IMG/VR virus record: IMGVR_UViG_3300042691_034899
Location: 16,849-80,848 of that record
From: a virus
Strand: one strand, 5' to 3'
Length of the DNA stretch: 64,000 nt
In this document: in pieces, positions 1 through 64,000 of the stretch
How positions within the stretch are numbered: position 1 is the first letter of the stretch
How the letters are laid out: every line of letters begins with the position of its first letter
Notes under the pieces: model-generated
Told to the model about the DNA's origin: nothing
Databases searched by the model: none
Seen by the model: the letters and a program-made list of their open reading frames with translations, nothing else
Made by a program: the position numbers and the translations under genes

Positions 1-686
1 TACTGAGTTCTAAATGAAGGCAAAGCAGCATTTAATGGTCCCTTACAATCGAACTTACCTATCTCATCCATAATGTAGCCTACAGGAGATAAACCAGCAC
101 TTTTTTCAGATTCCTTCTTACTACCCCTATTTACGTTTCTTATAGCGATTTGAGAATGCACATATCTGTGACCAGTCTTTTCTTTAAGTCCAAATTCTAC
201 AAATGAATCCCAATCAGTTACAAGCCTAGGAAGTTGAAGTGCAGGATGTACGTTATTGAAATGTCTTTCTAGAAGTGCGGATATTGCTTGTAAGTCACCG
301 TCTGATCCTCCGACTATCGATGTAACACCATTTGTTCGAATTGTATTTAGCCAGGAAGTTAAAGAGGCTAACGATGTTGATTTAGCAAAACCACGAGTTC
401 CGAAAAGACAAAGTCCTTTTCCTTCTTTTTCCGCTTGCTGATAACTTTCAACTACATACATGAAGTTGTCATCAAGTGGTGGACACATTATCTTCTCTTC
501 TTTATTCTTTAGTGGAATAGGGGTCTTAAAATAATTTAAATGGTAATACAACCAAGGGTGTACGAAAAAACCTCCTATGTATACACCATTGGTTATTTTT
601 GATTTTTCTTCCTCAAAAAATTTTATAACATCTGAGGATTGTTCAAAATAATGCTTTCTTGGGTTATACACAGGAGGCTTATTCAT
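1..686 (-). CDS. terL: Terminase large subunit, N-terminal ATPase part (runs off left edge)
   Basis: Large terminase, the ATPase/nuclease motor that packages DNA through the portal. The frame opens with ATG at 686 and is open to the window edge, so about 228 residues (the ATPase half) are visible; the nuclease half lies outside. I see a Walker A variant GTRGFAKST at residues 96-104 and a Walker B-like VGYIMDE at residues 202-208 with the acidic DE pair, the usual spacing for TerL. It is the last visible gene of a leftward module that starts near 2952. Assignment rests on motifs and length; the viral TerL fold is the best fit, while another P-loop ATPase is less likely. Confidence 0.82.
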   Translation of the reverse strand, partial: MNKPPVYNPRKHYFEQSSDVIKFFEEEKSKITNGVYIGGFFVHPWLYYHLNYFKTPIPLKNKEEKIMCPPLDDNFMYVVESYQQAEKEGKGLCLFGTRGFAKSTSLASLTSWLNTIRTNGVTSIVGGSDGDLQAISALLERHFNNVHPALQLPRLVTDWDSFVEFGLKEKTGHRYVHSQIAIRNVNRGSKKESEKSAGLSPVGYIMDEIGKFDCKGPLNAALPSFRTQ

Positions 687-731
687 ATTTATGAACATCT
701 CCTTACTACTGAGAATACTTGACATAGAGTA

Positions 732-1217
732 CTACTGTAAGTTTTCGTACATTTCTTTCAAGCTATCGTTAGATGCTTTTCTTGTTTCAAGAGCTTCTGT
801 AATTACTTTCTTAAAGTCTTCATCTGAGAAAACAACATCTCCAGAATCATTTACAATAAAGATATCTGACTTCTGATTAGAAATGTTTTTCATAGCTTCT
901 TTTTTATTTTCGTCTAGTCCTAAATCAATATCAAAAATATTTGACATAGTATTTAACTCTATAAGAGTATTTAAGATATGTTGAAGATTTTGTTCCATAA
1001 GGAATGAGTAATAATGTAAATCCATTAATCGGATTAAATCCGATTTTACATCTTCATAACTTCCAGATGGATTACTCTTTTTGTGAGATTTTACAACTTC
1101 ACGAGTTTTCATAAACTCTTCACGATCTGTAAAAATTCTTTTTTCAAACTTCTCTACTCTATTCAAGAGATCATTAACTCTTGACTTTAAATAGGTTTCA
1201 ACTGACTCGTTTTTCAT
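732..1217 (-). CDS. Hypothetical protein, coiled-coil rich (161 aa)
   Basis: Not recognised. The 161-residue protein is highly charged and predicted mostly helical; residues 1-45 and 135-161 look like coiled-coil. It lies immediately upstream of terL (45 nt gap), the place where a small terminase subunit often sits, but no DNA-binding motif is visible, so a TerS role is only a guess from position. Confidence 0.75.
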   Translation of the reverse strand: MKNESVETYLKSRVNDLLNRVEKFEKRIFTDREEFMKTREVVKSHKKSNPSGSYEDVKSDLIRLMDLHYYSFLMEQNLQHILNTLIELNTMSNIFDIDLGLDENKKEAMKNISNQKSDIFIVNDSGDVVFSDEDFKKVITEALETRKASNDSLKEMYENLQ

Positions 1218-1237
1218 ATTTGGTTTTTATTTATTTA

Positions 1238-1459
1238 CTATTCAGACTCTTCTTTGATTGCTTTATCAATTGCAGAGTATATTTGCTGATCTGTTATATT
1301 TAATATTGCTTGTCTTGTACTTGTGTCTACTCCAGCTTTATTTAACTGTGTAAATATGCTAAAGAGTACTTCTCCTATTGTATAGTTTGGCAACCTGTCA
1401 GTATATTCAGATAGCTTATCTATAAAAAGAGGTTTATAATTCATGTTACTAGTTGCCAT
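1238..1459 (-). CDS. Hypothetical protein (73 aa)
   Basis: Not recognised. A 73-residue, probably helical protein with an acidic C-terminus (KEESE). Its ATG overlaps the 3' end of the upstream Cys-rich gene by 11 nt, which indicates translational coupling inside the packaging/virion operon. Confidence 0.7.
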   Translation of the reverse strand: MATSNMNYKPLFIDKLSEYTDRLPNYTIGEVLFSIFTQLNKAGVDTSTRQAILNITDQQIYSAIDKAIKEESE

Positions 1460-2108
1460 TTTTGTAAATCTTAAATAGAATTGTAATTGTTTTTGTGTTT
1501 ATTCCAAGATTGTATGTTACGTACATATTCTTTTGAGTCCAAGTATTTTCTGAAAACTTTAGAGTTGATATATCAATATTGAACTGTGATGTTTCTTCAT
1601 CTATCACTTCAATACTTCCTACCGTACAAGAGCATCCTGCGTTGTAAGATTTAACATCAAAACCTCCCTTTCTTTTTAGTTGAAATGAAAATGAAACTTT
1701 TGGACTAGACGTTGGATTAAGTTCATATATCAAGTTAGTGCCTTCTAAATATACTGAACCCATGTCATCAGTGATATTTGTAATTGACAGTTTTTTATCG
1801 GACAATGACTCTACCTCTAAGGCAACCCAATTTGGACTTAGGCCTATACTTGCTTTTCCACAAGTCTCTTGTTTTACAGCACACTTACGTTCAATACAAC
1901 ATCCACATGCTGTACAGTGATTACTATTATCACAAATACCTGTAGATATTTTTATCTTATCAGCTATCTTTAAAGTGTCGTTAGATATATTCTTTGAATT
2001 GTACTCACAAGAGTTGCATGTTTCAATTCTATCCTGATACCACTTCTCATCTACTGGAAGCTCCTCAAGGAATGCTTTTACAATTGTTTTTGCTTTTTTT
2101 AAATTCAT
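1449..2108 (-). CDS. Cys-cluster protein with DUF1573-like C-terminal domain (219 aa)
   Basis: Two parts can be seen. Residues about 30-85 hold a metal-binding-like cluster of cysteines (CNSC, CTACGCC and further single Cys). Residues about 100-219 are beta-rich and carry the NAGCSCTVGS signature reminiscent of DUF1573 Ig-like domains, which are common in Bacteroidetes. The gene sits in the leftward virion module between the IHF-like gene and a small ORF, so a structural or assembly role is plausible. The DUF1573 assignment is by pattern only. Confidence 0.65.
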   Translation of the reverse strand: MNLKKAKTIVKAFLEELPVDEKWYQDRIETCNSCEYNSKNISNDTLKIADKIKISTGICDNSNHCTACGCCIERKCAVKQETCGKASIGLSPNWVALEVESLSDKKLSITNITDDMGSVYLEGTNLIYELNPTSSPKVSFSFQLKRKGGFDVKSYNAGCSCTVGSIEVIDEETSQFNIDISTLKFSENTWTQKNMYVTYNLGINTKTITILFKIYKNGN

Positions 2109-2117
2109 TTTAATTTG

Positions 2118-2534
2118 TTATTGTGCGTTTTGCCATTCTTCTAATTCCCTAAGAGACTTCCCTTTACTGAAATAAGTGCTGAATAGTTTAGACCGTTTTC
2201 TATGTCTATTGTATCCAGATATTCCTTCAAACTCTCTACCAAATTTCTCTAACCTTTTTCTATTTACTCCGATCATCTTTGTCTTATGCTTAGACAACTC
2301 CTCTTCTTTATCTTTATAGTATGTGTAGTCTCTTTCTACTTTTGTCCAATTTAAGTACATTCTACCAACACTTGGAATATTTACAGTAAGAACTTCTGGA
2401 TCCATTGTAAGTTTTTTTATCCAATGTACCATAAAATCAACATGATCTTCAATCAGTTCTTTTGGCATGTTAAGCTCTTTTGCAACAATTTCTGCAATAT
2501 CACTTGTAAAAGCTATATCAGTTGGCCTTTGCAT
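2118..2534 (-). CDS. IHF/HU-like DNA-binding protein (138 aa)
   Basis: The first 65 residues match the HU/IHF layout: helices with DIAEIVAKELNMPKELIE followed by a long amphipathic helix, then a turn IPSVGRMYLNW (about residues 53-63) where HU has its GFGxF beta turn. The remaining part is very basic (many K/R) and may replace the DNA-clamping arms. IHF-like genes next to packaging and head genes are a known feature of crAss-like phages of Bacteroidetes. The next gene upstream overlaps it by 17 nt. Probably helps DNA bending during packaging or gene control; the role is inferred. Confidence 0.6.
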   Translation of the reverse strand: MQRPTDIAFTSDIAEIVAKELNMPKELIEDHVDFMVHWIKKLTMDPEVLTVNIPSVGRMYLNWTKVERDYTYYKDKEEELSKHKTKMIGVNRKRLEKFGREFEGISGYNRHRKRSKLFSTYFSKGKSLRELEEWQNAQ

Positions 2535-2952
2535 TTGTACTATTTACAACTTGAAATAAAAACATCATGTTTGAATCACCACTGCTATGGACGTATTCCT
2601 GTAGCTTCACTAAATCTTTATGCAAATGATTAATCCTTGTATTCATAGGATCCTTTACAAGATAGTCGTTGTGACGCAGTTCTAAATTCATTGAATTTAT
2701 AGCAGGTTTTTTCACATTTAAGATTTTAGCTGCCTTTTCTTTAGTTGAGCTATTGTACCCATACTTTATGTACAATGCTAAGAGCAATATTAACTTCTCT
2801 CTTAGTACATTTGATGTTACTCCACACACTCTTCTATGACAAGAGAATAAATAAATTATTTTCTTTAGGCCATCAATCTCGTCATCTTTTACTATATCTG
2901 GTGCTAGATATATATTTGGGCCAGTGTTTTTACGTTCTATTTGATCTTCCAA
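2518..2952 (-). CDS. Hypothetical protein with helix-turn-helix-like segment (144 aa)
   Basis: First gene of the leftward packaging module. Residues about 70-110 (STKEKAAKILNVKKPAINSM) look like a helix-turn-helix. It could be a regulator or a second DNA-associated structural protein paired with the overlapping IHF-like gene. No family recognised. Confidence 0.65.
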   Translation of the reverse strand: MEDQIERKNTGPNIYLAPDIVKDDEIDGLKKIIYLFSCHRRVCGVTSNVLREKLILLLALYIKYGYNSSTKEKAAKILNVKKPAINSMNLELRHNDYLVKDPMNTRINHLHKDLVKLQEYVHSSGDSNMMFLFQVVNSTNAKAN

Positions 2953-3061
2953 TTGAGTTAGTTTTTAGAAAATTTGCATAAAGAAATATAATATTTTCTA
3001 ATTATCCAAATAAATAACAATTTTTAACATTATTTTTACATAAAAATACAAACATAAGAAT

Positions 3062-3069
3062 TAATTTTG
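3062..3069 (+). promoter_or_regulatory. Bacteroidetes-type -7 element TAATTTTG, 4 nt before ATG
   Basis: TAATTTTG fits TAnnTTTG and lies exactly 4 nt before the ATG at 3074, the same spacing as several other genes here. No clear -33 TTG is visible, so it is a weaker candidate than the others. Confidence 0.45.
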
Positions 3070-3073
3070 ATAT

Positions 3074-3304
3074 ATGGAAGAAATAATTCAAACTGAAGAA
3101 GAATATTTTTACAAAATCTTCAATACGATATCGGAAAGTATAATTACTGATGAGTACTTTGATAAAAATGATAAGCTACTAAGTAGTATATCAAGTTCCC
3201 TATATGACATTAATATCATAACTGAAGGTAAAATGCCGCCAGAGCTTGGTAGAAGAGTTATTGAAGAGGTATTCTCAAATGTATTCAAACACGGTATACG
3301 TTAA
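3074..3304 (+). CDS. Hypothetical protein (76 aa)
   Basis: Not recognised. A small acidic protein, divergent from the packaging module, directly behind a TAATTTTG promoter-like element; its mRNA would be leaderless. It is separated from recA by a structured RNA region. Confidence 0.65.
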   Translation: MEEIIQTEEEYFYKIFNTISESIITDEYFDKNDKLLSSISSSLYDINIITEGKMPPELGRRVIEEVFSNVFKHGIR

Positions 3305-3320
3305 ATTTTTCCAAAAAGTA

Positions 3321-3352
3321 TTTGCAGATATTTACTTTTCTGTTTATATTTG
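3321..3352 (+). promoter_or_regulatory. Promoter TTTG-N20-TATATTTG for the structured RNA
   Basis: TTTG at 3321-3324 and TATATTTG at 3345-3352 with a 20-nt spacer match the Bacteroidetes promoter consensus. No ORF follows; the first downstream element is the RNA with long helices, so the promoter most likely drives a non-coding transcript starting near 3357. Confidence 0.7.
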
Positions 3353-3356
3353 CGGT

Positions 3357-3690
3357 TATATTCGTAAAAAAGTATAAAAAACATAGTGTGTTTTAGATTC
3401 AGTTTTGACACGTACAACTCAAAACTACGACTAATAGGGAACTATTCGGCAAAATAAAAAGCTCAGCTCTGCAACGCCTGCAACTGAGTCCAGCAGACCT
3501 TCGGGGGGATCGCCAGAATAGATACAAAAAAGCCATAGCAATTTGAAATTTTTAAAAATTGCTGAATAAATAAGAAATTGGTACTGGTAGTAGAGTGTCC
3601 CTTATTGGTTTAGTAACATAGTTTCTATGTGAAAATCTGGCGGGAGGGATTCTGCTGGTAATAAGGCGAAGCTATGCATTATAGGTAAAT
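3357..3690 (+). ncRNA. Candidate structured non-coding RNA with long nested helix and pseudoknot
   Basis: A gene-free stretch, locally richer in G+C than its surroundings, full of exact complementary segments. Hairpins: AGTTTTGA 3401-3408 with 3419-3426; AATAG/CTATT 3433-3446 with GGAA loop; AGCAATTT 3537-3544 with 3556-3563; ACATAG/CTATGT 3616-3630. Long-range nested helices: CGCCT 3475-3479 with AGGCG 3664-3668; CCAGCAGA 3490-3497 with TCTGCTGG 3651-3658; CGCCAGA 3511-3517 with TCTGGCG 3636-3642. CTCAG 3462-3466 with CTGAG 3484-3488 would make a pseudoknot with the outer helix. It has its own promoter, and recA downstream has another. I do not recognise it as RNase P, tmRNA or a group I intron. 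3' end approximate. Confidence 0.7.
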
Positions 3691-3725
3691 TTTTCGTAAA
3701 ATTTTAATTACTCGAAAAGTTTCAT

Positions 3726-3733
3726 TAAATTTG
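3726..3733 (+). promoter_or_regulatory. -7 element TAAATTTG upstream of recA
   Basis: TAAATTTG lies 14 nt before the recA ATG; a -33 TTG is not evident. Confidence 0.5.
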
Positions 3734-3747
3734 TAAAAAACCATAAA

Positions 3748-4725
3748 ATGAGTATATCTAAAGAATCTTTAAGTAAGCTTCAAAAACTATTTGGAAAAGA
3801 AGCAGTTATGACTTTAAACGAGTCGATTAATCTTGACATTGAACTCCTATCATCTGGATCTCTATTCTTGAACCACGCTTTAGGCGGAGGATTCCCTATG
3901 GGAAGAATCATTGAGATAGCTGGCCCAGAGTCTTCAGGAAAAACAACTCTAGCTATTCACGCTATTTCAGAAGCGCAAAAAGTTGGAAAGAACTGTGCGA
4001 TGATTGATGCTGAGCATGCATTCGATAAAGTCTATGCAGAAAACTTAGGCGTGAATACAGACGAGCTTCTAATCTCTCAACCTGATACAGGAGAACAAGC
4101 TCTTGACATAGTGGAAGCAATGATTGATACTGGAGAGGTTCAGCTAATTGTAATTGACTCTACCTCATCCCTTGTACCTAGAGCAGAGCTAGAAGGTGAA
4201 ATGGGTGACTCAGCTGTAGGACTACAAGCTAGGCTATTATCAAAAGCTTTAAGAAAGTTGACAGGAAAAGCAAAGAAAAATAATTGTCTTCTTATTTTCA
4301 TATCTCAGTTGAGAGAAAAAATTGGAGTTATGTACGGATCGCCAGAAGTTATCGGAGTTGGTAATGCGCTTAAATTCTATGCCTCTCAGCGGATTATTGT
4401 AAGAAAGTCTACTCAAGTTAGTGGAAAAGATGGCAACGGACCAGAGGGCAATCTAACTAAAGCTAAAGTTATTAAGAATAAAATCGCTCCTCCATTTAGA
4501 GAAGCTGAGTACACAATCAAATACGGAAAAGGTATTGACAAAGATGGCGAGCTTATTGACTTAGGAGTTGAAATGAATATCATAGAAAAATCTGGATCTT
4601 GGTATTCTTACCAAGGATCTAAATTAGGTCAAGGTAAAGAGAATTCACTTGCTTTACTTTTAGACAATCCAGAGCTTATGGAAGAGATTAGAGGACTTGT
4701 TGAAAAGGGACTTGCCAATCAATAA
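3748..4725 (+). CDS. recA: RecA recombinase (325 aa)
   Basis: Strand-exchange ATPase that coats ssDNA and drives homologous recombination and recombination-dependent replication. Bacterial-type RecA rather than T4 UvsX: Walker [10 protein letters not shown] near residues 58-66, Walker B LIVIDS near 134-139, the L1/L2 DNA-binding stretch with [17 protein letters not shown], and GNALKFYAS. It lacks the N-terminal extension and has a short C-terminal domain (325 versus about 350 aa in host RecA). It leads a rightward group with a GIY-YIG-like gene and SSB, and follows a structured RNA. Confidence 0.95.
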
Positions 4726-4736
4726 ATCAAATCTAT

Positions 4737-5165
4737 ATGTGGATATTTGAAAATAAACCTGTAAATTCTATTGATGATATAGACCCAAAAGCAATTGGGT
4801 TTATATACATCATAGTAGATGAAGATGGTAGGGAGTATGTTGGGCAGAAGTCTTTATATTCAAAAAGAAAGCGAAAGTTTGGTAAGAGAGAAGCTGCAGC
4901 TATCACTGATAAGAGAAAGAAGACTTATGAGTATATTGTAAAAGAATCTGATTGGCTTACTTATACTGGATCAAACAAAGAACTTAATGAAAAAATAAAA
5001 GAGGGTATTAAGTTTACAAAGCACATCCTAAAACTTTGCTACAATAAGAAGCAATTATCTTACTATGAAACAAAATATCTTATGATTAGAGAATCAATTG
5101 AGCCTGGGAATATGTCATACAATGGAAATATCTTAGGTAAGTTTTATCCTAAAGATTTACTATGA
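4737..5165 (+). CDS. GIY-YIG-like phage nuclease (142 aa)
   Basis: N-terminal FIYIIVDEDGREYVGQK corresponds to the GIY...YVG strands, followed by a basic stretch with conserved Arg/Lys and the ESDWLTYTGSNKELNE segment that I know from small phage GIY-YIG-like proteins. Probably a structure-specific or homing-type endonuclease, or a degenerate DNA-binding relative. It lies between recA and SSB and overlaps the next gene by 4 nt. Confidence 0.65.
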   Translation: MWIFENKPVNSIDDIDPKAIGFIYIIVDEDGREYVGQKSLYSKRKRKFGKREAAAITDKRKKTYEYIVKESDWLTYTGSNKELNEKIKEGIKFTKHILKLCYNKKQLSYYETKYLMIRESIEPGNMSYNGNILGKFYPKDLL

Positions 5166-5356
5166 CAAAAACAGAATACCAATCTATAAGAGGGGAGCAA
5201 GACTTTCTCTGCAGGTACTTTAACAAGATGTCAAAAAATGACTTAGATAATAGAGTTTTTAGTACTATGCTTTCTATGTGGATAATGCAGATTGGCTTAC
5301 ATCCACAGCAAGGTGTTCAGCAAATTTTAAATTTTTTAGATAAGAAGTATGAATAA
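5162..5356 (+). CDS. Hypothetical protein (64 aa)
   Basis: Not recognised. ATGA overlap with the GIY-YIG-like gene indicates coupling. Helical; no motif seen. Confidence 0.7.
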   Translation: MTKTEYQSIRGEQDFLCRYFNKMSKNDLDNRVFSTMLSMWIMQIGLHPQQGVQQILNFLDKKYE

Positions 5357-5370
5357 TCTAAAAGTTTTAC

Positions 5371-5378
5371 TATATTTG
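5371..5378 (+). promoter_or_regulatory. -7 element TATATTTG upstream of SSB
   Basis: TATATTTG 41 nt before the SSB ATG. The leader carries AAAGGAAAG just before the start, one of the few purine-rich Shine-Dalgarno-like sites in the window. A -33 TTG is not obvious. Confidence 0.55.
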
Positions 5379-5419
5379 TCTTGTTAAACAATTTATTTAT
5401 TAATTAAAAGGAAAGCGTT

Positions 5420-6208
5420 ATGGCTAACAAGTATTTACAAATTGAGTTTAAATCTGGAAATTTATTTGAGTATTCAAAAGAACAAAAAGAAGGATTTGAA
5501 GAACACAAAAATTCTAAAGGAAATGTTTCCTACAGAAAGTATTACAAGGAAGGTATTTTTGGAGTGTACAAAGGTACAACCCTAAGAGATACTGATTTTG
5601 GAAAAGAGGTTTCAATCTTTATGGTTGATGGTAATGGAGACAATAACTTTATTAACTTCCCACTTTTTGATCAAAGTAAGAATATCGCAGCTTATGCTGA
5701 ATCTTTGATTACAGTACTTCCATCTATGGAGCAAAATTATGTTTATAGAATTTTCCCATATACAATGGAAAAAGAAGGATCAAAGTATAAGTCTTACGGA
5801 GTATCTGTAAAACATGCAGACATTACAGATAAAACTGTAAGAGAAGATTTTCCTCTAGCTAGACTTACCTATACTTATACAAATAAGTCTGGAGAACTTG
5901 TAAATGGGGATGTTCCAGCTGTTGTTTGGAAAGAAAATTTTGACGGTTCGAAAATTAAAGATCAGTTTGAAAAGAATAAATTCTTACATGAGGTTTTAGT
6001 AAAGTATGCATCAGAATCTGTAAAAGTAAGTAATAAAGTTACAGGAGGAGAAGCTCCAAGACCTTATGGTCAGCAGGCTACTAAAGCTCCAACTGAACAG
6101 CCTAAGAAAGAAGAAGTTTCAGAATCTGTTAAAGGAACTGTTGCATATGAGCAAGAGCAACCTAAAGTTGAAAACCAAAAATCTAGTAAAGTAGATTTAC
6201 CATTTTAA
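5420..6208 (+). CDS. ssb: Probable single-stranded DNA-binding protein (262 aa)
   Basis: Residues 1-190 look like a beta-rich OB-type core; residues 200-258 are a low-complexity, Q/E/K/P-rich linker ending in KVDLPF, the acidic-hydrophobic tip typical of SSB tails that recruit partner proteins. Strong own promoter, purine-rich ribosome site and a dedicated terminator suggest high expression, as expected for a phage SSB. Neighbour of recA. The OB core is too divergent to assign by eye, so the call rests on tail, context and composition. Confidence 0.65.
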   Translation: MANKYLQIEFKSGNLFEYSKEQKEGFEEHKNSKGNVSYRKYYKEGIFGVYKGTTLRDTDFGKEVSIFMVDGNGDNNFINFPLFDQSKNIAAYAESLITVLPSMEQNYVYRIFPYTMEKEGSKYKSYGVSVKHADITDKTVREDFPLARLTYTYTNKSGELVNGDVPAVVWKENFDGSKIKDQFEKNKFLHEVLVKYASESVKVSNKVTGGEAPRPYGQQATKAPTEQPKKEEVSESVKGTVAYEQEQPKVENQKSSKVDLPF

Positions 6209-6215
6209 GTCAAAC

Positions 6216-6245
6216 GCCCCAGCTTTTGTTGGGGCTAAATTTTTA
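6216..6245 (+). terminator. Intrinsic terminator after SSB
   Basis: GCCCCAGC-TTTT-GTTGGGGC hairpin (one G-U pair) followed by a T-rich run. Confidence 0.85.
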
Positions 6246-6250
6246 TATAT

Positions 6251-6655
6251 ATGAAAGCAATCATTTTATTAGTAATCCTTTCTTTAGGATTCCAAGCATT
6301 TAGTCAAGTTAATATAGCTTATGGTAAGGCTGGAGATGAAGAGTATATTAAGCCATATAAGTCTTCTTTTGTAGATTCAAAAGTAGATTTTATTATCGAT
6401 GATTCAGAGACAATGGTATATTGTAACTTTAGCAATCCAATAATGAATCCATTTGAAGATATGTATTGGAGAATTGAGGCATCAGAGACAAATGAGTTTT
6501 TTGATATTTACAGAGTAACATCTCAAAGTGGAAAAGAACTGTTCTTATACTTCTACAGAGATCAACATGGAGTCCTTCTATTAGATAAATCTACAGATAA
6601 CTTTACATCTATTATCGGAGAAGACTTAAGTTATAAAATAAAAATAAAATCATAG
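6251..6655 (+). CDS. Secreted/periplasmic hypothetical protein with signal peptide (134 aa)
   Basis: Clear Sec signal peptide, MKAIILLVILSLGFQAFSQ, with a Bacteroidetes-style AFSQ cleavage region. The mature part is about 115 residues, beta-rich, without a family I recognise. The presence of an exported protein among early genes suggests envelope modification or superinfection exclusion, which is inference only. Confidence 0.7.
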   Translation: MKAIILLVILSLGFQAFSQVNIAYGKAGDEEYIKPYKSSFVDSKVDFIIDDSETMVYCNFSNPIMNPFEDMYWRIEASETNEFFDIYRVTSQSGKELFLYFYRDQHGVLLLDKSTDNFTSIIGEDLSYKIKIKS

Positions 6656-6656
6656 T

Positions 6657-6884
6657 ATGGCAAGCGATCAAGCTAGGCAAATTTTTTCTGCAAACTTAAA
6701 GTTAATTAAATCTAGCCTTCCAAAAACTTGTACTTATTTATCATCTTATAAAACAAAAGAAGGTAAGTATTTAGTTAAAGCTAGAATTAAAGGTAACGAT
6801 CATTTCTTTTCTGTTCCTGAAGAACTAAAATTTTCTCCTGCAGATTTAAGGCAACTTAAAAATGTCATACTAGAAAAGTGCTAA
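6657..6884 (+). CDS. Hypothetical protein (75 aa)
   Basis: Not recognised. Small basic protein in a tight operon (1-nt gap upstream, 3-nt gap downstream). Confidence 0.7.
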   Translation: MASDQARQIFSANLKLIKSSLPKTCTYLSSYKTKEGKYLVKARIKGNDHFFSVPEELKFSPADLRQLKNVILEKC

Positions 6885-6887
6885 AGT

Positions 6888-7085
6888 ATGTCAATTAACG
6901 AAATCAAAGCCATATATGAATCCTTATTAGAAAATGGAGATCTATTTGTGTTATTTAGTAATATGACTGGATCATGGGATTCTGATAAGGCAAAGTTTAA
7001 AAAACTATATGATCAAAATCAGAAAATGATTGACAATGATTTTTTAGATCTTGATGAAGGCTTTGACATTTTTGAAGACTATTAA
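6888..7085 (+). CDS. Hypothetical acidic protein (65 aa)
   Basis: Not recognised. Acidic, ends in EGFDIFEDY; 2 nt upstream of the metallophosphoesterase gene. Confidence 0.7.
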   Translation: MSINEIKAIYESLLENGDLFVLFSNMTGSWDSDKAKFKKLYDQNQKMIDNDFLDLDEGFDIFEDY

Positions 7086-7087
7086 TT

Positions 7088-8659
7088 ATGAGAAAATATC
7101 ATAAATATGACAACGATCTAATTGAGGATCTTTGTAAAAAACAACCTGAAGACAACTTCAATTTAACAGATGTAGCTAAAAGGTATTGTAAAAAGAAGGA
7201 TATAGACTTCTCTGTCTATATAGCTAGAAGCATTCAAAAAATTGTTGCAAATAATAACTTTAATGTTTCAAACGTAAAACCTTTAAAATCTAAAGCTTAT
7301 ACAGCAGCTGTAAAAAGAAAGTTTAAAAGTAAGAAATCAAACTATATTGTTACTTGGGCTCAAGCTCATACTCCAATAGATGAAAATCTATGGAACAATA
7401 TCAAAGTATACGCTGAATATCACAATGCTGATATTATAGTTATGCCAGGAACTTACCTAAATAATAATTCAGTTTTCACAAAACGAGTTGAGGTATGGGA
7501 TTCTGAATTAGTTGATTACTTATACGCTACAGAAGCATCTGTACACAATCATCTAACAATGATACCAGATGCTGATATTATACCAACTGCAGAAAGACCA
7601 CTACTTGGATTATTTAGTGTAACTGGAATTGAAAGCTGTATCATTGGACATCCAAGACAACACATGGACATTGTACCTACAATGAAAAATTCAAGAAGGA
7701 AGTTCATGTTTACAACTGGGTCAATTACTGTTCCTAATTACAGAAAGTCAAGAGTAGGTAAGAAGGCTAAAGTCCATCACAAGATGGGTTTTCTTTTTGT
7801 TGAAAATCTAAATGAGGATAATTTTACAGCTAGACACGTACATGCAGATGACGATGGTTCATTTACAGATCTAGTATTTTCAGTTTCAAATGGTAAAGTA
7901 TCATTTGAGAAGAGCTGGGAAGCAATGGTATTTGGTGATACTCATTTATCAAAAGAGGATCCAAAAATGCTAGAAGAATCAAAAAGGTTGTGTAAATTAG
8001 CAAACTGTAAAAGAACAATATGGCATGACCTTGCAGATGGGTACTCTATAAATCCACATCAAGAGAAAGACTATGTTGAACAAGTTGTAAAAGCAAAGAA
8101 AGGTTTAAACAGTCTTGAAGAAGAACTAAATAGAAGTGTGGAGTTCTTAAATGGATGGTTAGATTATAATCCAGTAATAATTCCAAGTAATCACAACGAT
8201 TGGATTGACAAATGGGTTAGATTCAATAGAGGATCAAAAGATATTAACAATGCTATGATATTCAATAGATTTCAAAATATTCTATTTGAAGAGAAGGCTC
8301 CAAAAGGACTCTATGCATATGTTCTAGAAGAGACTTTTGGAGATAGTATTACTTGTTTATCAAGAGATGATTCTTATGAAGTTTGTGGAATAGAGCTTAA
8401 TAATCATGGAGATCTTGGATCTAATGGAGCAAAAGGAACTCCAACAACATTTGCAAAACTTAACACTCCAGTTGTATCAGGAGATAAGCATTACCCATAT
8501 ACACTAGATAATGCACATGGAGTTGGTCTATCATCTGTACTAGATCACAAGTATAATAGAGGTATGTCTAGTTGGGCTCAGAGTAATGGTATAATTTTAC
8601 CAAACGGAAGATTCCAACACTTACTTTATTTCGATGGTAAATTCACTAATTTAATTTAA
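7088..8659 (+). CDS. Calcineurin-like metallophosphoesterase with N-terminal helical domain (523 aa)
   Basis: Residues 1-65 are helical and may bind DNA. The C-terminal half carries metallophosphoesterase signatures: FGDTHLS near residue 282, PSNHNDW near 368 (the GNHD position), NNHGDLGSNGAKGTP near 437-451 and SGDKHYPYT near 465. The order and the NNHGD/GDKH pair recall the phosphoesterase domain of T5 A1-type early phage proteins. Likely a metal-dependent nuclease or nucleotidase; host DNA degradation is possible. It is translated just before groEL. Confidence 0.65.
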   Translation: MRKYHKYDNDLIEDLCKKQPEDNFNLTDVAKRYCKKKDIDFSVYIARSIQKIVANNNFNVSNVKPLKSKAYTAAVKRKFKSKKSNYIVTWAQAHTPIDENLWNNIKVYAEYHNADIIVMPGTYLNNNSVFTKRVEVWDSELVDYLYATEASVHNHLTMIPDADIIPTAERPLLGLFSVTGIESCIIGHPRQHMDIVPTMKNSRRKFMFTTGSITVPNYRKSRVGKKAKVHHKMGFLFVENLNEDNFTARHVHADDDGSFTDLVFSVSNGKVSFEKSWEAMVFGDTHLSKEDPKMLEESKRLCKLANCKRTIWHDLADGYSINPHQEKDYVEQVVKAKKGLNSLEEELNRSVEFLNGWLDYNPVIIPSNHNDWIDKWVRFNRGSKDINNAMIFNRFQNILFEEKAPKGLYAYVLEETFGDSITCLSRDDSYEVCGIELNNHGDLGSNGAKGTPTTFAKLNTPVVSGDKHYPYTLDNAHGVGLSSVLDHKYNRGMSSWAQSNGIILPNGRFQHLLYFDGKFTNLI

Positions 8660-8670
8660 ATAAAACCAAT

Positions 8671-10260
8671 ATGTCAAAACAAATTATTTTTAACAAGGAA
8701 GCAAGAGAAAAGCTTTTATCAGGTGCTGATAAATTAGCTGATGCCGTAAGAGTTACCCTTGGAGCTAAGGGTAGAAATGTTATGATTGGAGAAGGCATGC
8801 ACTCAGCGTTTGTTACTAATGATGGTGTAACAGTTGCTAGAGCTGTAGAACTTGATGATCCAATTGAAAATATTGGTGCGTATTTCTTAAAAGAAGCTGC
8901 ATCAAAAACAGAGGAAATGGCAGGAGATGGTACAACTACTTGTACAATACTAACTCATTCGATGCTTAAATTAGGGATGAAGTATCTAGCCGCCGATGCA
9001 AATCCGATGGATTTAAAAAGAGGAATGCACAAAACGCTAGAAAAACTTGTGTCAATGATTGATAAAGATTCTAAGAAGATCAGTATTAATAGTGATGAGT
9101 TACGACATGTAGCCACAATATCTGCTAACAATGATCCATTTATTGGAGACTTAATTGCAGAAGCTATTCATAGAGTAGGTAAATCTGGTATTGTATCTGT
9201 TGAGCAATCAACAAATATGGAAACTAGAATTGAAGTTGTTGAGGGTACTGAATTTGACAAGGGTTACATTCACCCCTACTTTATGACAAATGTAGAGAAG
9301 GAAAGAGCCGAGTTAGATAATGTATATGTCTTAGTTACTGATCACAAGATTTTTAGTATGCGTGAACTTCTTCCTATACTAGAAAAAGTTGGAAGAAGCA
9401 AACCCCTATTGATTATCTCTGACGAGATTGACTCTAATGTTGTTCCAACTATTATCTTGAATCACACACAGGGTATTGTAAATGTATGCTGTGTAAAAGC
9501 TCCAGGATTTGGAGACACAAGAGTAAGTATGCTTGAAGACATTGCAGCTATTACAGGTGCAGAACTTATCTCATCAAGTAAGAGTATGAAACTTGAGGAT
9601 GTTACATTAGAAATGCTTGGGTATGCTACTAAGGTTAACGTATCAAAAGATAGAACTACAATCATTGATGGCAACGGAGATGCAGATATTATTGAAGCAA
9701 GAATCAAACAAATAGAAAGCCTTATTCAAACTGAGGACGATGCATATGCAAAAGATAAACTTCAAGAAAGATTGGGTAGACTAACTGGAGGAGCTGCAGT
9801 CTTATTTGTTGGAGGGACAACAGAGACAGAAATGGAAGAGAAGAAGTATAGAGTAGATGATGCTTTATCTGCTACTAAAGCTGCTCTTGAAGAGGGTATT
9901 GTTCCAGGTGGTGGAGTAGAACTTGCTGTAGTTGGTCACAAATTCAATAAGGAAGCCTCAGACATCTTTTTAAATGACGATGAAAGACTTGGTGCAGAAA
10001 TAGTTTTAAAGTCTCTTAGAGAGCCTCTATATCAAATTCTTAAGAATGCTGGAATCAGTGGAGATAAAATCTATACTGATATCTGCGAAAGTGAAAGTGG
10101 AAAGATGGGTTATGATCTAAATAAGGATCAGTATGTTGACATGCTAGAAGCAGGTATTGTAGATCCAGCAAAAGTAACTAAAGCTGCATTGATGAATTCA
10201 ACATCAATTGCATCAATGATATTAACAACAGAAGCTATAATCGCTAAAAAACCAGAATAG
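8671..10260 (+). CDS. groEL: Chaperonin GroEL (529 aa)
   Basis: Full-length group I chaperonin. ATP site TLGAKGRNV near residues 29-37, NDGVTVAR (the Asp52 region), GDGTTT near 85-90 and the DALSATKAALEEGIVPGGG segment holding the ATPase Asp398 equivalent. It ends in IAKKPE and lacks the GGM repeat tail of bacterial GroEL. groES follows directly, the reverse of the usual bacterial groES-groEL order. Probably folds phage virion proteins. Confidence 0.97.
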   Translation: MSKQIIFNKEAREKLLSGADKLADAVRVTLGAKGRNVMIGEGMHSAFVTNDGVTVARAVELDDPIENIGAYFLKEAASKTEEMAGDGTTTCTILTHSMLKLGMKYLAADANPMDLKRGMHKTLEKLVSMIDKDSKKISINSDELRHVATISANNDPFIGDLIAEAIHRVGKSGIVSVEQSTNMETRIEVVEGTEFDKGYIHPYFMTNVEKERAELDNVYVLVTDHKIFSMRELLPILEKVGRSKPLLIISDEIDSNVVPTIILNHTQGIVNVCCVKAPGFGDTRVSMLEDIAAITGAELISSSKSMKLEDVTLEMLGYATKVNVSKDRTTIIDGNGDADIIEARIKQIESLIQTEDDAYAKDKLQERLGRLTGGAAVLFVGGTTETEMEEKKYRVDDALSATKAALEEGIVPGGGVELAVVGHKFNKEASDIFLNDDERLGAEIVLKSLREPLYQILKNAGISGDKIYTDICESESGKMGYDLNKDQYVDMLEAGIVDPAKVTKAALMNSTSIASMILTTEAIIAKKPE

Positions 10261-10509
10261 ATGAGAGCAATAAAAAATAAGTTAATTGTAAAAGTACAAT
10301 TGGAAGCAGAGAAATCTGAGTCAGGAATTATAGTTGATACAGAAAAGAAACCAGATAGAGGTATTGTAACCTCAATTGGAAAAGAGGTCACAGATGAGAT
10401 CAAAGTTGGTGACACAGTTGTCTTTAGTCAATTCGCTGGAAAAGCGGAGAAGATAGGAGAAGATAACTATGTCCTACTTAATGAGGGCGAGGTGTATTAC
10501 GCAATATAA
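10261..10509 (+). CDS. groES: Co-chaperonin GroES (82 aa)
   Basis: Starts one base after the groEL stop. Matches GroES: RAIKNKLIVK start, ESGIIV mobile-loop segment, RGIVTSIGKEV, VGDTVVFSQFAG, and the NEGEVYYAI end. At 82 residues it is shorter than host GroES (about 92-97), with a shortened mobile loop and no extended roof loop. Partner of the upstream GroEL. Confidence 0.93.
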   Translation: MRAIKNKLIVKVQLEAEKSESGIIVDTEKKPDRGIVTSIGKEVTDEIKVGDTVVFSQFAGKAEKIGEDNYVLLNEGEVYYAI

Positions 10510-10595
10510 TGGATGCTATTGCAGTAATCTTACTAGTTATACTAGCTGCAATATTCGGCAGCAAGAGAAGGATCAATAATAGAAAAAACTTTTAG
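10509..10595 (+). CDS. Small single-span membrane protein (28 aa)
   Basis: TAATG overlap with the groES stop. The peptide MDAIAVILLVILAAIFGSKR followed by a basic tail is a textbook single transmembrane segment. The next gene starts directly at its stop. Function unknown; such minis are common in this genome. Confidence 0.6.
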   Translation: MDAIAVILLVILAAIFGSKRRINNRKNF

Positions 10596-10832
10596 ATGGA
10601 TATTAAAAAATTGGCAGAAGAGTTTACAAAAAAGCCAGGCAATTCAGTAGTATCAGCAGAGATGCTTGTAAACTTCTATAAGTTTATTGAATCTCAAAAT
10701 GTTGAGGATGAGATGTTAGCATCTAAATTAGGATTAACCTACACAGGGGTAGCCGACTATTGGGTTATGAGCGGCTCTCCTAGTAGGATTGTTTATGAGT
10801 TTACAGGTTTTGGATTTAGAGAGATTAAATAA
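10596..10832 (+). CDS. Hypothetical protein (78 aa)
   Basis: Not recognised. Helical N-terminal half, beta C-terminal part. Adjacent to the Gmk-like gene in the same operon. Confidence 0.7.
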   Translation: MDIKKLAEEFTKKPGNSVVSAEMLVNFYKFIESQNVEDEMLASKLGLTYTGVADYWVMSGSPSRIVYEFTGFGFREIK

Positions 10833-10834
10833 AA

Positions 10835-11362
10835 ATGAGAAAGCTTAAGAAGCGAATTATTATTTGCGGACATGCAGCATCTGGTAAAGATTATCTAGCT
10901 GCTGAGTTTATAAATCAAGGATATAAAAAAGATATAAGCAAGACCACTAGGCCAATGAGATCTGGTGAAAAACCTGGAGTTACTTATAAGTTTGTATCGT
11001 ATAATGATTTTAAAAATAGTATCTCAAAAGGGGATTTCTTTGAGTACCTAAATTTTAACGGCTGGTACTATGGTACTACACTTGACAGTTGGAATACATC
11101 TGATATTTTTATCATGGCTCCATCTGCTATAAAAAAATTACCTAAAGAAGATAGAGAAGAAAGTGTAGTACTATTCATAGATATCGATAGGTCCGAAAGA
11201 TTAAATAGAATATCTAAGAGATCTGATGCTGATTCTGTAACGAGAAGATTACTTGCTGACGATGATGATTTCAATGGCTTTATAAGCTATGATTATAGGG
11301 AGACTTCTCCTAACTTTAATAGTAAATCTATAGTTGAGTTTTTAATACGTATAGCTTCATGA
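10835..11362 (+). CDS. gmk: Guanylate kinase-like nucleotide kinase (175 aa)
   Basis: P-loop GHAASGKD at residues 12-19, then the GMP-binding signature SKTTRPMRSGEKPGVTYKFV (about 34-53) and EYLNFNGWYYGTT (about 69-81), in the guanylate kinase order. It phosphorylates (d)GMP to (d)GDP and fits with ThyA, RNR and dUTPase in phage dNTP supply. The P-loop ends in KD rather than KS/KT. Shorter than host Gmk (about 190-205 aa). Confidence 0.8.
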   Translation: MRKLKKRIIICGHAASGKDYLAAEFINQGYKKDISKTTRPMRSGEKPGVTYKFVSYNDFKNSISKGDFFEYLNFNGWYYGTTLDSWNTSDIFIMAPSAIKKLPKEDREESVVLFIDIDRSERLNRISKRSDADSVTRRLLADDDDFNGFISYDYRETSPNFNSKSIVEFLIRIAS

Positions 11363-11547
11363 TAATTAATGTAATTACTAATTCTGATAAAAAAGAAAAC
11401 CTGGACACACTATTATATGAAATGTATCCAGGTTGTAAAATACTAAGTAGTAGTATTATAAAGGTTGAGTATCACAAAGAATACAAGTATTCAAAGTCTT
11501 TTAAAGTACAAAAGGATGGGTTACTCATTTTCCATGATAGAGATTAA
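11359..11547 (+). CDS. Hypothetical protein (62 aa)
   Basis: Not recognised. ATGA overlap with the Gmk-like gene. Its 3' end overlaps the convergent gene on the other strand by 27 nt, marking the end of this rightward operon. Confidence 0.6.
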   Translation: MIINVITNSDKKENLDTLLYEMYPGCKILSSSIIKVEYHKEYKYSKSFKVQKDGLLIFHDRD

Positions 11548-11817
11548 ATCTCTTGCCTCAGCAGCTTTTTCAAACATCTCGTTTTCAACAAAATATTTTT
11601 GAGCATTCTCAAGAACATCTTTGATCATATCTGTATGGATGTAAACTTTACCGAGAACTTCTTCTCCAAAATCAAAATCTACAAGTAGAAGTATCTCTTC
11701 TTCTGATCCATTTTCAATAAATTCTCTACATTTTTCCAATCCTTTTTCGTGGATTAATGACCTGTTATTCTCAAGCCATTTTTCAATTACATCACTTACG
11801 TCTTCTTCGTCTTTCAT
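11521..11817 (-). CDS. Hypothetical acidic protein with UVR-like C-terminal helix pair (98 aa)
   Basis: Highly acidic. The C-terminus YFVENEMFEKAAEARDLI resembles the UVR motif found in UvrB/UvrC and ClpC-type proteins. No other domain seen. Last gene of the leftward thyA group. Confidence 0.65.
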   Translation of the reverse strand: MKDEEDVSDVIEKWLENNRSLIHEKGLEKCREFIENGSEEEILLLVDFDFGEEVLGKVYIHTDMIKDVLENAQKYFVENEMFEKAAEARDLISIMENE

Positions 11818-11818
11818 C

Positions 11819-12082
11819 TTACTTCATTAAATTATGCATAGAGTGCTTTATTTTATCGATCATTACTTTTACTAGAATCCTGTATATGAAAAGTATAGCA
11901 ACGCAAATAATAGATGAAGTAATTCCAATTTTTGTTGCATAAGGGAACTCCCAAACTGCTAATACTAAACTTAAAATTGATAGTATAAAGAATCCTAACT
12001 GAGTGTATATCAACCACTTGAATCTTTCAGCGACATAATTTTCAGCGTGATGCTTAATCATATATTCAATAAAATCTCTCAT
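11819..12082 (-). CDS. Two-span membrane protein (87 aa)
   Basis: Two hydrophobic stretches (about residues 28-45 and 55-75) flanked by basic segments. I chose the ATG at 12082 over the longer frame from 12103 because a promoter -7 element lies at 12101-12108, which would place the upstream ATG before the transcription start. Function unknown. Confidence 0.65.
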   Translation of the reverse strand: MRDFIEYMIKHHAENYVAERFKWLIYTQLGFFILSILSLVLAVWEFPYATKIGITSSIICVAILFIYRILVKVMIDKIKHSMHNLMK

Positions 12083-12100
12083 AAAAAATGTATATATGTA

Positions 12101-12131
12101 CAAATATACAAAATATTTTTTAATTAGACAA
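12101..12131 (-). promoter_or_regulatory. Leftward promoter TTG-N20-TATATTTG
   Basis: On the minus strand TTG (12131-12129) and TATATTTG (12108-12101) are separated by 20 nt. It would drive the membrane protein and UVR-like gene independently of thyA. Confidence 0.65.
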
Positions 12132-12518
12132 CATAGAAGAGACTCTAGACCTAGATTTCTCCCCTATTGGAATTGGATAACCACCCTCATCTATATGTAC
12201 AAATTTAATATGTGTTTTTAGAACCACAACTTGTTTACCTGTATATACATTATGAGCTCTTGCCTCCATGTATAAATTTATAGAAGAGTTACCTATTGAT
12301 TGTGGATAACCGTATATTTTAATTAGCTGTCCTTCACGAGCTGGCTTTTCAAAATTACATTTATCAATTGATACTGTAACCATTCTAGGTGTATCACAAA
12401 GCTGCATTGCATAACCTGCTGCTGAAGCATCAATCCATGCTAAAAGTTTTCCACCGAATAGGTTACCATGAAAACCTAAATCGGATTTTTTAATTGGGTG
12501 TGAGTTTAATAATTCCAT
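12120..12518 (-). CDS. Acyl-CoA thioesterase, hotdog fold (132 aa)
   Basis: The sequence HGNLFGGKLLAWIDASAAGY near residues 17-36 is the signature of YciA/BACH-type acyl-CoA thioesterases, including the active-site Asp in WIDAS. Family length fits. It would hydrolyse acyl-CoA to free CoA and fatty acid in the cytosol. Such an enzyme is unusual in a phage; it shares its start base with the thyA stop (TAATG-type coupling), so it is expressed with the nucleotide genes. A role in lipid or CoA metabolism of the infected cell is inferred. Confidence 0.8.
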   Translation of the reverse strand: MELLNSHPIKKSDLGFHGNLFGGKLLAWIDASAAGYAMQLCDTPRMVTVSIDKCNFEKPAREGQLIKIYGYPQSIGNSSINLYMEARAHNVYTGKQVVVLKTHIKFVHIDEGGYPIPIGEKSRSRVSSMLSN

Positions 12519-13552
12519 TAATTTGATAAAGGTGCTTTAATATGTGGATGTGATTTATAATCTTCAATCAGAAAATCTTGTACCTCAATATATTCTATTT
12601 GTCCTAGTATGTCTGAATCGGGATTCCAGAATTCATCATTAATAGTTAATGAACATAATGAATAAGGTTCCCTACTGATTTGTTCTTTAGCTTGATCTAC
12701 GTGGTTTAAGTATAAATGTGTATCACCTAAATTACCAATTAATTCATCAGGAACCATGTTAACTTCTTTTGCAATTATTTCAAGAAGCAGCCCATATGAC
12801 GCTATATTAAATGGCAAACCAAGAAATGTATCTACCGAACGTTGATTCCACATTAGAGAAATAGCTCTGTATTTTCCTGGATTAGTAATCTTTTCCTCTC
12901 TAGTTGTTGGTCTTGTATAAAATTGAAAATCAGTATGACATGGTGGAAGTGTCATTTGGCCCAATTCACCAACATTCCAAGCCGAAACTTTATTACGTCT
13001 AGAATCTGGATCTGTTTTAAGTAAGTGGATTGAGTTTGCGATTTGATCATACTTTGGGACTTTTTTAAAATCGGTCTCCATTCCATGATTCCATCCAGTA
13101 GGTACTTTATGGAACCCTCCCCAACTTCTCCATTGAGCTCCATAAATAGGACCTAATTCACCCCACTTCTTAGCAAACTCTTCATCAAGCTTTATCGCTT
13201 TTTCGAAGTCTTCTTTTGACAACTTTGGTATTGTACTAAATGGTGAAGTTTCATTTGCTTTATCATTCCATTCACAATACTTCTTATATGCATCCCCCAT
13301 CCAGATGTTACAATCATTCTCAATAAGGTACTTAATGTTTGTATCTCCACGTAAGAACCAAAGAAGCTCTGCTACTACACCTTTCCAATAAACTTTTTTT
13401 GTAGTTAAGATTGGGAACCCTTCTGACATCTTGTGTCTAATCTGTCTTCCAAATACTGATAAGGTTCCAGTACCAGTTCGGTCTTCTTTCCTAATACCAT
13501 TATCTAGGATATCCTGTAAAAGTTCTTGGTACTGTTTATCTAGATTGTTCAT
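12518..13552 (-). CDS. thyA: Thymidylate synthase ThyA (344 aa)
   Basis: Converts dUMP to dTMP with methylene-tetrahydrofolate. Motifs: RTGTGTLSVFG start, GPIYGAQWR, catalytic Cys in LPPCHTDFQFY, RSVDTFLGLPFNIASYG and LGDTHLYLNH. It is longer than the E. coli enzyme (264 aa), with an insertion before GPIYG like the long Lactobacillus-type form. It overlaps the next upstream gene by 17 nt. Works with dUTPase, RNR and the Gmk-like kinase. Confidence 0.97.
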   Translation of the reverse strand: MNNLDKQYQELLQDILDNGIRKEDRTGTGTLSVFGRQIRHKMSEGFPILTTKKVYWKGVVAELLWFLRGDTNIKYLIENDCNIWMGDAYKKYCEWNDKANETSPFSTIPKLSKEDFEKAIKLDEEFAKKWGELGPIYGAQWRSWGGFHKVPTGWNHGMETDFKKVPKYDQIANSIHLLKTDPDSRRNKVSAWNVGELGQMTLPPCHTDFQFYTRPTTREEKITNPGKYRAISLMWNQRSVDTFLGLPFNIASYGLLLEIIAKEVNMVPDELIGNLGDTHLYLNHVDQAKEQISREPYSLCSLTINDEFWNPDSDILGQIEYIEVQDFLIEDYKSHPHIKAPLSN

Positions 13553-14129
13553 TAAGCTCGCATATTATTTGGTCAGATGATTTATCTTTTCTGTGTGAAA
13601 AATGTATATGAGAATCAACAGTCATATTTGATCTGTTAGGATTCTTCTTCCATTTCTCATGTCTTATAACTTGTATTATATCAAATGCAATTCTGCAGGA
13701 GTCATCAACAGATGGGTTATAGATCCCCCAAGATCCATGAAGTGGCATAGTAATATCATTGATCAAAATGTTTCTTGGCCGCAATAAAGCTCTATCCGCA
13801 TCATCTCTAATCTGATGATACCTTGAATAGTCAGTACTCAACTTAACATCTTTAAGTTTTATCCAAGCTTTCTCTTCCACCCAATGTCCATCTTTACCAA
13901 CACTTCCATTAATCAATGCTTTACCATTTTTAATTTCAAGTATCTCACCTTGAGGAGTCCTATCACCCACCTCTGGTTTTTTAGTTGGCCTACATAAAGA
14001 CTCAATAAAACTTTGAAATGTTGGATGATCTTTTATTCTTTCGAACTGACCAGCTCCAATCCTAGAATAGAAATCAAGAGCATCCTGTACAATCCAGAGC
14101 TGCTCATCTGTTAGTTTTAAAGTATTCAT
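13536..14129 (-). CDS. Conserved phage hypothetical protein (197 aa)
   Basis: Start MNTLKLTDEQLWIVQDALDFYSRIGAGQ is of a type I recognise from many phages, without known function. The middle has a beta-rich segment. Overlaps thyA at its 3' end and shares a base with the DUF1653 gene at its start, so it is part of the same translation-coupled operon. Confidence 0.7.
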   Translation of the reverse strand: MNTLKLTDEQLWIVQDALDFYSRIGAGQFERIKDHPTFQSFIESLCRPTKKPEVGDRTPQGEILEIKNGKALINGSVGKDGHWVEEKAWIKLKDVKLSTDYSRYHQIRDDADRALLRPRNILINDITMPLHGSWGIYNPSVDDSCRIAFDIIQVIRHEKWKKNPNRSNMTVDSHIHFSHRKDKSSDQIICELNEQSR

Positions 14130-14344
14130 CAGTTTATTTTTCTAAATCTTGGTACAGGAAATTCCTCACTCACTACCTCATTCCAATGACTGTAAGGTCT
14201 TGCAAATACTTGTTCTGATTTATCCGATGTATAGATTACAAGCTCTTCGTTTGTTTCTGTATGCTTACTCATACAAATAATTTGGTATACACCACCTTTA
14301 TAGTGTAACCATTTCTCTAAGGGTTGTGGAATACTACCTTCCAT
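14129..14344 (-). CDS. DUF1653-type small protein (71 aa)
   Basis: HYKGGVYQIICMSKHTETNE, LVIYTSD, and ARPYSHW...PRFRKI follow the DUF1653 pattern (WxHYKGxxYxV ... VxYR ... RPxxxF ... RF). Family function unknown. Normal family length. Confidence 0.8.
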   Translation of the reverse strand: MEGSIPQPLEKWLHYKGGVYQIICMSKHTETNEELVIYTSDKSEQVFARPYSHWNEVVSEEFPVPRFRKIN

Positions 14345-14441
14345 ACTTTTTTCTTAAGTATGCTGCATATCTAGATTGCTTTCTTCCGTTAATAAAAAAC
14401 CAACCCCAGTTCATTTCAAACCATTTAATAAGTGCTTTCAT
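14334..14441 (-). CDS. Small basic, Trp-rich protein (35 aa)
   Basis: Coupled at both ends: ATGA overlap with the upstream gene and 11-nt overlap with the DUF1653 gene. Peptide starts MKALIKWFEMNWGWFFING and ends basic. The tight packing argues that it is real. Confidence 0.5.
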   Translation of the reverse strand: MKALIKWFEMNWGWFFINGRKQSRYAAYLRKKYGR

Positions 14442-14659
14442 AATATTACTCCTTTAACTTTTTTATACTTGGCCACATCATCAATCATATATAGTTTTGA
14501 TTCATGAGTTCCATACCATGACTCTTGATGAACATTTAAATACACATCTCTTTCTTCAGATATAACTGGATAGCTATGCCCTCCTTCATATCCGTCTACA
14601 AATACATGTAGATCTGGATCTAATCTATTTAATTCTTCGATAAGTTCTCTTACAGTCAT
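14438..14659 (-). CDS. Hypothetical protein (73 aa)
   Basis: MTVRELIEELNRLDPDLHVFVDGYEGGHS is a start found in many small phage proteins of unknown role. Start codon overlaps the upstream stop (ATGA). Confidence 0.7.
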   Translation of the reverse strand: MTVRELIEELNRLDPDLHVFVDGYEGGHSYPVISEERDVYLNVHQESWYGTHESKLYMIDDVAKYKKVKGVIL

Positions 14660-14790
14660 CAGTCACCTTCTTCATTGTTAATACCTCGTACTTTCGAAAG
14701 CTGAAATTTTATACTTTCTCGCATAGAAAATTCTTTAATGAACCTTAGAAATCTATGTTTACTTCCGCATCCAAATGTAGTCCTTTTCAT
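14659..14790 (-). CDS. Small basic protein (43 aa)
   Basis: Fills the gap between the secreted protein gene and the next gene; its TGA overlaps the following ATG. Starts MKRTTFGCGSKHRFLRFIKE. Not recognised. Confidence 0.45.
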   Translation of the reverse strand: MKRTTFGCGSKHRFLRFIKEFSMRESIKFQLSKVRGINNEEGD

Positions 14791-14803
14791 CTTTATTTCA
14801 AAA

Positions 14804-15871
14804 TTATTTTCTAAATTTTTTCATTGTGCCATCTTCAAAGATCTTAATGTACACACCTTCTCCAAGTTCACCATGCACTTCTCTTCCAAGCATGTCTACA
14901 ATCTTTATAACTTTTTTAACTTCAATTCTTGTATTATTTATAACAACAACTCCTATGATATCCATCGCTCCATCAAAGTCCCACTGTTTCAATCTGTAGT
15001 AATTAAGTTTCCCCTGTTCGAAATTGTGATCATTAAACAAGTACTCAGAAACTTCATTAGAGAACCCAACACTTTTCACATCTCCAATATATCTCCACTG
15101 ATCTCCATCAGTACTAGTCTCAATACTAAAGTAATCACTGTTATGTTCAGTAGCAGTACTCCACAAAAGTACATTTACTCCATCCTTGTTAAGTCCGCTA
15201 TACTCCATCATCTCTACTGGAAGCGAAGGATCAGCAGTCTCAATAAGTTCGATGTTATCAATCCACCACTCTTCACCAGTTGAATTGGCCCTTACAAATA
15301 TTCTACCTGCAAGCTGAGTTATTCCAGGAGTGAATACAAGAGTGATTGTAGAATACCCATCACCAGTAGTTGTTCTGTTACCACCACCAGCTGGGGTATA
15401 AGTATTAAGCGAACTATTTCGAACCTTGATTACTGATCCAGCAGGGTTGTAATTCCAATATGCATTACTAAAACCTGTCACTCTGATTTCATTTGTATAA
15501 CTAGTTCCTCCATTTGTACTAACTGATAGCTCCATGTAATCAGTACCATCAACTCCAGCAGTAGCAACAGTCGGCCCAGAGAACCTATAAGATCCTAACC
15601 TAAATCTAAGTGCATACTCAGATGAAGCAGTAAGCCCAGTCACATTTGGTAAAACATAAATATTAGATTCCACACTAGAGGATCCATTACCAGCTCCATA
15701 AATAGCAGCACTTAAATCTGGAGATACAGATACATTCATAAAGTACCCAGTAGTAGGAGAGTTCATAGCCCAATAACATGGCCAACTAAATGTTTCTATG
15801 TTATCAAATAACACAGTAGTCTGCCCCATAACAGAGAGGGGCATAAGTAGAGTTAGTAATAATTTTTTCAT
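14804..15871 (-). CDS. Secreted protein with probable T9SS sorting domain (355 aa)
   Basis: Residues 1-16 form a Sec signal peptide (MKKLLLTLLMPLSVMGQ). Residues about 20-215 are beta-rich, Gly/Ser/Thr-rich, like a jelly-roll or adhesin/carbohydrate-binding domain. Residues about 222-320 (LPVEMMEYSG, VLLWSTATEHNSDYFSIE, YYRLKQWDFDG) match the stalk that precedes T9SS signals in Bacteroidetes, and the end VDMLGREVHGELGEGVYIKI plus the basic tail matches the type A sorting domain. It would cross the outer membrane through the host type IX system and be attached or released. Operon mates are small phage genes, with ATGA coupling upstream. Confidence 0.75.
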   Translation of the reverse strand: MKKLLLTLLMPLSVMGQTTVLFDNIETFSWPCYWAMNSPTTGYFMNVSVSPDLSAAIYGAGNGSSSVESNIYVLPNVTGLTASSEYALRFRLGSYRFSGPTVATAGVDGTDYMELSVSTNGGTSYTNEIRVTGFSNAYWNYNPAGSVIKVRNSSLNTYTPAGGGNRTTTGDGYSTITLVFTPGITQLAGRIFVRANSTGEEWWIDNIELIETADPSLPVEMMEYSGLNKDGVNVLLWSTATEHNSDYFSIETSTDGDQWRYIGDVKSVGFSNEVSEYLFNDHNFEQGKLNYYRLKQWDFDGAMDIIGVVVINNTRIEVKKVIKIVDMLGREVHGELGEGVYIKIFEDGTMKKFRK

Positions 15872-16242
15872 TCTTCAATTAGTGTTAATTCAACCCCAGA
15901 TGCGAGGTAATAATAAAATAAATTTTGCAACTGATCAACAGTGCTTACAACTTTCCTATTTGGACCAACAAAGGTTCTTCTACCATCAGCCAGTAGAAGC
16001 TCAAAATCATGATCACCAAATCTGACAAACTCACTTTGATTACATCCATTATAAATAGACCCACCAAACTCTTCTATCCATTCCCAATCAAGAGGCATCT
16101 TAGAAAACTCCTCACACACTCCCTCAACATAATCTCCATCTAAAGTATACCCACATACAATAGACTCACTTACACTGAAGACCTCAACAACAACTCCTTT
16201 AAAAACAATAAGGTTACCAACCCTAAGATCCATACATAACAT
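15868..16242 (-). CDS. Bacteroidetes phage hypothetical (124 aa, LRVGN family)
   Basis: LRVGNLI start and the QLQNLFYYYLASGVELTL end match a family common in Bacteroidetes phages and prophages (ELRIGN...VHQLQNLYFALTGEEL). Function unknown. Its stop overlaps the start of the T9SS-type gene. MDLRVGN (three codons in) is an alternative start. Confidence 0.7.
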   Translation of the reverse strand: MLCMDLRVGNLIVFKGVVVEVFSVSESIVCGYTLDGDYVEGVCEEFSKMPLDWEWIEEFGGSIYNGCNQSEFVRFGDHDFELLLADGRRTFVGPNRKVVSTVDQLQNLFYYYLASGVELTLIEE

Positions 16243-16399
16243 CCCTAAGTAGTTTTATCTTAATATCCAATACATCAATACAACCCTTATGATAATCCAT
16301 AGACTCTCTACATAGGGTAGTCCTAAACCTATCTACATGGTATTCCCTTGTCTGTATATAACCATCAAGTAGTTCTTTCAAATCCTCCAAACTTTTCAT
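16223..16399 (-). CDS. Hypothetical protein, first gene of leftward operon (58 aa)
   Basis: I set the start at ATG 16399 (MKSLEDLKELLDGY) instead of 16447 because a promoter -7 element lies at 16405-16412 within the longer frame. That leaves 5 nt between promoter and ATG, i.e. a leaderless mRNA. Helical; not recognised. Confidence 0.6.
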   Translation of the reverse strand: MKSLEDLKELLDGYIQTREYHVDRFRTTLCRESMDYHKGCIDVLDIKIKLLRDVMYGS

Positions 16400-16404
16400 A
16401 GCCA

Positions 16405-16436
16405 CAAATCTAACAAAAAGAATCAATACAAACAAA
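16405..16436 (-). promoter_or_regulatory. Leftward promoter TTTG-N20-TAGATTTG
   Basis: Minus-strand TTTG (16436-16433), 20-nt spacer, TAGATTTG (16412-16405). Starts the leftward thyA/T9SS operon. Confidence 0.75.
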
Positions 16437-16803
16437 TAAATTAACACCTATCTAATTTAATCCCCCCTCCCCAACCATAAGTATAAACACCTACCCCCCA
16501 TTACACAATTTGCGTTACACAAAATGTAGAATAATATCCTATAGGGAATAAACTATTTCCAGATGATGACCCCAGATGTTGCTTAGACTTTTTTTGGGAG
16601 GGGTTAAAAATCAAAATACAAAATCGACCATACCTGCGTAACCACTATACCCCCCCATGCCCCGTAGCTTGGGAGTTTTTGGGGCGCACCCCTATACAAA
16701 AAATAAAGAACATACGCAAGTTTTGAGCCCAAAAGTTTTGAAAAAGTTTTGTTCAAAAGTTTTAGCCCATTTTCTTGGATCTTACGTATATTTTTACTAA
16801 AGA

Positions 16804-16834
16804 GTATACCTAGCAGTATACTAGTAGTGTATAC
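16804..16834. repeat. Three GTATAC palindromes at 12-13 bp spacing
   Basis: GTATAC begins at 16804, 16816 and 16829, close to one helical turn apart, in the divergent control region. Fits a cooperative operator or an initiator-binding site. Confidence 0.6.
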
Positions 16835-16923
16835 AAAAAACTTTCCTAACTTGCAAGTTTTTGGGGCTTAACTTACTAACACACAATTGTTAATAACTAC
16901 ATGTAATTATTTTTACAAATTAC

Positions 16924-16953
16924 TTGCTATATTAATTATAATAACTATATTTG
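16924..16953 (+). promoter_or_regulatory. Promoter P1 TTG-N19-TATATTTG
   Basis: TTG 16924-16926 in CTTGC context and TATATTTG 16946-16953. First of three tandem rightward promoters. Confidence 0.7.
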
Positions 16954-16994
16954 TATGTGGTCAAAGGACAACGAAACGAATTGAAATAATTGAA

Positions 16995-17023
16995 AAAAAA
17001 GTTTACAAAAAACTTGCACAATT
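16995..17023 (+). repeat. 29-bp direct repeat, copy 1 (carries -33 of P2)
   Basis: Identical to 17082-17110, offset 87 bp. Core GTTTACAAAAAACTTGCACA. It includes the CTTGC -33 region of promoter P2. Confidence 0.85.
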
Positions 17024-17044
17024 GAAATTGTTTACTTATCTTTA
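17014..17044 (+). promoter_or_regulatory. Promoter P2 TTG-N20-TATCTTTA
   Basis: TTG 17014-17016, spacer 20, TATCTTTA 17037-17044 (last base deviates from G). Paralogous copy of P3 by sequence duplication. Confidence 0.55.
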
Positions 17045-17081
17045 CAATATGAAACAAAGATAAAGGGACAAAAAAAGATTG

Positions 17082-17110
17082 AAAAAAGTTTACAAAAAAC
17101 TTGCACAATT
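17082..17110 (+). repeat. 29-bp direct repeat, copy 2 (carries -33 of P3)
   Basis: Second copy of the repeat at 16995-17023. Confidence 0.85.
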
Positions 17111-17131
17111 AAAAAAAGTTTTGTATCTTTG
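17101..17131 (+). promoter_or_regulatory. Promoter P3 TTG-N20-TATCTTTG
   Basis: TTG 17101-17103, spacer 20, perfect TATCTTTG 17124-17131, 26 nt before the ATG at 17158. Likely the main promoter of the rightward early region. Confidence 0.75.
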
Positions 17132-17157
17132 ATAAGTAGAAAATAAAACAAGTAGTA

Positions 17158-17379
17158 ATGGAAAATTCAACAACGATTTTCCTCCCTAATAAGGAATGCC
17201 TAATCGGGAGGGCTAAGGTTACCAAAGTTGGTAAACTTCACAAAGGTAAACGAACGGTAAAAATTCAGACTGTTCGTGAGAATTTAGAGGGGCAGTTTTT
17301 GTACCTAGCTAACAAAGATCGTAGGCGAATTGATCAACAGAATTCTAGGGCTGAAAAAAGAGCTATGAGAATTAAGTAA
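17158..17379 (+). CDS. Hypothetical basic protein, first early gene (73 aa)
   Basis: Not recognised. Very basic C-terminal half (KDRRRIDQQNSRAEKRAMRIK), which suggests nucleic-acid or polymerase contact. As the first gene behind three tandem promoters it should be made immediately after infection and is a host-takeover candidate by position only. Confidence 0.7.
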   Translation: MENSTTIFLPNKECLIGRAKVTKVGKLHKGKRTVKIQTVRENLEGQFLYLANKDRRRIDQQNSRAEKRAMRIK

Positions 17380-17518
17380 TGTTGCAAACATATTGCAAAG
17401 TATATGCTACCCTAGTTAGGTAATTGGGAGGGGTACGTTAGAGCCTGAACGTTAAAAAAGGATTGTAGACAAATGTTAATGTGCATACTGTGTCTTGTTG
17501 TGAACAGATATAGTAGGT

Positions 17519-17535
17519 CTATTCGAGTCGAATAG
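17519..17535. other. Perfect hairpin CTATTCG-AGT-CGAATAG
   Basis: Seven-base perfect inverted repeat with 3-nt loop in the 205-nt gap 17380-17584; could be an RNA hairpin in the leader or an operator. The rest of the gap shows nothing else clear. Confidence 0.5.
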
Positions 17536-17584
17536 GTTTAGGTACATGATACGCTCAAACATTAACACACAAAAACTCTTTATT

Positions 17585-17986
17585 ATGAAAAATGTAGGAA
17601 TTACTTTAGTGCAAGGTGAAGCTAAGTTACACTTCAACACGGAATTATCAAGCAGAAATTTCACTGAAATTTCAGGTACACTAAGCGGACGTATACTCGC
17701 TTTAATGTATCGCAAGAAAAAGTACAATATCAATCTAGGTGGATTTTCTTTCGCCCGTAAATTCGATGTTCGTATTGAAATTGATGGCATGGCTTCCGAT
17801 GGTACGAACACAATTGCCAATGGTTTAGTGCAGTTTGGGATCACCATTCAGAACAATGAGAAATCGTTCGAGAAATTCCATGGCTTTATTGGTGAATTGG
17901 TTGAGGATATCTTGACAGGACGTAACGTTTTGGAGGGTACATTGGACGAAATATTGGACGCATACGGAATCCAATTGATCAAGTAA
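17585..17986 (+). CDS. Hypothetical protein (133 aa)
   Basis: Not recognised. Beta-rich N-terminal half. I prefer ATG 17585 (MKNVGITLVQGEAK); an in-frame ATG at 17546 adds 13 residues. Shares the short pattern ISGTLxG with the product at 18197, so the two could be distant paralogs. Confidence 0.65.
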   Translation: MKNVGITLVQGEAKLHFNTELSSRNFTEISGTLSGRILALMYRKKKYNINLGGFSFARKFDVRIEIDGMASDGTNTIANGLVQFGITIQNNEKSFEKFHGFIGELVEDILTGRNVLEGTLDEILDAYGIQLIK

Positions 17987-17999
17987 TCACAGACAAAAT

Positions 18000-18022
18000 C
18001 CCCCTCTATTAATCGGAGGGGG
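18000..18022 (+). terminator. GC hairpin after 133-aa gene
   Basis: CCCCCTC / GAGGGGG stem (7 bp) without a following T-run: transcription attenuator or mRNA end-protecting hairpin. Confidence 0.5.
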
Positions 18023-18036
18023 TAAACTCTAGTCAC

Positions 18037-18210
18037 ATGAAAACGTACACAAACATATTACAGACTTTTATTATTCTATGTATATGCTCACACGTATACC
18101 TAGTACATGAGGGGGCAGACAAGTATTTATATACACTAATTACGTTTCTGTTAATGCTATGTATTGTTTTATTACCAATCTTAAACAAAAAAGATCATGC
18201 AAGTAATTGA
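18037..18210 (+). CDS. Small two-span membrane protein (57 aa)
   Basis: MKTYTNILQTFIILCICSHV begins a first hydrophobic helix; a second (LITFLLMLCIVLLPIL) follows a short loop. Ends in a basic tail and overlaps the next gene by 14 nt. Function unknown. Confidence 0.55.
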   Translation: MKTYTNILQTFIILCICSHVYLVHEGADKYLYTLITFLLMLCIVLLPILNKKDHASN

Positions 18211-18535
18211 AAAATTGGAAAAGGCTGTATTCAATACGGCAATAGACAGCAATACCATTTCAGGTACATTGTTGGGCAAAGATGTAGAGGTAGATTTACG
18301 CACAAAGTTTACCCAACATACAGACTATGTTAAAAAATTCGATCTATTCGTTCAGGTTATTTTAACCGTGAAGATCGATGGAGAGGTAGTTGTTGTTTGG
18401 GGTAGTGAATCAATTGATGATATCAATACTATTGTCAAATGGTTTCTGAAAAAACATTCAGATGCGGTTAAAAATGAGTATAGTATTAAAGATTGGAAAC
18501 GATATGAGGGGCAAAGATTCTTTGATTCAATTTAA
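18197..18535 (+). CDS. Hypothetical protein (112 aa)
   Basis: Not recognised. Beta strands with ISGTLLGKDVEVDL and a C-terminal helix with KHSDAVKNEYSIKDWKRYEG. Possibly related to the product at 17585. Confidence 0.65.
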   Translation: MQVIEKLEKAVFNTAIDSNTISGTLLGKDVEVDLRTKFTQHTDYVKKFDLFVQVILTVKIDGEVVVVWGSESIDDINTIVKWFLKKHSDAVKNEYSIKDWKRYEGQRFFDSI

Positions 18536-18541
18536 TTACAT

Positions 18542-18652
18542 ATGGACAAGATAAGAAACCAAAGAGAAAGTGTATATTGGATAATACTTTCTATACTAAT
18601 GGGTGGACTGTTAGGAATATTAATCTTTAATGGTTTAATCAATCTAAAATAG
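18542..18652 (+). CDS. Small single-span membrane protein (36 aa)
   Basis: Charged N-terminus MDKIRNQRESVYW, then a hydrophobic Gly-containing helix (IILSILMGGLLGILIF). Function unknown. Confidence 0.5.
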   Translation: MDKIRNQRESVYWIILSILMGGLLGILIFNGLINLK

Positions 18653-18656
18653 GATC

Positions 18657-18881
18657 ATGTTAGAAGCTATATACATAGAACAAGCTTATCAAGAATTGAA
18701 GGAGCTTCTGTTCGATGCAAGAAAAGAATTGATCGAGGGTATAGACCATTACTGCTCAATGAATCAGGATCAAGACTCAGAGCAAATAGCTATTGCCCTA
18801 GCAGAACTAAGTGATCGTATTGAATTAAGCGAGAAAAGGTTTAATCAATTAAAACAAAAGAGGGCAATTGCCTTTAGTTAG
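18657..18881 (+). CDS. Hypothetical coiled-coil protein (74 aa)
   Basis: Not recognised. Almost entirely helical and charged, two heptad-like segments. Confidence 0.6.
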   Translation: MLEAIYIEQAYQELKELLFDARKELIEGIDHYCSMNQDQDSEQIAIALAELSDRIELSEKRFNQLKQKRAIAFS

Positions 18882-18901
18882 GAATCCAATAATACAAACA
18901 T
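18878..18901 (+). repeat. Direct repeat copy 1 (TTAGGAATCCAATAATA...)
   Basis: Near-identical to 18962-18984; contains the GGA(A/T)TCC palindrome followed by AATAATA-AACAT. The copies lie 84 bp apart in a gene-free gap (18882-19151). Confidence 0.65.
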
Positions 18902-18961
18902 ACTGTAATTGTCTCCCATGGCAAGGGCATTTTATGCTGAAATGGGGTACAAAATTGCATG

Positions 18962-18984
18962 TTAGGATTCCAATAATAGAACAT
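18962..18984 (+). repeat. Direct repeat copy 2 (TTAGGATTCCAATAATA...)
   Basis: Second copy of the repeat. The following 60 nt are G/T-rich with repeated TTTTGTGT words. No gene is visible in 18882-19151. Confidence 0.65.
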
Positions 18985-19151
18985 TTTGTGTAAAACTTTT
19001 GTGTTGGTTGTGTTTTTGTGTGAAGGTGGGAGGGGGTGGTAATGCTCTGATTATCAGTCAATTATCCCCCCTCAATGGGCTAAAAATAAAAAACACTTGT
19101 AAATAACAAATTTTTACTATACTGTTATAAGTAGCTTTTAAATTAAAAATT

Positions 19152-19316
19152 ATGAATTATTGGTTAAAAACAAAAATAGTTTCTAATTGGAGTTTTTTTG
19201 GGAAATCAAAAACATTTGTATATCGTAACTTTAAAAATAAAACAGTTACAATAGATTTTGGAAATGGTGGAAGATGTACTACTTATGATTATAATGGGAA
19301 ATGGATAGTAGGATAA
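19152..19316 (+). CDS. Small hypothetical protein (54 aa)
   Basis: Not recognised. Basic, beta-like: NKTVTIDFGNGGRCTTYDYN. AT-rich upstream with an A-rich stretch before the ATG, as for other genes here. Confidence 0.5.
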   Translation: MNYWLKTKIVSNWSFFGKSKTFVYRNFKNKTVTIDFGNGGRCTTYDYNGKWIVG

Positions 19317-19341
19317 ATAAAAATGATGCTACATTTATACT

Positions 19342-19494
19342 ATGAAACTAATTACATTCAATACTAACGATCCCCTACAAATTAAAAGGGCTGAACGTTT
19401 AAAGACTAAGTACGAAAACCTAGGTTATTCCCTTGTGAATACCTCTGTTAATTCTGTTACTGGTATATGTGTTATTACTTATAAATACATTTAG
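19342..19494 (+). CDS. Small hypothetical protein (50 aa)
   Basis: Not recognised. MKLITFNTNDPLQIKRAERL start; mixed alpha/beta. 2 nt before the next gene. Confidence 0.5.
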   Translation: MKLITFNTNDPLQIKRAERLKTKYENLGYSLVNTSVNSVTGICVITYKYI

Positions 19495-19496
19495 AT

Positions 19497-19694
19497 ATGA
19501 AATACTTTCTTATTGTTATTAGCCTATTGGTTGGTTGGTTATTTAGTTGGTGGTACTATTCCCCTAGCTATGCATATACAGACTATTTCCTAGAGGTACA
19601 TGAAGACTATGTTATACTAGAATCTGTACATGGTAGAGTCTATTCAGGTAGCTATTCAGATATAGATAGTTTAGTACTAGTAGATAACTTATAG
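19497..19694 (+). CDS. Membrane-anchored small protein (65 aa)
   Basis: N-terminal hydrophobic helix (FLIVISLLVGWLFSWWYY) acting as a signal anchor, then a 40-residue exposed acidic part. Confidence 0.65.
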   Translation: MKYFLIVISLLVGWLFSWWYYSPSYAYTDYFLEVHEDYVILESVHGRVYSGSYSDIDSLVLVDNL

Positions 19695-19728
19695 TTGCAC
19701 AGGTTTAATTTTTAAAATCAAAGATCCC

Positions 19729-20172
19729 ATGCCGAATATTTCAGAGGTAGAAATTACCTACAAGACAAAAGTAAAAGCTTCCGAAAGAGAGAAGGTAGCT
19801 ACATCGCAAAGGGCATTCGATGTTCTTCGCCCATTCTTTGAAGACGTAATAGAGTATAGGGAAAAGTTTTGTGTACTATTACTTAACCGTCAGAATCAAG
19901 TACTAGGTGTACACACAATTTCCGTTGGTGGTACGTCTTCAACTGTTGCAGATTCAAAGATCATCTTTCAGGGTATATTGTTGGCTAATGCTTCTGCTAT
20001 TATTCTTGCTCACAATCATCCATCGGGATGCCTTAGACCTTCTGACAATGATAAGTCACTGACTAAAAAAATTGTTGATGGTTGCAAGTTATTTGACATT
20101 AGTTGTTTGGATCATTTAATCATTACGGATGAAAGTTTTTATTCTTTTGCCGATCAAGGTTTAATGCAATGA
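19729..20172 (+). CDS. radC: RadC-like JAB-domain protein (147 aa)
   Basis: JAB/MPN metal site AHNHPSGCLRPSDND (HxH...SxxxxxxD pattern) around residues 90-104, preceded by the RadC core CVLLLNRQNQVLGVHTIS. N-terminal HhH domain of bacterial RadC is absent, as in the short RadC proteins common on Bacteroidetes mobile elements. Metal-dependent hydrolase of uncertain substrate, often tied to recombination. Coupled to the next gene by ATGA. Confidence 0.85.
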   Translation: MPNISEVEITYKTKVKASEREKVATSQRAFDVLRPFFEDVIEYREKFCVLLLNRQNQVLGVHTISVGGTSSTVADSKIIFQGILLANASAIILAHNHPSGCLRPSDNDKSLTKKIVDGCKLFDISCLDHLIITDESFYSFADQGLMQ

Positions 20173-20324
20173 GTAATCGAGAATCATTTGAGAAGTGGAT
20201 CGCTGATGGTAATGTTGTCAGATTAAATGGCTTCTTTGCCACTCAGGATGCTCTCTACTGCAATAAAATTGAATCCATGAGGGATTTATACAAATACTTT
20301 TTAAAAGAGTTTATATACGTTTAA
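20169..20324 (+). CDS. Small hypothetical protein (51 aa)
   Basis: ATGA overlap with radC. MSNRESFEKWIADGNVVRLN; helical; not recognised. Confidence 0.55.
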   Translation: MSNRESFEKWIADGNVVRLNGFFATQDALYCNKIESMRDLYKYFLKEFIYV

Positions 20325-20335
20325 AATTAAAAGTT

Positions 20336-20620
20336 ATGAATGGGATAACTAATGTTGATGTAATCAATGTTGCTAATGATATAGGTATAGATGTTACAGA
20401 TGATCATATCAGTGAGGTATTAAGAAGGTTTGATTCCGAAGCTAACAATGATCCAACCGCAACATGGGATTTGATTGTTGAAAATATACTGTATAGTATT
20501 ATTGCAAACTGTTTGAATTGTGGACACTCACAAACTTTATCGGAAGAGAATGTCAAGATTGATAATCTGGGTAGGCATTTGATCTGTGAACAATGTGAAA
20601 GTTCATTTGATGTTGATTAA
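20336..20620 (+). CDS. Hypothetical protein with C-terminal zinc ribbon (94 aa)
   Basis: CLNCGHSQ and CEQCESS (residues about 59-92) form a CxxC...CxxC ribbon. The first 55 residues are helical and acidic. Confidence 0.65.
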   Translation: MNGITNVDVINVANDIGIDVTDDHISEVLRRFDSEANNDPTATWDLIVENILYSIIANCLNCGHSQTLSEENVKIDNLGRHLICEQCESSFDVD

Positions 20621-20631
20621 AAAATAATTCT

Positions 20632-20639
20632 TATCTTTG
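20632..20639 (+). promoter_or_regulatory. -7 element TATCTTTG
   Basis: TATCTTTG 25 nt before the ATG at 20665; TTTG at 20606-20609 (spacer 22) or TTG at 20613-20615 (spacer 16) could serve as -33. Confidence 0.5.
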
Positions 20640-20664
20640 TATTGTCTAATTAAAAACATAACAC

Positions 20665-20889
20665 ATGAAAAAAGATTTTAAAATTCAGGCTTATATCATC
20701 GGATATGGTATAGCTATTTTGTTTGCTCTCTTGCCAGTTATTTGTAGTGCTAGTCCTCAAATTGATGGGGGTAAGAACAAGAAGTCAGGCTATAACTACA
20801 AGAAACATTACAAGAAATCTGCAAAGAATCGTAGGAAGAGTCTACGTAATATGCATTGGACTGGTGAAGGTTGTGGAATTAATAAGTAA
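20665..20889 (+). CDS. Exported basic protein (74 aa)
   Basis: Signal peptide-like N-terminus (IIGYGIAILFALLPVICSAS) followed by a Lys/Tyr/Arg-rich mature part of about 45 residues. Function unknown. Confidence 0.6.
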   Translation: MKKDFKIQAYIIGYGIAILFALLPVICSASPQIDGGKNKKSGYNYKKHYKKSAKNRRKSLRNMHWTGEGCGINK

Positions 20890-20896
20890 TAAGATC

Positions 20897-21202
20897 ATGA
20901 GACAAATTACTAAAGAATCGGTTAATGCTTTCTTAGAGGTTAAGCCGTTCAATAAACAAAACATGAAGGTTGAAGTACTACCAAACGTCACTATACTAAA
21001 GTTATTCGGTAATGCTATTGCCTATCGTTACAATGATCCTGAACGTACATTGTCAATAACTAATTGTGGGTGGCAGACTAACACTACTAAGGAACGTTTG
21101 AATGCTTTACTTTCAGCATTAAACATGGGTGGTATCAGTCAACGCAATTGGAATTGGTATCTAAACGGTAAGGAATGGGATGGAAGTCTAATTGATTTAT
21201 AA
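20897..21202 (+). CDS. Hypothetical protein (101 aa)
   Basis: Not recognised. The longer frame upstream overlaps the exported protein gene; I chose ATG 20897 (MRQITKESVNAFLE), 8 nt after its stop. Contains ALSALNMGGISQRNWNWYLNG near the end. Confidence 0.65.
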   Translation: MRQITKESVNAFLEVKPFNKQNMKVEVLPNVTILKLFGNAIAYRYNDPERTLSITNCGWQTNTTKERLNALLSALNMGGISQRNWNWYLNGKEWDGSLIDL

Positions 21203-21215
21203 AGTAGTAATTGTT

Positions 21216-21785
21216 ATGAGACGTTTTGAATTATCAGATGGTAGGATCATTAAGATTTTTAATGATGTTAACCCCGATAACCCTAGGCATTGGGATAACC
21301 TTACACAAATGGTTTGCTTTCATGGGAGATATAACGTAGGAGATAAGACCTCTTACAGATCATCTGACTATAACGGTTGGGATGAATTGGAAAAAGATCT
21401 TATCAAGAATGAAGATCCAGCGATCATTGAACCTTTGTATATGTACGATCATTCAGGTGCATCTATTAGTACAACACCCTTTAATTGTTCATGGGATAGC
21501 GGTCAGATTGGTTTTGTTTTTATCAAGAAAGATTCTGTTAGGAAACAACTTGGTGTGAATAGGGTAACAAAAAAGATAGTAGATAGATTGTCTAAATGTT
21601 TACTAGGTGAAGTTGAAACGTACAATCAGTATATTAGCGGTGAAGTTTTTGAGTATACTATCTTTGATAAGAACGGAGATATTGAGGATCATTGCGGCGG
21701 ATTCTTTGGGTACGATATTCAAAGTAACGGAATACTTGACAACCTTTCGAGGGAAGATAGCGATCTACTAATTAAGCAATTATAA
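21216..21785 (+). CDS. Conserved phage protein of unknown function (189 aa)
   Basis: The pattern DNPRHWDN...CFHGRYNVGD, YMYDHSGASISTTPF and WDSGQIGFVFI is one I recognise from proteins spread among many phages, without known function. Start placed at ATG 21216 rather than the upstream frame that overlaps the previous gene. Confidence 0.75.
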   Translation: MRRFELSDGRIIKIFNDVNPDNPRHWDNLTQMVCFHGRYNVGDKTSYRSSDYNGWDELEKDLIKNEDPAIIEPLYMYDHSGASISTTPFNCSWDSGQIGFVFIKKDSVRKQLGVNRVTKKIVDRLSKCLLGEVETYNQYISGEVFEYTIFDKNGDIEDHCGGFFGYDIQSNGILDNLSREDSDLLIKQL

Positions 21786-21802
21786 TATAAACGGTGATAG
21801 TG

Positions 21803-21982
21803 ATGGGCTTGGAGAAGGTACTATGCGAAGGTTGTGATGGTGAAGGTGTAATTAGCATCGGGCCAAAATGTAGTTATCCTGCTTCTATGTGTTGTGGTGG
21901 ATGTTATGAAGATGTTGATTGTGAAGACTGCAACGGATCAGGATACATTTATGTTGAATCTTATGATGAAGATTATGAATAA
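21803..21982 (+). CDS. Zinc-finger protein, DnaJ-like CxxCxGxG repeats (59 aa)
   Basis: CEGCDGEGV and CEDCNGSGY are DnaJ-type zinc-binding repeats flanking CCGGC. ATG 21803 chosen over an upstream GTG. Confidence 0.65.
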   Translation: MGLEKVLCEGCDGEGVISIGPKCSYPASMCCGGCYEDVDCEDCNGSGYIYVESYDEDYE

Positions 21983-22160
21983 AGAACTTTTAAATCGTAT
22001 TCAGCACGATATAAAACAAGCTGAAGCAAGAAGAGACGCATTCGAGAAAGGTACAAGAGAGTATGGTTTCAATCAAGGTATTGTTGCCGCTTTGAAGACT
22101 GTCCTCTTTGATATGCGAGAACTAGGTTTAATAGAAACAAAAGATTTAAATTTAAAGTAA
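21975..22160 (+). CDS. Hypothetical protein (61 aa)
   Basis: Not recognised. Starts inside the previous gene's end (8-nt overlap): MNKELLNRIQHDIKQAEARR; helical. Shares its last base with the next start. Confidence 0.6.
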   Translation: MNKELLNRIQHDIKQAEARRDAFEKGTREYGFNQGIVAALKTVLFDMRELGLIETKDLNLK

Positions 22161-22357
22161 TGGAAAACGTAACAGTAAACATACTAGAGTTAGCTTCAGA
22201 GTTAGCACATCAGAAGTTAGTTGACAATTGGTCTGATTCTATAAAGATTTTTGAAGATGATCAAGCTACCGTAACCAACTATACAGATCAGGCTCAGGAT
22301 ATATTCAATGATTATTACGATCATTACTTTGAACTAATTAAATCTATTTCAGAATAA
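22160..22357 (+). CDS. Hypothetical acidic protein (65 aa)
   Basis: Not recognised. TAATG coupling; helical, acidic. Confidence 0.65.
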   Translation: MENVTVNILELASELAHQKLVDNWSDSIKIFEDDQATVTNYTDQAQDIFNDYYDHYFELIKSISE

Positions 22358-22370
22358 TTATTGCAAAATA

Positions 22371-22402
22371 TTTGTATAGTATTAAAACTTTAATTACATT
22401 TG
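22371..22402 (+). promoter_or_regulatory. Promoter TTTG-N20-TACATTTG, 4 nt before ATG
   Basis: TTTG 22371-22374, TACATTTG 22395-22402, then 4 nt and the ATG at 22407: implies leaderless mRNA. Confidence 0.8.
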
Positions 22403-22406
22403 TCAC

Positions 22407-23111
22407 ATGAGAAAGGTTTTTAAATCAGGTGAAAATATTCACATATTCAGATTAGGATCTACAACAAACAAAAAGATTTGTGCTGATCCAAAAGAAAAGA
22501 TTGTGCAGACGTATGCATTTTCTATACAACAGTTTGAATACGTTGTGAATGGTGGTGCAAGTCTAAAGGAATTCTTTGATCTTGCAAATAGTAATTGTAT
22601 TGATTGTCCTATGCGATCTTATGGTAAATGTTATACCCATAAGTTTACACAAGCAAGAGGTTTTCTATCTATGCTCAGATCAATTGGTAAAGAGTTTAAT
22701 TCTATAGGTGATGTCCCTAGCTACGATCAATCTATTCACGATACAATTGTAGCAATGTGTACAGACAAGTATGTTAGATTCGGTACGTATGGTGAGCCAG
22801 TCTTGCATGGTATTAACCTAGCATCTGATATTGTTGGTGTTGCTAAATCTTGGACGGGTTACACTCATCAATGGATCAGGAATCCTGAATTCAAAGGGAT
22901 GTTTATGGCATCTGTTCATACACCACAAATGGAACAGAAAGCTATGGGATTTGGTTGGAGATCATTCATATCTATTGACAGTCACGTTGATAACTATGTT
23001 AATTGTCCAGCTTCTGAAGAGGGAGGCAAGAAGGCTTCATGTGATAAGTGTGGCTTGTGTAGCGGATCAAATGGTAAAGGTAAAAAGAGTATTTATATTT
23101 TAACACATTAG
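22407..23111 (+). CDS. Conserved phage Cys-rich protein (234 aa)
   Basis: Recurrent phage family of unknown function. Cys clusters CIDCPMRSYGKC near residues 68-79 and CPASEEGGKKASCDKCGLC near 200-218, with GYTHQW and GWRSFI in between. The cysteines could bind zinc or an iron-sulfur cluster. Driven by its own strong promoter. Confidence 0.75.
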   Translation: MRKVFKSGENIHIFRLGSTTNKKICADPKEKIVQTYAFSIQQFEYVVNGGASLKEFFDLANSNCIDCPMRSYGKCYTHKFTQARGFLSMLRSIGKEFNSIGDVPSYDQSIHDTIVAMCTDKYVRFGTYGEPVLHGINLASDIVGVAKSWTGYTHQWIRNPEFKGMFMASVHTPQMEQKAMGFGWRSFISIDSHVDNYVNCPASEEGGKKASCDKCGLCSGSNGKGKKSIYILTH

Positions 23112-23112
23112 T

Positions 23113-23295
23113 ATGAAAGCAAGTGTAAGAGAAGTAATGGAAGATTACGGATTCGATTCCATTCAGGATTTGATCGAATCATTTATGTTCGAATCAATTG
23201 TGCCAGCATGTTGCTCACATGGTTGTGAAGTTGAGCCTGATGGTAAGTGTGAACATGGTTATAATTCAATATTAATAGAAGTAGGAATAGTATGA
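23113..23295 (+). CDS. Small Cys-containing phage protein (60 aa)
   Basis: ACCSHGCEVEPDGKCEHG is a pattern I recognise from small phage proteins of unknown function, perhaps a zinc knuckle. 4-nt overlap with the next gene. Confidence 0.65.
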   Translation: MKASVREVMEDYGFDSIQDLIESFMFESIVPACCSHGCEVEPDGKCEHGYNSILIEVGIV

Positions 23296-23810
23296 AACAG
23301 AAGAAAGCATTAAGAACATCAGGTTCGTTTTTCAATTGGTTAATGAGTAACAACGAATCAGTTCCAAAGGTTGGTGAATGGGCAACGATTTGCCATTGGT
23401 CAGACAGAGACGTATGTAAAGTAGTTGAGGTATCAGATGATCTTAAACGTGTGAAGATCGAACACTACTCAACTGTAGCACATGAGTCAGCTAAAGAGAT
23501 CGGAATGGGGCATCAGAATTGGGTGCATACACCAAACGGTAACTTTCAGACACTTGTTTATCGAAACGGTGGATGGAGAATTGAAGGAAGCCAAGTTGTA
23601 TTCACAAAGGAATTCATTGCAAAAGCAGAGAGTGAAGGGAACGAATGGATGTTGTCAAAGTCATTGACCGAAGATCAAAAATCTGAAATTTATAATGATG
23701 ATTATCGTCCGCAAAATGTAGTTGAGGGTATAACAAGACTTAAGAAAACATATAGTAAAATAAATATATTGTTCGGCGAGTGTAACTACCACTACGATTG
23801 GTCTTTCTAA
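23292..23810 (+). CDS. Hypothetical phage protein (172 aa)
   Basis: Not recognised functionally. Middle part is beta-rich with PKVGEWATICHWSDRDVC (SH3-like look). Coupled by ATGA to the Cys-containing gene. Confidence 0.65.
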   Translation: MKQKKALRTSGSFFNWLMSNNESVPKVGEWATICHWSDRDVCKVVEVSDDLKRVKIEHYSTVAHESAKEIGMGHQNWVHTPNGNFQTLVYRNGGWRIEGSQVVFTKEFIAKAESEGNEWMLSKSLTEDQKSEIYNDDYRPQNVVEGITRLKKTYSKINILFGECNYHYDWSF

Positions 23811-23842
23811 AATAGTAAGTAATAATAAATAAAAATAAAATC

Positions 23843-24385
23843 ATGGCAAGTAAAATAACACAACAGCAACAACAAATTATTGATCTAATGATTAATGAAT
23901 TTCAAAAGATTAATTTATCTAAGCCTAAAGGTTCAGGCTTAGTTGATTGGAATAGTATCAACAGTGAACTAGATGAGTGGAATTCTTTTGAGAAGAGTAT
24001 TGAGATAAAGAATCAACAAATGTTAGCTTTGATTGAATCTGAAATAGCCTCTACACATGGCAAATTAGTAGATGAGTTAAGTGATATTTTTAGTTATATT
24101 AAAACTCCATCAGTAGAAAGAGGAATTGATTATGGTTGGCATTGGTATCTCCGCCATAAAGAATGGGGTGATGATTGTATTCAAATCTACCTTAGTGTAA
24201 TTCGTGGAGCGCATTGGTCTAAGTGTAATAATTTTAAAATAGAAGAGATAAAAGGGTTTGAATATAGCGGATATGTAAAGAGGGGTATTCATAGTGTTAA
24301 GATTCCAGAGTACTCTACGATAGAGGAACTATTCAAATTTGATTCAGTAATTGACAGAATTAAATATGTTATATCAAACAAATAA
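23843..24385 (+). CDS. Hypothetical protein (180 aa)
   Basis: Not recognised. N-terminal coiled-coil-like half, C-terminal alpha/beta half with WHWYLRHKEWGDD. Confidence 0.65.
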   Translation: MASKITQQQQQIIDLMINEFQKINLSKPKGSGLVDWNSINSELDEWNSFEKSIEIKNQQMLALIESEIASTHGKLVDELSDIFSYIKTPSVERGIDYGWHWYLRHKEWGDDCIQIYLSVIRGAHWSKCNNFKIEEIKGFEYSGYVKRGIHSVKIPEYSTIEELFKFDSVIDRIKYVISNK

Positions 24386-24389
24386 AATC

Positions 24390-24596
24390 ATGGAAAAAGA
24401 AACAAGAGTATATGGTATAGATTCCAGCAGAATTTACGATGGGATTACGTTAACTAGACTACAAGATCATGAACTAAGTGATGAAGAGTTTATGAGTTTA
24501 AGCGAGGCACATGGATTAGTATGGAGCTTAAAAGGTTTCGCCCACGCTTACAATATCGATGACATTAGTTATGATGTATACATAAGATTCATTTAA
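24390..24596 (+). CDS. Hypothetical protein (68 aa)
   Basis: Not recognised. ATG 24390 (MEKETRVYGIDSSRIYDG) chosen, 4 nt after the upstream stop. Confidence 0.6.
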   Translation: MEKETRVYGIDSSRIYDGITLTRLQDHELSDEEFMSLSEAHGLVWSLKGFAHAYNIDDISYDVYIRFI

Positions 24597-24605
24597 AATA
24601 AAGTC

Positions 24606-24824
24606 ATGCAATTAGTAACTGTATATTACAATGATATCTTTATCTCTGTAACAAGGGATGACGAACCATTTGAAGTGTATGAGAATTGTCCATACGTAAA
24701 TCTTCCAATTGAAATAGCTGAAGATATAGCTAGTGAAAAAATTAATAGCCATGAGTGGGAATCTTATTTGATTCCTGAGTTAACAACAAGAAAAATAATT
24801 TACCATGAGGATAGCAACGGTTAA
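24606..24824 (+). CDS. Hypothetical protein (72 aa)
   Basis: Not recognised. Acidic. Overlaps the next gene by 20 nt. Confidence 0.6.
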   Translation: MQLVTVYYNDIFISVTRDDEPFEVYENCPYVNLPIEIAEDIASEKINSHEWESYLIPELTTRKIIYHEDSNG

Positions 24825-24999
24825 AGAATTAAAAGAAATCTTATCAAGTCTGAATGACAACGATGATGTTGTTATTGAAACAATAGATGAGAATGGAGAC
24901 GCAATTGATTTGTATCCTATGTATGTGGATGTAATCGAAGTCTCTGATGGGTTCAATGAGGTAAGGCTATGCCAAATGAGCCAAGAGTTTTTTAAATAG
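24805..24999 (+). CDS. Hypothetical acidic protein (64 aa)
   Basis: MRIATVKELKEILSSLNDNDDVVIE is a common small-phage-protein start; resembles the product at 14438 in type (TVRELIEELNRLDPD). Function unknown. Confidence 0.6.
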   Translation: MRIATVKELKEILSSLNDNDDVVIETIDENGDAIDLYPMYVDVIEVSDGFNEVRLCQMSQEFFK

Positions 25000-25011
25000 T
25001 AAACTAGAAAC

Positions 25012-25212
25012 ATGAAGACGTTTGTAATCGTAGATGAATTTGATAATCATTGCTTTAGTAATCATGAGTTTAATTCATACGAAGATGCTTGGGATTTTTT
25101 ATACGTTAAGTTTCCAGTCATTCGAAATGAAGATGGGACTCAAGATGACAGAGAAGAGGAATTAGATTCATATTTTGTAATATTAAAAACAAGTAACAAT
25201 GAAAACAATTGA
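25012..25212 (+). CDS. Hypothetical protein (66 aa)
   Basis: Not recognised. Acidic; overlaps the first MKTIEEKNRM paralog by 14 nt. Confidence 0.6.
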   Translation: MKTFVIVDEFDNHCFSNHEFNSYEDAWDFLYVKFPVIRNEDGTQDDREEELDSYFVILKTSNNENN

Positions 25213-25555
25213 AGAAAAAAACAGAATGATTTCTGAGTTTATGGGATACGAAACTTATGAACATACGAATAGTATATCCATAAGAATAACGGAAGGAAAC
25301 GAATTTAATTCCTCAGATATTGGACACGTACATACAAAATTCCACACATCTTGGGATTGGTTGATGCCAGTAATTGAGAAGATAGAAAGGTTGGGATTTA
25401 CTGTAGAGAAAAACTTTCAACCTATAGATAACGATTGGCAATGTCTAGTAGTAAAAGGTAACGATATATTGTTTCAGGAATTTAACGAGCAGTCAATACA
25501 AGCTATGCACTATGTGGTTGTTGAATTTATCGAAATGTATAACCAAAAAAACTAG
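25199..25555 (+). CDS. MKTIEEKNRM family protein, tandem copy 1 (118 aa)
   Basis: First of three tandem paralogs sharing the start MKTIEEKNRMISEFMG, the core SWDWLMPVIEKIE and the end YNQKN. The family occurs in Bacteroidetes phages and has no known function. Middle region differs strongly between copies. Confidence 0.75.
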   Translation: MKTIEEKNRMISEFMGYETYEHTNSISIRITEGNEFNSSDIGHVHTKFHTSWDWLMPVIEKIERLGFTVEKNFQPIDNDWQCLVVKGNDILFQEFNEQSIQAMHYVVVEFIEMYNQKN

Positions 25556-25559
25556 AAGT

Positions 25560-25868
25560 ATGAAAACAATTGAAGAAAAAAACAGAATGATTTCTGAGTT
25601 TATGGGTATGCAAGAGACTAAAATAGGATGGTATGACGCTGAAGAAAACCTGCCACTCGAATATACAACTGATAATACATTTGACGAGTTGTTATTTAAT
25701 AAGTCTTGGGATTGGTTGATGCCAGTAGTAGCTAAAATAACAAGGGATGAAGAATTCATTGATGATGATTTTAGAGAATCCGTATTAGATGTTGTTGGAT
25801 TTGGTCGTATAGATGATACCTATAGAGTAGTAGTAGAATTCATCGAAATGTATAACCAACAAAACTAG
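25560..25868 (+). CDS. MKTIEEKNRM family protein, tandem copy 2 (102 aa)
   Basis: Second paralog. The first roughly 45 nt are identical to copy 1, which suggests recent duplication or gene conversion. ATG 25560 chosen, 4 nt after copy 1; the longer frame overlaps copy 1. Confidence 0.75.
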   Translation: MKTIEEKNRMISEFMGMQETKIGWYDAEENLPLEYTTDNTFDELLFNKSWDWLMPVVAKITRDEEFIDDDFRESVLDVVGFGRIDDTYRVVVEFIEMYNQQN

Positions 25869-25872
25869 AAAC

Positions 25873-26229
25873 ATGAAAACAATTGAAGAAAAAAACAGAA
25901 TGATTGCAGAGTTTATGGGGTTCATAAAGGATGATGAGAATTTATACCTTATAAACGACTACAGACTCAGAAGTGAGTCAGAGTATCAAGCAACTTACGT
26001 TAGTGAAATGAAATTCCACATCTCATGGGATTGGCTTATGCCAGTAGTTGAGAAGATTGAGAACATTGGATTCAGCGTGAAGATTCAGCGACTTAAGACA
26101 AGCATTCACCCTCTAGTTGAAGACAAGGAGTTGTTTGGTTTTGTGTGCGGTGATGTATCTAAGAAACTTGAAATTACATACGACACGATTGTGCAATTCA
26201 TCGAATTTTATAACCAAAAAAACAAGTAA
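25873..26229 (+). CDS. MKTIEEKNRM family protein, tandem copy 3 (118 aa)
   Basis: Third paralog, start MKTIEEKNRMIAEFMG, core SWDWLMPVVEKIE, end YNQKNK. 4-nt gap from copy 2. Confidence 0.75.
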   Translation: MKTIEEKNRMIAEFMGFIKDDENLYLINDYRLRSESEYQATYVSEMKFHISWDWLMPVVEKIENIGFSVKIQRLKTSIHPLVEDKELFGFVCGDVSKKLEITYDTIVQFIEFYNQKNK

Positions 26230-26231
26230 CC

Positions 26232-26411
26232 ATGAGAATTACAGAACAACCAATTACAGCAGATAACTTGTTTGAGCAAATGGCTCTTATGACTAAAAAG
26301 AAACTTGTTGAGCAAGGGGTATTGCCTTCTGATGCTGACAAGATTGCTATTGAGTTTGTAAAAGAACGTGGAGAAAAAGTTATTAAAAACGTAGTTAACA
26401 AAGACAAGTAA
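26232..26411 (+). CDS. Hypothetical protein (59 aa)
   Basis: Not recognised. MRITEQPITADNLFEQMALM; helical; TAATG coupling to the next gene. Confidence 0.6.
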   Translation: MRITEQPITADNLFEQMALMTKKKLVEQGVLPSDADKIAIEFVKERGEKVIKNVVNKDK

Positions 26412-26668
26412 TGACAGCAGAACAGCAAGCAGAAAAACTAATTGATGAAGCGTATCAATATGCACCATCTTCAGGAGGAACAAAAGAAGCAATTTCTATA
26501 ATGATTGCAATTTGGTGTGCAGAAAAAATAGCATCAAGTATTGGTTTTTCTGTTAATGATGAATATTGGTCTGATGTAATTAAATACCTAAACAACAAGA
26601 ATAGTATTAACCAAAAAACAAGTAACCATGAAGAGATTCAGAACACTATACCTGATAGAACATGCTGA
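26411..26668 (+). CDS. Hypothetical protein (85 aa)
   Basis: Not recognised. Helical; overlaps the next gene by 41 nt, an unusually long overlap in this operon. Confidence 0.6.
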   Translation: MTAEQQAEKLIDEAYQYAPSSGGTKEAISIMIAIWCAEKIASSIGFSVNDEYWSDVIKYLNNKNSINQKTSNHEEIQNTIPDRTC

Positions 26669-26864
26669 TCACATGTATGGAACAATGCATGTATGTGCAT
26701 TAACTAGACGAGCAAGTCTTAAGTACTTCATATGTATTCAAGGAGAGATCCATGAATTTGGAGATGACGATAGCTACAAAGTATGGGAGAATAACATATT
26801 GAATGTTGTTGAGAAAGCTAGAGAAATTTGTGAGAAAAATAACTTTGACCTCTGGTCTTATTAA
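26628..26864 (+). CDS. Hypothetical protein (78 aa)
   Basis: Not recognised. MKRFRTLYLIEHADHMYGTM; alpha/beta. Confidence 0.6.
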   Translation: MKRFRTLYLIEHADHMYGTMHVCALTRRASLKYFICIQGEIHEFGDDDSYKVWENNILNVVEKAREICEKNNFDLWSY

Positions 26865-26867
26865 ACT

Positions 26868-27035
26868 ATGGAAATGAGTGAAAAAAATTTGATCAGAACA
26901 CTATTGTTCTACAGTGAGATGCTGTCAGACAAAAGAAAATCAGAAGAGTTTCAAAAAGAAATGGAAAACTTAGGATTGACGTTCGACTATTATGTTCGGG
27001 CGATGGAACAAGCAAGAGAATATTTAAACAAATAG
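26868..27035 (+). CDS. Hypothetical helical protein (55 aa)
   Basis: Fills the gap between neighbours with 2-3 nt spacing on both sides. MEMSEKNLIRTLLFYSEMLS; highly charged helix. Not recognised. Confidence 0.55.
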   Translation: MEMSEKNLIRTLLFYSEMLSDKRKSEEFQKEMENLGLTFDYYVRAMEQAREYLNK

Positions 27036-27037
27036 TT

Positions 27038-27274
27038 ATGGAAACAAGTAGAGAAATTGCAATTGCTAACGCAAAGTTAGTATTGAAACAAGCAGGTTAT
27101 TTCGTTGACAATCTTTGGCACATTGATGACGTTAAACTACGTTACAATTGTACAGACAATGATCAGGCCCAGGATATTTTAAATGGTGCGTTAACCAATG
27201 ATGCCACTATGGGGCAAATATGGTTTGCAATTGATATGGTTGCACAAGATGAAGGTTTAACTCTAAAAGATTAG
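27038..27274 (+). CDS. Hypothetical protein (78 aa)
   Basis: Not recognised. Contains VKLRYNCTDNDQAQDILNGAL. Confidence 0.6.
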   Translation: METSREIAIANAKLVLKQAGYFVDNLWHIDDVKLRYNCTDNDQAQDILNGALTNDATMGQIWFAIDMVAQDEGLTLKD

Positions 27275-27276
27275 TT

Positions 27277-27459
27277 ATGAAAGATAATATCTATCACGTA
27301 TCCGTATTGCCATACAGACATGGTATATACAAAGTTGCCGTTGAGATGAACAACGGTATGAAAGTTACATTAGTAGTAACAGACATGGAGATCATTGATC
27401 AATGGAAGGATGGTAACCAAGAGCCTTTATATGAATATATTTTAAGACGAGTACAATGA
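27277..27459 (+). CDS. Hypothetical protein (60 aa)
   Basis: Not recognised. Beta-rich; ATGA overlap with the next gene. Confidence 0.6.
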   Translation: MKDNIYHVSVLPYRHGIYKVAVEMNNGMKVTLVVTDMEIIDQWKDGNQEPLYEYILRRVQ

Positions 27460-27842
27460 GTAGAGCATTCAAAGTAAGATTCCATCTAGGACTAGGTGAT
27501 AACTTTATGAAATGGCGTGTAGAGAATATGAATACAAATGAGGTTCAGTTCTTTGATCCTCAAGTTTACTCCATAAAAATGAATGACTGTAAGCTACACA
27601 ATCAAAGAGGATCTGCTGAAAAGATCTTTGATGGCGGATATAAAACAGTATGCGCATGGATCATGGCATCTAGGATTCAGCTATTGATTGGTGATTCTGG
27701 AGACAATATTCCAGTCAGCAAAAGGCTTATGTATAATCCTAGAGTTACACCTAATTGGACTGACAGTAAGAATACTAACATCGACAAGAAAGAGTTTAAG
27801 TCTCTTGTTACTTGTGGTAAAAAATTATTTATAAATGGCTGA
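27456..27842 (+). CDS. Hypothetical protein (128 aa)
   Basis: Not recognised. Contains HLGLGDNFMKWRVENM and a segment on a hydroxyl-rich NPRVTPNWTDSKNTN. Overlaps the next gene by 8 nt. Confidence 0.65.
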   Translation: MSRAFKVRFHLGLGDNFMKWRVENMNTNEVQFFDPQVYSIKMNDCKLHNQRGSAEKIFDGGYKTVCAWIMASRIQLLIGDSGDNIPVSKRLMYNPRVTPNWTDSKNTNIDKKEFKSLVTCGKKLFING

Positions 27843-28155
27843 TATTAAAAAATTAGTAGCAGAGAAGATTCAAAATGATCTGCGAGAAAACAATACAGAT
27901 AGTCTATATGACCTTCTAGTATACATAGAATATTCAGATCTGCTTAAGTTTATACCAAAAGATTTGTGGCATAAATTCAGCAAAGGTTTTTGTTGTGATG
28001 CTTGTCAGGAGTCAGTATTTCCATGGGATGTCTTTAGGGGTGTAGAAGGAAAAGATTTATGTGTTACTTGTCTGTTCGAAGTTAAAACACCAACTGACCT
28101 TAGACTTGGTAAACTGTTAAACGATGATAGTGATGGGGATGAGACGAAGGGGTAG
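27835..28155 (+). CDS. Hypothetical zinc-finger protein (106 aa)
   Basis: CCDACQESVFPWDVF and CVTCLFE (residues about 55-86) give a CxxC...CxxC pair as in treble-clef or LIM-like zinc sites. N-terminal half helical. Confidence 0.65.
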   Translation: MADIKKLVAEKIQNDLRENNTDSLYDLLVYIEYSDLLKFIPKDLWHKFSKGFCCDACQESVFPWDVFRGVEGKDLCVTCLFEVKTPTDLRLGKLLNDDSDGDETKG

Positions 28156-28156
28156 A

Positions 28157-28336
28157 ATGACTAGAACGATGCTACTATTAAAAGCTTTACAAATACTATT
28201 AGCATTAGAAGGTATCTTTATATTAGTAAATGCGATTAAGCTATCTGGTAATCAATTCTTTCAGGTATTTATAGGATCTGGGACTATTATAGTAGCAGCA
28301 CTATTTTCAAAAATAAAAGGTTTAGAAGATGACTAG
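28157..28336 (+). CDS. Two-span membrane protein (59 aa)
   Basis: Two hydrophobic helices (LLALEGIFILVNAI and FQVFIGSGTIIVAALF). I chose ATG 28157 (MTRTMLLLK), 1 nt after the upstream stop, over an earlier in-frame ATG. Holin-like topology, and a lysin follows within 1.2 kb, but no direct evidence. Confidence 0.55.
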   Translation: MTRTMLLLKALQILLALEGIFILVNAIKLSGNQFFQVFIGSGTIIVAALFSKIKGLEDD

Positions 28337-28697
28337 AATAAACTGTGGTATACCACCAAAGACTCTGCACAATAAGCATTTGATTGCTGAGCATAGAGAG
28401 ATAAAAAGAATACCTAATGTAATAAAGTCTGGTAGGTATTCACTTAAAAATCAGCCTCTTATATTTACACTCGGTGAAGGTCACGTTAAATTTTTCTATG
28501 ATAAATTAGAGTTCCTAAGAAAAAGATACATATCTTTGTATGACGAATGCATAGCTAGAGGTTTTAACGTAACCAACTACATTGATGCGTGGGATAACAT
28601 TCCTGATAAATTCATGAATGACTATTCACCTACGTCCAATGATACAAGAATTGTGCAAGAAAGAATTAACGAAAGAATTAAAAACTTTAAGCAATGA
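28329..28697 (+). CDS. denV: Pyrimidine dimer DNA glycosylase/AP lyase, DenV type (122 aa)
   Basis: UV-damage repair enzyme that cleaves the glycosyl bond at thymine dimers and then nicks the backbone. MTRIN start keeps the catalytic Thr2 amine; HLIAEHREIKRIP carries the catalytic Glu (Glu24 here, Glu23 in T4); GEGHVKFFYDKLEFLRKRY is almost T4-like. It is shorter than T4 DenV (138 aa) and lacks the WYKYYGKA C-terminal segment that contacts the damaged strand, so activity may differ. Overlaps both neighbours by a few nt. Confidence 0.9.
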   Translation: MTRINCGIPPKTLHNKHLIAEHREIKRIPNVIKSGRYSLKNQPLIFTLGEGHVKFFYDKLEFLRKRYISLYDECIARGFNVTNYIDAWDNIPDKFMNDYSPTSNDTRIVQERINERIKNFKQ

Positions 28698-28960
28698 GTT
28701 ATCCAGAAATAGTACAGAACATTATTGATAATACTGGCGATACATACTCAGAATGTAAGCAAGCGATAATGGATCTAAATAGAAATGGTTGGACAGCAGA
28801 AATGGATTTAAGTGGAGAGTTGTACCATGTAAGGCCAATGTTTGTAAAGGTTGAAATTCCTTATGTAGAGAATGAAGACACTGGAGAGTTGTCTATCTCT
28901 TTAAAAGCATTAGAAGAAATTATTGAAGAAGAAATTAAAAAAGTAAAAAGAATATTATGA
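28694..28960 (+). CDS. Hypothetical protein (88 aa)
   Basis: Not recognised. ATGA coupling with denV; acidic C-terminal helix. Confidence 0.65.
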   Translation: MSYPEIVQNIIDNTGDTYSECKQAIMDLNRNGWTAEMDLSGELYHVRPMFVKVEIPYVENEDTGELSISLKALEEIIEEEIKKVKRIL

Positions 28961-29205
28961 CAGAGATTTTAGATAGAAGAGTTTACTATTCAATGAAGGA
29001 TAGGAGAATATCCACATTGGACTTACATTCAGCTTTGGAAAAAGTTGGTGTAGACATTCCAAAAAGAACATTGCAATATCATCTTGACAATGATTTCAGA
29101 ACCACAACTGATGAAAGGTTAAAGTATGTAGCAACGTACATGATCAGGAATTACGATAATTTGATTGAAGAACTAAAAAATAAAGTAGAAAAACATGGAG
29201 CCTAA
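28957..29205 (+). CDS. Hypothetical protein, HTH-like (82 aa)
   Basis: Residues about 17-45 (ISTLDLHSALEKVGVDIPKRTLQYHL) look like a helix-turn-helix, similar in style to phage repressor-like small proteins. Regulatory role is a guess. Confidence 0.6.
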   Translation: MTEILDRRVYYSMKDRRISTLDLHSALEKVGVDIPKRTLQYHLDNDFRTTTDERLKYVATYMIRNYDNLIEELKNKVEKHGA

Positions 29206-29293
29206 TTTAATTCAGAAGATTGCGATGGCCGTAATATACGTACCATTTTTAATACTTGTTATTGATCAATTACTTAAAAAACTAAAAGGATGA
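29195..29293 (+). CDS. Small single-span membrane protein (32 aa)
   Basis: MEPNLIQKIAMAVIYVPFLI followed by LVIDQLLKKLKG. One transmembrane helix and basic tail, coupled to the lysin gene by ATGA; possibly a holin or pinholin by position. Confidence 0.5.
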   Translation: MEPNLIQKIAMAVIYVPFLILVIDQLLKKLKG

Positions 29294-29808
29294 AAAATTT
29301 AAATACTAATAATATCGTAAAGCTGGTTACGATAATCTTTATGATTATAATAACAGTACTGTATGTAACTGAAGACAAAGAGAAAGTTAAGGTTATAGTA
29401 ATTCAAAAAGAGGCTGTTAAAGATACAGTTGAGCATAACATTATATCAAAGGAGTCACTGATGAATTGTTTAAATGATTTCAAGGTAAAGTTTCCTCATA
29501 TTGTATTGGCGCAAGCTGTTCTTGAGTCTGGTCATTTTAAATCTGATGTATTCCTTAGTCACAATAATCTTTTTGGAATGAAGATAGCAGGATCTAGACC
29601 TACAACAGCATTAAACAGTGGATCTGGATATGCAAAGTATGAAAGCTGGATGATGTCTGTACTTGACTATGCTTTATTTCAGTCAGCATTTATGAGAAAG
29701 ATAAATACTGAGGCAGAGTACTTTAAGTATTTAGCAAAGAATTATGCTCAGGATCCTGGGTACATTAGTAAACTAAAAGAGATAGCATCAGAATGGAATC
29801 AGCACTAG
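29290..29808 (+). CDS. GH73-type glucosaminidase endolysin with N-terminal anchor (172 aa)
   Basis: Peptidoglycan hydrolase. Residues 9-27 are a membrane helix (signal anchor). The catalytic domain starts near 60: FPHIVLAQAVLESGHFKSDV with the catalytic Glu, HNNLFGMK, and YAKYESWMMSVLDYALFQ, the signature of FlgJ/LytG-like N-acetylglucosaminidases. A signal-arrest endolysin is likely. A small membrane protein precedes it by coupling, a lipoprotein follows within 250 nt. Confidence 0.85.
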   Translation: MKNLNTNNIVKLVTIIFMIIITVLYVTEDKEKVKVIVIQKEAVKDTVEHNIISKESLMNCLNDFKVKFPHIVLAQAVLESGHFKSDVFLSHNNLFGMKIAGSRPTTALNSGSGYAKYESWMMSVLDYALFQSAFMRKINTEAEYFKYLAKNYAQDPGYISKLKEIASEWNQH

Positions 29809-30041
29809 ACTTTTTCAGAAGAGGGGAATCAATACTTAGAATTGAACTCCAAGATAATGAGATTACACTTGGTGAGTATGCTGTTAAGCACTCTATGCTT
29901 TACCAAAAGGCTAAAGAGATGGATAAAGAGCAAAGAGAAAAAATATTTAAACAAGCACAAGAATGTTCGGTTAAAGCTGACGGTGTTTATTTTAAATATG
30001 AATTTTTTGAGCAATTAGATGAAACCTTTAAATCAGAATAG
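29793..30041 (+). CDS. Hypothetical protein ending in ETFKSE (82 aa)
   Basis: Helical and charged. Its last codons (ETFKSE) are encoded by the repeated word TTTAAATCAGAATA that ends several genes here. Overlaps the lysin by 16 nt. Confidence 0.6.
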   Translation: MESALDFFRRGESILRIELQDNEITLGEYAVKHSMLYQKAKEMDKEQREKIFKQAQECSVKADGVYFKYEFFEQLDETFKSE

Positions 30042-30042
30042 T

Positions 30043-30312
30043 ATGAAACAGTTTATTTTAATAATCCTAACATTCATATTGTTTGGATGTTCTAAAGAAC
30101 CTAAACAGGTTTATGATACAGAGATTAAGACTTATAGAATTAGTCATAAAGAAGAAGAGCATCATAAGCTTTCCAATGCTTACTATATACACTTTCAAAC
30201 TCCAACTTCAACTGAGAGAGCTGAGGTTAGCCAATCAAACTATAATAAGTATAAAGTAGGCGATACTATTCAAGTGTTAATTAAGTATTGGGAAAAACCT
30301 AAAAAGAAGTGA
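30043..30312 (+). CDS. Lipoprotein (89 aa)
   Basis: Signal peptide MKQFILIILTFILFGCSKEP with lipobox FGC and lipidated Cys near residue 16. Mature part about 74 residues, ends KVGDTIQVLIKYWEKPKKK. ATG 30043 is chosen because it gives an intact signal peptide. Position after the lysin would suit an outer-membrane spanin or a superinfection-exclusion lipoprotein. Confidence 0.7.
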   Translation: MKQFILIILTFILFGCSKEPKQVYDTEIKTYRISHKEEEHHKLSNAYYIHFQTPTSTERAEVSQSNYNKYKVGDTIQVLIKYWEKPKKK

Positions 30313-30313
30313 T

Positions 30314-30559
30314 ATGGCAAATAAACAGCAGACAGCAGTAGAATGGTTGGAGCAAGAACTTTTAAAACCTAATATAGTTATATCTACTATAATTGATAAA
30401 GCCAAAGCAATGGAGAAGGAGCAATGTTTAAAGATGTTGCCTTATGATTTGAATGAGTTGGCTGAAAAAGCTTGTCCTGATGTAATATCTTCTGCTCATT
30501 CAGCATATAAAGCAGGCTTCCAAAAAGCAATTGAGTTATTAACCTTTAAATCAGAATAA
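30314..30559 (+). CDS. QTAVEWL family protein, copy 1 (81 aa)
   Basis: KQQTAVEWLEQELL...AKAMEKEQ...TFKSE: a family recurrent in Bacteroidetes phages. Paralog of the product at 30722. Function unknown; acidic amphipathic helices. Confidence 0.7.
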   Translation: MANKQQTAVEWLEQELLKPNIVISTIIDKAKAMEKEQCLKMLPYDLNELAEKACPDVISSAHSAYKAGFQKAIELLTFKSE

Positions 30560-30608
30560 CCACAGAGTATCATCAATGACACTTTGTTAACCTTTAAATC
30601 AGAATAAA

Positions 30609-30752
30609 ATGGAAATAGCAATAGGAATATTGATTGTAATGATGGTAATGTTGATGATATGGGGTGTAAAACTCCATTTACAAATTAAAAATAAGCTAGA
30701 ACAGTTAAAAGATTTTGACACATGGAAAGAGTGGAAAAACAAACAGCAGTAG
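30609..30752 (+). CDS. Small membrane protein with coiled-coil tail (47 aa)
   Basis: N-terminal hydrophobic helix (IAIGILIVMMVMLMIWGV) and charged helical tail. Lies between the two QTAVEWL paralogs and overlaps the second by 31 nt; i-spanin-like topology is possible. Confidence 0.5.
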   Translation: MEIAIGILIVMMVMLMIWGVKLHLQIKNKLEQLKDFDTWKEWKNKQQ

Positions 30753-30949
30753 AATGGTTGATAGAAATGTTGGTGCAAGAATGTGGATTAGATGACACTG
30801 GAGATTCAGCAATTTTTGTTATAGAACAAGCCAAAGCAATAGAAAAAGAAAATATAAAAAATGCATTCTTAGATGGCTTTAGTTCTTTAGCAAATAATAA
30901 ACATCAATACTCAGAAGATTACTACAATGAAACCTTTAAATCAGAATAA
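30722..30949 (+). CDS. QTAVEWL family protein, copy 2 (75 aa)
   Basis: KQTAVEWLIEMLV...AKAIEKENIK...YYNETFKSE. Same family as 30314-30559, with the fuller C-terminal motif. Function unknown. Confidence 0.7.
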   Translation: MERVEKQTAVEWLIEMLVQECGLDDTGDSAIFVIEQAKAIEKENIKNAFLDGFSSLANNKHQYSEDYYNETFKSE

Positions 30950-30950
30950 G

Positions 30951-31127
30951 ATGACACAAGAGATGGATAAATTCCTTGACAAGCTAGATAAATTATGTTG
31001 GGAATATCACATTGAAATTAAACCCACACATCCAGTACCTAATGATGAACATCCAACTATATCCATTATAAATGGTGATGAAGTTGTAAAATTCTTATAC
31101 ATTGATGGAGAGGGGATAGGTAAATAA
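30951..31127 (+). CDS. Hypothetical protein (58 aa)
   Basis: Not recognised. ATG 30951 lies 1 nt after the upstream stop; the longer frame merely reads the junction repeat in another frame. Confidence 0.6.
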   Translation: MTQEMDKFLDKLDKLCWEYHIEIKPTHPVPNDEHPTISIINGDEVVKFLYIDGEGIGK

Positions 31128-31145
31128 AATTTAAATCAGAATAAG

Positions 31146-31367
31146 ATGACAGTACATTCTAAAAAATTTAGAGTAGTAGAGAACAGATATGCTTTTGGTA
31201 AATATCATGTCCTATATAAAAAAGGTTTCTTCTCCAGATGGAAGTACATAAGAGCTAGTCACATAGGCTTACTAGAAGATCCAAAGCATAATCCCATATG
31301 GTCTTGGACAAGTGAAGAAGCAGCTAGGGAGTTTATTAATAAAAATTTAGCTAAGGTATGTTACTAG
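31146..31367 (+). CDS. Hypothetical basic protein (73 aa)
   Basis: Not recognised. Basic with WSWTSEEAAREFINK near the end. Preceded by a non-coding copy of the junction repeat. Confidence 0.6.
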   Translation: MTVHSKKFRVVENRYAFGKYHVLYKKGFFSRWKYIRASHIGLLEDPKHNPIWSWTSEEAAREFINKNLAKVCY

Positions 31368-31669
31368 AACAAATGAAAACGATAAAAGATAAGGTATTAC
31401 TTTTACTAGAAAAGAATCCTCATCTAAGAGACAGTGACTTTAAACTTATTGCAAACTATTACTTCTTTGAAGTAGGCCATGAAAAGATGGCAAAGCTATC
31501 TGCAATGGAGTTCCTTGATCTCTTTGCAAAAGGCTCTCTGTCTCATTCCGAAAGTATTAGAAGAGTCAGACAAAAGATTCAAGAAGACAATCCTCATCTA
31601 AGAGGAGAGAGTTATAAGATAAGAAAAAGTGACTCGAAAGTTGTAAGAAATAACATAAAAGATTTGTAA
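31358..31669 (+). CDS. Hypothetical protein, phage ESIRRVRQ family (103 aa)
   Basis: SESIRRVRQKIQEDNPHLRG and the basic tail resemble small phage proteins I have seen in Bacteroidetes phages; helical, probably nucleic-acid binding. 10-nt overlap with upstream gene. Confidence 0.6.
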   Translation: MLLEQMKTIKDKVLLLLEKNPHLRDSDFKLIANYYFFEVGHEKMAKLSAMEFLDLFAKGSLSHSESIRRVRQKIQEDNPHLRGESYKIRKSDSKVVRNNIKDL

Positions 31670-31694
31670 TTAATCTGCAAATTTATTACATTTG
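31663..31694 (+). promoter_or_regulatory. Promoter TTTG-N20-TACATTTG, 4 nt before ATG
   Basis: TTTG 31663-31666, TACATTTG 31687-31694, 4-nt spacer, ATG 31699. Leaderless start. It overlaps the end of the upstream gene. Confidence 0.8.
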
Positions 31695-31698
31695 TACC

Positions 31699-32277
31699 AT
31701 GAACAAATCAGAAAAACTAATACCCATAATCATTAATGCTAATGATGAAGGAAAGGCAATTAAGGCTCTTGTAGAAGTTGTAGAAACACTACATTTATCT
31801 CAAAACTATTTCCATTTAGTAGATCTAAAGGATAGGCTAAACGAGTTTAAACTTAAGTTTAAATCAATAACAGATAGATATAGACAGATACCAAGCCCCA
31901 GGCCATACAATTCTCTACATGAATTAAGAATGGAGCTGAGTTTCTTGTCTAGAGATTTCTCTGATGAATTAGCGTTTGAAGTTAACAAATCAAAGATATA
32001 CCACGAGGAACGTAAGACTGAAGCTAGGGCTACTGGAATGCTTGAGCTGGCTAGTGATGAGAGTTTTCAATCTAAAGTTAAGGCTTCATCGGCTTCTGCT
32101 CTAAGAGATCTAGTAGGTGCTTCAAGTGTTTATCAAGAATTTATATCACTAGCTTCTGTATCATACGGGCTTTATCAAGAGTTCCATAAAGTTGGAGATT
32201 CTATGAAATTATTCAATGATGCCTTAGCAAGTGAGTGTAGGGAAGTACAGTACCACGATATGAAAGATGCAAAATAA
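31699..32277 (+). CDS. Hypothetical protein, helical (192 aa)
   Basis: Not recognised. Helical with a basic middle. First gene of a short unit with an exonuclease and a PD-(D/E)XK nuclease, so a recombination or replication accessory is plausible. Confidence 0.65.
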   Translation: MNKSEKLIPIIINANDEGKAIKALVEVVETLHLSQNYFHLVDLKDRLNEFKLKFKSITDRYRQIPSPRPYNSLHELRMELSFLSRDFSDELAFEVNKSKIYHEERKTEARATGMLELASDESFQSKVKASSASALRDLVGASSVYQEFISLASVSYGLYQEFHKVGDSMKLFNDALASECREVQYHDMKDAK

Positions 32278-32289
32278 AAACCAAACCAA

Positions 32290-33282
32290 ATGAAAGTTTT
32301 AAGTAAAATAGATAGTAAGCACTTTGTTGCTATCGACATCGAAACAGTTAGAATAGCTGAAACATTTTCTGAACTTCCTGAAGAATTTCAGGATGCATGG
32401 GAATACAAAAACAAACAAGATGGAGAGATTCCAACTCAAGAAGAATTAGCAGACCTTTGGAAAAGGACATCTAGCTTATACGCTGAGTTCTCAAAAGTAT
32501 GCGTAGTCAGTCTTGCATTTCTAGATAAGTCTGGAGAGAGTCTTATGTGTAAAAGCTTCTCAAATACCTCTGAGAAAGAATTACTTAAAGAGTTGTCAGA
32601 ATTTCTTGACAGAATTTCAAGTAGCAGCCCACATTACAGATTAATCGGGCACGCATCGAAGTTTTTTGATTACCCATTCCTTGGAAAGCGGTACATAATT
32701 AACCAACTTCCAATACCAAGAATACTTGATGATAGTGATAAAAAGCCATGGGAAACACTTAACACATGCACAAACACGCTATGGAAGTTAGGAGGAACTG
32801 GAGCTGGATCTTCACTACAAGCTTTATGCGTATCACTCAATATTCCTATATCTAAGGTTGATATGGTTGGAGATGAGGTTGGCCGAGAGTACTTTAAAGG
32901 TAATATAGAAGGTATAACAGATTACTGCAATAAAGATGCTATAGCTACATTTAATGTACTTAGAAGGTTTAAGTATGAGAATATCTTTACTTTTGATGAA
33001 GTTGTTTACTTAGATAATACCAAAGAAGAAGCAGCAGTAGAGTCTGGAAATGAGCTTCACAAGTTAGCTATTTCTAAAGAGTTTACTGATGATATTAAAG
33101 AAGCTCTAATAAATAGATTCAAAGGAAAGAAAGTCACTAAGAAAGAGTTGGATATGCTTCAGGATATGCTTGAGAATCTATACATAAACAATAAGATGTT
33201 TAAGAGTGATGCTCAACCAATTAAAGAAGCAAAGAGGGCTGAGGTTAAGGAGTTTATTAAAGTTTTAAAATCAAGTAAATGA
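32290..33282 (+). CDS. DnaQ-like DEDD 3'-5' exonuclease (330 aa)
   Basis: Exo I VAIDIET at residues 13-19, Exo II IGHASKFFDYPFLGKR near 119-134, Exo III ITDYCNKDAIATFNVL near 214-229 (YxxxD form). Resembles the predicted PolB-like 3'-5' exonuclease family (PF10108). The C-terminal 90 residues are an extra charged helical domain. The phage polymerase has its own exonuclease domain, so this one probably works in recombination or end processing with the adjacent PD-(D/E)XK nuclease. Confidence 0.82.
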   Translation: MKVLSKIDSKHFVAIDIETVRIAETFSELPEEFQDAWEYKNKQDGEIPTQEELADLWKRTSSLYAEFSKVCVVSLAFLDKSGESLMCKSFSNTSEKELLKELSEFLDRISSSSPHYRLIGHASKFFDYPFLGKRYIINQLPIPRILDDSDKKPWETLNTCTNTLWKLGGTGAGSSLQALCVSLNIPISKVDMVGDEVGREYFKGNIEGITDYCNKDAIATFNVLRRFKYENIFTFDEVVYLDNTKEEAAVESGNELHKLAISKEFTDDIKEALINRFKGKKVTKKELDMLQDMLENLYINNKMFKSDAQPIKEAKRAEVKEFIKVLKSSK

Positions 33283-33995
33283 AGTCAAAAGTAGTTTTAC
33301 CAAGAGTTTATAATAATCCTAGTGGATCGGATAAATTCGAAAAATTTGTAGGCTTACCAAAAATAAGCTATAGCCAGATCGATAGTTGGAATAATCCTGA
33401 TTATAAAGGAGAGTACTTCGAAAGTTACTTCCTTGGGATAGGTGATTCTGGAAATATATTTACACACTTTGGAAGTCTAGTAGGAGAATGGTTTGAGAAA
33501 GGTCAAGATGAGTCTGGAGAATTATCTGAATCTGATATTGAAGTGCTATCTAGTATTGGAAGGCCAGCTAATTGTGAATACGAAAGAGAAGTAGTAATCG
33601 TAAGGCCTCTTGGATATGCCATTCAAGGATTTATCGATAGGGCAAGAACGATTGTAGATGAGTCTGATAAAAAGCAAATTGAAGTAATTGACTTTAAGAC
33701 TGGGAACATTGAAAAGAAATCAAGCTTCTATGGGGGAAATGACTACCAACAGACAACTTTATATACATTTGGTTTGATTGAAGAGGGTGAAGATGTCGTA
33801 TGGTCTGGAGTTGTTATGCTTGGGAGAAATGGGAATGGATCTGAGAAATCACCGCTTAGATTGAATGGAGATGTTTTAAGCATTGAAACGCCTTATTCAG
33901 AAGATAGAATTGATTTATTCTTTAACAAATGTGATAAGACTGTTGAGGAAATTAGTGAATACTATAAATTTTACAATAAATTTTTTGTAGATTAA
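33279..33995 (+). CDS. PD-(D/E)XK nuclease, RecB/Cas4-like (238 aa)
   Basis: Active site pattern: GFIDRAR (Asp), EVIDFKTG (D...xK) and YQQTTLYTF (QxxxY motif of RecB-type nucleases), residues about 115-165. N-terminal SYSQIDSW helix fits the family. ATGA coupling with the DnaQ-like gene suggests a two-nuclease unit for end resection together with RecA. Confidence 0.85.
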   Translation: MKSKVVLPRVYNNPSGSDKFEKFVGLPKISYSQIDSWNNPDYKGEYFESYFLGIGDSGNIFTHFGSLVGEWFEKGQDESGELSESDIEVLSSIGRPANCEYEREVVIVRPLGYAIQGFIDRARTIVDESDKKQIEVIDFKTGNIEKKSSFYGGNDYQQTTLYTFGLIEEGEDVVWSGVVMLGRNGNGSEKSPLRLNGDVLSIETPYSEDRIDLFFNKCDKTVEEISEYYKFYNKFFVD

Positions 33996-34014
33996 AAAAT
34001 AATAACTAAATTTG
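33984..34014 (+). promoter_or_regulatory. Promoter TTTG-N19-TAAATTTG
   Basis: TTTG 33984-33987, TAAATTTG 34007-34014, 14 nt before ATG 34029. Confidence 0.75.
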
Positions 34015-34028
34015 ATAAAAATTAAAAT

Positions 34029-34460
34029 ATGGAAAATCAAGAACAAATGAGTCAAGAGCAATTGCAAGAGGCAATGCTACAAGAAAGAGCAGAAATGGAT
34101 CAAAAATATGATGAGCTTTTTGATCAATTAGAAAAAGGAGGTTACTTTAAACAAACCTACGGTAAAGATAGTAGGGTTACAATTCCAGGATCTATATTCA
34201 ATTCGTTTATTTACTTCTGCCACTTACAAGCAAAGCACTTACATTCAGTTCAAAGTGTATTAAATGTAATTCAACAAACAGTAACTGGTCTTGGGAACAA
34301 TGTATCAGATATGACAATCCGTTTAATGGAGCAGCATAAAGAAAATGTTGACGCTGGATACACAATTACAATGGATCAGATGGATGAGGAAGATGCTCAG
34401 GAAAATATTAAAGAGATCATCATTGATGAGAAGCCAAAACGTAAAAAACGCAAACAATAA
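34029..34460 (+). CDS. Hypothetical protein with basic tail (143 aa)
   Basis: Not recognised. Q/E-rich N-terminus, helical core, tail KPKRKKRKQ. Own promoter and terminator make it a separate, probably strongly expressed unit. Confidence 0.7.
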   Translation: MENQEQMSQEQLQEAMLQERAEMDQKYDELFDQLEKGGYFKQTYGKDSRVTIPGSIFNSFIYFCHLQAKHLHSVQSVLNVIQQTVTGLGNNVSDMTIRLMEQHKENVDAGYTITMDQMDEEDAQENIKEIIIDEKPKRKKRKQ

Positions 34461-34491
34461 TAAGAAGCTATATTTTTCTTAGGTAAGTAAG

Positions 34492-34519
34492 GCTGCCTAC
34501 CAATTTGTGGGCAGCTTTT
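34492..34519 (+). terminator. Intrinsic terminator
   Basis: GCTGCCTAC / GTGGGCAGC stem (9 bp, one G-U), CAATTT loop, TTTT tail, just upstream of tRNA-Arg. Confidence 0.85.
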
Positions 34520-34524
34520 CATTT

Positions 34525-34598
34525 GGTCCCGTAGCTCAGCTGGATAGAGCAACTGCCTTCTAAGCAGTAGGTCACACGTTCGAATCGTGTCGGGATCA
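34525..34598 (+). tRNA. tRNA-Arg (anticodon TCT)
   Basis: Acceptor GGTCCCG/CGGGATC, D arm GCTC...GAGC, anticodon stem ACTGC/GCAGT with loop CTTCTAA, T arm ACACG-TTCGAAT-CGTGT. Reads AGA, by eye the dominant Arg codon in these genes. CCA not encoded. Confidence 0.95.
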
Positions 34599-34690
34599 CA
34601 GCAGTTACTTGATGTCCTGTAGTACAGTAACAACCATTGGCATGTAGGGCATTGCACGAATGGTGGCGCAAGGTAAGATGTACTTGCAAC
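34599..34690 (+). ncRNA. Structured spacer RNA after tRNA-Arg
   Basis: Two exact stems: GTTACT 34604-34609 with AGTAAC 34626-34631, and ACCATT 34633-34638 with AATGGT 34659-34664. Part of a continuous RNA-rich region to 35152; see findings. Confidence 0.5.
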
Positions 34691-34759
34691 GGTGGAGTGC
34701 CGAAGACGTTATGAAACGATATGTGTGAGTGATCATGCATTGGGCTCAAATCTCCACCA
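34691..34759 (+). ncRNA. tRNA-like element, 69 nt
   Basis: Closed by GGTGGAG/CTCCACC plus A, like an acceptor stem of normal length, with a CTCAAAT T-loop-like stretch, but no T-stem partner and no clear anticodon arm. Either a degenerate tRNA or a tRNA-shaped domain of a larger RNA. Confidence 0.4.
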
Positions 34760-34764
34760 CTTTT

Positions 34765-34838
34765 GGATCTGTAACTCAGTTGGTTAGAGTGCAACACTCA
34801 TAATGTTGAAGTCCTTGGTTCGAGCCCAAGCCGATCCA
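34765..34838 (+). tRNA. tRNA-Met/CAT (possibly Ile2)
   Basis: Acceptor GGATCTG/CCGATCC (one T-C mismatch), D arm ACTC...GAGT, anticodon stem CAACA/TGTTG with loop CTCATAA, T arm CTTGG-TTCGAGC-CCAAG. CAT anticodon can be Met or, if modified, Ile. Confidence 0.9.
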
Positions 34839-34844
34839 CAAAAT

Positions 34845-34900
34845 ACCTACCACGCTTCTGGATTGTGGTGTCCATGGTCGAGCGTACCAGGGTAGGTCTT
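34845..34900 (+). ncRNA. Long two-part hairpin after tRNA-Met
   Basis: ACCTACC 34845-34851 pairs with GGTAGGT 34891-34897, and directly inside ACGCT 34852-34856 pairs with AGCGT 34881-34885. CTTTTG follows, so it might end the tRNA transcript. Confidence 0.55.
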
Positions 34901-34921
34901 TTGCCCCACCAACAAAACGAT

Positions 34922-35109
34922 GTTGGAATCCTCAAGTGATACTGTTACTTGAGTTTGAACCCCCCTGTGGATAGTATCTACAGGTCAAGTACCATCAGGC
35001 ATCCCAACGAACTGCTCACTTGTATGGTCTTTTCCGATACTGGGAAATTGGATTGCTGTAATATCTGGCTGACGAGCCACACTTACTCAACCATATAACC
35101 ATTATCATC
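34922..35109 (+). ncRNA. Candidate structured RNA before terminator
   Basis: Gene-free. GTTGG 34922-34926 with CCAAC 35004-35008 encloses CTCAAGT 34931-34937 / ACTTGAG 34947-34953 and a CTGTGGATA/TATCTACAG stem (34965-34983). Further on TATGGT 35023-35028 pairs with ACCATA 35090-35095. A strong terminator follows, which supports a non-coding transcript. Confidence 0.5.
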
Positions 35110-35152
35110 CCCTAGTAAGACTGTCTGATCAACAGAAACTGCTAGGGTTTTT
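35110..35152 (+). terminator. Intrinsic terminator of the RNA cluster
   Basis: CCCTAG / CTAGGG outer stem with inner TCTG/CAGA stem, followed by TTTTTG. Confidence 0.8.
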
Positions 35153-35162
35153 GTTTTAATTA

Positions 35163-35170
35163 TATATTTG
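35163..35170 (+). promoter_or_regulatory. -7 element TATATTTG
   Basis: TATATTTG 18 nt before ATG 35189; no well-spaced -33 TTG seen. Confidence 0.5.
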
Positions 35171-35188
35171 ATTTCAAATAATAAGTAT

Positions 35189-35707
35189 ATGAGTGTAGTA
35201 CGTTTTATTGCCGATTTACATTTTGGTCATGAGAATATGGCTAAGAAACGAAGCTTTGCATCAGCAGAAAAACATGATGAATTTATTGTTCATAAGTGGA
35301 ACAGTACTGTACACAAACGTGATCTTACCTATATACTAGGTGATGTTACAATGGAAAAGGCTAATTATTCTATACTCGATAGATTAAATGGTCGGAAAAT
35401 AGTCGTGGGCGGAAATCACGACAAACCTAATCATTCTCGTAAAATGCTAGAGCATGTTGATTATATTGCTGGTATGGTACAGTATAAAGGCCTCTTTTTA
35501 ACTCACTGTCCAGTTCATCCAATGGAGATGGATTATCGGATTAAATACAATATTCATGGTCACATACATGAGAAGTTAGTTGAACGTGATGTTAAGTTAT
35601 TTGGCATTACTATATTTAAACAAGTAGATCGTAGGTACATATGTGTATCATGCGAGCATGTTGATTACACACCAAAGACTCTAGCTGAGTTAGGTATAAA
35701 CAGATAA
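35189..35707 (+). CDS. Metallophosphoesterase (172 aa)
   Basis: IADLHFGHEN (motif I, DxH), LGDVTMEK (GD), VVGGNHDKP (GNHD), THCPVHP and NIHGHIHEK (GHxH) give the complete calcineurin-like metal site. Small single-domain phosphoesterase as in many phages; substrate unknown. ATG 35189 chosen; an upstream TTG is less likely. Confidence 0.85.
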   Translation: MSVVRFIADLHFGHENMAKKRSFASAEKHDEFIVHKWNSTVHKRDLTYILGDVTMEKANYSILDRLNGRKIVVGGNHDKPNHSRKMLEHVDYIAGMVQYKGLFLTHCPVHPMEMDYRIKYNIHGHIHEKLVERDVKLFGITIFKQVDRRYICVSCEHVDYTPKTLAELGINR

Positions 35708-35711
35708 TGAA

Positions 35712-36083
35712 ATGAAAATAGAACAAGTTAAAATACCAATGGACATTATTCCACCTTCACGAGTAAAACTGGTAAAGAGTAACGGTGAAACACATTACGG
35801 AACTCAATTTAAATTTGTTGAGTGGAATGGTGATGAAATAGGTAGTCGAGCAAAGCAGATGCATGATGAGCCACAAATCGGTTACAGTGTTATAATTGAT
35901 CCACAATACCTATCGTTTACTTGGCTTACTACACCTATCACAGAAATTATCAGTGATACTTCTGATAACGGATCTCGAAGCATTCATTTTAAAACTAAGA
36001 ACTCAGAGTATAAATTACTTGTAGAGGAAGATGATATGGCTTTATGGGATAATACATTGTTGGACGGATTAGAAGATTTGTAA
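35712..36083 (+). CDS. Hypothetical protein (123 aa)
   Basis: Not recognised. Beta-rich; shares one base with the next start. Confidence 0.65.
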   Translation: MKIEQVKIPMDIIPPSRVKLVKSNGETHYGTQFKFVEWNGDEIGSRAKQMHDEPQIGYSVIIDPQYLSFTWLTTPITEIISDTSDNGSRSIHFKTKNSEYKLLVEEDDMALWDNTLLDGLEDL

Positions 36084-36283
36084 TGGCAAAGATTAAGATA
36101 GAATGTGAAATAGAATTCAATGAAGACTCATGGTATAGTCATGCAGATGAAGAGGAATTAGAATGGTTTATTTCCGTTTTAAACGATAAAGAGAATACTA
36201 TGGTAATACTTCACTCAAATGATGTGGGTGATACTATTGGACAGACTAATAAATTTAAATGGAAAATACTTAAATCAGAATAA
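36083..36283 (+). CDS. Hypothetical protein ending in KSE (66 aa)
   Basis: Not recognised. Its end is encoded by a copy of the TTAAATCAGAATA junction repeat. Confidence 0.6.
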   Translation: MAKIKIECEIEFNEDSWYSHADEEELEWFISVLNDKENTMVILHSNDVGDTIGQTNKFKWKILKSE

Positions 36284-36511
36284 GATGAAAATAAAAGAAT
36301 GGTTATATGATGTTTGCTATGATAAGCATGGTCAATACTTATGGAATAAAGAAAAAGATGGTTCTCAAATGATAGGAGAAGTCAGAGGATGGGGAGCAAT
36401 ACAAAAGCTTTTTAAAACAGAAGAAGAAGCAAGTAAATTTCAAGATGAAGTAGGTGAATTTATAGCACAAGCTATTAGGGAAAAAGTTGAACGGGATTTT
36501 AAATCAGAATA
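36269..36511 (+). repeat. Junction repeat TTAAATCAGAATA, two further copies
   Basis: Copies at 36270-36282 and 36499-36511, each ending 2 nt before an ATG (36285, 36514). Same word as at 30.0-31.1 kb. Confidence 0.75.
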
Positions 36512-36512
36512 G
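36285..36512 (+). CDS. Hypothetical protein ending in DFKSE (75 aa)
   Basis: MKIKEWLYDVCYDKHGQYLW; helical C-terminus. ATG 36285 follows the junction repeat; the longer frame overlaps the previous gene. Not recognised. Confidence 0.6.
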   Translation: MKIKEWLYDVCYDKHGQYLWNKEKDGSQMIGEVRGWGAIQKLFKTEEEASKFQDEVGEFIAQAIREKVERDFKSE

Positions 36513-36513
36513 T

Positions 36514-37203
36514 ATGAAAGTAATTGTCACAGCGATATCAGATACTCATACAAAACATAATCAAGTGTTTAAGGACTTACACAAGGGTCATATACTAATT
36601 CATGGAGGAGATTTTATGAATTCAGGGTACGAAGTTAATGAGGCATATGAATTCTTTGATTCTTTTGATTCAGTAAAAGGCTACACTCATAAGTTTCTTA
36701 TTGCTGGAAATCACGATAGAGCAATGGAGATTAATAATGAGAAGATGGTAGCACTACTAAACCATTTTTCATCAATTACCTATCTTCAGGATAAGTCTGT
36801 CTATATTGCTGATCTAGGTGTAAAGGTATATGGATCTCCTTGGCAGCCAGAGTTCTTTAGTTGGGCTTTTAATCTTCCAAGAAACGGTAAAGAGCTACAA
36901 GAAAAATGGGATGCAATACCAGAAGATACGGATATATTAATAACTCATGGGCCTCCATTTGGGTATCTGGACATTCCAGGAGGGCAAAGTATTAGGACTG
37001 GTTGTGAAATATTACGAGATAAAGTTGATAAGATTAAACCAAAAATTCATATCTTTGGACACATTCATGGAAGTGCAGGTTATCACTTTAATGGTCATAC
37101 CCATTTTATAAATGCAGCTGTACTAAATGAAAGGTACGTTTATACAAATCTTCCTCAAACATTTGAGTGGGATAATATTACAAATGAAGTAAAATTTTTA
37201 TAA
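36514..37203 (+). CDS. Metallophosphoesterase, MPPED-like (229 aa)
   Basis: Complete metal site: AISDTHTKH, LIHGGDFMN, IAGNHDRAM, ILITHGPPFG and IFGHIHGSAG, ending with NAAVLNERY. The THGPPFG form is typical of the MPPED1/2-like branch (cyclic nucleotide phosphodiesterase-like). Third metallophosphoesterase of the window. Could degrade nucleotide signals of host defence; that is speculation. Confidence 0.85.
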   Translation: MKVIVTAISDTHTKHNQVFKDLHKGHILIHGGDFMNSGYEVNEAYEFFDSFDSVKGYTHKFLIAGNHDRAMEINNEKMVALLNHFSSITYLQDKSVYIADLGVKVYGSPWQPEFFSWAFNLPRNGKELQEKWDAIPEDTDILITHGPPFGYLDIPGGQSIRTGCEILRDKVDKIKPKIHIFGHIHGSAGYHFNGHTHFINAAVLNERYVYTNLPQTFEWDNITNEVKFL

Positions 37204-37219
37204 CTTAAAAACAAACAAA

Positions 37220-37582
37220 ATGAAAAAGCTAATTTTAATTGCAACATTATCTATTAACCTTTTTAACTCTAACGCTCAATCTCAGCTAGGAGTAGTAACC
37301 GTATCAAAACAAGATAAGACTGTTCCAGTTGGTTATTGGTATGTAATGGACGATAGAAATTTAAAAAACCAAATGTTCTTCTACGATAAAACAGAAGACG
37401 TAATCAAAACTCTAACTGCAATGCTTGATGAGTATGATCAAAATTTTAACGCACCATTTGGAAAAGATTTAGAAGGAGATGATTACTGGATTATAACTCA
37501 TCCAACTGGTAATATTGTTTATCTATACTTTGTGACTGAGCCTGGATCAGAGTATTCATTCATAACATCGGCAACACGATGA
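37220..37582 (+). CDS. Secreted hypothetical protein (120 aa)
   Basis: Signal peptide MKKLILIATLSINLFNSNAQ with a Bacteroidetes-style NAQ cleavage site. Mature part about 100 residues, not recognised. ATGA coupling with the next gene. Confidence 0.7.
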   Translation: MKKLILIATLSINLFNSNAQSQLGVVTVSKQDKTVPVGYWYVMDDRNLKNQMFFYDKTEDVIKTLTAMLDEYDQNFNAPFGKDLEGDDYWIITHPTGNIVYLYFVTEPGSEYSFITSATR

Positions 37583-37833
37583 TAAACGAGATAATAGAAC
37601 AATACCAAGATGAGACATTCTTGAAGGCTGATGGTTTTGATGAGGCCATTATCGGAGTATGTGAAGACTTTAATGCCCCCGTTAGATTGATATATTCTGT
37701 CCAGAAATGTTTAGATATTCTAATGAAGGATATGTCATACGAAGAAGCATTAGAATATTTCAATTTCAATGTTAGTGGTGCTTATGTTGGTGAGAAAACC
37801 CCGATATGGTGTTGGGACAATTTTAAAAATTAA
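37579..37833 (+). CDS. Conserved phage hypothetical (84 aa)
   Basis: DGFDEAIIGVCED, VRLIYSVQKCLDIL, YFNFNVSGAYVGEKTPIW: a pattern common in phage genomes, no known function. Confidence 0.75.
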   Translation: MINEIIEQYQDETFLKADGFDEAIIGVCEDFNAPVRLIYSVQKCLDILMKDMSYEEALEYFNFNVSGAYVGEKTPIWCWDNFKN

Positions 37834-37851
37834 TTATAATAAACATAAACA

Positions 37852-38043
37852 ATGAAAATTAAATTCAGTAAAAAGAACCTAAACATTTGGGTGCTATCAG
37901 AAGAAGGGGATATTAAATTAATTAAAGTCCCAATCAAGAAAAGATTAGAGTTCATAAAGATGTTCATTGGAAAAAATGAAATACCAAAAGAGATGGATGT
38001 CATTAAGTGGCTAGTAAAAGATAAAGAAGGGTATTACATTTAA
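37852..38043 (+). CDS. Hypothetical protein (63 aa)
   Basis: Not recognised. Basic, alpha/beta. Confidence 0.6.
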   Translation: MKIKFSKKNLNIWVLSEEGDIKLIKVPIKKRLEFIKMFIGKNEIPKEMDVIKWLVKDKEGYYI

Positions 38044-38046
38044 GTT

Positions 38047-38274
38047 ATGGCAAAAGTTATATTAGAATTTGATCCCATAGAGGAAAGAGATGACATGGAA
38101 TGTGCTATCAATGGCTGGAAATGGAAGATGGTAGCATGGAACTTTGATCAACATCTTCGTAATGAATTAAAGTACAATGATCATAACTTAACTAAGGAGC
38201 AATATGATTTACTTGATAAAACAAGAGAAGCTTTTCGAGGTATGATATCAGAGGAAGGTTTAATATTTGATTGA
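38047..38274 (+). CDS. Conserved phage hypothetical (75 aa)
   Basis: FDPIEERDDMECAINGWKW and AWNFDQHLRNELKY are typical of a small phage family of unknown function. Confidence 0.7.
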   Translation: MAKVILEFDPIEERDDMECAINGWKWKMVAWNFDQHLRNELKYNDHNLTKEQYDLLDKTREAFRGMISEEGLIFD

Positions 38275-38275
38275 T

Positions 38276-38839
38276 ATGTGGAGTAAACTAAAGTTATGGT
38301 GGCAATTTGAGGCCAGATGGTACTATAGAGATTTCATATTAGGAATTAAAAACCTATGGAAATGGTTTCCAACAATATGGAAAGATCGTGATTGGGATGA
38401 TCATTTTATCTTTGAAATTTTGAAAGTCAAGCTTGAGAATCAAGCAGCTTATATTGAAAAGAATGATAGACATGTAAGCGCAAAAAGAGATGCTGAACAG
38501 ATGAAGCTTTGTGTTAATCTAATTAAGCTTATCCAGGATGACTATTATAGAATGGAATACCTTGATTATTTTAAAGAAGACTACAAATTTATTCCAACAG
38601 ATGAAACTAAGAAGTGGTATACAGTAGAGACAACAGCTATTGAGGATAATTTAATCGAGTATTTTGCAAAGTACCCAAGGCAATACCGTAAAGTAGTCTC
38701 AGGAGAGATTGATTTCTTTAAAAAGGCAGAGAAGAATTCGCATGTAATAGCTCTCGAAATTGGTCTGCATAATCAAGAGAAGGCTAAGTGGTTACTATTC
38801 AAACTACTAAATAATAACATTGAAAACTGGTGGGAATAA
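38276..38839 (+). CDS. Conserved phage hypothetical (187 aa)
   Basis: WFPTIWKDRDWDDHFIFEILKVKL is a pattern I know from phage proteins of unknown function; the rest is helical. ATG 38276 (MWSKLKLWWQ) preferred to an upstream TTG. Confidence 0.7.
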   Translation: MWSKLKLWWQFEARWYYRDFILGIKNLWKWFPTIWKDRDWDDHFIFEILKVKLENQAAYIEKNDRHVSAKRDAEQMKLCVNLIKLIQDDYYRMEYLDYFKEDYKFIPTDETKKWYTVETTAIEDNLIEYFAKYPRQYRKVVSGEIDFFKKAEKNSHVIALEIGLHNQEKAKWLLFKLLNNNIENWWE

Positions 38840-39159
38840 TGAAATTTAAAGTTGGAGACAAGGTAGTGTGCATTGATGATAATTTTGATACATCTAAACC
38901 TAATTTCGAAAAGATATTTCCAAATCTTCCAGTAAAAGATTCTGTATACACGATCAGAGAATACCAAGAGCCTTCAATCAAATTAGTTGAGGTTGTTAAT
39001 CCTACTTCATTAATTAATCTGGATGGTATTATAATAGAGGATGAGGGAGCATTTCATGAAAAAAGATTTGCACCAGTTTTGTCTAAGGGTATGAGTATCG
39101 AAGCGGAAATTTCTAAGATGATTAAGAAAAAGAAAAGTAAAAAATTAGTTGCCAGTTAA
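38839..39159 (+). CDS. Hypothetical protein, SH3-like (106 aa)
   Basis: FKVGDKVVCIDDN...YTIREYQEPSIKLVEVVNP...EKRFAPV resembles small phage SH3/KOW-like proteins. Basic tail KKKKSKK. Shares a base with the upstream stop. Confidence 0.65.
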   Translation: MKFKVGDKVVCIDDNFDTSKPNFEKIFPNLPVKDSVYTIREYQEPSIKLVEVVNPTSLINLDGIIIEDEGAFHEKRFAPVLSKGMSIEAEISKMIKKKKSKKLVAS

Positions 39160-39178
39160 AATCTTTTAATTAGATTTG
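39149..39178 (+). promoter_or_regulatory. Promoter TTG-N19-TAGATTTG
   Basis: TTG 39149-39151 and TAGATTTG 39171-39178, 22 nt before ATG 39201. Confidence 0.75.
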
Positions 39179-39200
39179 CTCAAATTTAAAAACCAAATAT

Positions 39201-39638
39201 ATGAATAATCAATTTATCTGTAAGGTCCGTTACACAAAGGATCTTGAAAACGGTACTCTTAAGAGAGTATCAGAATCTTTTCTTGTGCATGCATTCACAT
39301 TCGGTGGTGCTGAAGAAGAAATCTACAAACACTTAGGCGAAACTATTAAAGGAGAATTTATAGTTGAGGCTATTACAAAAGTTCAATTCATGGACATCTT
39401 TGAATCCGAAGATTTAGGTGATTACTTTGAGGTTAAGATCAAGCATACTTTGTCTGATGAGGACTCTGGAAAAGATAAGAAAACTGTATATACTTATCTA
39501 ACTTCCGCAAAAGATGCGAAGAAAGCTTACGATACTGTAATGGGTGAAGTATCTAGCTTACTATTTGAGCCTGAGGTATCTGTAGTTAAGGAATCAAAGA
39601 TTATGGAAGTGTTTCAGCCATCTGAAGTAGAAGCATAA
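39201..39638 (+). CDS. DUF4494-type protein (145 aa)
   Basis: FICKVRYTKDLENGTLKRVSESFLVHAFTF start, then a second CK-type half (YFEVKIKHTLSDEDSGKDKK) and the SKIMEVF end match DUF4494, a family found in Bacteroidetes and their phages. Function unknown. Own promoter and terminator. Confidence 0.75.
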   Translation: MNNQFICKVRYTKDLENGTLKRVSESFLVHAFTFGGAEEEIYKHLGETIKGEFIVEAITKVQFMDIFESEDLGDYFEVKIKHTLSDEDSGKDKKTVYTYLTSAKDAKKAYDTVMGEVSSLLFEPEVSVVKESKIMEVFQPSEVEA

Positions 39639-39692
39639 TTTTAAATGTTCTAATTTACTTGCAGGATTCATACCTTGTACGTATCTTTATAG

Positions 39693-39725
39693 TCCGACTT
39701 TTTTCTAAACGAAGTCGGATTTTTT
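39693..39725 (+). terminator. Intrinsic terminator before nrdB
   Basis: TCCGACTT / AAGTCGGA stem followed by TTTTTT. Confidence 0.9.
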
Positions 39726-39744
39726 AACCTTTAAACTTTAAAAA

Positions 39745-40722
39745 ATGGGGATTTTTGATAAGAGAGTTAGTTACAAACCTTTCGAGTATTCTCACATAAC
39801 AGATCCGTTGATCGATGCTATGTGGGCGAGTCATTGGACTCACAATGAATTTAATTTTAAGAACGATGTTCAGGACTTTAAGACAAGGCTTACTGATCAA
39901 GAAAGAGGAGTAGTAAAGAGAGCTATTCTTTTGACTTCTCAAGTAGAGGTAGCTGTAAAATCTTATTGGTCTAACATTGGAAGAGTTCTTCCAAAGCCTG
40001 AGATATCTGACTTAGGTGCAGTGTTCGGTGGTGTTGAAGTGATTCATTCAAGAGCCTATGCAGAGATTTTGTCTAAGCTAGGATTAGAAAATGAATTTGA
40101 TACACTATTCTCAGAGCCAGTTGTAAAAGGTAGAGTGGATTATCTTTCTAAGTATGTGAATAAAATCTACAAAGATGACAAGAAGAATATAGTATATTCA
40201 TTAATCTTATTCACATTATTTACGGAGTACTGCGCTTTATTCTCTCAGTTCTACACCATACTTGGGTTCAATAGATTTAGAGGTATACTAAAAGATGTAT
40301 CTAACATTGTACAGTATACTTCAAAAGAAGAGAATCTACATGCTGAAGGTGGTATGGCATTGATTAATCAAATACGTGAAGAGCATCCAGAAGTATTTGA
40401 TGAAGAGCTTACTAGTAAAATTTACTCAGAAGTTCAAGAAGCGTTCACGGCTGAGTCTAATCTTATTGATTGGATTTTGCAAGGGTACGAAAATGAATTC
40501 CTATCTCAAGATATACTAGAGGGGTATATTAAAAGAAGGATGAATGAATGCCTATCAAAAATAGGTTTTGAAAAACAATTTGAAATTCCTTCCAATATTA
40601 TTGAGGAAACTAATTGGATGGAGGAAGAGGTATATGCTTCAGCTATGACAGATTTCTTTCATAAGAAGCCTATAGACTATGCGAAAAAAACAAAAGTATT
40701 TAACGAAGAAGAATTATTTTAA
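39745..40722 (+). CDS. nrdB: Ribonucleotide reductase small subunit (325 aa)
   Basis: Ferritin-like radical-generating subunit of class I RNR. Metal and radical residues: Glu in TSQVEVAV, EVIHSRAY (Glu, His and the Tyr122 equivalent), FTEYCALF and SKEENLHAEG (Glu, His). The C-terminal FNEEELF tail should dock on NrdA, whose gene follows after 1 nt. Provides dNTPs for phage replication. Confidence 0.95.
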   Translation: MGIFDKRVSYKPFEYSHITDPLIDAMWASHWTHNEFNFKNDVQDFKTRLTDQERGVVKRAILLTSQVEVAVKSYWSNIGRVLPKPEISDLGAVFGGVEVIHSRAYAEILSKLGLENEFDTLFSEPVVKGRVDYLSKYVNKIYKDDKKNIVYSLILFTLFTEYCALFSQFYTILGFNRFRGILKDVSNIVQYTSKEENLHAEGGMALINQIREEHPEVFDEELTSKIYSEVQEAFTAESNLIDWILQGYENEFLSQDILEGYIKRRMNECLSKIGFEKQFEIPSNIIEETNWMEEEVYASAMTDFFHKKPIDYAKKTKVFNEEELF

Positions 40723-40723
40723 A

Positions 40724-42370
40724 ATGGAAAACTTTTATTGGCTTAACGAAGAATCAAGAAAATTTTTAAATGAAGGCTATCTTTTACCTGGTGTTACTCC
40801 AGAAGATAGAATCAGACAAATAGCTGATACAGCTGAACGAATAATGGGTATTAACGGATTCTCAGATAAGTTCTACGGATATATGGCAAAGGGCTTTTAC
40901 TCTTTAGCTACTCCAGTATGGATGAACTTTGGACTAGACAGAGGCCTACCTATATCGTGTTATGGGATTGACATTCAAGATGACACAGCGGATATTGTAA
41001 GAGCTGCTGCTGAGATTGGAATGCTTACAAAACATGGTGGGGGTACTGCTGGATTCTTTGGCAAACTTCGTCACAGAGGAGCTCTAATTAAAAGCAATGG
41101 GGTATCTAATGGTCCTATATCTTTTATGGAGTTGTTCCAATCAGCTACGAATGTTATCACACAAGGTCAAGCAAGGAGAGGTTACTTTGCTGCTTACCTA
41201 AACATTGATCATCCAGACATTGAGGAGTTCCTGAAGTGTAGAGAAGAAGGTCACCCAATCCAAGACATAGCATTAGCTGTAACTATCCCAGACTATTGGA
41301 TGCAAGAGATGATTGATGGAGATAAAGGCAAGAGAGCTATAATGGCAAAGGTACACAAGAAGAGATCTGAAACTGGATTCCCTTACATATTCTTTTCTGA
41401 TAATGTAGATAAAGATAAGCCTCAAGTGTATAAGGATAAAGACTTAAAGATTAATCACAGTCAAATGTGTTCTGAGATAATCGAGTACACTGATGATGAA
41501 AAAACATTTGTTTGTTGTTTATCCTCTTTGAACTTAGTTCATTGGGATGAGATTAAAGAGACAGATGCAATTGAAACTCTAACTATATTCCTTGATGCTG
41601 TATATACAGAGTTTATTGAAAAGGCAGAAGGTATACCATTCTTTGAGAAGGCCGTAAAATTTGCAAAGGAACATAGAAGTATTGGTCTTGGTGTTTTAGG
41701 ATGGCATAGTTTCTTGCAATCTAAAATGATTCCTTTTGAAGGTATGGAAGCTATGTATCTCAATGCGGAAATCTTCAAGACTATTAATGAAAGAAGCTTA
41801 GAGACAAGTAAAAAACTAGCCATATTTTATGGAGAGCCTGAGATGCTTAAAGGATACGATGAGAGATTCACAACAAGAGTTGCTATTGCTCCTACTACTT
41901 CATCAAGTTTTATCTTAGGTCAGGTGTCTCCATCAATTGAGCCGTTGCATTCTAATTACTTTTTGAAAGACTTAGCTAAAGGTAAATTCTCGTATAAGAA
42001 TCCTTACTTAGAAGAGCTACTTAAAAACAAAGGACTAGATACTCCAGAAACTTGGAAAAGTATTATGGTTAAGGGTGGATCTGTTCAGCACCTAGAGGGT
42101 CTGACAAAAGAAGAGAAGGATGTATTCAAAACATTCGGAGAGATAAGTCAGATGGAAATTGTAAAACAAGCAGCTCAAAGACAGAAATGGATAGATCAGG
42201 CTCAGTCATTGAATCTTATGATTCATCCAGACGTTCCGTTAAAGGATGTTAATGCTTTGCTTATTGAAGCTTGGAAGCTTGGACTTAAAACACTATATTA
42301 CCAAAGGAGTGTAAATATTGCACAACAAGTATCAAGAGATATTTTGTCTTGTGCATCTTGCGAGGCGTAA
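40724..42370 (+). CDS. nrdA: Ribonucleotide reductase large subunit (548 aa)
   Basis: Catalytic subunit without an N-terminal ATP-cone, so lacking that allosteric activity switch (548 aa versus about 760 in E. coli). Visible: ATPVWMNFG, ISCYG (first active-site Cys), MCSEIIEY with the thiyl Cys and Glu, FVCCLSSLNL, APTTSSSFILG, and the C-terminal CASCEA redox pair. The normally conserved Asn of the NxCxE triad reads Gln here (SQMCSE). ATG 40724 chosen; the longer frame overlaps nrdB. Confidence 0.93.
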   Translation: MENFYWLNEESRKFLNEGYLLPGVTPEDRIRQIADTAERIMGINGFSDKFYGYMAKGFYSLATPVWMNFGLDRGLPISCYGIDIQDDTADIVRAAAEIGMLTKHGGGTAGFFGKLRHRGALIKSNGVSNGPISFMELFQSATNVITQGQARRGYFAAYLNIDHPDIEEFLKCREEGHPIQDIALAVTIPDYWMQEMIDGDKGKRAIMAKVHKKRSETGFPYIFFSDNVDKDKPQVYKDKDLKINHSQMCSEIIEYTDDEKTFVCCLSSLNLVHWDEIKETDAIETLTIFLDAVYTEFIEKAEGIPFFEKAVKFAKEHRSIGLGVLGWHSFLQSKMIPFEGMEAMYLNAEIFKTINERSLETSKKLAIFYGEPEMLKGYDERFTTRVAIAPTTSSSFILGQVSPSIEPLHSNYFLKDLAKGKFSYKNPYLEELLKNKGLDTPETWKSIMVKGGSVQHLEGLTKEEKDVFKTFGEISQMEIVKQAAQRQKWIDQAQSLNLMIHPDVPLKDVNALLIEAWKLGLKTLYYQRSVNIAQQVSRDILSCASCEA

Positions 42371-42393
42371 CTCACCTCCAAATTCCCCCAGGA

Positions 42394-42421
42394 GCCCTCA
42401 CATTTTGTGGGGGCTTTTTTT
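42394..42421 (+). terminator. Intrinsic terminator after nrdA
   Basis: GCCCTCAC / GTGGGGGC stem and a seven-T run; the T-run also supplies the -33 TTTG of the next promoter. Confidence 0.9.
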
Positions 42422-42449
42422 GTTTAGCCAAATTTTTTCATTATATTTG
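42419..42449 (+). promoter_or_regulatory. Promoter TTTG-N19-TATATTTG, 4 nt before ATG
   Basis: TTTG 42419-42422, TATATTTG 42442-42449, 4 nt, ATG 42454. Leaderless. Confidence 0.8.
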
Positions 42450-42453
42450 CAAT

Positions 42454-43002
42454 ATGCTAGACAAGAAAGTACAAGACCACATTGATTTGGTCATACCTCC
42501 AGCAAAAAAGGAGTTAAAGTTTATAAAAGAACAAAACTGGTCTGAGATATCGCATCTTGGTAAGAGGGAAAGTATGTATAACCTTCAGTCAATTCTTAAT
42601 GAAAGGAACATAAATGCTTTGGTAAAACTGTACAACCTTGCAGAAGAAGATTTAGGTCATCCAGAAGTTAGGAAGTCTATAAAGATTCTTTTGGAATTCT
42701 ACTACATACTAGAAAAAAGGTATCAAAATGTTGACAAGAAGTTTGACTGGACAAAGTTTGATCAAAGTGAAAAGGACATTGAAAAGAAGATGGCCGATGA
42801 GATTGAATTTCAATCAGGAGTTCTGAAAGACCTATCAAGATTTAAAGAGAACTTACGTAAAATAAATTTCGGTGAGGAGTCTAACGATTTAGATATTCCT
42901 ATTCACTCAGATAAACCAATACCAGTTATTATGGCAGAGTCTGTCGAAGCTAGGTATCCAGAGATAAGGGAATTTATTAACAAAAAGCTGACTCAAAAAT
43001 GA
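42454..43002 (+). CDS. Hypothetical helical protein (182 aa)
   Basis: Not recognised. All-helical and charged. The start at 42454 is fixed by the promoter and the terminator lying in the longer frame. ATGA coupling to the helicase suggests a helicase partner. Confidence 0.7.
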   Translation: MLDKKVQDHIDLVIPPAKKELKFIKEQNWSEISHLGKRESMYNLQSILNERNINALVKLYNLAEEDLGHPEVRKSIKILLEFYYILEKRYQNVDKKFDWTKFDQSEKDIEKKMADEIEFQSGVLKDLSRFKENLRKINFGEESNDLDIPIHSDKPIPVIMAESVEARYPEIREFINKKLTQK

Positions 43003-44411
43003 TGCAATTAAGAGACTACCAACGGTCAGCTGTCAATGCTGCGATGAAGTATATTAGTTCAGCTAGTAAATCCCCAGCTATAATAGTAGCTCCAACTGGA
43101 GCTGGGAAGAGTTGGGAGATAGCTGGTATTGCAAAAAATTATCCTGATCCAATATTGATACTACAGCCTTCTATAGAATTATTGAAGCAGAACTATGATA
43201 AGTTTATGCTGATGGGTGGTGAGGCTAGTATATTTTCTGCAGGAGCAAAAGAAAAGGTAATCAGCCATGTTACCTATGCGACCATTGGAAGTGTCAAGTC
43301 AAAGGTAGCTGAACTTAAAAAAGCTGGAGTAAGTCTTGTAATTATAGATGAATGTCACCATGGTGTAAGCCCTGAGCCTAGTTCTGAATTCTCAAAATTT
43401 ATAAGAGCCTTGAATCCCAAAAAAGTTATTGGGCTTACAGCAACTCCTTTCAGACTTAAGAGTACAATGGAAGGGAGTAAGTTATCTATGCTGAATAGAG
43501 TTCGACCTGGGTACTTTAAAGAATTCATTCATGTAACTCAGATCAAAGAAATGATTGACCTTGGATACTGGTGTCCATCTATTGAAGAGGAATGGACTAT
43601 GGACGAGGGAACTCTAAAATTAAATACCAACGGTACAGAGTTTACAGAGGACAGTATAAAAAGAGCTGTAGAAGCAAACGGTATAAACAACAAAATCTAT
43701 CTTCGAGTCAAAGAGTTATTGCATCAGAACAACAGAAACAGTATTCTTGTATTTGTGGACTCTGTTTTATCGTGTGAGAAATTCTGCCAATGGATTCCAA
43801 ATAGTGCATACTTATCGAGTGATACCAAAGATAAAGACAGAGAAAGAATCGTAAGGGAATTCAAGGAAGGTAAGATAAAAGTTGTATTCAACTACGGAAT
43901 ACTAAGCACTGGATTCGATTTTCCTGGTCTTGACTGTATTATAATGGGAAGGCCTACAAACTCTTTGTCTGCATTTTATCAGATATACGGAAGAGGTGTG
44001 AGAACAATGGATGGAAAGAAAGACTTTTTATTTATTGATTACTGTAACAACTTCAATAGATTAGCTCATCCAAGAGACATAACCATCGAAAACTATGAAG
44101 GTTATGGATGGGGTGTGTTTACAAAAGAAAGATTAGTAACTGGAGTTCCATTGGATGGACCAGTAGTTACAAGAGAAGATCTAAATAATAAATCAAAAGG
44201 GAGTGATGGATCTATTGTCTTCCCGTTCGGAAAGAATAAAAACAAAAAAGTTGTAGACGTATATAAGAAAGATCCATCTTACATAAACTGGCTCTTAAAA
44301 CAAGACTGGTTAGACAATGGATTTAAAAAGAAGGTGGAGGACATAGTTAAAAGTATGACACTTAATGCTATTGCTCCTATAAAACCTAAATCTGTAGGGT
44401 ATTCTGGATAG
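42999..44411 (+). CDS. SF2 DEAD/DEAH-box helicase with ExoX-like C-terminal tail (470 aa)
   Basis: Motifs in order: Q-like LRDYQRSAV, Walker A APTGAGKSW (about 31-39), DECHH (about 113), TATPF (about 148), ILSTGFDFPG and QIYGRGVRT (about 326-334). Similar to UvsW/RadD/XPB-type recombination helicases. Near residue 407 FPFGKNKNKKVVDVYKKDPS begins a short domain like the C-terminal tail of ExoX-type exonucleases. Probably branch migration or fork remodelling. Confidence 0.88.
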   Translation: MMQLRDYQRSAVNAAMKYISSASKSPAIIVAPTGAGKSWEIAGIAKNYPDPILILQPSIELLKQNYDKFMLMGGEASIFSAGAKEKVISHVTYATIGSVKSKVAELKKAGVSLVIIDECHHGVSPEPSSEFSKFIRALNPKKVIGLTATPFRLKSTMEGSKLSMLNRVRPGYFKEFIHVTQIKEMIDLGYWCPSIEEEWTMDEGTLKLNTNGTEFTEDSIKRAVEANGINNKIYLRVKELLHQNNRNSILVFVDSVLSCEKFCQWIPNSAYLSSDTKDKDRERIVREFKEGKIKVVFNYGILSTGFDFPGLDCIIMGRPTNSLSAFYQIYGRGVRTMDGKKDFLFIDYCNNFNRLAHPRDITIENYEGYGWGVFTKERLVTGVPLDGPVVTREDLNNKSKGSDGSIVFPFGKNKNKKVVDVYKKDPSYINWLLKQDWLDNGFKKKVEDIVKSMTLNAIAPIKPKSVGYSG

Positions 44412-44416
44412 AAAAA

Positions 44417-44435
44417 GCCCCCTAAAATTGGGGGC
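44417..44435 (-). terminator. Terminator between convergent operons
   Basis: GCCCCC / GGGGGC stem. The A-run at 44412-44416 gives a T-tail on the minus strand; on the plus strand it has no T-run but may still slow polymerase. Confidence 0.7.
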
Positions 44436-44487
44436 CTAAAACAATGCAGTAAACAGATTCTAATAACACAAACAAATATACAAAAAA

Positions 44488-44913
44488 TTATTGGAATATC
44501 TCGTTATTTTTTCTTAAGAATTCAAAAAGTTCTTCAGTAACAAGACCCGTTCCATCTGGATGTGGATCATGCCACAACTCTCCATTCCTATAAATACACA
44601 CATGGTCAAAGCCTCTATAGCTTTCTCCTATTACTAGGTAGTAACTATTGTCAAACTGATGACCGTTTAGTGATCCCCAATCATACCCTCTTTCCTGTAG
44701 CCATAATGATAAAACAAGAACCCATTTAACATCGGCTTCATCATCTGAAAAATGTTCTTGTATTTGAATACAATCTTCGGGGCTTTCTAAGTCCAGGAAA
44801 CATGCTATAGCTGCAGCGTATGAATTCTCCCTTGTCTTTACATCGTCCCAAAGGTGATTTAAGACTGAATCTACTCTTGTCTGTACCATCTTCTTCATAA
44901 GAGAATTTTTCAC
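44488..44913 (-). CDS. Hypothetical protein with HDPHPDGTGL motif (141 aa)
   Basis: C-terminal DHVCIYRNGELWHDPHPDGTGL is a motif I recognise from phage proteins of unknown role; together with the upstream Cys residues it recalls a papain-like Cys-His-Asp arrangement, but this is not established. Confidence 0.65.
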   Translation of the reverse strand: MKNSLMKKMVQTRVDSVLNHLWDDVKTRENSYAAAIACFLDLESPEDCIQIQEHFSDDEADVKWVLVLSLWLQERGYDWGSLNGHQFDNSYYLVIGESYRGFDHVCIYRNGELWHDPHPDGTGLVTEELFEFLRKNNEIFQ

Positions 44914-44963
44914 TAATTTAAAAATCTATATTCACAATTCCAAAAAAGTTAATTGATTTGTAA

Positions 44964-46901
44964 TTAGTGTACATCTGCATATGTTTTTCCTACTTGAACG
45001 TCTACTTCTAATTTGATTGGATAGTTAAAACAGCTATTCACTTTTTCCATGCATTCATGTAGAATCTTCTCAGCCCATTCAGCTTTATCCTCATCTACAC
45101 AAAGTAAAACTTCATCATGGAACTGAGCTACTGGCTTTAATCCCTCTTGAATCATGAAGTATACCCAAAGGTCAAACATCTTTACACCAGCATTCTGATT
45201 ACATGCAGAGAACCTAATATGATCAGATGTAAGATATAACCATAAGCTACTGTATGGATTATATACCCATGTCTTATCATCAACAACTTTTGTCATCCTA
45301 TCTTCAGCATATTGCTTTACAGCCCAGTTCCTATCCCAGTAAGCTTCCAATACATTCTTAGCTTCTTTCAGTTGAATACTAGCTGATTCTGATATCTTTG
45401 CAGGCCCAGCTCCGTATGTCGCAGCATAATTTACAGTCTTGGCAACAGCTCTCTTTTTGGATAATCTTATATACTCCTTCTCCATAGATTCTTCTGTAAA
45501 GTTTCTATAGATATCTGGACAGTCCTCCGCTTTTCTGCCTTTAGACTTGAACCACTTAAAGAATTTAATCTCCTCGCTGTTCAACAATCCAGATCGTTCA
45601 CCAATATCCAAGTGAGCATCCCATCCCTTTACGTTCATCTGCTCAACGTATTCTGGATCATAGTTATAGATTGCTATTTGTTTTGTTTTATCTTCCAAAG
45701 AGGATACGTCACTACCTATTAGAACTTTTCCAGGAGGAGCTATCATTACGGATCTAATGTATTCTCCATACTGAGCTGTTGGCTTTGGTAGATTCACAAA
45801 TGGATTAGAGTGCTTAAGTCTTATTGTCTTTGCAAATCCATTGCATCTAGCAGCTGCGTATCCATCTTTATCAGCATACTTCAGAAAAGCTTTTAAGTAT
45901 CCTGCTCTATGAGAAGCTACTGATAACCCATCAAGAGCTTCTAGTTCAGGCTTTACCTCTATCAACTTCTTAATGTTAGGGCATAGATTCTTATCGTCAT
46001 CCCTTAGTTGAGGAACTTTTCCATTTGCTCCATCCTTATAGTACTTAGGATGCCAACCAAGAGATGTGAGAAAATCTTTCATCTGTTGATCTGAATTTGG
46101 ATTTGGATCTTCGTACTTAACTATTTCTCTTATTTCTCCATCGTAATCTTGAGGCAGATCAGCTCTTTCAAGTAAATCAAACCACTTCTCTCCAGCTGCA
46201 GATAATGATCCATCCTTTTTGAATATAACAGATGGCTTTTTTCTTATACTGTACTTAGGAACTTTAGGCATGATGTTTTGAAGCTGTTCTATCTTTTCAG
46301 ATATAATACCTTCAAGTATTTCTAAGTTCTTCTCTGCTTGCTTAACATCAATAAGGATCTTATTTGCTTCTTGGTAATGAAGGCATTCCATCTTGAATGT
46401 AAAATACTTTATTACATTTACAATAGCCTGCTCATCCTCATCATAGAGTTCGTTTAAAAGGTTAAGCATCTTAACCCAAAGATTAGTATTTATCTTAACA
46501 TCTTCTTCGCATCGGTGTCTGTACTCTTCGTAAGTTAAACTATTCCAATCTTCTATCTCTGGCTTTGGTACACCAAATCTTTCACCCCATGCTTCAAGCC
46601 CATGCTTTAAATACTCGTTGTATAAGTACCAGCTTATTCCAAGTGTATCTATTATCTGAGCATTAAATTCAAATCCTAGCTTCTCCAATGCTGGTTTATC
46701 ATAGGATACAAAGTTATGTCCGACAATAACATTATCATGATTCCCTACTAGATTCTGGATTCTACTTCTGTCTGCTGTGCTTATTATTTGCCAACCCCCA
46801 TTATCATCTTTATATGCAGCTGATAAAACATGGAGCTTTGTAAGCTCATCTAATAAACCATCACATTCGATATCTACAACAAACACTTTATTTAAATCCA
46901 T
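44964..46901 (-). CDS. polA: DNA polymerase I family A with 3'-5' exonuclease (645 aa)
   Basis: Phage replicative polymerase of T7 type, without 5'-3' exonuclease. Exonuclease: VVDIECDG (8-15), VGHNFVSYD (about 60), HRCEEDVKIN (about 129). Polymerase: motif A IGSDVSSLEDK (about 398), motif B KKRAVAKTVNYAATYGAG (about 482), motif C FHDEV (about 592). Motif A deviates from the usual DYSQIELR while keeping D and E. Leftward replication block with its own promoter. Confidence 0.95.
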   Translation of the reverse strand: MDLNKVFVVDIECDGLLDELTKLHVLSAAYKDDNGGWQIISTADRSRIQNLVGNHDNVIVGHNFVSYDKPALEKLGFEFNAQIIDTLGISWYLYNEYLKHGLEAWGERFGVPKPEIEDWNSLTYEEYRHRCEEDVKINTNLWVKMLNLLNELYDEDEQAIVNVIKYFTFKMECLHYQEANKILIDVKQAEKNLEILEGIISEKIEQLQNIMPKVPKYSIRKKPSVIFKKDGSLSAAGEKWFDLLERADLPQDYDGEIREIVKYEDPNPNSDQQMKDFLTSLGWHPKYYKDGANGKVPQLRDDDKNLCPNIKKLIEVKPELEALDGLSVASHRAGYLKAFLKYADKDGYAAARCNGFAKTIRLKHSNPFVNLPKPTAQYGEYIRSVMIAPPGKVLIGSDVSSLEDKTKQIAIYNYDPEYVEQMNVKGWDAHLDIGERSGLLNSEEIKFFKWFKSKGRKAEDCPDIYRNFTEESMEKEYIRLSKKRAVAKTVNYAATYGAGPAKISESASIQLKEAKNVLEAYWDRNWAVKQYAEDRMTKVVDDKTWVYNPYSSLWLYLTSDHIRFSACNQNAGVKMFDLWVYFMIQEGLKPVAQFHDEVLLCVDEDKAEWAEKILHECMEKVNSCFNYPIKLEVDVQVGKTYADVH

Positions 46902-46918
46902 CCTCTATTTATTTTAAA

Positions 46919-46950
46919 CAAAGATAAAAATAAAAAGAGTCATAAACAAA
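46919..46950 (-). promoter_or_regulatory. Promoter TTTG-N20-TATCTTTG for polA
   Basis: Minus strand TTTG (46950-46947) and TATCTTTG (46926-46919). A GAGG lies just before the ATG. The -33 element is formed by the tail of the upstream terminator. Confidence 0.75.
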
Positions 46951-46953
46951 AAA

Positions 46954-46979
46954 TCCCCCACCAAATTAATGATGAGGGA
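46954..46979 (-). terminator. Leftward terminator after dnaB operon
   Basis: Minus strand TCCCTCATC / GGTGGGGGA stem with two G-U pairs, followed by a T-run. Confidence 0.75.
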
Positions 46980-47151
46980 CAAATAAGTGAATTGTGTCTA
47001 CGGTATTTACGCTTAGAAGTCTTAGGATTTACGATAAACGACCTCTGCTTCCCCTGTCTGTAGACCTACCAAATTCCAACCTACATAGCAAACATACATA
47101 GTATAATCTGAATAAGCAAATAGATGAAATTTAATCCAATATTTTTGGCTG

Positions 47152-48321
47152 TTAAAATGGAGTGTTGCTACTTGGAGCTGGATCATCGAAGCCAATACCC
47201 TTTGCTGCACTTGAATTAAGTGTGTTAAAGTTGATTGCTCCAATAGTTGGAATCTCGTCAGATGGCTTCTTAAATTCTGGCTTCTTCTTTTGTACTGGGT
47301 TGTCGTTATAGTACATCTGATCTATCACCTTTTCGATATCTGGATTTATTATGTCGCAGAATAACCTAGGCTCTTCGAAGTTATCGTTATTCCTTACCTT
47401 TATATAGTTCTGATAGATTCTGTTTCTACCTTTTAATTTAGAAGTCTTTGTGTCATCTGCATCCCCTATGAAGTGATCCTTAAGATGTTTATATCTTTCC
47501 TTATTTACATTGGTGTATTCATCAAGATCAACAACTTGAGGTATTACAAGGGTAAGAATAATATCTGCAAACTGATACAAACTATCTGTGTTGTATATGT
47601 CACTTGAGTTTGGCAAATAATTCTTTGGGTTAGGCTTAGTCTTAGCATCAGATCCACCTCTCCATCTTTTCTCTATCTCCCTATTTAACTGGAAGAATAT
47701 CACAAAAGATAGATTTGTAAACTCTTTCTTTAAGTCATTGCAAAGCTTTAGGAATTTATCAATTTGGTCCTTTGTAAGTATGACATGTATGTGGTCAATA
47801 ATCAAGATGACTTCCTTGCCTTCATTCTTCTTTATGTACTGTCTTACAAGGTATTCAAATTCATTTCCTTCAACTGTCTGATCAAAGTTTAAAACACGTT
47901 CATCGAGAAGTTCTCCTAGCGCATCTTTCACTTTCTCCTTTTCATCTTCGGTAAACTCCTTAGATAGGATATCCTTCATGTCTCTATTCAAGACTTTCTT
48001 CATGTCCCTGAGAATCAAAGACTTTAACTGCATCTCCCAATTCAAAACTAATAAAGCTATGTCTTGAGTCGGATTTACTTCTGGATTCAATAGGTTAGAT
48101 TTTACCAAACTGGCCATGTGCGTTTTACCCATTGAAGGCCTTGCTCCAATAAACACCATCTGATTATTTAAACCTGCAGGCAAGAAGTTATCCAAGTGAT
48201 CTATGCCAGTCTTCAAAGGTGGTATTAAGCCCTTTTGAATATTGGCTATCTGAGAACAAGCTTTTAATACAGACTCTCTATTTCCTTCGCTAATTAATCT
48301 ATCTATTTCCTCTTTTGTCAT
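47152..48321 (-). CDS. dnaB: DnaB-like replicative helicase, ATPase domain only (389 aa)
   Basis: RecA-fold helicase: Walker A GARPSMGKTH (about 59-68), LLVLNWEMQ, Walker B VILIIDHIHVI (about 170-180) and FFQLNREIEKR. The N-terminal primase-binding domain of bacterial DnaB is missing, as in T4 gp41/T7-like phage helicases. The last residues SSNTPF resemble an SSB-type tip. Coupled to the upstream gene by ATGA. Confidence 0.88.
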   Translation of the reverse strand: MTKEEIDRLISEGNRESVLKACSQIANIQKGLIPPLKTGIDHLDNFLPAGLNNQMVFIGARPSMGKTHMASLVKSNLLNPEVNPTQDIALLVLNWEMQLKSLILRDMKKVLNRDMKDILSKEFTEDEKEKVKDALGELLDERVLNFDQTVEGNEFEYLVRQYIKKNEGKEVILIIDHIHVILTKDQIDKFLKLCNDLKKEFTNLSFVIFFQLNREIEKRWRGGSDAKTKPNPKNYLPNSSDIYNTDSLYQFADIILTLVIPQVVDLDEYTNVNKERYKHLKDHFIGDADDTKTSKLKGRNRIYQNYIKVRNNDNFEEPRLFCDIINPDIEKVIDQMYYNDNPVQKKKPEFKKPSDEIPTIGAINFNTLNSSAAKGIGFDDPAPSSNTPF

Positions 48322-48911
48322 GCTGTCTCTGCTTGTACTTGTTCAAAAATTTGGTCGAATACTCTTTTGTTTTTTAGGTAATACATGTAAAGTCTACTCT
48401 GATCAAGCTCAAACTTTACTTGGAATACATTTGTTGGTTTGAAGAAAGCATATTCTAATCTGAAGTTAAACTCCATGTTGCTTTCATCTTTTACAAATTT
48501 TTCTAGAAGTGCTGCTAGATGATTCTTCTCGATACCACTGTGAACCCTAAACAATGCAATGTACATCTTGGTCTTCTTCTTGTTTCCAATTTGCTTACCA
48601 AGCTGCATGTATACATCTGATATCCAATCAAATAATAAGATATCTTCAGGAAGAATTTCAGGTGTCTCTAAATCATCTAGCAAGTTACCTCCAGATTTTG
48701 TTAACCTCAACTTACTCAATTTACTTTGTTTCTTATCACCTTTTATGTAGTCTACAAAACCAAACCCTTCTAGTATATCAATTCTATTGACATCTTGTAA
48801 TGAAAGATCAGCTTCCAGATCCTCATTCTTATTTTGCTTGGCTAATTGAAGTATTATTAAATCAACTGGTGATAAGCCCTTTTTATTAAGTAATTTGAAG
48901 TTAATGTACAT
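48318..48911 (-). CDS. Hypothetical replication-associated protein (197 aa)
   Basis: Residues about 12-75 look like a winged helix (LTKSGGNLLDDL follows KLSKLRL). ATGA coupling to the helicase makes it a candidate helicase loader or replisome organiser; no recognised family. Confidence 0.65.
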   Translation of the reverse strand: MYINFKLLNKKGLSPVDLIILQLAKQNKNEDLEADLSLQDVNRIDILEGFGFVDYIKGDKKQSKLSKLRLTKSGGNLLDDLETPEILPEDILLFDWISDVYMQLGKQIGNKKKTKMYIALFRVHSGIEKNHLAALLEKFVKDESNMEFNFRLEYAFFKPTNVFQVKFELDQSRLYMYYLKNKRVFDQIFEQVQAETA

Positions 48912-48932
48912 AATTAGAAAATATTATATATT

Positions 48933-49463
48933 TTAATTCCCAGTGCTACCAAAGCCTCCAGCTCCTCTTTCTGTCTCAGACAATGCATCAGACTCAACAA
49001 AATTGATAGATGGATAAGGCATGATTATAAGCTGTCCAATACGATCACCTACAGCATAAACAGCTATAGCTATTGTATTATCAAAATACTCATCTTCGGC
49101 ATCCTTGTATAATAGTAAAGAACCATCCTCTAAAGCATCTGTAGAATCTTCGTCTGGAATAGGCACTCCCCAGTAGTCTATACTTGGTAGAAAAGAGAAA
49201 GTTATTTCTCCTCTATACCCTGAATCAATTACTCCAACATGATTTGTAAGGATAAGATTCTTTGTTCGGATAGAGCTTCTTGGAAAAACGAGTCCAACAT
49301 ATCCTTCAGGAATCTCTACTGCGATTCCAGTACCATAACTTAATGTACCAGTTATGAAATCGTATTCAACTGATGTAGCTGTTAAATCTAACCCTGCATC
49401 TCCTGGCTTGCTGTATTTAGGAATAACAGCATCCTCGTGTAGTTTTTTAATTTTTACGTCCAT
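48933..49463 (-). CDS. dut: dUTPase (176 aa)
   Basis: Hydrolyses dUTP to dUMP, feeding ThyA and keeping uracil out of DNA. All five motifs: GDAGLDL, PRSSI, GVIDSGYRGEI, VGDRIGQLII and RGAGGFGSTG. An acidic insertion of about 25 residues (PDEDSTDALEDGS and on) lies between motifs III and IV, making it longer than usual (about 150 aa). Confidence 0.95.
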   Translation of the reverse strand: MDVKIKKLHEDAVIPKYSKPGDAGLDLTATSVEYDFITGTLSYGTGIAVEIPEGYVGLVFPRSSIRTKNLILTNHVGVIDSGYRGEITFSFLPSIDYWGVPIPDEDSTDALEDGSLLLYKDAEDEYFDNTIAIAVYAVGDRIGQLIIMPYPSINFVESDALSETERGAGGFGSTGN

Positions 49464-49468
49464 ATAAA

Positions 49469-50014
49469 TTAGTTTTCATCAAAGATACTAAAAATTTTTC
49501 CCCTCTCAATGACCTCGCCCTTAAATTTATCAAATTTTTCTTTTGCATATTTAAAACATTGCATATTAGGAATTTCTAATATGTTAGAATCAAAGTAGTT
49601 ATGACAATCGGAAACCCCATCAGAATCTTTTGATGAGCATAGGGGTATCCAATTTAATGGATGACTCATAACTGATTTGTATTTTTGCTTAGGAAGTATG
49701 TGGGCTATGTTCCAATGTGGCATATAGGATGAGTTTATCTTCCTACCACAATTGCAGCATGTTGGATTCTTTTGTAACTCTTCTATAGCTGAATTAAAAA
49801 AGTCTGGTAATTCAGATCTAGTTTCTTTTCGCTTTTGCTTATTCTTATCTGAGAAAGGTTTTAGTTTGGATCTTACTTTTACTTTACCTTCTAGCTTAGA
49901 TTTGCATGCTTGACATACTTTAGATCCTTTTAACTCTCCACTCTTTATTGTTGATCTTATAACTACCTCTCTATTACATTCTGGATTCTCACATTTATAT
50001 AGCTTGTTGTTCAT
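49469..50014 (-). CDS. HNH-like zinc nuclease (181 aa)
   Basis: N-terminal zinc ribbon (CENPEC...CQAC), then CCNCGRKI, a HWNIAHILPKQKYKS strand-turn, WIPLCS and DCHNYFD: an HNH/NinG-like metal finger. Basic linker between them. Overlaps the prim-pol gene by 20 nt. Might resolve recombination intermediates or nick at replication sites. Confidence 0.7.
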   Translation of the reverse strand: MNNKLYKCENPECNREVVIRSTIKSGELKGSKVCQACKSKLEGKVKVRSKLKPFSDKNKQKRKETRSELPDFFNSAIEELQKNPTCCNCGRKINSSYMPHWNIAHILPKQKYKSVMSHPLNWIPLCSSKDSDGVSDCHNYFDSNILEIPNMQCFKYAKEKFDKFKGEVIERGKIFSIFDEN

Positions 50015-50984
50015 TGTAAAAAGTTTTTAAAGCTAATACTGCGTCTTCCTGTGATATGTTTTTAACCGCACATACAACTTCAAATGGTGAAAGTGTACAT
50101 TTCTCATTATCTGTAAGTGGATTAAGTCCGAATATGTGAAGTATTCCAGAATCCCCATATATGTATGCAGAGAATAAACTTGAAGATCCAACTCTTGCTA
50201 GTCTATAATTTCCATTATTGTCAATATCATGGAGTGTAAATAGCCCCGACTCTTCAACTAATTTTAGAACATCAGAAGCCTCTGCATCTTCATTGTACTT
50301 GTTTATTAATTTGTAGCTTGTCTCATCTCCTTCATAAGCTTTCGGCTTTCTGTAGTTGTAATCTAAACTATAAGCTACATCTAACAAGTACTCCACCTCA
50401 CTTTTTGAAAACCAATTCAGACTTTGTCCATAGAATCTAGAATATTGGTGGTGCACAAATACACCATAACTTCCTTTTGACCTAGTCTCTATAACACATT
50501 CAACTGGCTTCTTTAGTAGTATAAGAGATGCTGTATCTTCGTTAGCTCCGTTCTCCAGGAGCTTTTCATATCTTTCGTATAGTTCTGGAATACTTAAAGG
50601 TCTATGTGCAATTTTTCTTGACTTATCTTCATAGTCAGTAAGAAGCCATATATGAAAACCTCCAGATCTTGTTTTGTTTATAAGCATCCTCTTCTTCATA
50701 TCTTCTGGAACTCTGCTCATAAATATGGCCCAAAAGTCATCTGTTGATCTCTGCTTATCTAAATCAAAATCTATACATAGGAGTTTTGAAATGGACCCAG
50801 TTATTGCTATAACTCCTCCACAATCTTTGAAGTAGAAGTCTACTTCTTTCTCTGTCATTAATCTATCTTGAAACTCTTTCCACTTTATCTTTGGCAACTT
50901 TGAACCATCTGATTTTACGGGTATTACAGATATCCCAATTGATATCATTGCCATTGCTTCTTTCCTATAGTCTGTTCTTTCCAT
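49995..50984 (-). CDS. Primase-polymerase (prim-pol, AEP superfamily) (329 aa)
   Basis: Bifunctional primase/polymerase N-terminal domain: GISVIPVKSDGSKLPKIKW, LLCIDFDLD with the catalytic acidic pair (about 69-75) and RSGGFHIWLLTD with the His (about 106-117). No helicase domain; the separate DnaB-like gene supplies it. C-terminal 130 residues may be the primase C-terminal domain. Leaderless start behind a good promoter; first gene of the replication operon. Confidence 0.85.
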   Translation of the reverse strand: MERTDYRKEAMAMISIGISVIPVKSDGSKLPKIKWKEFQDRLMTEKEVDFYFKDCGGVIAITGSISKLLCIDFDLDKQRSTDDFWAIFMSRVPEDMKKRMLINKTRSGGFHIWLLTDYEDKSRKIAHRPLSIPELYERYEKLLENGANEDTASLILLKKPVECVIETRSKGSYGVFVHHQYSRFYGQSLNWFSKSEVEYLLDVAYSLDYNYRKPKAYEGDETSYKLINKYNEDAEASDVLKLVEESGLFTLHDIDNNGNYRLARVGSSSLFSAYIYGDSGILHIFGLNPLTDNEKCTLSPFEVVCAVKNISQEDAVLALKTFYNEQQAI

Positions 50985-50988
50985 GTAC

Positions 50989-51018
50989 CAAATGTAAATA
51001 AAAAAAGGCAGATTTCAA
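50989..51018 (-). promoter_or_regulatory. Promoter TTG-N19-TACATTTG, 4 nt before ATG
   Basis: Minus strand TTG (51018-51016), TACATTTG (50996-50989), 4-nt spacer and ATG 50984. The -33 lies inside the loop of a terminator. Confidence 0.8.
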
Positions 51019-51029
51019 AAACCTGCCTT
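51005..51029 (-). terminator. Leftward terminator after giant gene
   Basis: AAGGCAG / CTGCCTT stem; T-run on the minus strand from the A-run at 50999-51006. Overlaps the prim-pol promoter. Confidence 0.85.
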
Positions 51030-51049
51030 AAATTATTCTAGAGTGATTA

Positions 51050-54000
51050 TTAATTCTCGTTTGAACCTTCTGGCTCATTGAAGCCTTCTTTGTTTACAAA
51101 TAGTAGTGTATGTCCTTTCTCACCATTAAAATATATGTATGAGTTTATCTGATTTTGAAGATCTGATAGTTGAGCTTGTCTTCTAAATAGTAATGTCTGT
51201 TTAAGAAGCCTACTAGGCTCGCCTTCTTTCCTCTCCTTTGTAAGACCTTTCCATAGATCTTCAACCATACGCATCTGTACAACTGGTTGTTTGTAGATCT
51301 CAGCAAATGTCCCTGGTATACCTATGATGTTTTGAGATTGACTTTCTGATGTTGTTCTTAACGCAATTAACTGTGCTAAATTTTCAACTGCTGTATCATC
51401 GTCATCATCTCCAGTTAATAAGGCATTTGTAAGGAATACTAGAATCATGATACCAATCGCATCAACACCAACTCTTCTTAGATTTGTTTTTTCATGCTCT
51501 TCTAAAACAGCGTTTAATTTTGCGGCTTCATCTTTTGCGAATCTAGACGAAACTAGTTTACCAAAACTTCTTAAAAGTCCAGAGTAATGTCCGCTATCAA
51601 ATTGTCCAGTAGACAAATTAAATTGTTTTCCTTTAAACTTACGAGTTAGGTTTATAATAAAGTAACCTCTGTGAAGTAAAAGTGCATTAGCAATAGCATC
51701 ACGTTGAGCAGCAGTCTTATCAGCCTCAGATATTACAGAGTCAACACTTTGATTTATCTGATTCATCTTAACAATAATCTGATCACTAATAAATCCAAAC
51801 TCTTCATCTGCTCTATCTTGATATTTATCAGCAAATTTCTGGTTATAATTTACTCCTGTTTCAGGATCAATTGTAATGTTGCTATAGAATGTATCTGTAT
51901 TAGCTTTCCATAACGCATCTATTTCACTCTTACTTATGTCCTTCTTATTCATTCTCATGTCTCTTGAGAAGTCATTGTAAGACTTAAAGAATCCATTGTG
52001 GTACTTATAGTCATGAAGTAATGTAAGCATATTCTTAGGAGTAACTGGTAAGTTAGCAAGTCTAGACGCTGCGAAGAATGATCTATTTGCCATCCTAACA
52101 CCCCTCATATATCCAGAATCTGCTAATCTAACTTCAGCTTCATTGATTCCAAAGAATTCCATCAAGTGACTAAGTTCAGAAGTTTTCTTCATACTTCCAG
52201 ATTCAGATACGTATTTAGCTATCATAAGTGGAAGTTGTGTGGTAGCTTTTGCTACACTTGACTTGTGATAAAACTCTCCTGATGCAGCATCAATTAAGTT
52301 GTTGTATACACCAGTTGTATAAGATGTGATATCAGTGATTGGATTCAAGGCAAGGTTTACGTTTCTTACATATGTTGTCAATCTATTAAACAACTGTGTG
52401 AAATCTACCTCTCTTCCAAATACATTGGCTATGAGTTGTCTGTTTTGTCTTATACCATACAAGTGGTAGTCAGCCATTTCTTGAGCCTTATCATAATAAC
52501 CAGATACCTCTCCCTTCTTAAGTACTCTTGACTTAAATGTATTTCCTCCACTATTCTTAAATTTCTGTTGAGATATTTTGTACTCAATAGCCTTTATATC
52601 TCGTTCAGCTTTTAACCTTTCTGTATATCTTATGGAAGATTTTAAATCAACCATGATAGCCTCCAAAGTACTTTCAGTTACTAAAGAAGGATCTTCTAAA
52701 AGTTCTTGATAGTATTTAGGTATTACTTTGATATTAATACCAGTGCCTTCAACTTGTTCACCATATTCTTTCTCATCTATTTTTGATTGAGCAATATCTG
52801 TAAAGAAATCTTTTACACTTGCGCCTAAGTTTCCTCTATGGACAGTTAAAGCTTTCTCCATAGTGTTTTTAGAAATCTGTGGTCTTTGGTATTTATTCCC
52901 TACCGCTTGGTTTCCATAATTGTCAATAGACATCTGTCTTAGATTTGTCATCTTGACAAGGAATTCGTATTCTTCAATATTCTTAGTTGCAGTAAGTTTA
53001 GATATATCCTCATCTTCCAATGCAAGATAGGCCTCTTCACTTATACCATACCTATTAAAGAACTCTTTATTTAACTTTTGAGGCTGATTCATTTGACCCT
53101 TTGCCTTAAAGTTAGGGTTGATGTATTCTTTATTGTTTACATCTTCACTCCAAGAATATTCAGGAGTTATATCAATAAATCTAAGAGCAGGAAACTTTGC
53201 AATAGCTGCTTGCTTATTGTTAAAGAATTCAGACATAGGCACTTCTCCAGATCTTAAAGCTTCAATAGCTTCTGTATAACCTTGTGGTTGAAATCTTTTA
53301 AAATAACTCGCTACATTTCTTTTAGCATATTCATCTTTCAATGTTTCTATAATCTCAGATACAGTCTTCCCTTCAAGCCTTCCTTCTTCAGCCATCTGAG
53401 CTACAAAATCATCGTAGTTTCTTTTTATGTATGTCCGCTTACCCTTTATGTAGTCATCGATTTGCATAGCAAACTCTTGAGTCCTAACCTTATTTCTATC
53501 AGACATGTGCATAAGAGAGAAGTCAAATACTGATTTCCCACTTTCAATTAACATCTTCTGGAAGTCCTCATTTAACTCTACCTCAGTAGATTCTAGAGAT
53601 CCTGTCTCTTCTAGAATTTCATAAGGAATACCAAGTGAAATTCTTATATCAGCAATTTCTCCATCCAAATCTTGAAGTGTCTTTTTTGTCTGTGTTGTCA
53701 TGCCATGGGCATCAACTTCTATAGAACTCTTAGGACTTTTGTTTTGCTTAAGTATTTCTTTTCTTTTTCTTTGAGTTTCAATCAAATCATTCAACAAAAC
53801 TTGCTTTAAAAATCTAGTTTCATCATCCTCAATCTGATTAATATAATTTTGAGCTACATCATTGAATGTTACAGGCGTTCCTAAGTTGTCGTAAAACTCA
53901 CTGTTAAGGCCCATTGAAGCATTGGATATTACCCAGTCATAAGCTATTTCTCCACTATCTTCTATTTCTTTTATGTTATCAAGAAACTGTTGAATAGGGT

Positions 54001-56830
54001 TATTATTCCTAGCTTTAGATTTTAGCTCTTCCCGATATATCATATCAAGATTAAATAAGTCTAAAGCTCTTCTTGATTCTATTGGAAGATCTTCTATGTT
54101 TTGACCATCCTCTAATATTGTAAGTTCACCAATAAAATCTGGATCTAATTCAAATGGAAGATTAGCAATTTGATCTGGAGTTAACTCAGAAACTCTTACT
54201 CTTTTAATTCCAGACTTTAAATTTCCAGATGCGTCATACGCACTCTTTACCGCAAGGTGTTGTCTGAATTCACCTCTATCTTCGATTCTTTCAGACTCTG
54301 TTTGTTCACTAAGATCTATTGTACCATCTGGTCTTACATACTTTTTTCTTCTAGCTAATCTACCAATATTCTTTTTAGAAAGGTAATCTCTAGTTTCTTT
54401 TGACACATTTGCTTTATCAAATCTAGCGTCTCTTTCTTTGTAGTAAGCATCTGTAAATCTTCTTTCCTTACCAACTTCATCCTTCCAGTTTTTTACCTCT
54501 TCAAGATAATCTGCATAAAGAGTTTCGTCTTTTATTATCTCGGATATAGTTAACGTATCTCTAAGCTTTTCTACTTCTGTAGCAGTTTTACCTGACATTC
54601 TAGCTATAACCTCATTCTGCTTCTTTCTAAGTTCAGAGTCATACCATGCGTAATCTCTTGGTGATAAGAAGTAGTTAGTTAACTTACCATTTGCATCTCT
54701 GTGAATAATGCTTCTACCATATTTATTTAAACCTCTTCTATCAATGTCAGCTATCTCTCTATTCATAATAGAGTTAAACTTTCTATTTGTATTTGAAGCA
54801 ATCTTAGTAACAGCAATTGACATTAACTGCATGGCCAAGTTCTTACTATGACTTGAAAGGCCAAACATCTTTCCTAAGAATCCAATGTCTCTAAAGTTAC
54901 CTTCAAGACTAGCTCTAATTTCAGCTCTTTGCTCATCTGTTACAGAGAAGTGATCTAGCATTTTCATCAACATCCTGTCAACAAATGATAACTTATCCGT
55001 ATTCATAAGTGGACTTACTCTTGACATCTTGATAGGAAGCTGCTCAGATGCAGTTATCAAATCATCTGTTCTCTTAAGTAGTTTAGGATCTGTAACGCCC
55101 ATCTCAGCTGCCTTACCTTTTAGTTGAGATATGATATTCTCAATTGTTGGTAGCATGTTGTTTTTTAATATCTCATACCTATGAGTATCTTTTGTTGAGA
55201 ATAGTTCATTATTTCTAGAAGACTCTGCGATATTCTCCGCTAATACGTTCAACTGATTCTCTGCAATTCCAACAATAGTATTTACAGAACTTAAGATATC
55301 GATGTAACCATTGGTTTCAATCATCTTATCTAAGTCGGCCTGATTAGGTGTTGGCTGTTCTAATGCTCTTGAAAATAAGTCTTCTACTATTCTTTTTGCA
55401 ATACCTAGTTCATCTTCGATAGCTCTACTATCTTGACTCATTGCACTGTAAAAGAAGTTATCCTCTTCTGTAAACTCTGTTTGGAAGTCTTCCATATTTT
55501 TAGAGAATACACTGTCAGCTATTCTTTTATTCAGATCATCTATTGCGGACCTGTGAAATGCTTTTGTATTATTAGACAGAAGATTTGAGAACCAGTCCCA
55601 CAAATTACTTAAGAAATTTATGACAGAAGACTGTTGTGGAGTTTTACCTTCAGTGCTAAATCTGTTTTGGAATTCTCTACTAAGGATCTTACCAAGTATC
55701 TCTTTGTTTACTCGATCTTCTAATTCTTGACCTTTAAAAAACTCAGAGTATTTGTTCCTGTAGTACTCACTAAACTCAGCATACTCTTCAGTCATGTGTA
55801 CATTTCGAAGAGCTTCAGCTATAGAGTTCTGATCAGAATAAGCTTCAATAGCTATGTGAGCTACCTCCTCGCTTAAATCCTCAATTGTTATCCTCCCTTC
55901 AGCAAATGCAACAACTCTATTTGATAAATCTGCTATTGCTTGAATGTCAGCATCCTGACCGTACCTTGTCTTATATGATTTTCTATATGCTTCTAATGTA
56001 GTTACTGAAAATCCAAGGCTCTCAAGAAATGCAAAGAGAGAATTCTCCATTGCTTTTAAATCAGCTGGCGTAGCTTCTTTTTTATTTGATACAACAGTTA
56101 ATGGCCTTGGATTATCATGCTCAACCATGAACTCAACCATAAGATCAGCTGCATTTTCTACATCTGGATTTTCTTTAATGTATTCAGGAATCTGCTCAGT
56201 TCTAAGTACTTCAGTAGTCCCATCGGCATTCATAGCTTCAGTGTACCCAACAGAGAACTCAATATCTATAGTCCCATCTTTATTTACATTGACTCTTCCA
56301 TTACCAGTTTCTGCTGCTAAGTCATTAGCTACGAAAAGTGATGTTACTACTCTTGTTGTAACGTACTCTCCTTTTCCTTTAAATCTAGTAACTCCATCTT
56401 CTCCAAGAACCCTATCTGCTGAAAGAAGCCCTTCTCTTACCTTTGATGCAAGAAATTCATTACGCTCACTTCCTTTTGTTGTGAACTTTGCAACTGGCAT
56501 ATACTCACCATCTTTAGGGTTTTTGAATCCCATAGATACATCACCGAAGTCTTCATTTATAAGAAGTTCTTCTAGATTGTCATATTCCTTGTTACTGGAA
56601 GCTCTATAATAAAGTAGTGGTTCTCCAGTATCGTATTTATTCATATCCGACTCAGAGAACATTTGCTCTACTTTATCTGTAAAAGCATTTGTATAAATTT
56701 TCAAAGATGTCTCAGCATCAGCTAAAAATATATTGGAGTGAATTGCATCAAATAGTTTTGATCTTACTCCATCTTTAGTAAGTACTTCGTTTATCTTTCC
56801 GTCATCGGTTCTGTTTATGAGACAAGCCAT
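51050..56830 (-). CDS. Giant probable internal virion protein (1926 aa)
   Basis: Mostly helical, charged. Near residue 315-325 LSEEVAHIAIEAY looks like a degenerate zincin (ExxxH without HExxH). A long coiled-coil middle follows. Residues about 1510-1600 (VNLALNPITDITSYTTGVYNN) start a more compact C-terminal part; near 1790-1815 a membrane-like helix MILVFLTNALLTG is followed by DDDDD. This build fits phage inner-core or ejection proteins that form a DNA channel. No RNA polymerase DxDxD motif seen. Confidence 0.7.
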   Translation of the reverse strand: MACLINRTDDGKINEVLTKDGVRSKLFDAIHSNIFLADAETSLKIYTNAFTDKVEQMFSESDMNKYDTGEPLLYYRASSNKEYDNLEELLINEDFGDVSMGFKNPKDGEYMPVAKFTTKGSERNEFLASKVREGLLSADRVLGEDGVTRFKGKGEYVTTRVVTSLFVANDLAAETGNGRVNVNKDGTIDIEFSVGYTEAMNADGTTEVLRTEQIPEYIKENPDVENAADLMVEFMVEHDNPRPLTVVSNKKEATPADLKAMENSLFAFLESLGFSVTTLEAYRKSYKTRYGQDADIQAIADLSNRVVAFAEGRITIEDLSEEVAHIAIEAYSDQNSIAEALRNVHMTEEYAEFSEYYRNKYSEFFKGQELEDRVNKEILGKILSREFQNRFSTEGKTPQQSSVINFLSNLWDWFSNLLSNNTKAFHRSAIDDLNKRIADSVFSKNMEDFQTEFTEEDNFFYSAMSQDSRAIEDELGIAKRIVEDLFSRALEQPTPNQADLDKMIETNGYIDILSSVNTIVGIAENQLNVLAENIAESSRNNELFSTKDTHRYEILKNNMLPTIENIISQLKGKAAEMGVTDPKLLKRTDDLITASEQLPIKMSRVSPLMNTDKLSFVDRMLMKMLDHFSVTDEQRAEIRASLEGNFRDIGFLGKMFGLSSHSKNLAMQLMSIAVTKIASNTNRKFNSIMNREIADIDRRGLNKYGRSIIHRDANGKLTNYFLSPRDYAWYDSELRKKQNEVIARMSGKTATEVEKLRDTLTISEIIKDETLYADYLEEVKNWKDEVGKERRFTDAYYKERDARFDKANVSKETRDYLSKKNIGRLARRKKYVRPDGTIDLSEQTESERIEDRGEFRQHLAVKSAYDASGNLKSGIKRVRVSELTPDQIANLPFELDPDFIGELTILEDGQNIEDLPIESRRALDLFNLDMIYREELKSKARNNNPIQQFLDNIKEIEDSGEIAYDWVISNASMGLNSEFYDNLGTPVTFNDVAQNYINQIEDDETRFLKQVLLNDLIETQRKRKEILKQNKSPKSSIEVDAHGMTTQTKKTLQDLDGEIADIRISLGIPYEILEETGSLESTEVELNEDFQKMLIESGKSVFDFSLMHMSDRNKVRTQEFAMQIDDYIKGKRTYIKRNYDDFVAQMAEEGRLEGKTVSEIIETLKDEYAKRNVASYFKRFQPQGYTEAIEALRSGEVPMSEFFNNKQAAIAKFPALRFIDITPEYSWSEDVNNKEYINPNFKAKGQMNQPQKLNKEFFNRYGISEEAYLALEDEDISKLTATKNIEEYEFLVKMTNLRQMSIDNYGNQAVGNKYQRPQISKNTMEKALTVHRGNLGASVKDFFTDIAQSKIDEKEYGEQVEGTGINIKVIPKYYQELLEDPSLVTESTLEAIMVDLKSSIRYTERLKAERDIKAIEYKISQQKFKNSGGNTFKSRVLKKGEVSGYYDKAQEMADYHLYGIRQNRQLIANVFGREVDFTQLFNRLTTYVRNVNLALNPITDITSYTTGVYNNLIDAASGEFYHKSSVAKATTQLPLMIAKYVSESGSMKKTSELSHLMEFFGINEAEVRLADSGYMRGVRMANRSFFAASRLANLPVTPKNMLTLLHDYKYHNGFFKSYNDFSRDMRMNKKDISKSEIDALWKANTDTFYSNITIDPETGVNYNQKFADKYQDRADEEFGFISDQIIVKMNQINQSVDSVISEADKTAAQRDAIANALLLHRGYFIINLTRKFKGKQFNLSTGQFDSGHYSGLLRSFGKLVSSRFAKDEAAKLNAVLEEHEKTNLRRVGVDAIGIMILVFLTNALLTGDDDDDTAVENLAQLIALRTTSESQSQNIIGIPGTFAEIYKQPVVQMRMVEDLWKGLTKERKEGEPSRLLKQTLLFRRQAQLSDLQNQINSYIYFNGEKGHTLLFVNKEGFNEPEGSNEN

Positions 56831-56851
56831 CTTATAATTTATATTTAATAA

Positions 56852-57544
56852 TTAGACACAATCTTCACACGTATTGTATGAAGGCCATGTTATAGTTGGG
56901 TTTAATCCTGTTGTATGTTGAAATGTATAGCAGTTTCCATTATTTGCTAACATAACAATTCCTGTTACATTAACACCTGACAGTACGCTAACGATTTCAA
57001 ATTCATCTGTAGTTCCACATCTTAGTACTACATACTTTGTAAATTCTACTCTTGGTTGAGGAGATGGTGGTGGAGCTGGTGTACATTCGTCACCACACAA
57101 TCCTGGATAAACTGGTTCTGGAACGCAGCTAGGAGCTTTATCTTCTCTAAGATCACAAGTGTAATTGATCATCTGTTGAAAGGTTCTTCTTCCAACAAGC
57201 TTCATTTTCTGACCACTCTTTACAGCATTTAAATCTACAGAGGTAGTTGAATTTCCATCAAGTCTTTGTATTTGATAATAATACCTTTGAGCAGTATAAG
57301 AATTTATTCTTTTTATTACTCTGTAAAGTAAGCCTAGACTTCCTACTTGAAAAACTTCTCCATCGTCTAACTGATCCAATGTTCCAATGTAAGTTTTAGA
57401 ACCTACCTTATTCATTGTCTCAGTGACTTTAGTTACTACAACTCTTACTGTATGAGCCATTGTAAAGTCAGAGATCGACATGTCTACACCAGGTAGCATA
57501 GACCTCTTTAATATTATTTTATCTTTATCTTCGTTATGCTCCAC
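56852..57544 (-). CDS. Hypothetical virion-associated protein (230 aa)
   Basis: Lies between the two giant genes and overlaps the upstream one by 11 nt. Beta-rich; middle has a Pro/Cys segment (LCGDECTPAPPPSPQPR) joining two domains; ends in NTCEDCV. Not recognised. Confidence 0.65.
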   Translation of the reverse strand: MEHNEDKDKIILKRSMLPGVDMSISDFTMAHTVRVVVTKVTETMNKVGSKTYIGTLDQLDDGEVFQVGSLGLLYRVIKRINSYTAQRYYYQIQRLDGNSTTSVDLNAVKSGQKMKLVGRRTFQQMINYTCDLREDKAPSCVPEPVYPGLCGDECTPAPPPSPQPRVEFTKYVVLRCGTTDEFEIVSVLSGVNVTGIVMLANNGNCYTFQHTTGLNPTITWPSYNTCEDCV

Positions 57545-60500
57545 AGTCGTTTATATCTTTAAGAATCTCTGCTTCTTCTTTTGTTGAATACAAATCTAAT
57601 AATTCTAATCGAGAATCAAAAATAGTTGCAATATTTTCTACACTTTTTGATGGAGATACTTCCATAAAGGTTACAACTGGTTTTGTTCCATCTTCAACTG
57701 TAAGCTGAGTAGCTATCCATTCATTTCCTGCGTTGTCTGTTACTACAGTAGCATCTGGCCTATTTGTTTTGAACAACTCATTTAGCTCTTCATATTTTCT
57801 AAGAACTGTTTGCTGCTCACTACTCATATCATCAATATCAAAATCTTCTATGTTTGTTGCTAATAAAGCATAACCATCTGGTTGATTAAATATCTCAGTA
57901 TTAATACTATCGAATGATACTAATGCGTCTCCATCGTACCATCCATAAATAGTATATCCGAAATCCTCAAGGAATTGCTGTGCAGTACCAGTAGTTCTCT
58001 CGAAATAATTTTCTAATTCAAATTCAAGTGCATCTTCAGTGAAGTAGTAACTTTTAGTTTCTAAAGTTCCAACAAATTCATTAGCTTCAGTTTCAGAATC
58101 AAGCTCTCCAACTGTTTCTCCTGGTTGTCCTAATAATTCAGTGTCAATAACTCGCCATGTATTATCATCTACTTGAGCAATTTCATATCTAGAGTATCTA
58201 AATTTTTCCAGATTAAGATTTGGTAATATCGAATATCTATAATCACTAATAGATTCTAACTTATCTATTGTATATACTTTTTCATAGTCTATAAAATCCT
58301 CTACTTCAGATTTAGAGTTTCGGACTTGTTCATATATGTCATCGCTTCTTAAATCATAAGGATTAACCCAATATACATTATCAGAATTTGCTACTTCTAT
58401 TATTGAAGAATCAGAGTAAGTAACAAAGTAAGTAGTTCCAGCATATTCAATTTGATCTCCTGGCTCTAGATAGTTTTCATTGCCTCTAACTATTTCATAT
58501 GGTGCGTTTCCTTCAGGCTCTATATAACCTTCAATAAGTGCTAGTGTTCTTGGAGTTGGAATTCTTAACTCTTTCATACCAAGCTCTGCACTTCTTTTTA
58601 TCTCTTCTCTTAAAAGCCTTTCTGTATAGTTCTTTCTATGAGCAATAAATTGCTTATCTCTTAGTGATGCAGCATCAAGAAGTTTATCTTCTAATTTTGT
58701 AACTTCTCTTGAAGCATTGAAGAAATTAGCATACGCTTTAGGATCTACTTTTACTTCTTCTAAAGTTTCTTCTTTGTATCTATCGAAAGCTTCTTCTATA
58801 GAGTAGAATTCTACATCATCTGTCTTTAATCTATATGATCTCAAAGGTACAACTTCAAACTTTATTTCAGCATCTAATGGAAGGTCATTTACTGCTGGAC
58901 TTCCTGCTATTTTGAATATATAAGCTGACCAATACTTAGAATATTCTGCATTTAATTCTTTTAACTCTTCATTAATTGAATCATACTTTGCTTGATCTTC
59001 TTCATTTAGAATACCTTCTTTCCAATATTTGTTTTCTAAAACTTCTATCTCGTTTTCAAGTCTGTCATAATCTCTGTTATTTCTAACTTCAGCTTGAGCA
59101 TCTTTGAGTCTACCTATTTGTCTATCTAATTCTGCAAGATTTTCAGGTGTCCTTCCTTTGTCTTTTAAAAGTATTAACTCTAAACCTAAATCTTGTCTCT
59201 TTTCAAATGCTTCTTTAGCTCCAAGCTTGCTTACAATAGGAAGCTCTTTTTCTAATACACTAATTAATTCAGATAATTTTATTCCTTTCTCTCTTTTTTT
59301 GAATAACTCATTTAAAGTTGGGTAATCTTCAATTCTAAAGTCTCCTATATCAACTGCTTTAAATGTTTCTTCTATTTGTTCTAATACGTAATCAAAATCA
59401 GATGTTATCTTACTTATAGTTGAACTTGGTTTTCTATCTTTTTTTAGTTCAAAGGCTATTCCAACTCTATTTATATATCTAGTAGCTTCTTCATTGCCTA
59501 ATTTTATTTTGTAAGATCTTGTATTTTTTTCTATTATATCTATTTCATTAAAAGGTAATTGAATAGCCCCTATTTGATTAGTAAATGATCCTGGATCATC
59601 GTTTGTCCAACTAACCATTTCTGGAAGAGTTACCTCTTGACCCTTAGCAATATTCATTAATTGCTCTAGCTTTTGTTTGGTAAGTTTAACTCTCCTCGTT
59701 TGAGCACTAGACTCCATACTAGACATGAACCGATTATAGTGAGACTCTGGAGATTTATCTCTATCTCCGTATAGATCTACAAACTTTTTCTTTTGTTCTT
59801 CAATTGAAGCTTCAGTTCTAGCTATATATGCCATTGTTTCGGAGATCTCTTCCGATAACTCTTTTACATTTTTATACTCACCTTGATTCTTTTTCGCCTT
59901 ATCAATGATCTGCTTATTCTCTTGTATCTTAGCGAATATAGGTTTCTGAGCTTCTGTAAGTCTACTTGAATCAGAGTTATAAGATGCTAGTAATAAATCT
60001 GTAGCTTTAGCTTTTTGATAAGAATCAGATTGGAACTCTGCTCCGTATGCTATGCCTTCTTCGTTATTATACCACATTCTTGAGTGACCAAATAGACCTT
60101 TATTTATACTTCTAGCATTATCATAATTGTCTATCCATGCCTGTGCTCTTTCTCTAGATGAAGCTGCGTTGTATACTTTTTCGTTTATATTTTCATTCGT
60201 AAGTACAGCATCTTGTTCGACAACAAAGAATGTGCCTTGCATTTCTCTTATTTCAAAATCAATACCCTCAGCAGCTTCAAAATCTGGTCTAAAATGTCCT
60301 GTTGCTTGATGGTCTAAATCAGTATTGAATATGTGAGTTTCATATTTTGTAGCTCCAGTGTCTACATTACCTGATCCATAAGAAGCGTATGTAGAAGATA
60401 CAATAACTTTTAGTGGCATCATTCTAGCATTTACCTCAGCTTTGAAATCATCAAAAGGTATTTTATCTTTTCCTTTGAAGTATTCTAATTCAAGAACTTC

Positions 60501-63500
60501 GTTTATGATATCCTTCTCGATTTTCTTTGTTGAAGCTTGATTCAATACTTGCTTTATCGTTTGTATGTTAACAAGTTTTCCTTCCTTGTTAGCAAGCATC
60601 TGGTCAAGTAACGCTGGAACTGTGTAAGTGGTAGTTGAGAATTCCTCATCTCTTAATAAGTCAATAGCTACTGCATATGCAAACTGATCTAATGTCAAAT
60701 TAGAAACTTGGTTTGGATCCATTTGAGTAAGTCCTACAGCATTCTTTATACTTGTCCACAGATCAATTAAGAATTGTTTGAAATTATTATACTTAGTCTT
60801 ATTGATAAAAGATTCTCCTTGGTTTCCAATTGCTGTTACTAAAGCTTCTTCTAGTATCTTATCTTCAGAATAATTGAAGTAAACACTATTTCTGTCTTTA
60901 GATCTTTCGAGAATATCATTATAATACTCAGAATCTTTTACTAGATCTGTACCTCTTTTATATAAATCAGGTCTTGTGTCTCTAGCCCACTTTGCCCACA
61001 AATGCCCATACTCATGTATTGGAGTATTGTAGTTTAGCATGTCTGGATTAATGTATAGGTCATCTCCTAATAAGAATCCAGCGATTTGATTTGGAGTAGC
61101 GTTTGACCTATTTTCCGTATTAGCTGCTCTAAGACCTTTGCTAAAATCTGCCTTCTCAACAAATGTTCTTCCTTTAAGTAAACCTGTATTGTTAAGTCTT
61201 ACAGCAATTGCTGTAAAAGCTTCTCTTGGAACTATCTGTGCTTCTTTTATAGAATCAGGTGCTTGACTGAAAGCTATAGCTTGTTCTATCTCTACAGCAT
61301 TTTCATCAAATACAACATAGTTAAAACCTCTAGCTGTATCAGATGTTACTCCACGAGATACACTTTCGGCAGGATATTTTATACCATCGATATTGTTTTT
61401 AAGTAGAAACAGAGATGTGTCTTTATCGCTGCGATTTAATAAACTACTTAAATCTCTATATACCATTTGCCCTGTTGTTGTCTCTCTTAATAGTGAACGT
61501 ATGTAAAACGCATCAGAGATATTTACTCCAATTTCATCAGACAGGTCCATAGCATCATCTACACTAATATCATTTAAGCCCCCTTCTATTAACTTATTTA
61601 ATTTATCATTTGATATGTTTTTCTCTTTAACAAATGATTGTAATATTTTATTTCTTTGCTCATAAGGCACAGGTTTATCCCACTCTAACCAAGTGTATTG
61701 ATCAGGTGTTTTTTTATTTTGTAGAGTTACTCTGTAAAGATTTCGACTAGCTACTCTTTCTACTTTTTTACCTTCTATGCTCGGTAAATGACTTAAAATT
61801 TTTTGAGACATACTTTCGGAATAATAGTCTCCATCTTCTATTCTTCTATATACACCTTCTATTCCAATTTCTGAAACACCAAAAAGAGTTTCAAATAACC
61901 CCCCATTGGTTTCTTCATCTTTTGATAAGTCTACTTTTTGACCATCTATTGTAAACTGAACTCTTGACAAAGAGGTTGCGTAACTTCTTGCAATACTTTC
62001 TAGATCAGTAAAATATAACCCCCAACCAAATGCTTGAGCACCTTCTCCAGTTCCAATCTTTTCCGTTTTAAATCTTTCGAATCTATAAGGTGATCCATGC
62101 CAAGCAGATATTTGGAATCTTGGTCCTTGTTTTCTTTCTGCTACTTTGAATCCTCCAGCAGTAGTTGGAACAAGTAGCCCTTCTAATCTTGAGAATACAC
62201 TTTCAGCTGCTTGTGTTCTTACTTTGGCTGGATAGAATACTTTATCTTCTTTTTGAACTTTATCAAATAATCTTAAATAGAGTTCCGTTGCGATCCCTTT
62301 ACCCCTATGTATTTCAGCTACTGATATCTGCTCATCTGCAAATCCGTCTTCTGTTTTTGTAAGTCGTATTGATCCAACACGTACTCCATCTTTATACGCA
62401 ACAATAGAATTGTTTACTTCAAAGAATGTATAACTCTTGTCTTTAAGTGTTGAGAATTCCTTGAGGTTTACGCTCATCTCATCATTTACTCTTGATCTAG
62501 CTACTACACTTTTAAATGTAGTGTAATCAGATGTATTATTTGCTGGAGCACTATACCTATCAAACACTTTTGATGCTAGATTTCTATCGAACTCAAAGTT
62601 TAGATTCTTAGTATAGTATTTTGAATCACCTCTCTTTGGAACTTTTACAAACAACTTTCCAGCTTCCCTGTCTAATCCAACTCTGTATAAGTCTCCATTT
62701 ATTTTTATGAAGTTATCAGAAGTATTTGGTGTAATTACAAAATCTCCAAGCATTACAAAGTCTCCTTCGTACTCAGATTTTGCTTCAGGAAAGTTTGTAT
62801 AATACAGATCTTCAGAAACTATTTCATTTGTTGGAGGCACAAGATACTTCATGTTAGAATCTTTCTGAAGTCTAATATAATCTTCAAGTTGTGCCTGAAG
62901 CTCAATACCCTCAATCGAAGGTATAGTATCTGTTAGTGTAATATCCCTATCTGTTATTTCAAACTTAGATAGTATGGTTTTATATGTAGTAGTGTTTGCT
63001 GCCTTCTCTCTTAGTATATAGTTGTAGAAGTCACTTACAAATGATGACTTTAAGTAGTTCTCATCTGTCTTTATAACAGCAAGGTCTTTTGCTTCACTTA
63101 ACTTTGATGGAAGTGCATCATGATCAAATAATACTTGATACGCTGAGTAGAGCTCTTTATTTCCAAGGCCTTGTATAGTCTGTCTTGACATCAAGTATCT
63201 TGAGATATCGTTTAGTACAGAAGGCTTATTGTTTATATCCTTGGTAAGCATATACTCAGAAGGGATACTCATTCTTCCTTTTGCTATTTCATCATAAAGG
63301 TAGTCAATCAAGTCCATCACATTTGCGTCTTGATTCACTTTATGGAATAGATTGTCTCCTACTTTAATAAGCCCATGAGAATTGAATAATTCATTTTCTG
63401 GAACTTCTGTGTGTAGACTAACTATGTTGTATGCTGTATATTTATTTGGAATGTTTTCAACAACTACTGTATCTTCAACAGGCATTATTGCCATTAAGCT

Positions 63501-64000
63501 ATCTGAGAATGTTCTTACATTTGCTTCTGTAGGTTGGTTAAGCATCTCATTAGCTGTTTCTATTACAGCCATTACCTCTGCCCTCATTCCTGGAAATTCT
63601 GAGATACCTACAACATCAACATTGAAATTTGTAAATTCATTCTCAACTTCTTTCAATACTGATCGGATAAGCTCTGGATTTGATTGCCAGATATCCTCAT
63701 CAATAGAATTGAGATAGTCTATCTCAGCCTCAATCTTTGTTGTGTCTTGATTAGCTGGTAAAGTATTCTTTACAGTAGTATAAACTTTGTTGTTATTACT
63801 TGTCAGCTCACCGTTAACAAAAGATAATTTAGGAATTCGCTTTAATCCACTAAAACGATTGATGATAGTGTTGGCAAAGTCATTGTCCTCTAAGAATCTA
63901 TTTACAAAGTCCTCATAAGGAAGCTCCTTTATTTTGTTGTAAAAATCCTCAATGTTGTTAAAATCTGTAACTTTTAGGAATATCGCATTGTCAACTTCAT
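57534..64000 (-). CDS. Giant polyvalent protein: GNAT + ADP-ribosyltransferase + zincin, 5' end outside window
   Basis: More than 2150 residues; no stop occurs between 57534 and the window edge, so the true start lies beyond 64000 (the TTG at 63656 is internal). Domains from the N-terminal side: GNAT acetyltransferase with EIHRGKGIATELYLRL near 62290-62320; polyvalent-type ADP-ribosyltransferase with WHGSPYRFERF near 62080-62110 and GEGAQAFGWGLYFTD; metallopeptidase TPIHEYGHLWAKW (HExxH) near 61000-61025; then over 1000 residues of coiled-coil. Such multi-domain effectors are known in phages and conjugative elements and are thought to be injected with the DNA. Clustered with another giant virion-like gene. 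Confidence 0.8.
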   Translation of the reverse strand, partial: EVDNAIFLKVTDFNNIEDFYNKIKELPYEDFVNRFLEDNDFANTIINRFSGLKRIPKLSFVNGELTSNNNKVYTTVKNTLPANQDTTKIEAEIDYLNSIDEDIWQSNPELIRSVLKEVENEFTNFNVDVVGISEFPGMRAEVMAVIETANEMLNQPTEANVRTFSDSLMAIMPVEDTVVVENIPNKYTAYNIVSLHTEVPENELFNSHGLIKVGDNLFHKVNQDANVMDLIDYLYDEIAKGRMSIPSEYMLTKDINNKPSVLNDISRYLMSRQTIQGLGNKELYSAYQVLFDHDALPSKLSEAKDLAVIKTDENYLKSSFVSDFYNYILREKAANTTTYKTILSKFEITDRDITLTDTIPSIEGIELQAQLEDYIRLQKDSNMKYLVPPTNEIVSEDLYYTNFPEAKSEYEGDFVMLGDFVITPNTSDNFIKINGDLYRVGLDREAGKLFVKVPKRGDSKYYTKNLNFEFDRNLASKVFDRYSAPANNTSDYTTFKSVVARSRVNDEMSVNLKEFSTLKDKSYTFFEVNNSIVAYKDGVRVGSIRLTKTEDGFADEQISVAEIHRGKGIATELYLRLFDKVQKEDKVFYPAKVRTQAAESVFSRLEGLLVPTTAGGFKVAERKQGPRFQISAWHGSPYRFERFKTEKIGTGEGAQAFGWGLYFTDLESIARSYATSLSRVQFTIDGQKVDLSKDEETNGGLFETLFGVSEIGIEGVYRRIEDGDYYSESMSQKILSHLPSIEGKKVERVASRNLYRVTLQNKKTPDQYTWLEWDKPVPYEQRNKILQSFVKEKNISNDKLNKLIEGGLNDISVDDAMDLSDEIGVNISDAFYIRSLLRETTTGQMVYRDLSSLLNRSDKDTSLFLLKNNIDGIKYPAESVSRGVTSDTARGFNYVVFDENAVEIEQAIAFSQAPDSIKEAQIVPREAFTAIAVRLNNTGLLKGRTFVEKADFSKGLRAANTENRSNATPNQIAGFLLGDDLYINPDMLNYNTPIHEYGHLWAKWARDTRPDLYKRGTDLVKDSEYYNDILERSKDRNSVYFNYSEDKILEEALVTAIGNQGESFINKTKYNNFKQFLIDLWTSIKNAVGLTQMDPNQVSNLTLDQFAYAVAIDLLRDEEFSTTTYTVPALLDQMLANKEGKLVNIQTIKQVLNQASTKKIEKDIINEVLELEYFKGKDKIPFDDFKAEVNARMMPLKVIVSSTYASYGSGNVDTGATKYETHIFNTDLDHQATGHFRPDFEAAEGIDFEIREMQGTFFVVEQDAVLTNENINEKVYNAASSRERAQAWIDNYDNARSINKGLFGHSRMWYNNEEGIAYGAEFQSDSYQKAKATDLLLASYNSDSSRLTEAQKPIFAKIQENKQIIDKAKKNQGEYKNVKELSEEISETMAYIARTEASIEEQKKKFVDLYGDRDKSPESHYNRFMSSMESSAQTRRVKLTKQKLEQLMNIAKGQEVTLPEMVSWTNDDPGSFTNQIGAIQLPFNEIDIIEKNTRSYKIKLGNEEATRYINRVGIAFELKKDRKPSSTISKITSDFDYVLEQIEETFKAVDIGDFRIEDYPTLNELFKKREKGIKLSELISVLEKELPIVSKLGAKEAFEKRQDLGLELILLKDKGRTPENLAELDRQIGRLKDAQAEVRNNRDYDRLENEIEVLENKYWKEGILNEEDQAKYDSINEELKELNAEYSKYWSAYIFKIAGSPAVNDLPLDAEIKFEVVPLRSYRLKTDDVEFYSIEEAFDRYKEETLEEVKVDPKAYANFFNASREVTKLEDKLLDAASLRDKQFIAHRKNYTERLLREEIKRSAELGMKELRIPTPRTLALIEGYIEPEGNAPYEIVRGNENYLEPGDQIEYAGTTYFVTYSDSSIIEVANSDNVYWVNPYDLRSDDIYEQVRNSKSEVEDFIDYEKVYTIDKLESISDYRYSILPNLNLEKFRYSRYEIAQVDDNTWRVIDTELLGQPGETVGELDSETEANEFVGTLETKSYYFTEDALEFELENYFERTTGTAQQFLEDFGYTIYGWYDGDALVSFDSINTEIFNQPDGYALLATNIEDFDIDDMSSEQQTVLRKYEELNELFKTNRPDATVVTDNAGNEWIATQLTVEDGTKPVVTFMEVSPSKSVENIATIFDSRLELLDLYSTKEEAEILKDINDCGA

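Follow-up and report, generated by a model that had tools for sequence, protein, structure and literature searches.

What does a phage encode in about 330 nt without a gene, placed between its late operon and recA? We addressed this question for positions 3357-3690 of a 64,000-nt stretch of DNA, here called the window, which corresponds to bases 16849-80848 in a virus record of 80.8 kb. The capsid protein of the window shares 34-38% identity with its counterparts in csAssE-Sib and in two Cellulophaga phages of the genus Lightbulbvirus, phi17:2 and phi4:1; the source is a marine phage, distant kin of the crAss-like viruses, and its host probably belongs to the Bacteroidota. The reading that we favour, with moderate confidence, is that the locus specifies a stand-alone, trans-acting structured RNA of ~300 nt from a family that has not been described before.

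Proposed borders and promoters of the locus

The gap between a 76-aa gene and recA (3305-3747) is without a credible gene. Within 3357-3690 no protein frame is evident, all plus-strand frames being interrupted by stops, and the three homologs described below have no open frame in common, in agreement with the initial annotation, which had taken the region to be gene-free. The G+C content of the RNA is 0.39 vs 0.21 and 0.17 in the flanking DNA. The borders that we propose are as follows.

3321..3352, plus strand: promoter of the Bacteroidota type, TTTG-N20-TATATTTG, exact; predicted +1 at 3357
3357..3711, plus strand: inferred transcription unit of the RNA, from the sequence and a comparison of three downstream regions; 3' end uncertain
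3381..3676, plus strand: conserved structured RNA, present in the window, L001 and L068
about 3684-3711, plus strand: candidate terminator, an A/T-rich hairpin and T-run; weak in L068
3726..3733, plus strand: recA's own promoter, -7 box TAAATTTG; predicted +1 at 3738, leader of ~10 nt

The upstream promoter had already been proposed and is found exactly as described; transcription is predicted to start at 3357 because, according to the Flavobacterium spacing rule, the G of the -7 box lies at -5 (PMC6847099). Sites of the TTTG/TATATTTG type number 13 in the window against 2.8 expected, a count reached by none of 100 shuffles; an excess of this kind is what the Bacteroidota sigma factor sigma-ABfr would lead one to expect (PMC7366714; PMC6847099). 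A TATATTTG box precedes the RNA in all three homologs and the -33 element is present in the window only, while the window and L001 have ~24 nt of unconserved leader 5' of helix P1. We infer that the RNA is transcribed separately, from its own sigma-ABfr-type promoter, and that the transcript would end before recA.

As the RNA lies ~70 nt upstream of recA and on the same strand in 3/3 members, it might instead be a cis-acting leader, the fold of which responds to a signal or a protein and regulates recA at the level of transcription or translation. However, recA has a putative promoter box of its own just before the ATG, as had been claimed at the outset for the window; L001 carries a full TTTG-N19-TATATTTG at the same position and L068 a near-consensus box. 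Furthermore, an A/T-rich hairpin stands between the RNA and recA, an expression platform was not recognised, and in sister phages recA is found without the RNA, the slot being occupied by a protein gene or by nothing. Since recA has its own promoter and does without the RNA in sister phages, the leader reading is weakened and we consider it unlikely.

Conservation and covariation

The three homologs were reached via RecA, RNA-model and DNA-pattern searches. L001, found by the RecA search (RecA 88%), carries the RNA at about 4649-4929 with 76% identity to the window, and a covariance model (R1) built on the window and L001 alone matched L068 (record G035; RecA 69%) with 149.7 bits and an E of about 1e-38, the RNA lying there at about 1504-1810 with 66% identity. 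Third codon positions of recA are 51% (L001) and 43% (L068) identical to the window, and over bases 3381-3428 the identity is 100% and 85%, respectively. In all three phages the RNA occupies the same slot, after the 76-aa gene and upstream of recA on the plus strand. Patterns of the conserved elements run against 2.9 million viral contigs returned no member beyond these three; likewise, covariance searches covering about 70 whole records of related phages (many phage records being partial) gave no further member and blastn against phage and plasmid collections no additional homologs. Six further pattern matches in viral contigs were rejected as apparent chance hits inside coding regions.

The initial annotation had named a lack of covariation, or a poorly conserved spacer, as grounds for giving up the RNA; we applied this test, and the RNA passed. 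With the pseudoknot counted in, a model of 64 pairs has 97.4% of its cells paired and 16 doubly changed pairs, compared with 5.6 (sd 1.8) in column shuffles, of which 0 in 500 reach the observed number; slid controls of this model are 34-43% paired, with at most 4 doubly changed pairs. In the curated twelve-helix fold, with a single broken cell, double changes are seen at 22 of 72 pairs, or at 21 after dropping one because a P6b pair in L068 overlaps P6; for these counts the alignment had been adjusted to the structure, and the 72-pair table was selected by eye. The power of covariation is limited because n = 3 sequences, and at P1 and P2 the supporting pairs are all unchanged or changed on one side. 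GU/UG cells (22) outnumber CA cells (2), which favours the plus strand. Folding-energy z scores are unremarkable (-2.0, -3.6 and -0.4 for the three homologs), in part because the energy tool cannot fold pseudoknots, and the case for a structured RNA rests on conservation and covariation rather than on folding energy. Compared across these phages, 3381-3676 is well supported as a structured non-coding RNA, and not spacer, with regard to both the RNA and its fold.

The predicted fold

The model comprises a closing helix P1, a hairpin P2, an adjoining P3/P4 pair that holds P5, the pseudoknot P6, and the hairpins P7 and P8.

3382..3395, plus strand: 5' strand of P1a/P1b, partners 3671-3676 and 3662-3667
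3401..3426, plus strand: hairpin P2, 8 bp, loop CACGUACAAC, within the block 3381-3428
3429..3440, plus strand: 5' strand of P3, 12 bp with one bulge, partner 3598-3610
3442..3450, plus strand: 5' strand of P4, 9 bp, partner 3512-3521 with A3515 bulged
3462..3488, plus strand: hairpin P5 (CUCAG/CUGAG) with inner P5b (UGCA/UGCA), 1 + 2 doubly changed pairs
3490..3502, plus strand: 5' strands of P6 (8 bp, 3490-3497/3651-3658) and P6b (4-5 bp, partner 3644-3648)
3512..3521, plus strand: 3' strand of P4, from the curated pair table
3537..3563, plus strand: hairpin P7, 4 of 5 counted pairs doubly changed
3564..3588, plus strand: conserved strand GAAUAMAUAAGAAAU(U)GGUMCUGGUA, nearly invariant in 3/3 and unpaired in the model
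3598..3610, plus strand: 3' strand of P3, from the curated pair table
3616..3630, plus strand: hairpin P8, 2 doubly changed pairs
3644..3658, plus strand: 3' strands of P6b and P6, from the pair counts
3662..3676, plus strand: 3' strands of P1b and P1a, from the pair counts

P4 is the clearest helix, with CUAUUCGGC, CUCUCUAUC and CUCUUCAAC each keeping nine pairs, five of them doubly changed, and in P3 four of five inner pairs are doubly changed. P6 (CCAGCARA/UYUGCUGG) has 8/8 pairs in all three phages, one doubly changed, and doubly changed pairs are also present in P6b; as P6 links the interior of P4 with sequence lying 3' of P3, the core is predicted to be pseudoknotted. Changes in P1 are one-sided only (GC to GU, UA to UG), with one broken cell, and covariation is silent at P2 because its pairs never vary. 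The sequence of P7 is rewritten in each phage, the hairpin always abutting the first part of the conserved strand, GAAUAMAUAAGAAAU. Both this strand (3564-3588) and the P2 loop are largely unpaired, and their conservation is about as strict as that of the helices. In L068 an additional stretch, which includes a small hairpin, lies between P4 and P5, an interval of the kind at which peripheral insertions are frequent in structured RNAs. A GACAC/GUGUC loop pairing was rejected, being lost in the homologs.

With respect to the helices first drawn for the window, the four local hairpins (3401-3426, 3462-3488, 3537-3563 and 3616-3630) are present and conserved. Among the long-range helices, the 8-bp pairing 3490-3497/3651-3658 is retained as P6, whereas the 7-bp CGCCAGA/TCTGGCG (3511-3517/3636-3642), exact in the window, is absent in both homologs and its 5' bases belong to P4. 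The pseudoknot had been sought between CTCAG/CTGAG and the outermost helix; instead, it is P6 against P3/P4 that appears to form it.

The outer shape had also been likened to 6S RNA, which has a long-range closing helix and a general size range similar to those of this RNA, and a 6S-like RNA that binds host RNA polymerase would fit a phage take-over of transcription. 6S RNA (RF00013), which binds RNA polymerase and templates pRNA, is, however, a rod whose central bubble imitates an open promoter, while the core predicted here is pseudoknotted; RF00013 gives no match, and the rod had been drawn in part with the unconserved 7-bp helix. We hold the 6S-like reading to be highly improbable.

Comparison with known RNAs

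Rfam 15 (4227 families) was searched with the criterion that the covariance-model score be at least the gathering cut-off, and at this level the whole window returned two tRNAs only; ARAGORN found the same number, at 34525 and 34765, and no tmRNA, the hallmark of which is a tRNA-like domain with a tag frame, in the window. For the RNA region, a search at E<=10 gave three chance snoRNA/lncRNA matches far below the cut-off, and the L068 and G001 regions gave no match at E<=1. The proposal that the RNA is undescribed is borne out by these searches, and a literature search that covered few subscription papers found no paper describing such an RNA.

The catalytic RNAs deserve separate mention. RNase P RNA is of similar size and has a long-range pseudoknot helix inside its closing helix, and the order of strands (closing helix, outer helix, hairpin, pseudoknot strand) recalls it in outline, a likeness that is a lead only; a pseudoknotted core with conserved unpaired strands would suit a self-cleaving ribozyme or a distant relative of RNase P or group I introns. 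Against this, Rfam ribozyme, RNase P and intron models were all without a match, for RNase P even at E 10, the helices differ in the details of their order, inspection by eye did not show the conserved RNase P regions, and there is no interrupted gene. A ribozyme is, in our view, very unlikely.

Phages are known to encode stand-alone structured RNAs, and a covarying fold without a protein frame, one criterion for this kind, is what we observe at this locus; a discrete transcript, the other, would follow from the predicted promoter. GOLLD and ROOL are large structured phage-encoded RNAs of this kind that form RNA-only complexes, GOLLD often exceeding 800 nt (PMC12286853). The RNA of the window resembles them in being phage-encoded, structured and, by our reading, stand-alone; in contrast to these larger RNAs, which are in Rfam, it measures ~300 nt, lacks an Rfam match and is found in three phages. 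The family and its fold thus appear to be new, although the broad kind is already known.

The slot upstream of recA in sister phages

Terminase and portal genes lie in a late operon on the minus strand and the recA side is on the plus strand, with the RNA at the point of divergence and a skew switch at 2-4 kb of the window. This position recalls phi29 pRNA, likewise a phage RNA encoded near packaging genes, and might indicate a packaging or replication RNA. Yet the skew follows gene orientation across the whole window, the RNA is larger than pRNA and has no Rfam match, and sister phages (partial records; capsid about 57-73% identical) with homologous capsid and recA genes show no match to it. 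The missing match in sister phages makes a core function unlikely, and for packaging or replication we see little more than an outside chance.

The slot, from the 76-aa homolog to recA, varies in content. It holds a 414/459-aa protein in G036 and G044, a 311-aa protein in G037, other proteins in G040 and G041, nothing in G045, and in G039 and G042 a non-coding block of 245 nt that is rich in G+C and has a promoter-like box of its own. Such rapid turnover points to accessory cargo rather than a core phage function, and from gene content we read the locus as an accessory slot. The 76-aa neighbour was rejected as a dedicated partner, since its homologs occur in relatives without the RNA; the homolog in G036 is inverted.

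The 414/459-aa proteins (L090:2118-3362 and the minus strand of L176:2467-3846; 36% identical) have no usable Pfam or PADLOC match, and a weak N-terminal match of one to the TIGR01765 transposase N-domain (E=0.074) is a hint of a degenerate TnpB-like protein. This match bears on the idea of a guide or scaffold RNA (omega-, tracr- or retron-like, its protein being encoded elsewhere in the phage or by the host) or of a mimic such as an RNA anti-CRISPR, as does the 36-nt block 3390-3425 (GTTTTAG...CAAAAC), which by eye resembles a type II repeat. However, TnpB/Cas12f (PF07282) and reverse transcriptase (PF00078) are absent from G000, G001 and G035, of which G000 and G035 are partial, in searches that detected the controls. 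The repeat core, searched with two free positions and so missing diverged repeats, has 7 lone matches in 84,980 genomes, about as expected by chance and none in an array, and L068 has lost the repeat:anti-repeat pairing that can be drawn for both the window and L001. A guide or mimic is quite unlikely on this evidence.

The 245-nt block of G042 (L182:850-1100) and G039 (reverse complement of L181) has a TAnnTTTG-type box just 5', a long rod-like predicted fold, no Rfam match and a z of about -1.9. G038 (reverse complement of L177, about 650-1180) contains another long, non-coding-looking block with no evident similarity to the others.

Possible function and relevance

If the RNA is indeed a stand-alone, trans-acting molecule, its knotted core would present the P2 loop and the conserved strand 3564-3588 to a host or phage protein, and it could serve during infection as an RNP scaffold, a decoy or an inhibitor; as accessory cargo it might act in host take-over or counter-defence. 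More tentatively, we speculate that it stands for a new functional class, an accessory pseudoknotted RNA that, acting alone or together with a host protein that it has captured, puts a host process or defence out of action.

Were this so, this phage clade would keep a store of such RNAs in the variable slot upstream of recA, and two further lineages carry different non-coding G+C-rich blocks there. A slot with RNA-like or protein cargo provides a direct route for seeking RNA-based means by which Bacteroidota phages take over the host or counter its defences. It is uncommon for a new class of pseudoknotted RNA to be backed by covariation, and the function of a phage RNA is known in few cases; the present RNA offers a testable secondary structure, two putative conserved recognition elements and a predicted start site, and its three sequences may serve as a seed alignment for further members.

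Other features of the window

Immediately behind recA lies a SegE-type GIY-YIG endonuclease (PF19835; 4737-5165), with similar frames likewise behind recA in L001 and L090. Positions 8671-10509 encode a phage GroEL homolog (Cpn60_TCP1, E 7e-75) followed by an 82-aa GroES-like frame, and 25199-26229 three tandem 118-aa paralogs with MKTIEEKNRMI(S/A)EFMG in common. Two giant frames of 1926 and 2040 aa occupy 51050-63656 on the minus strand.
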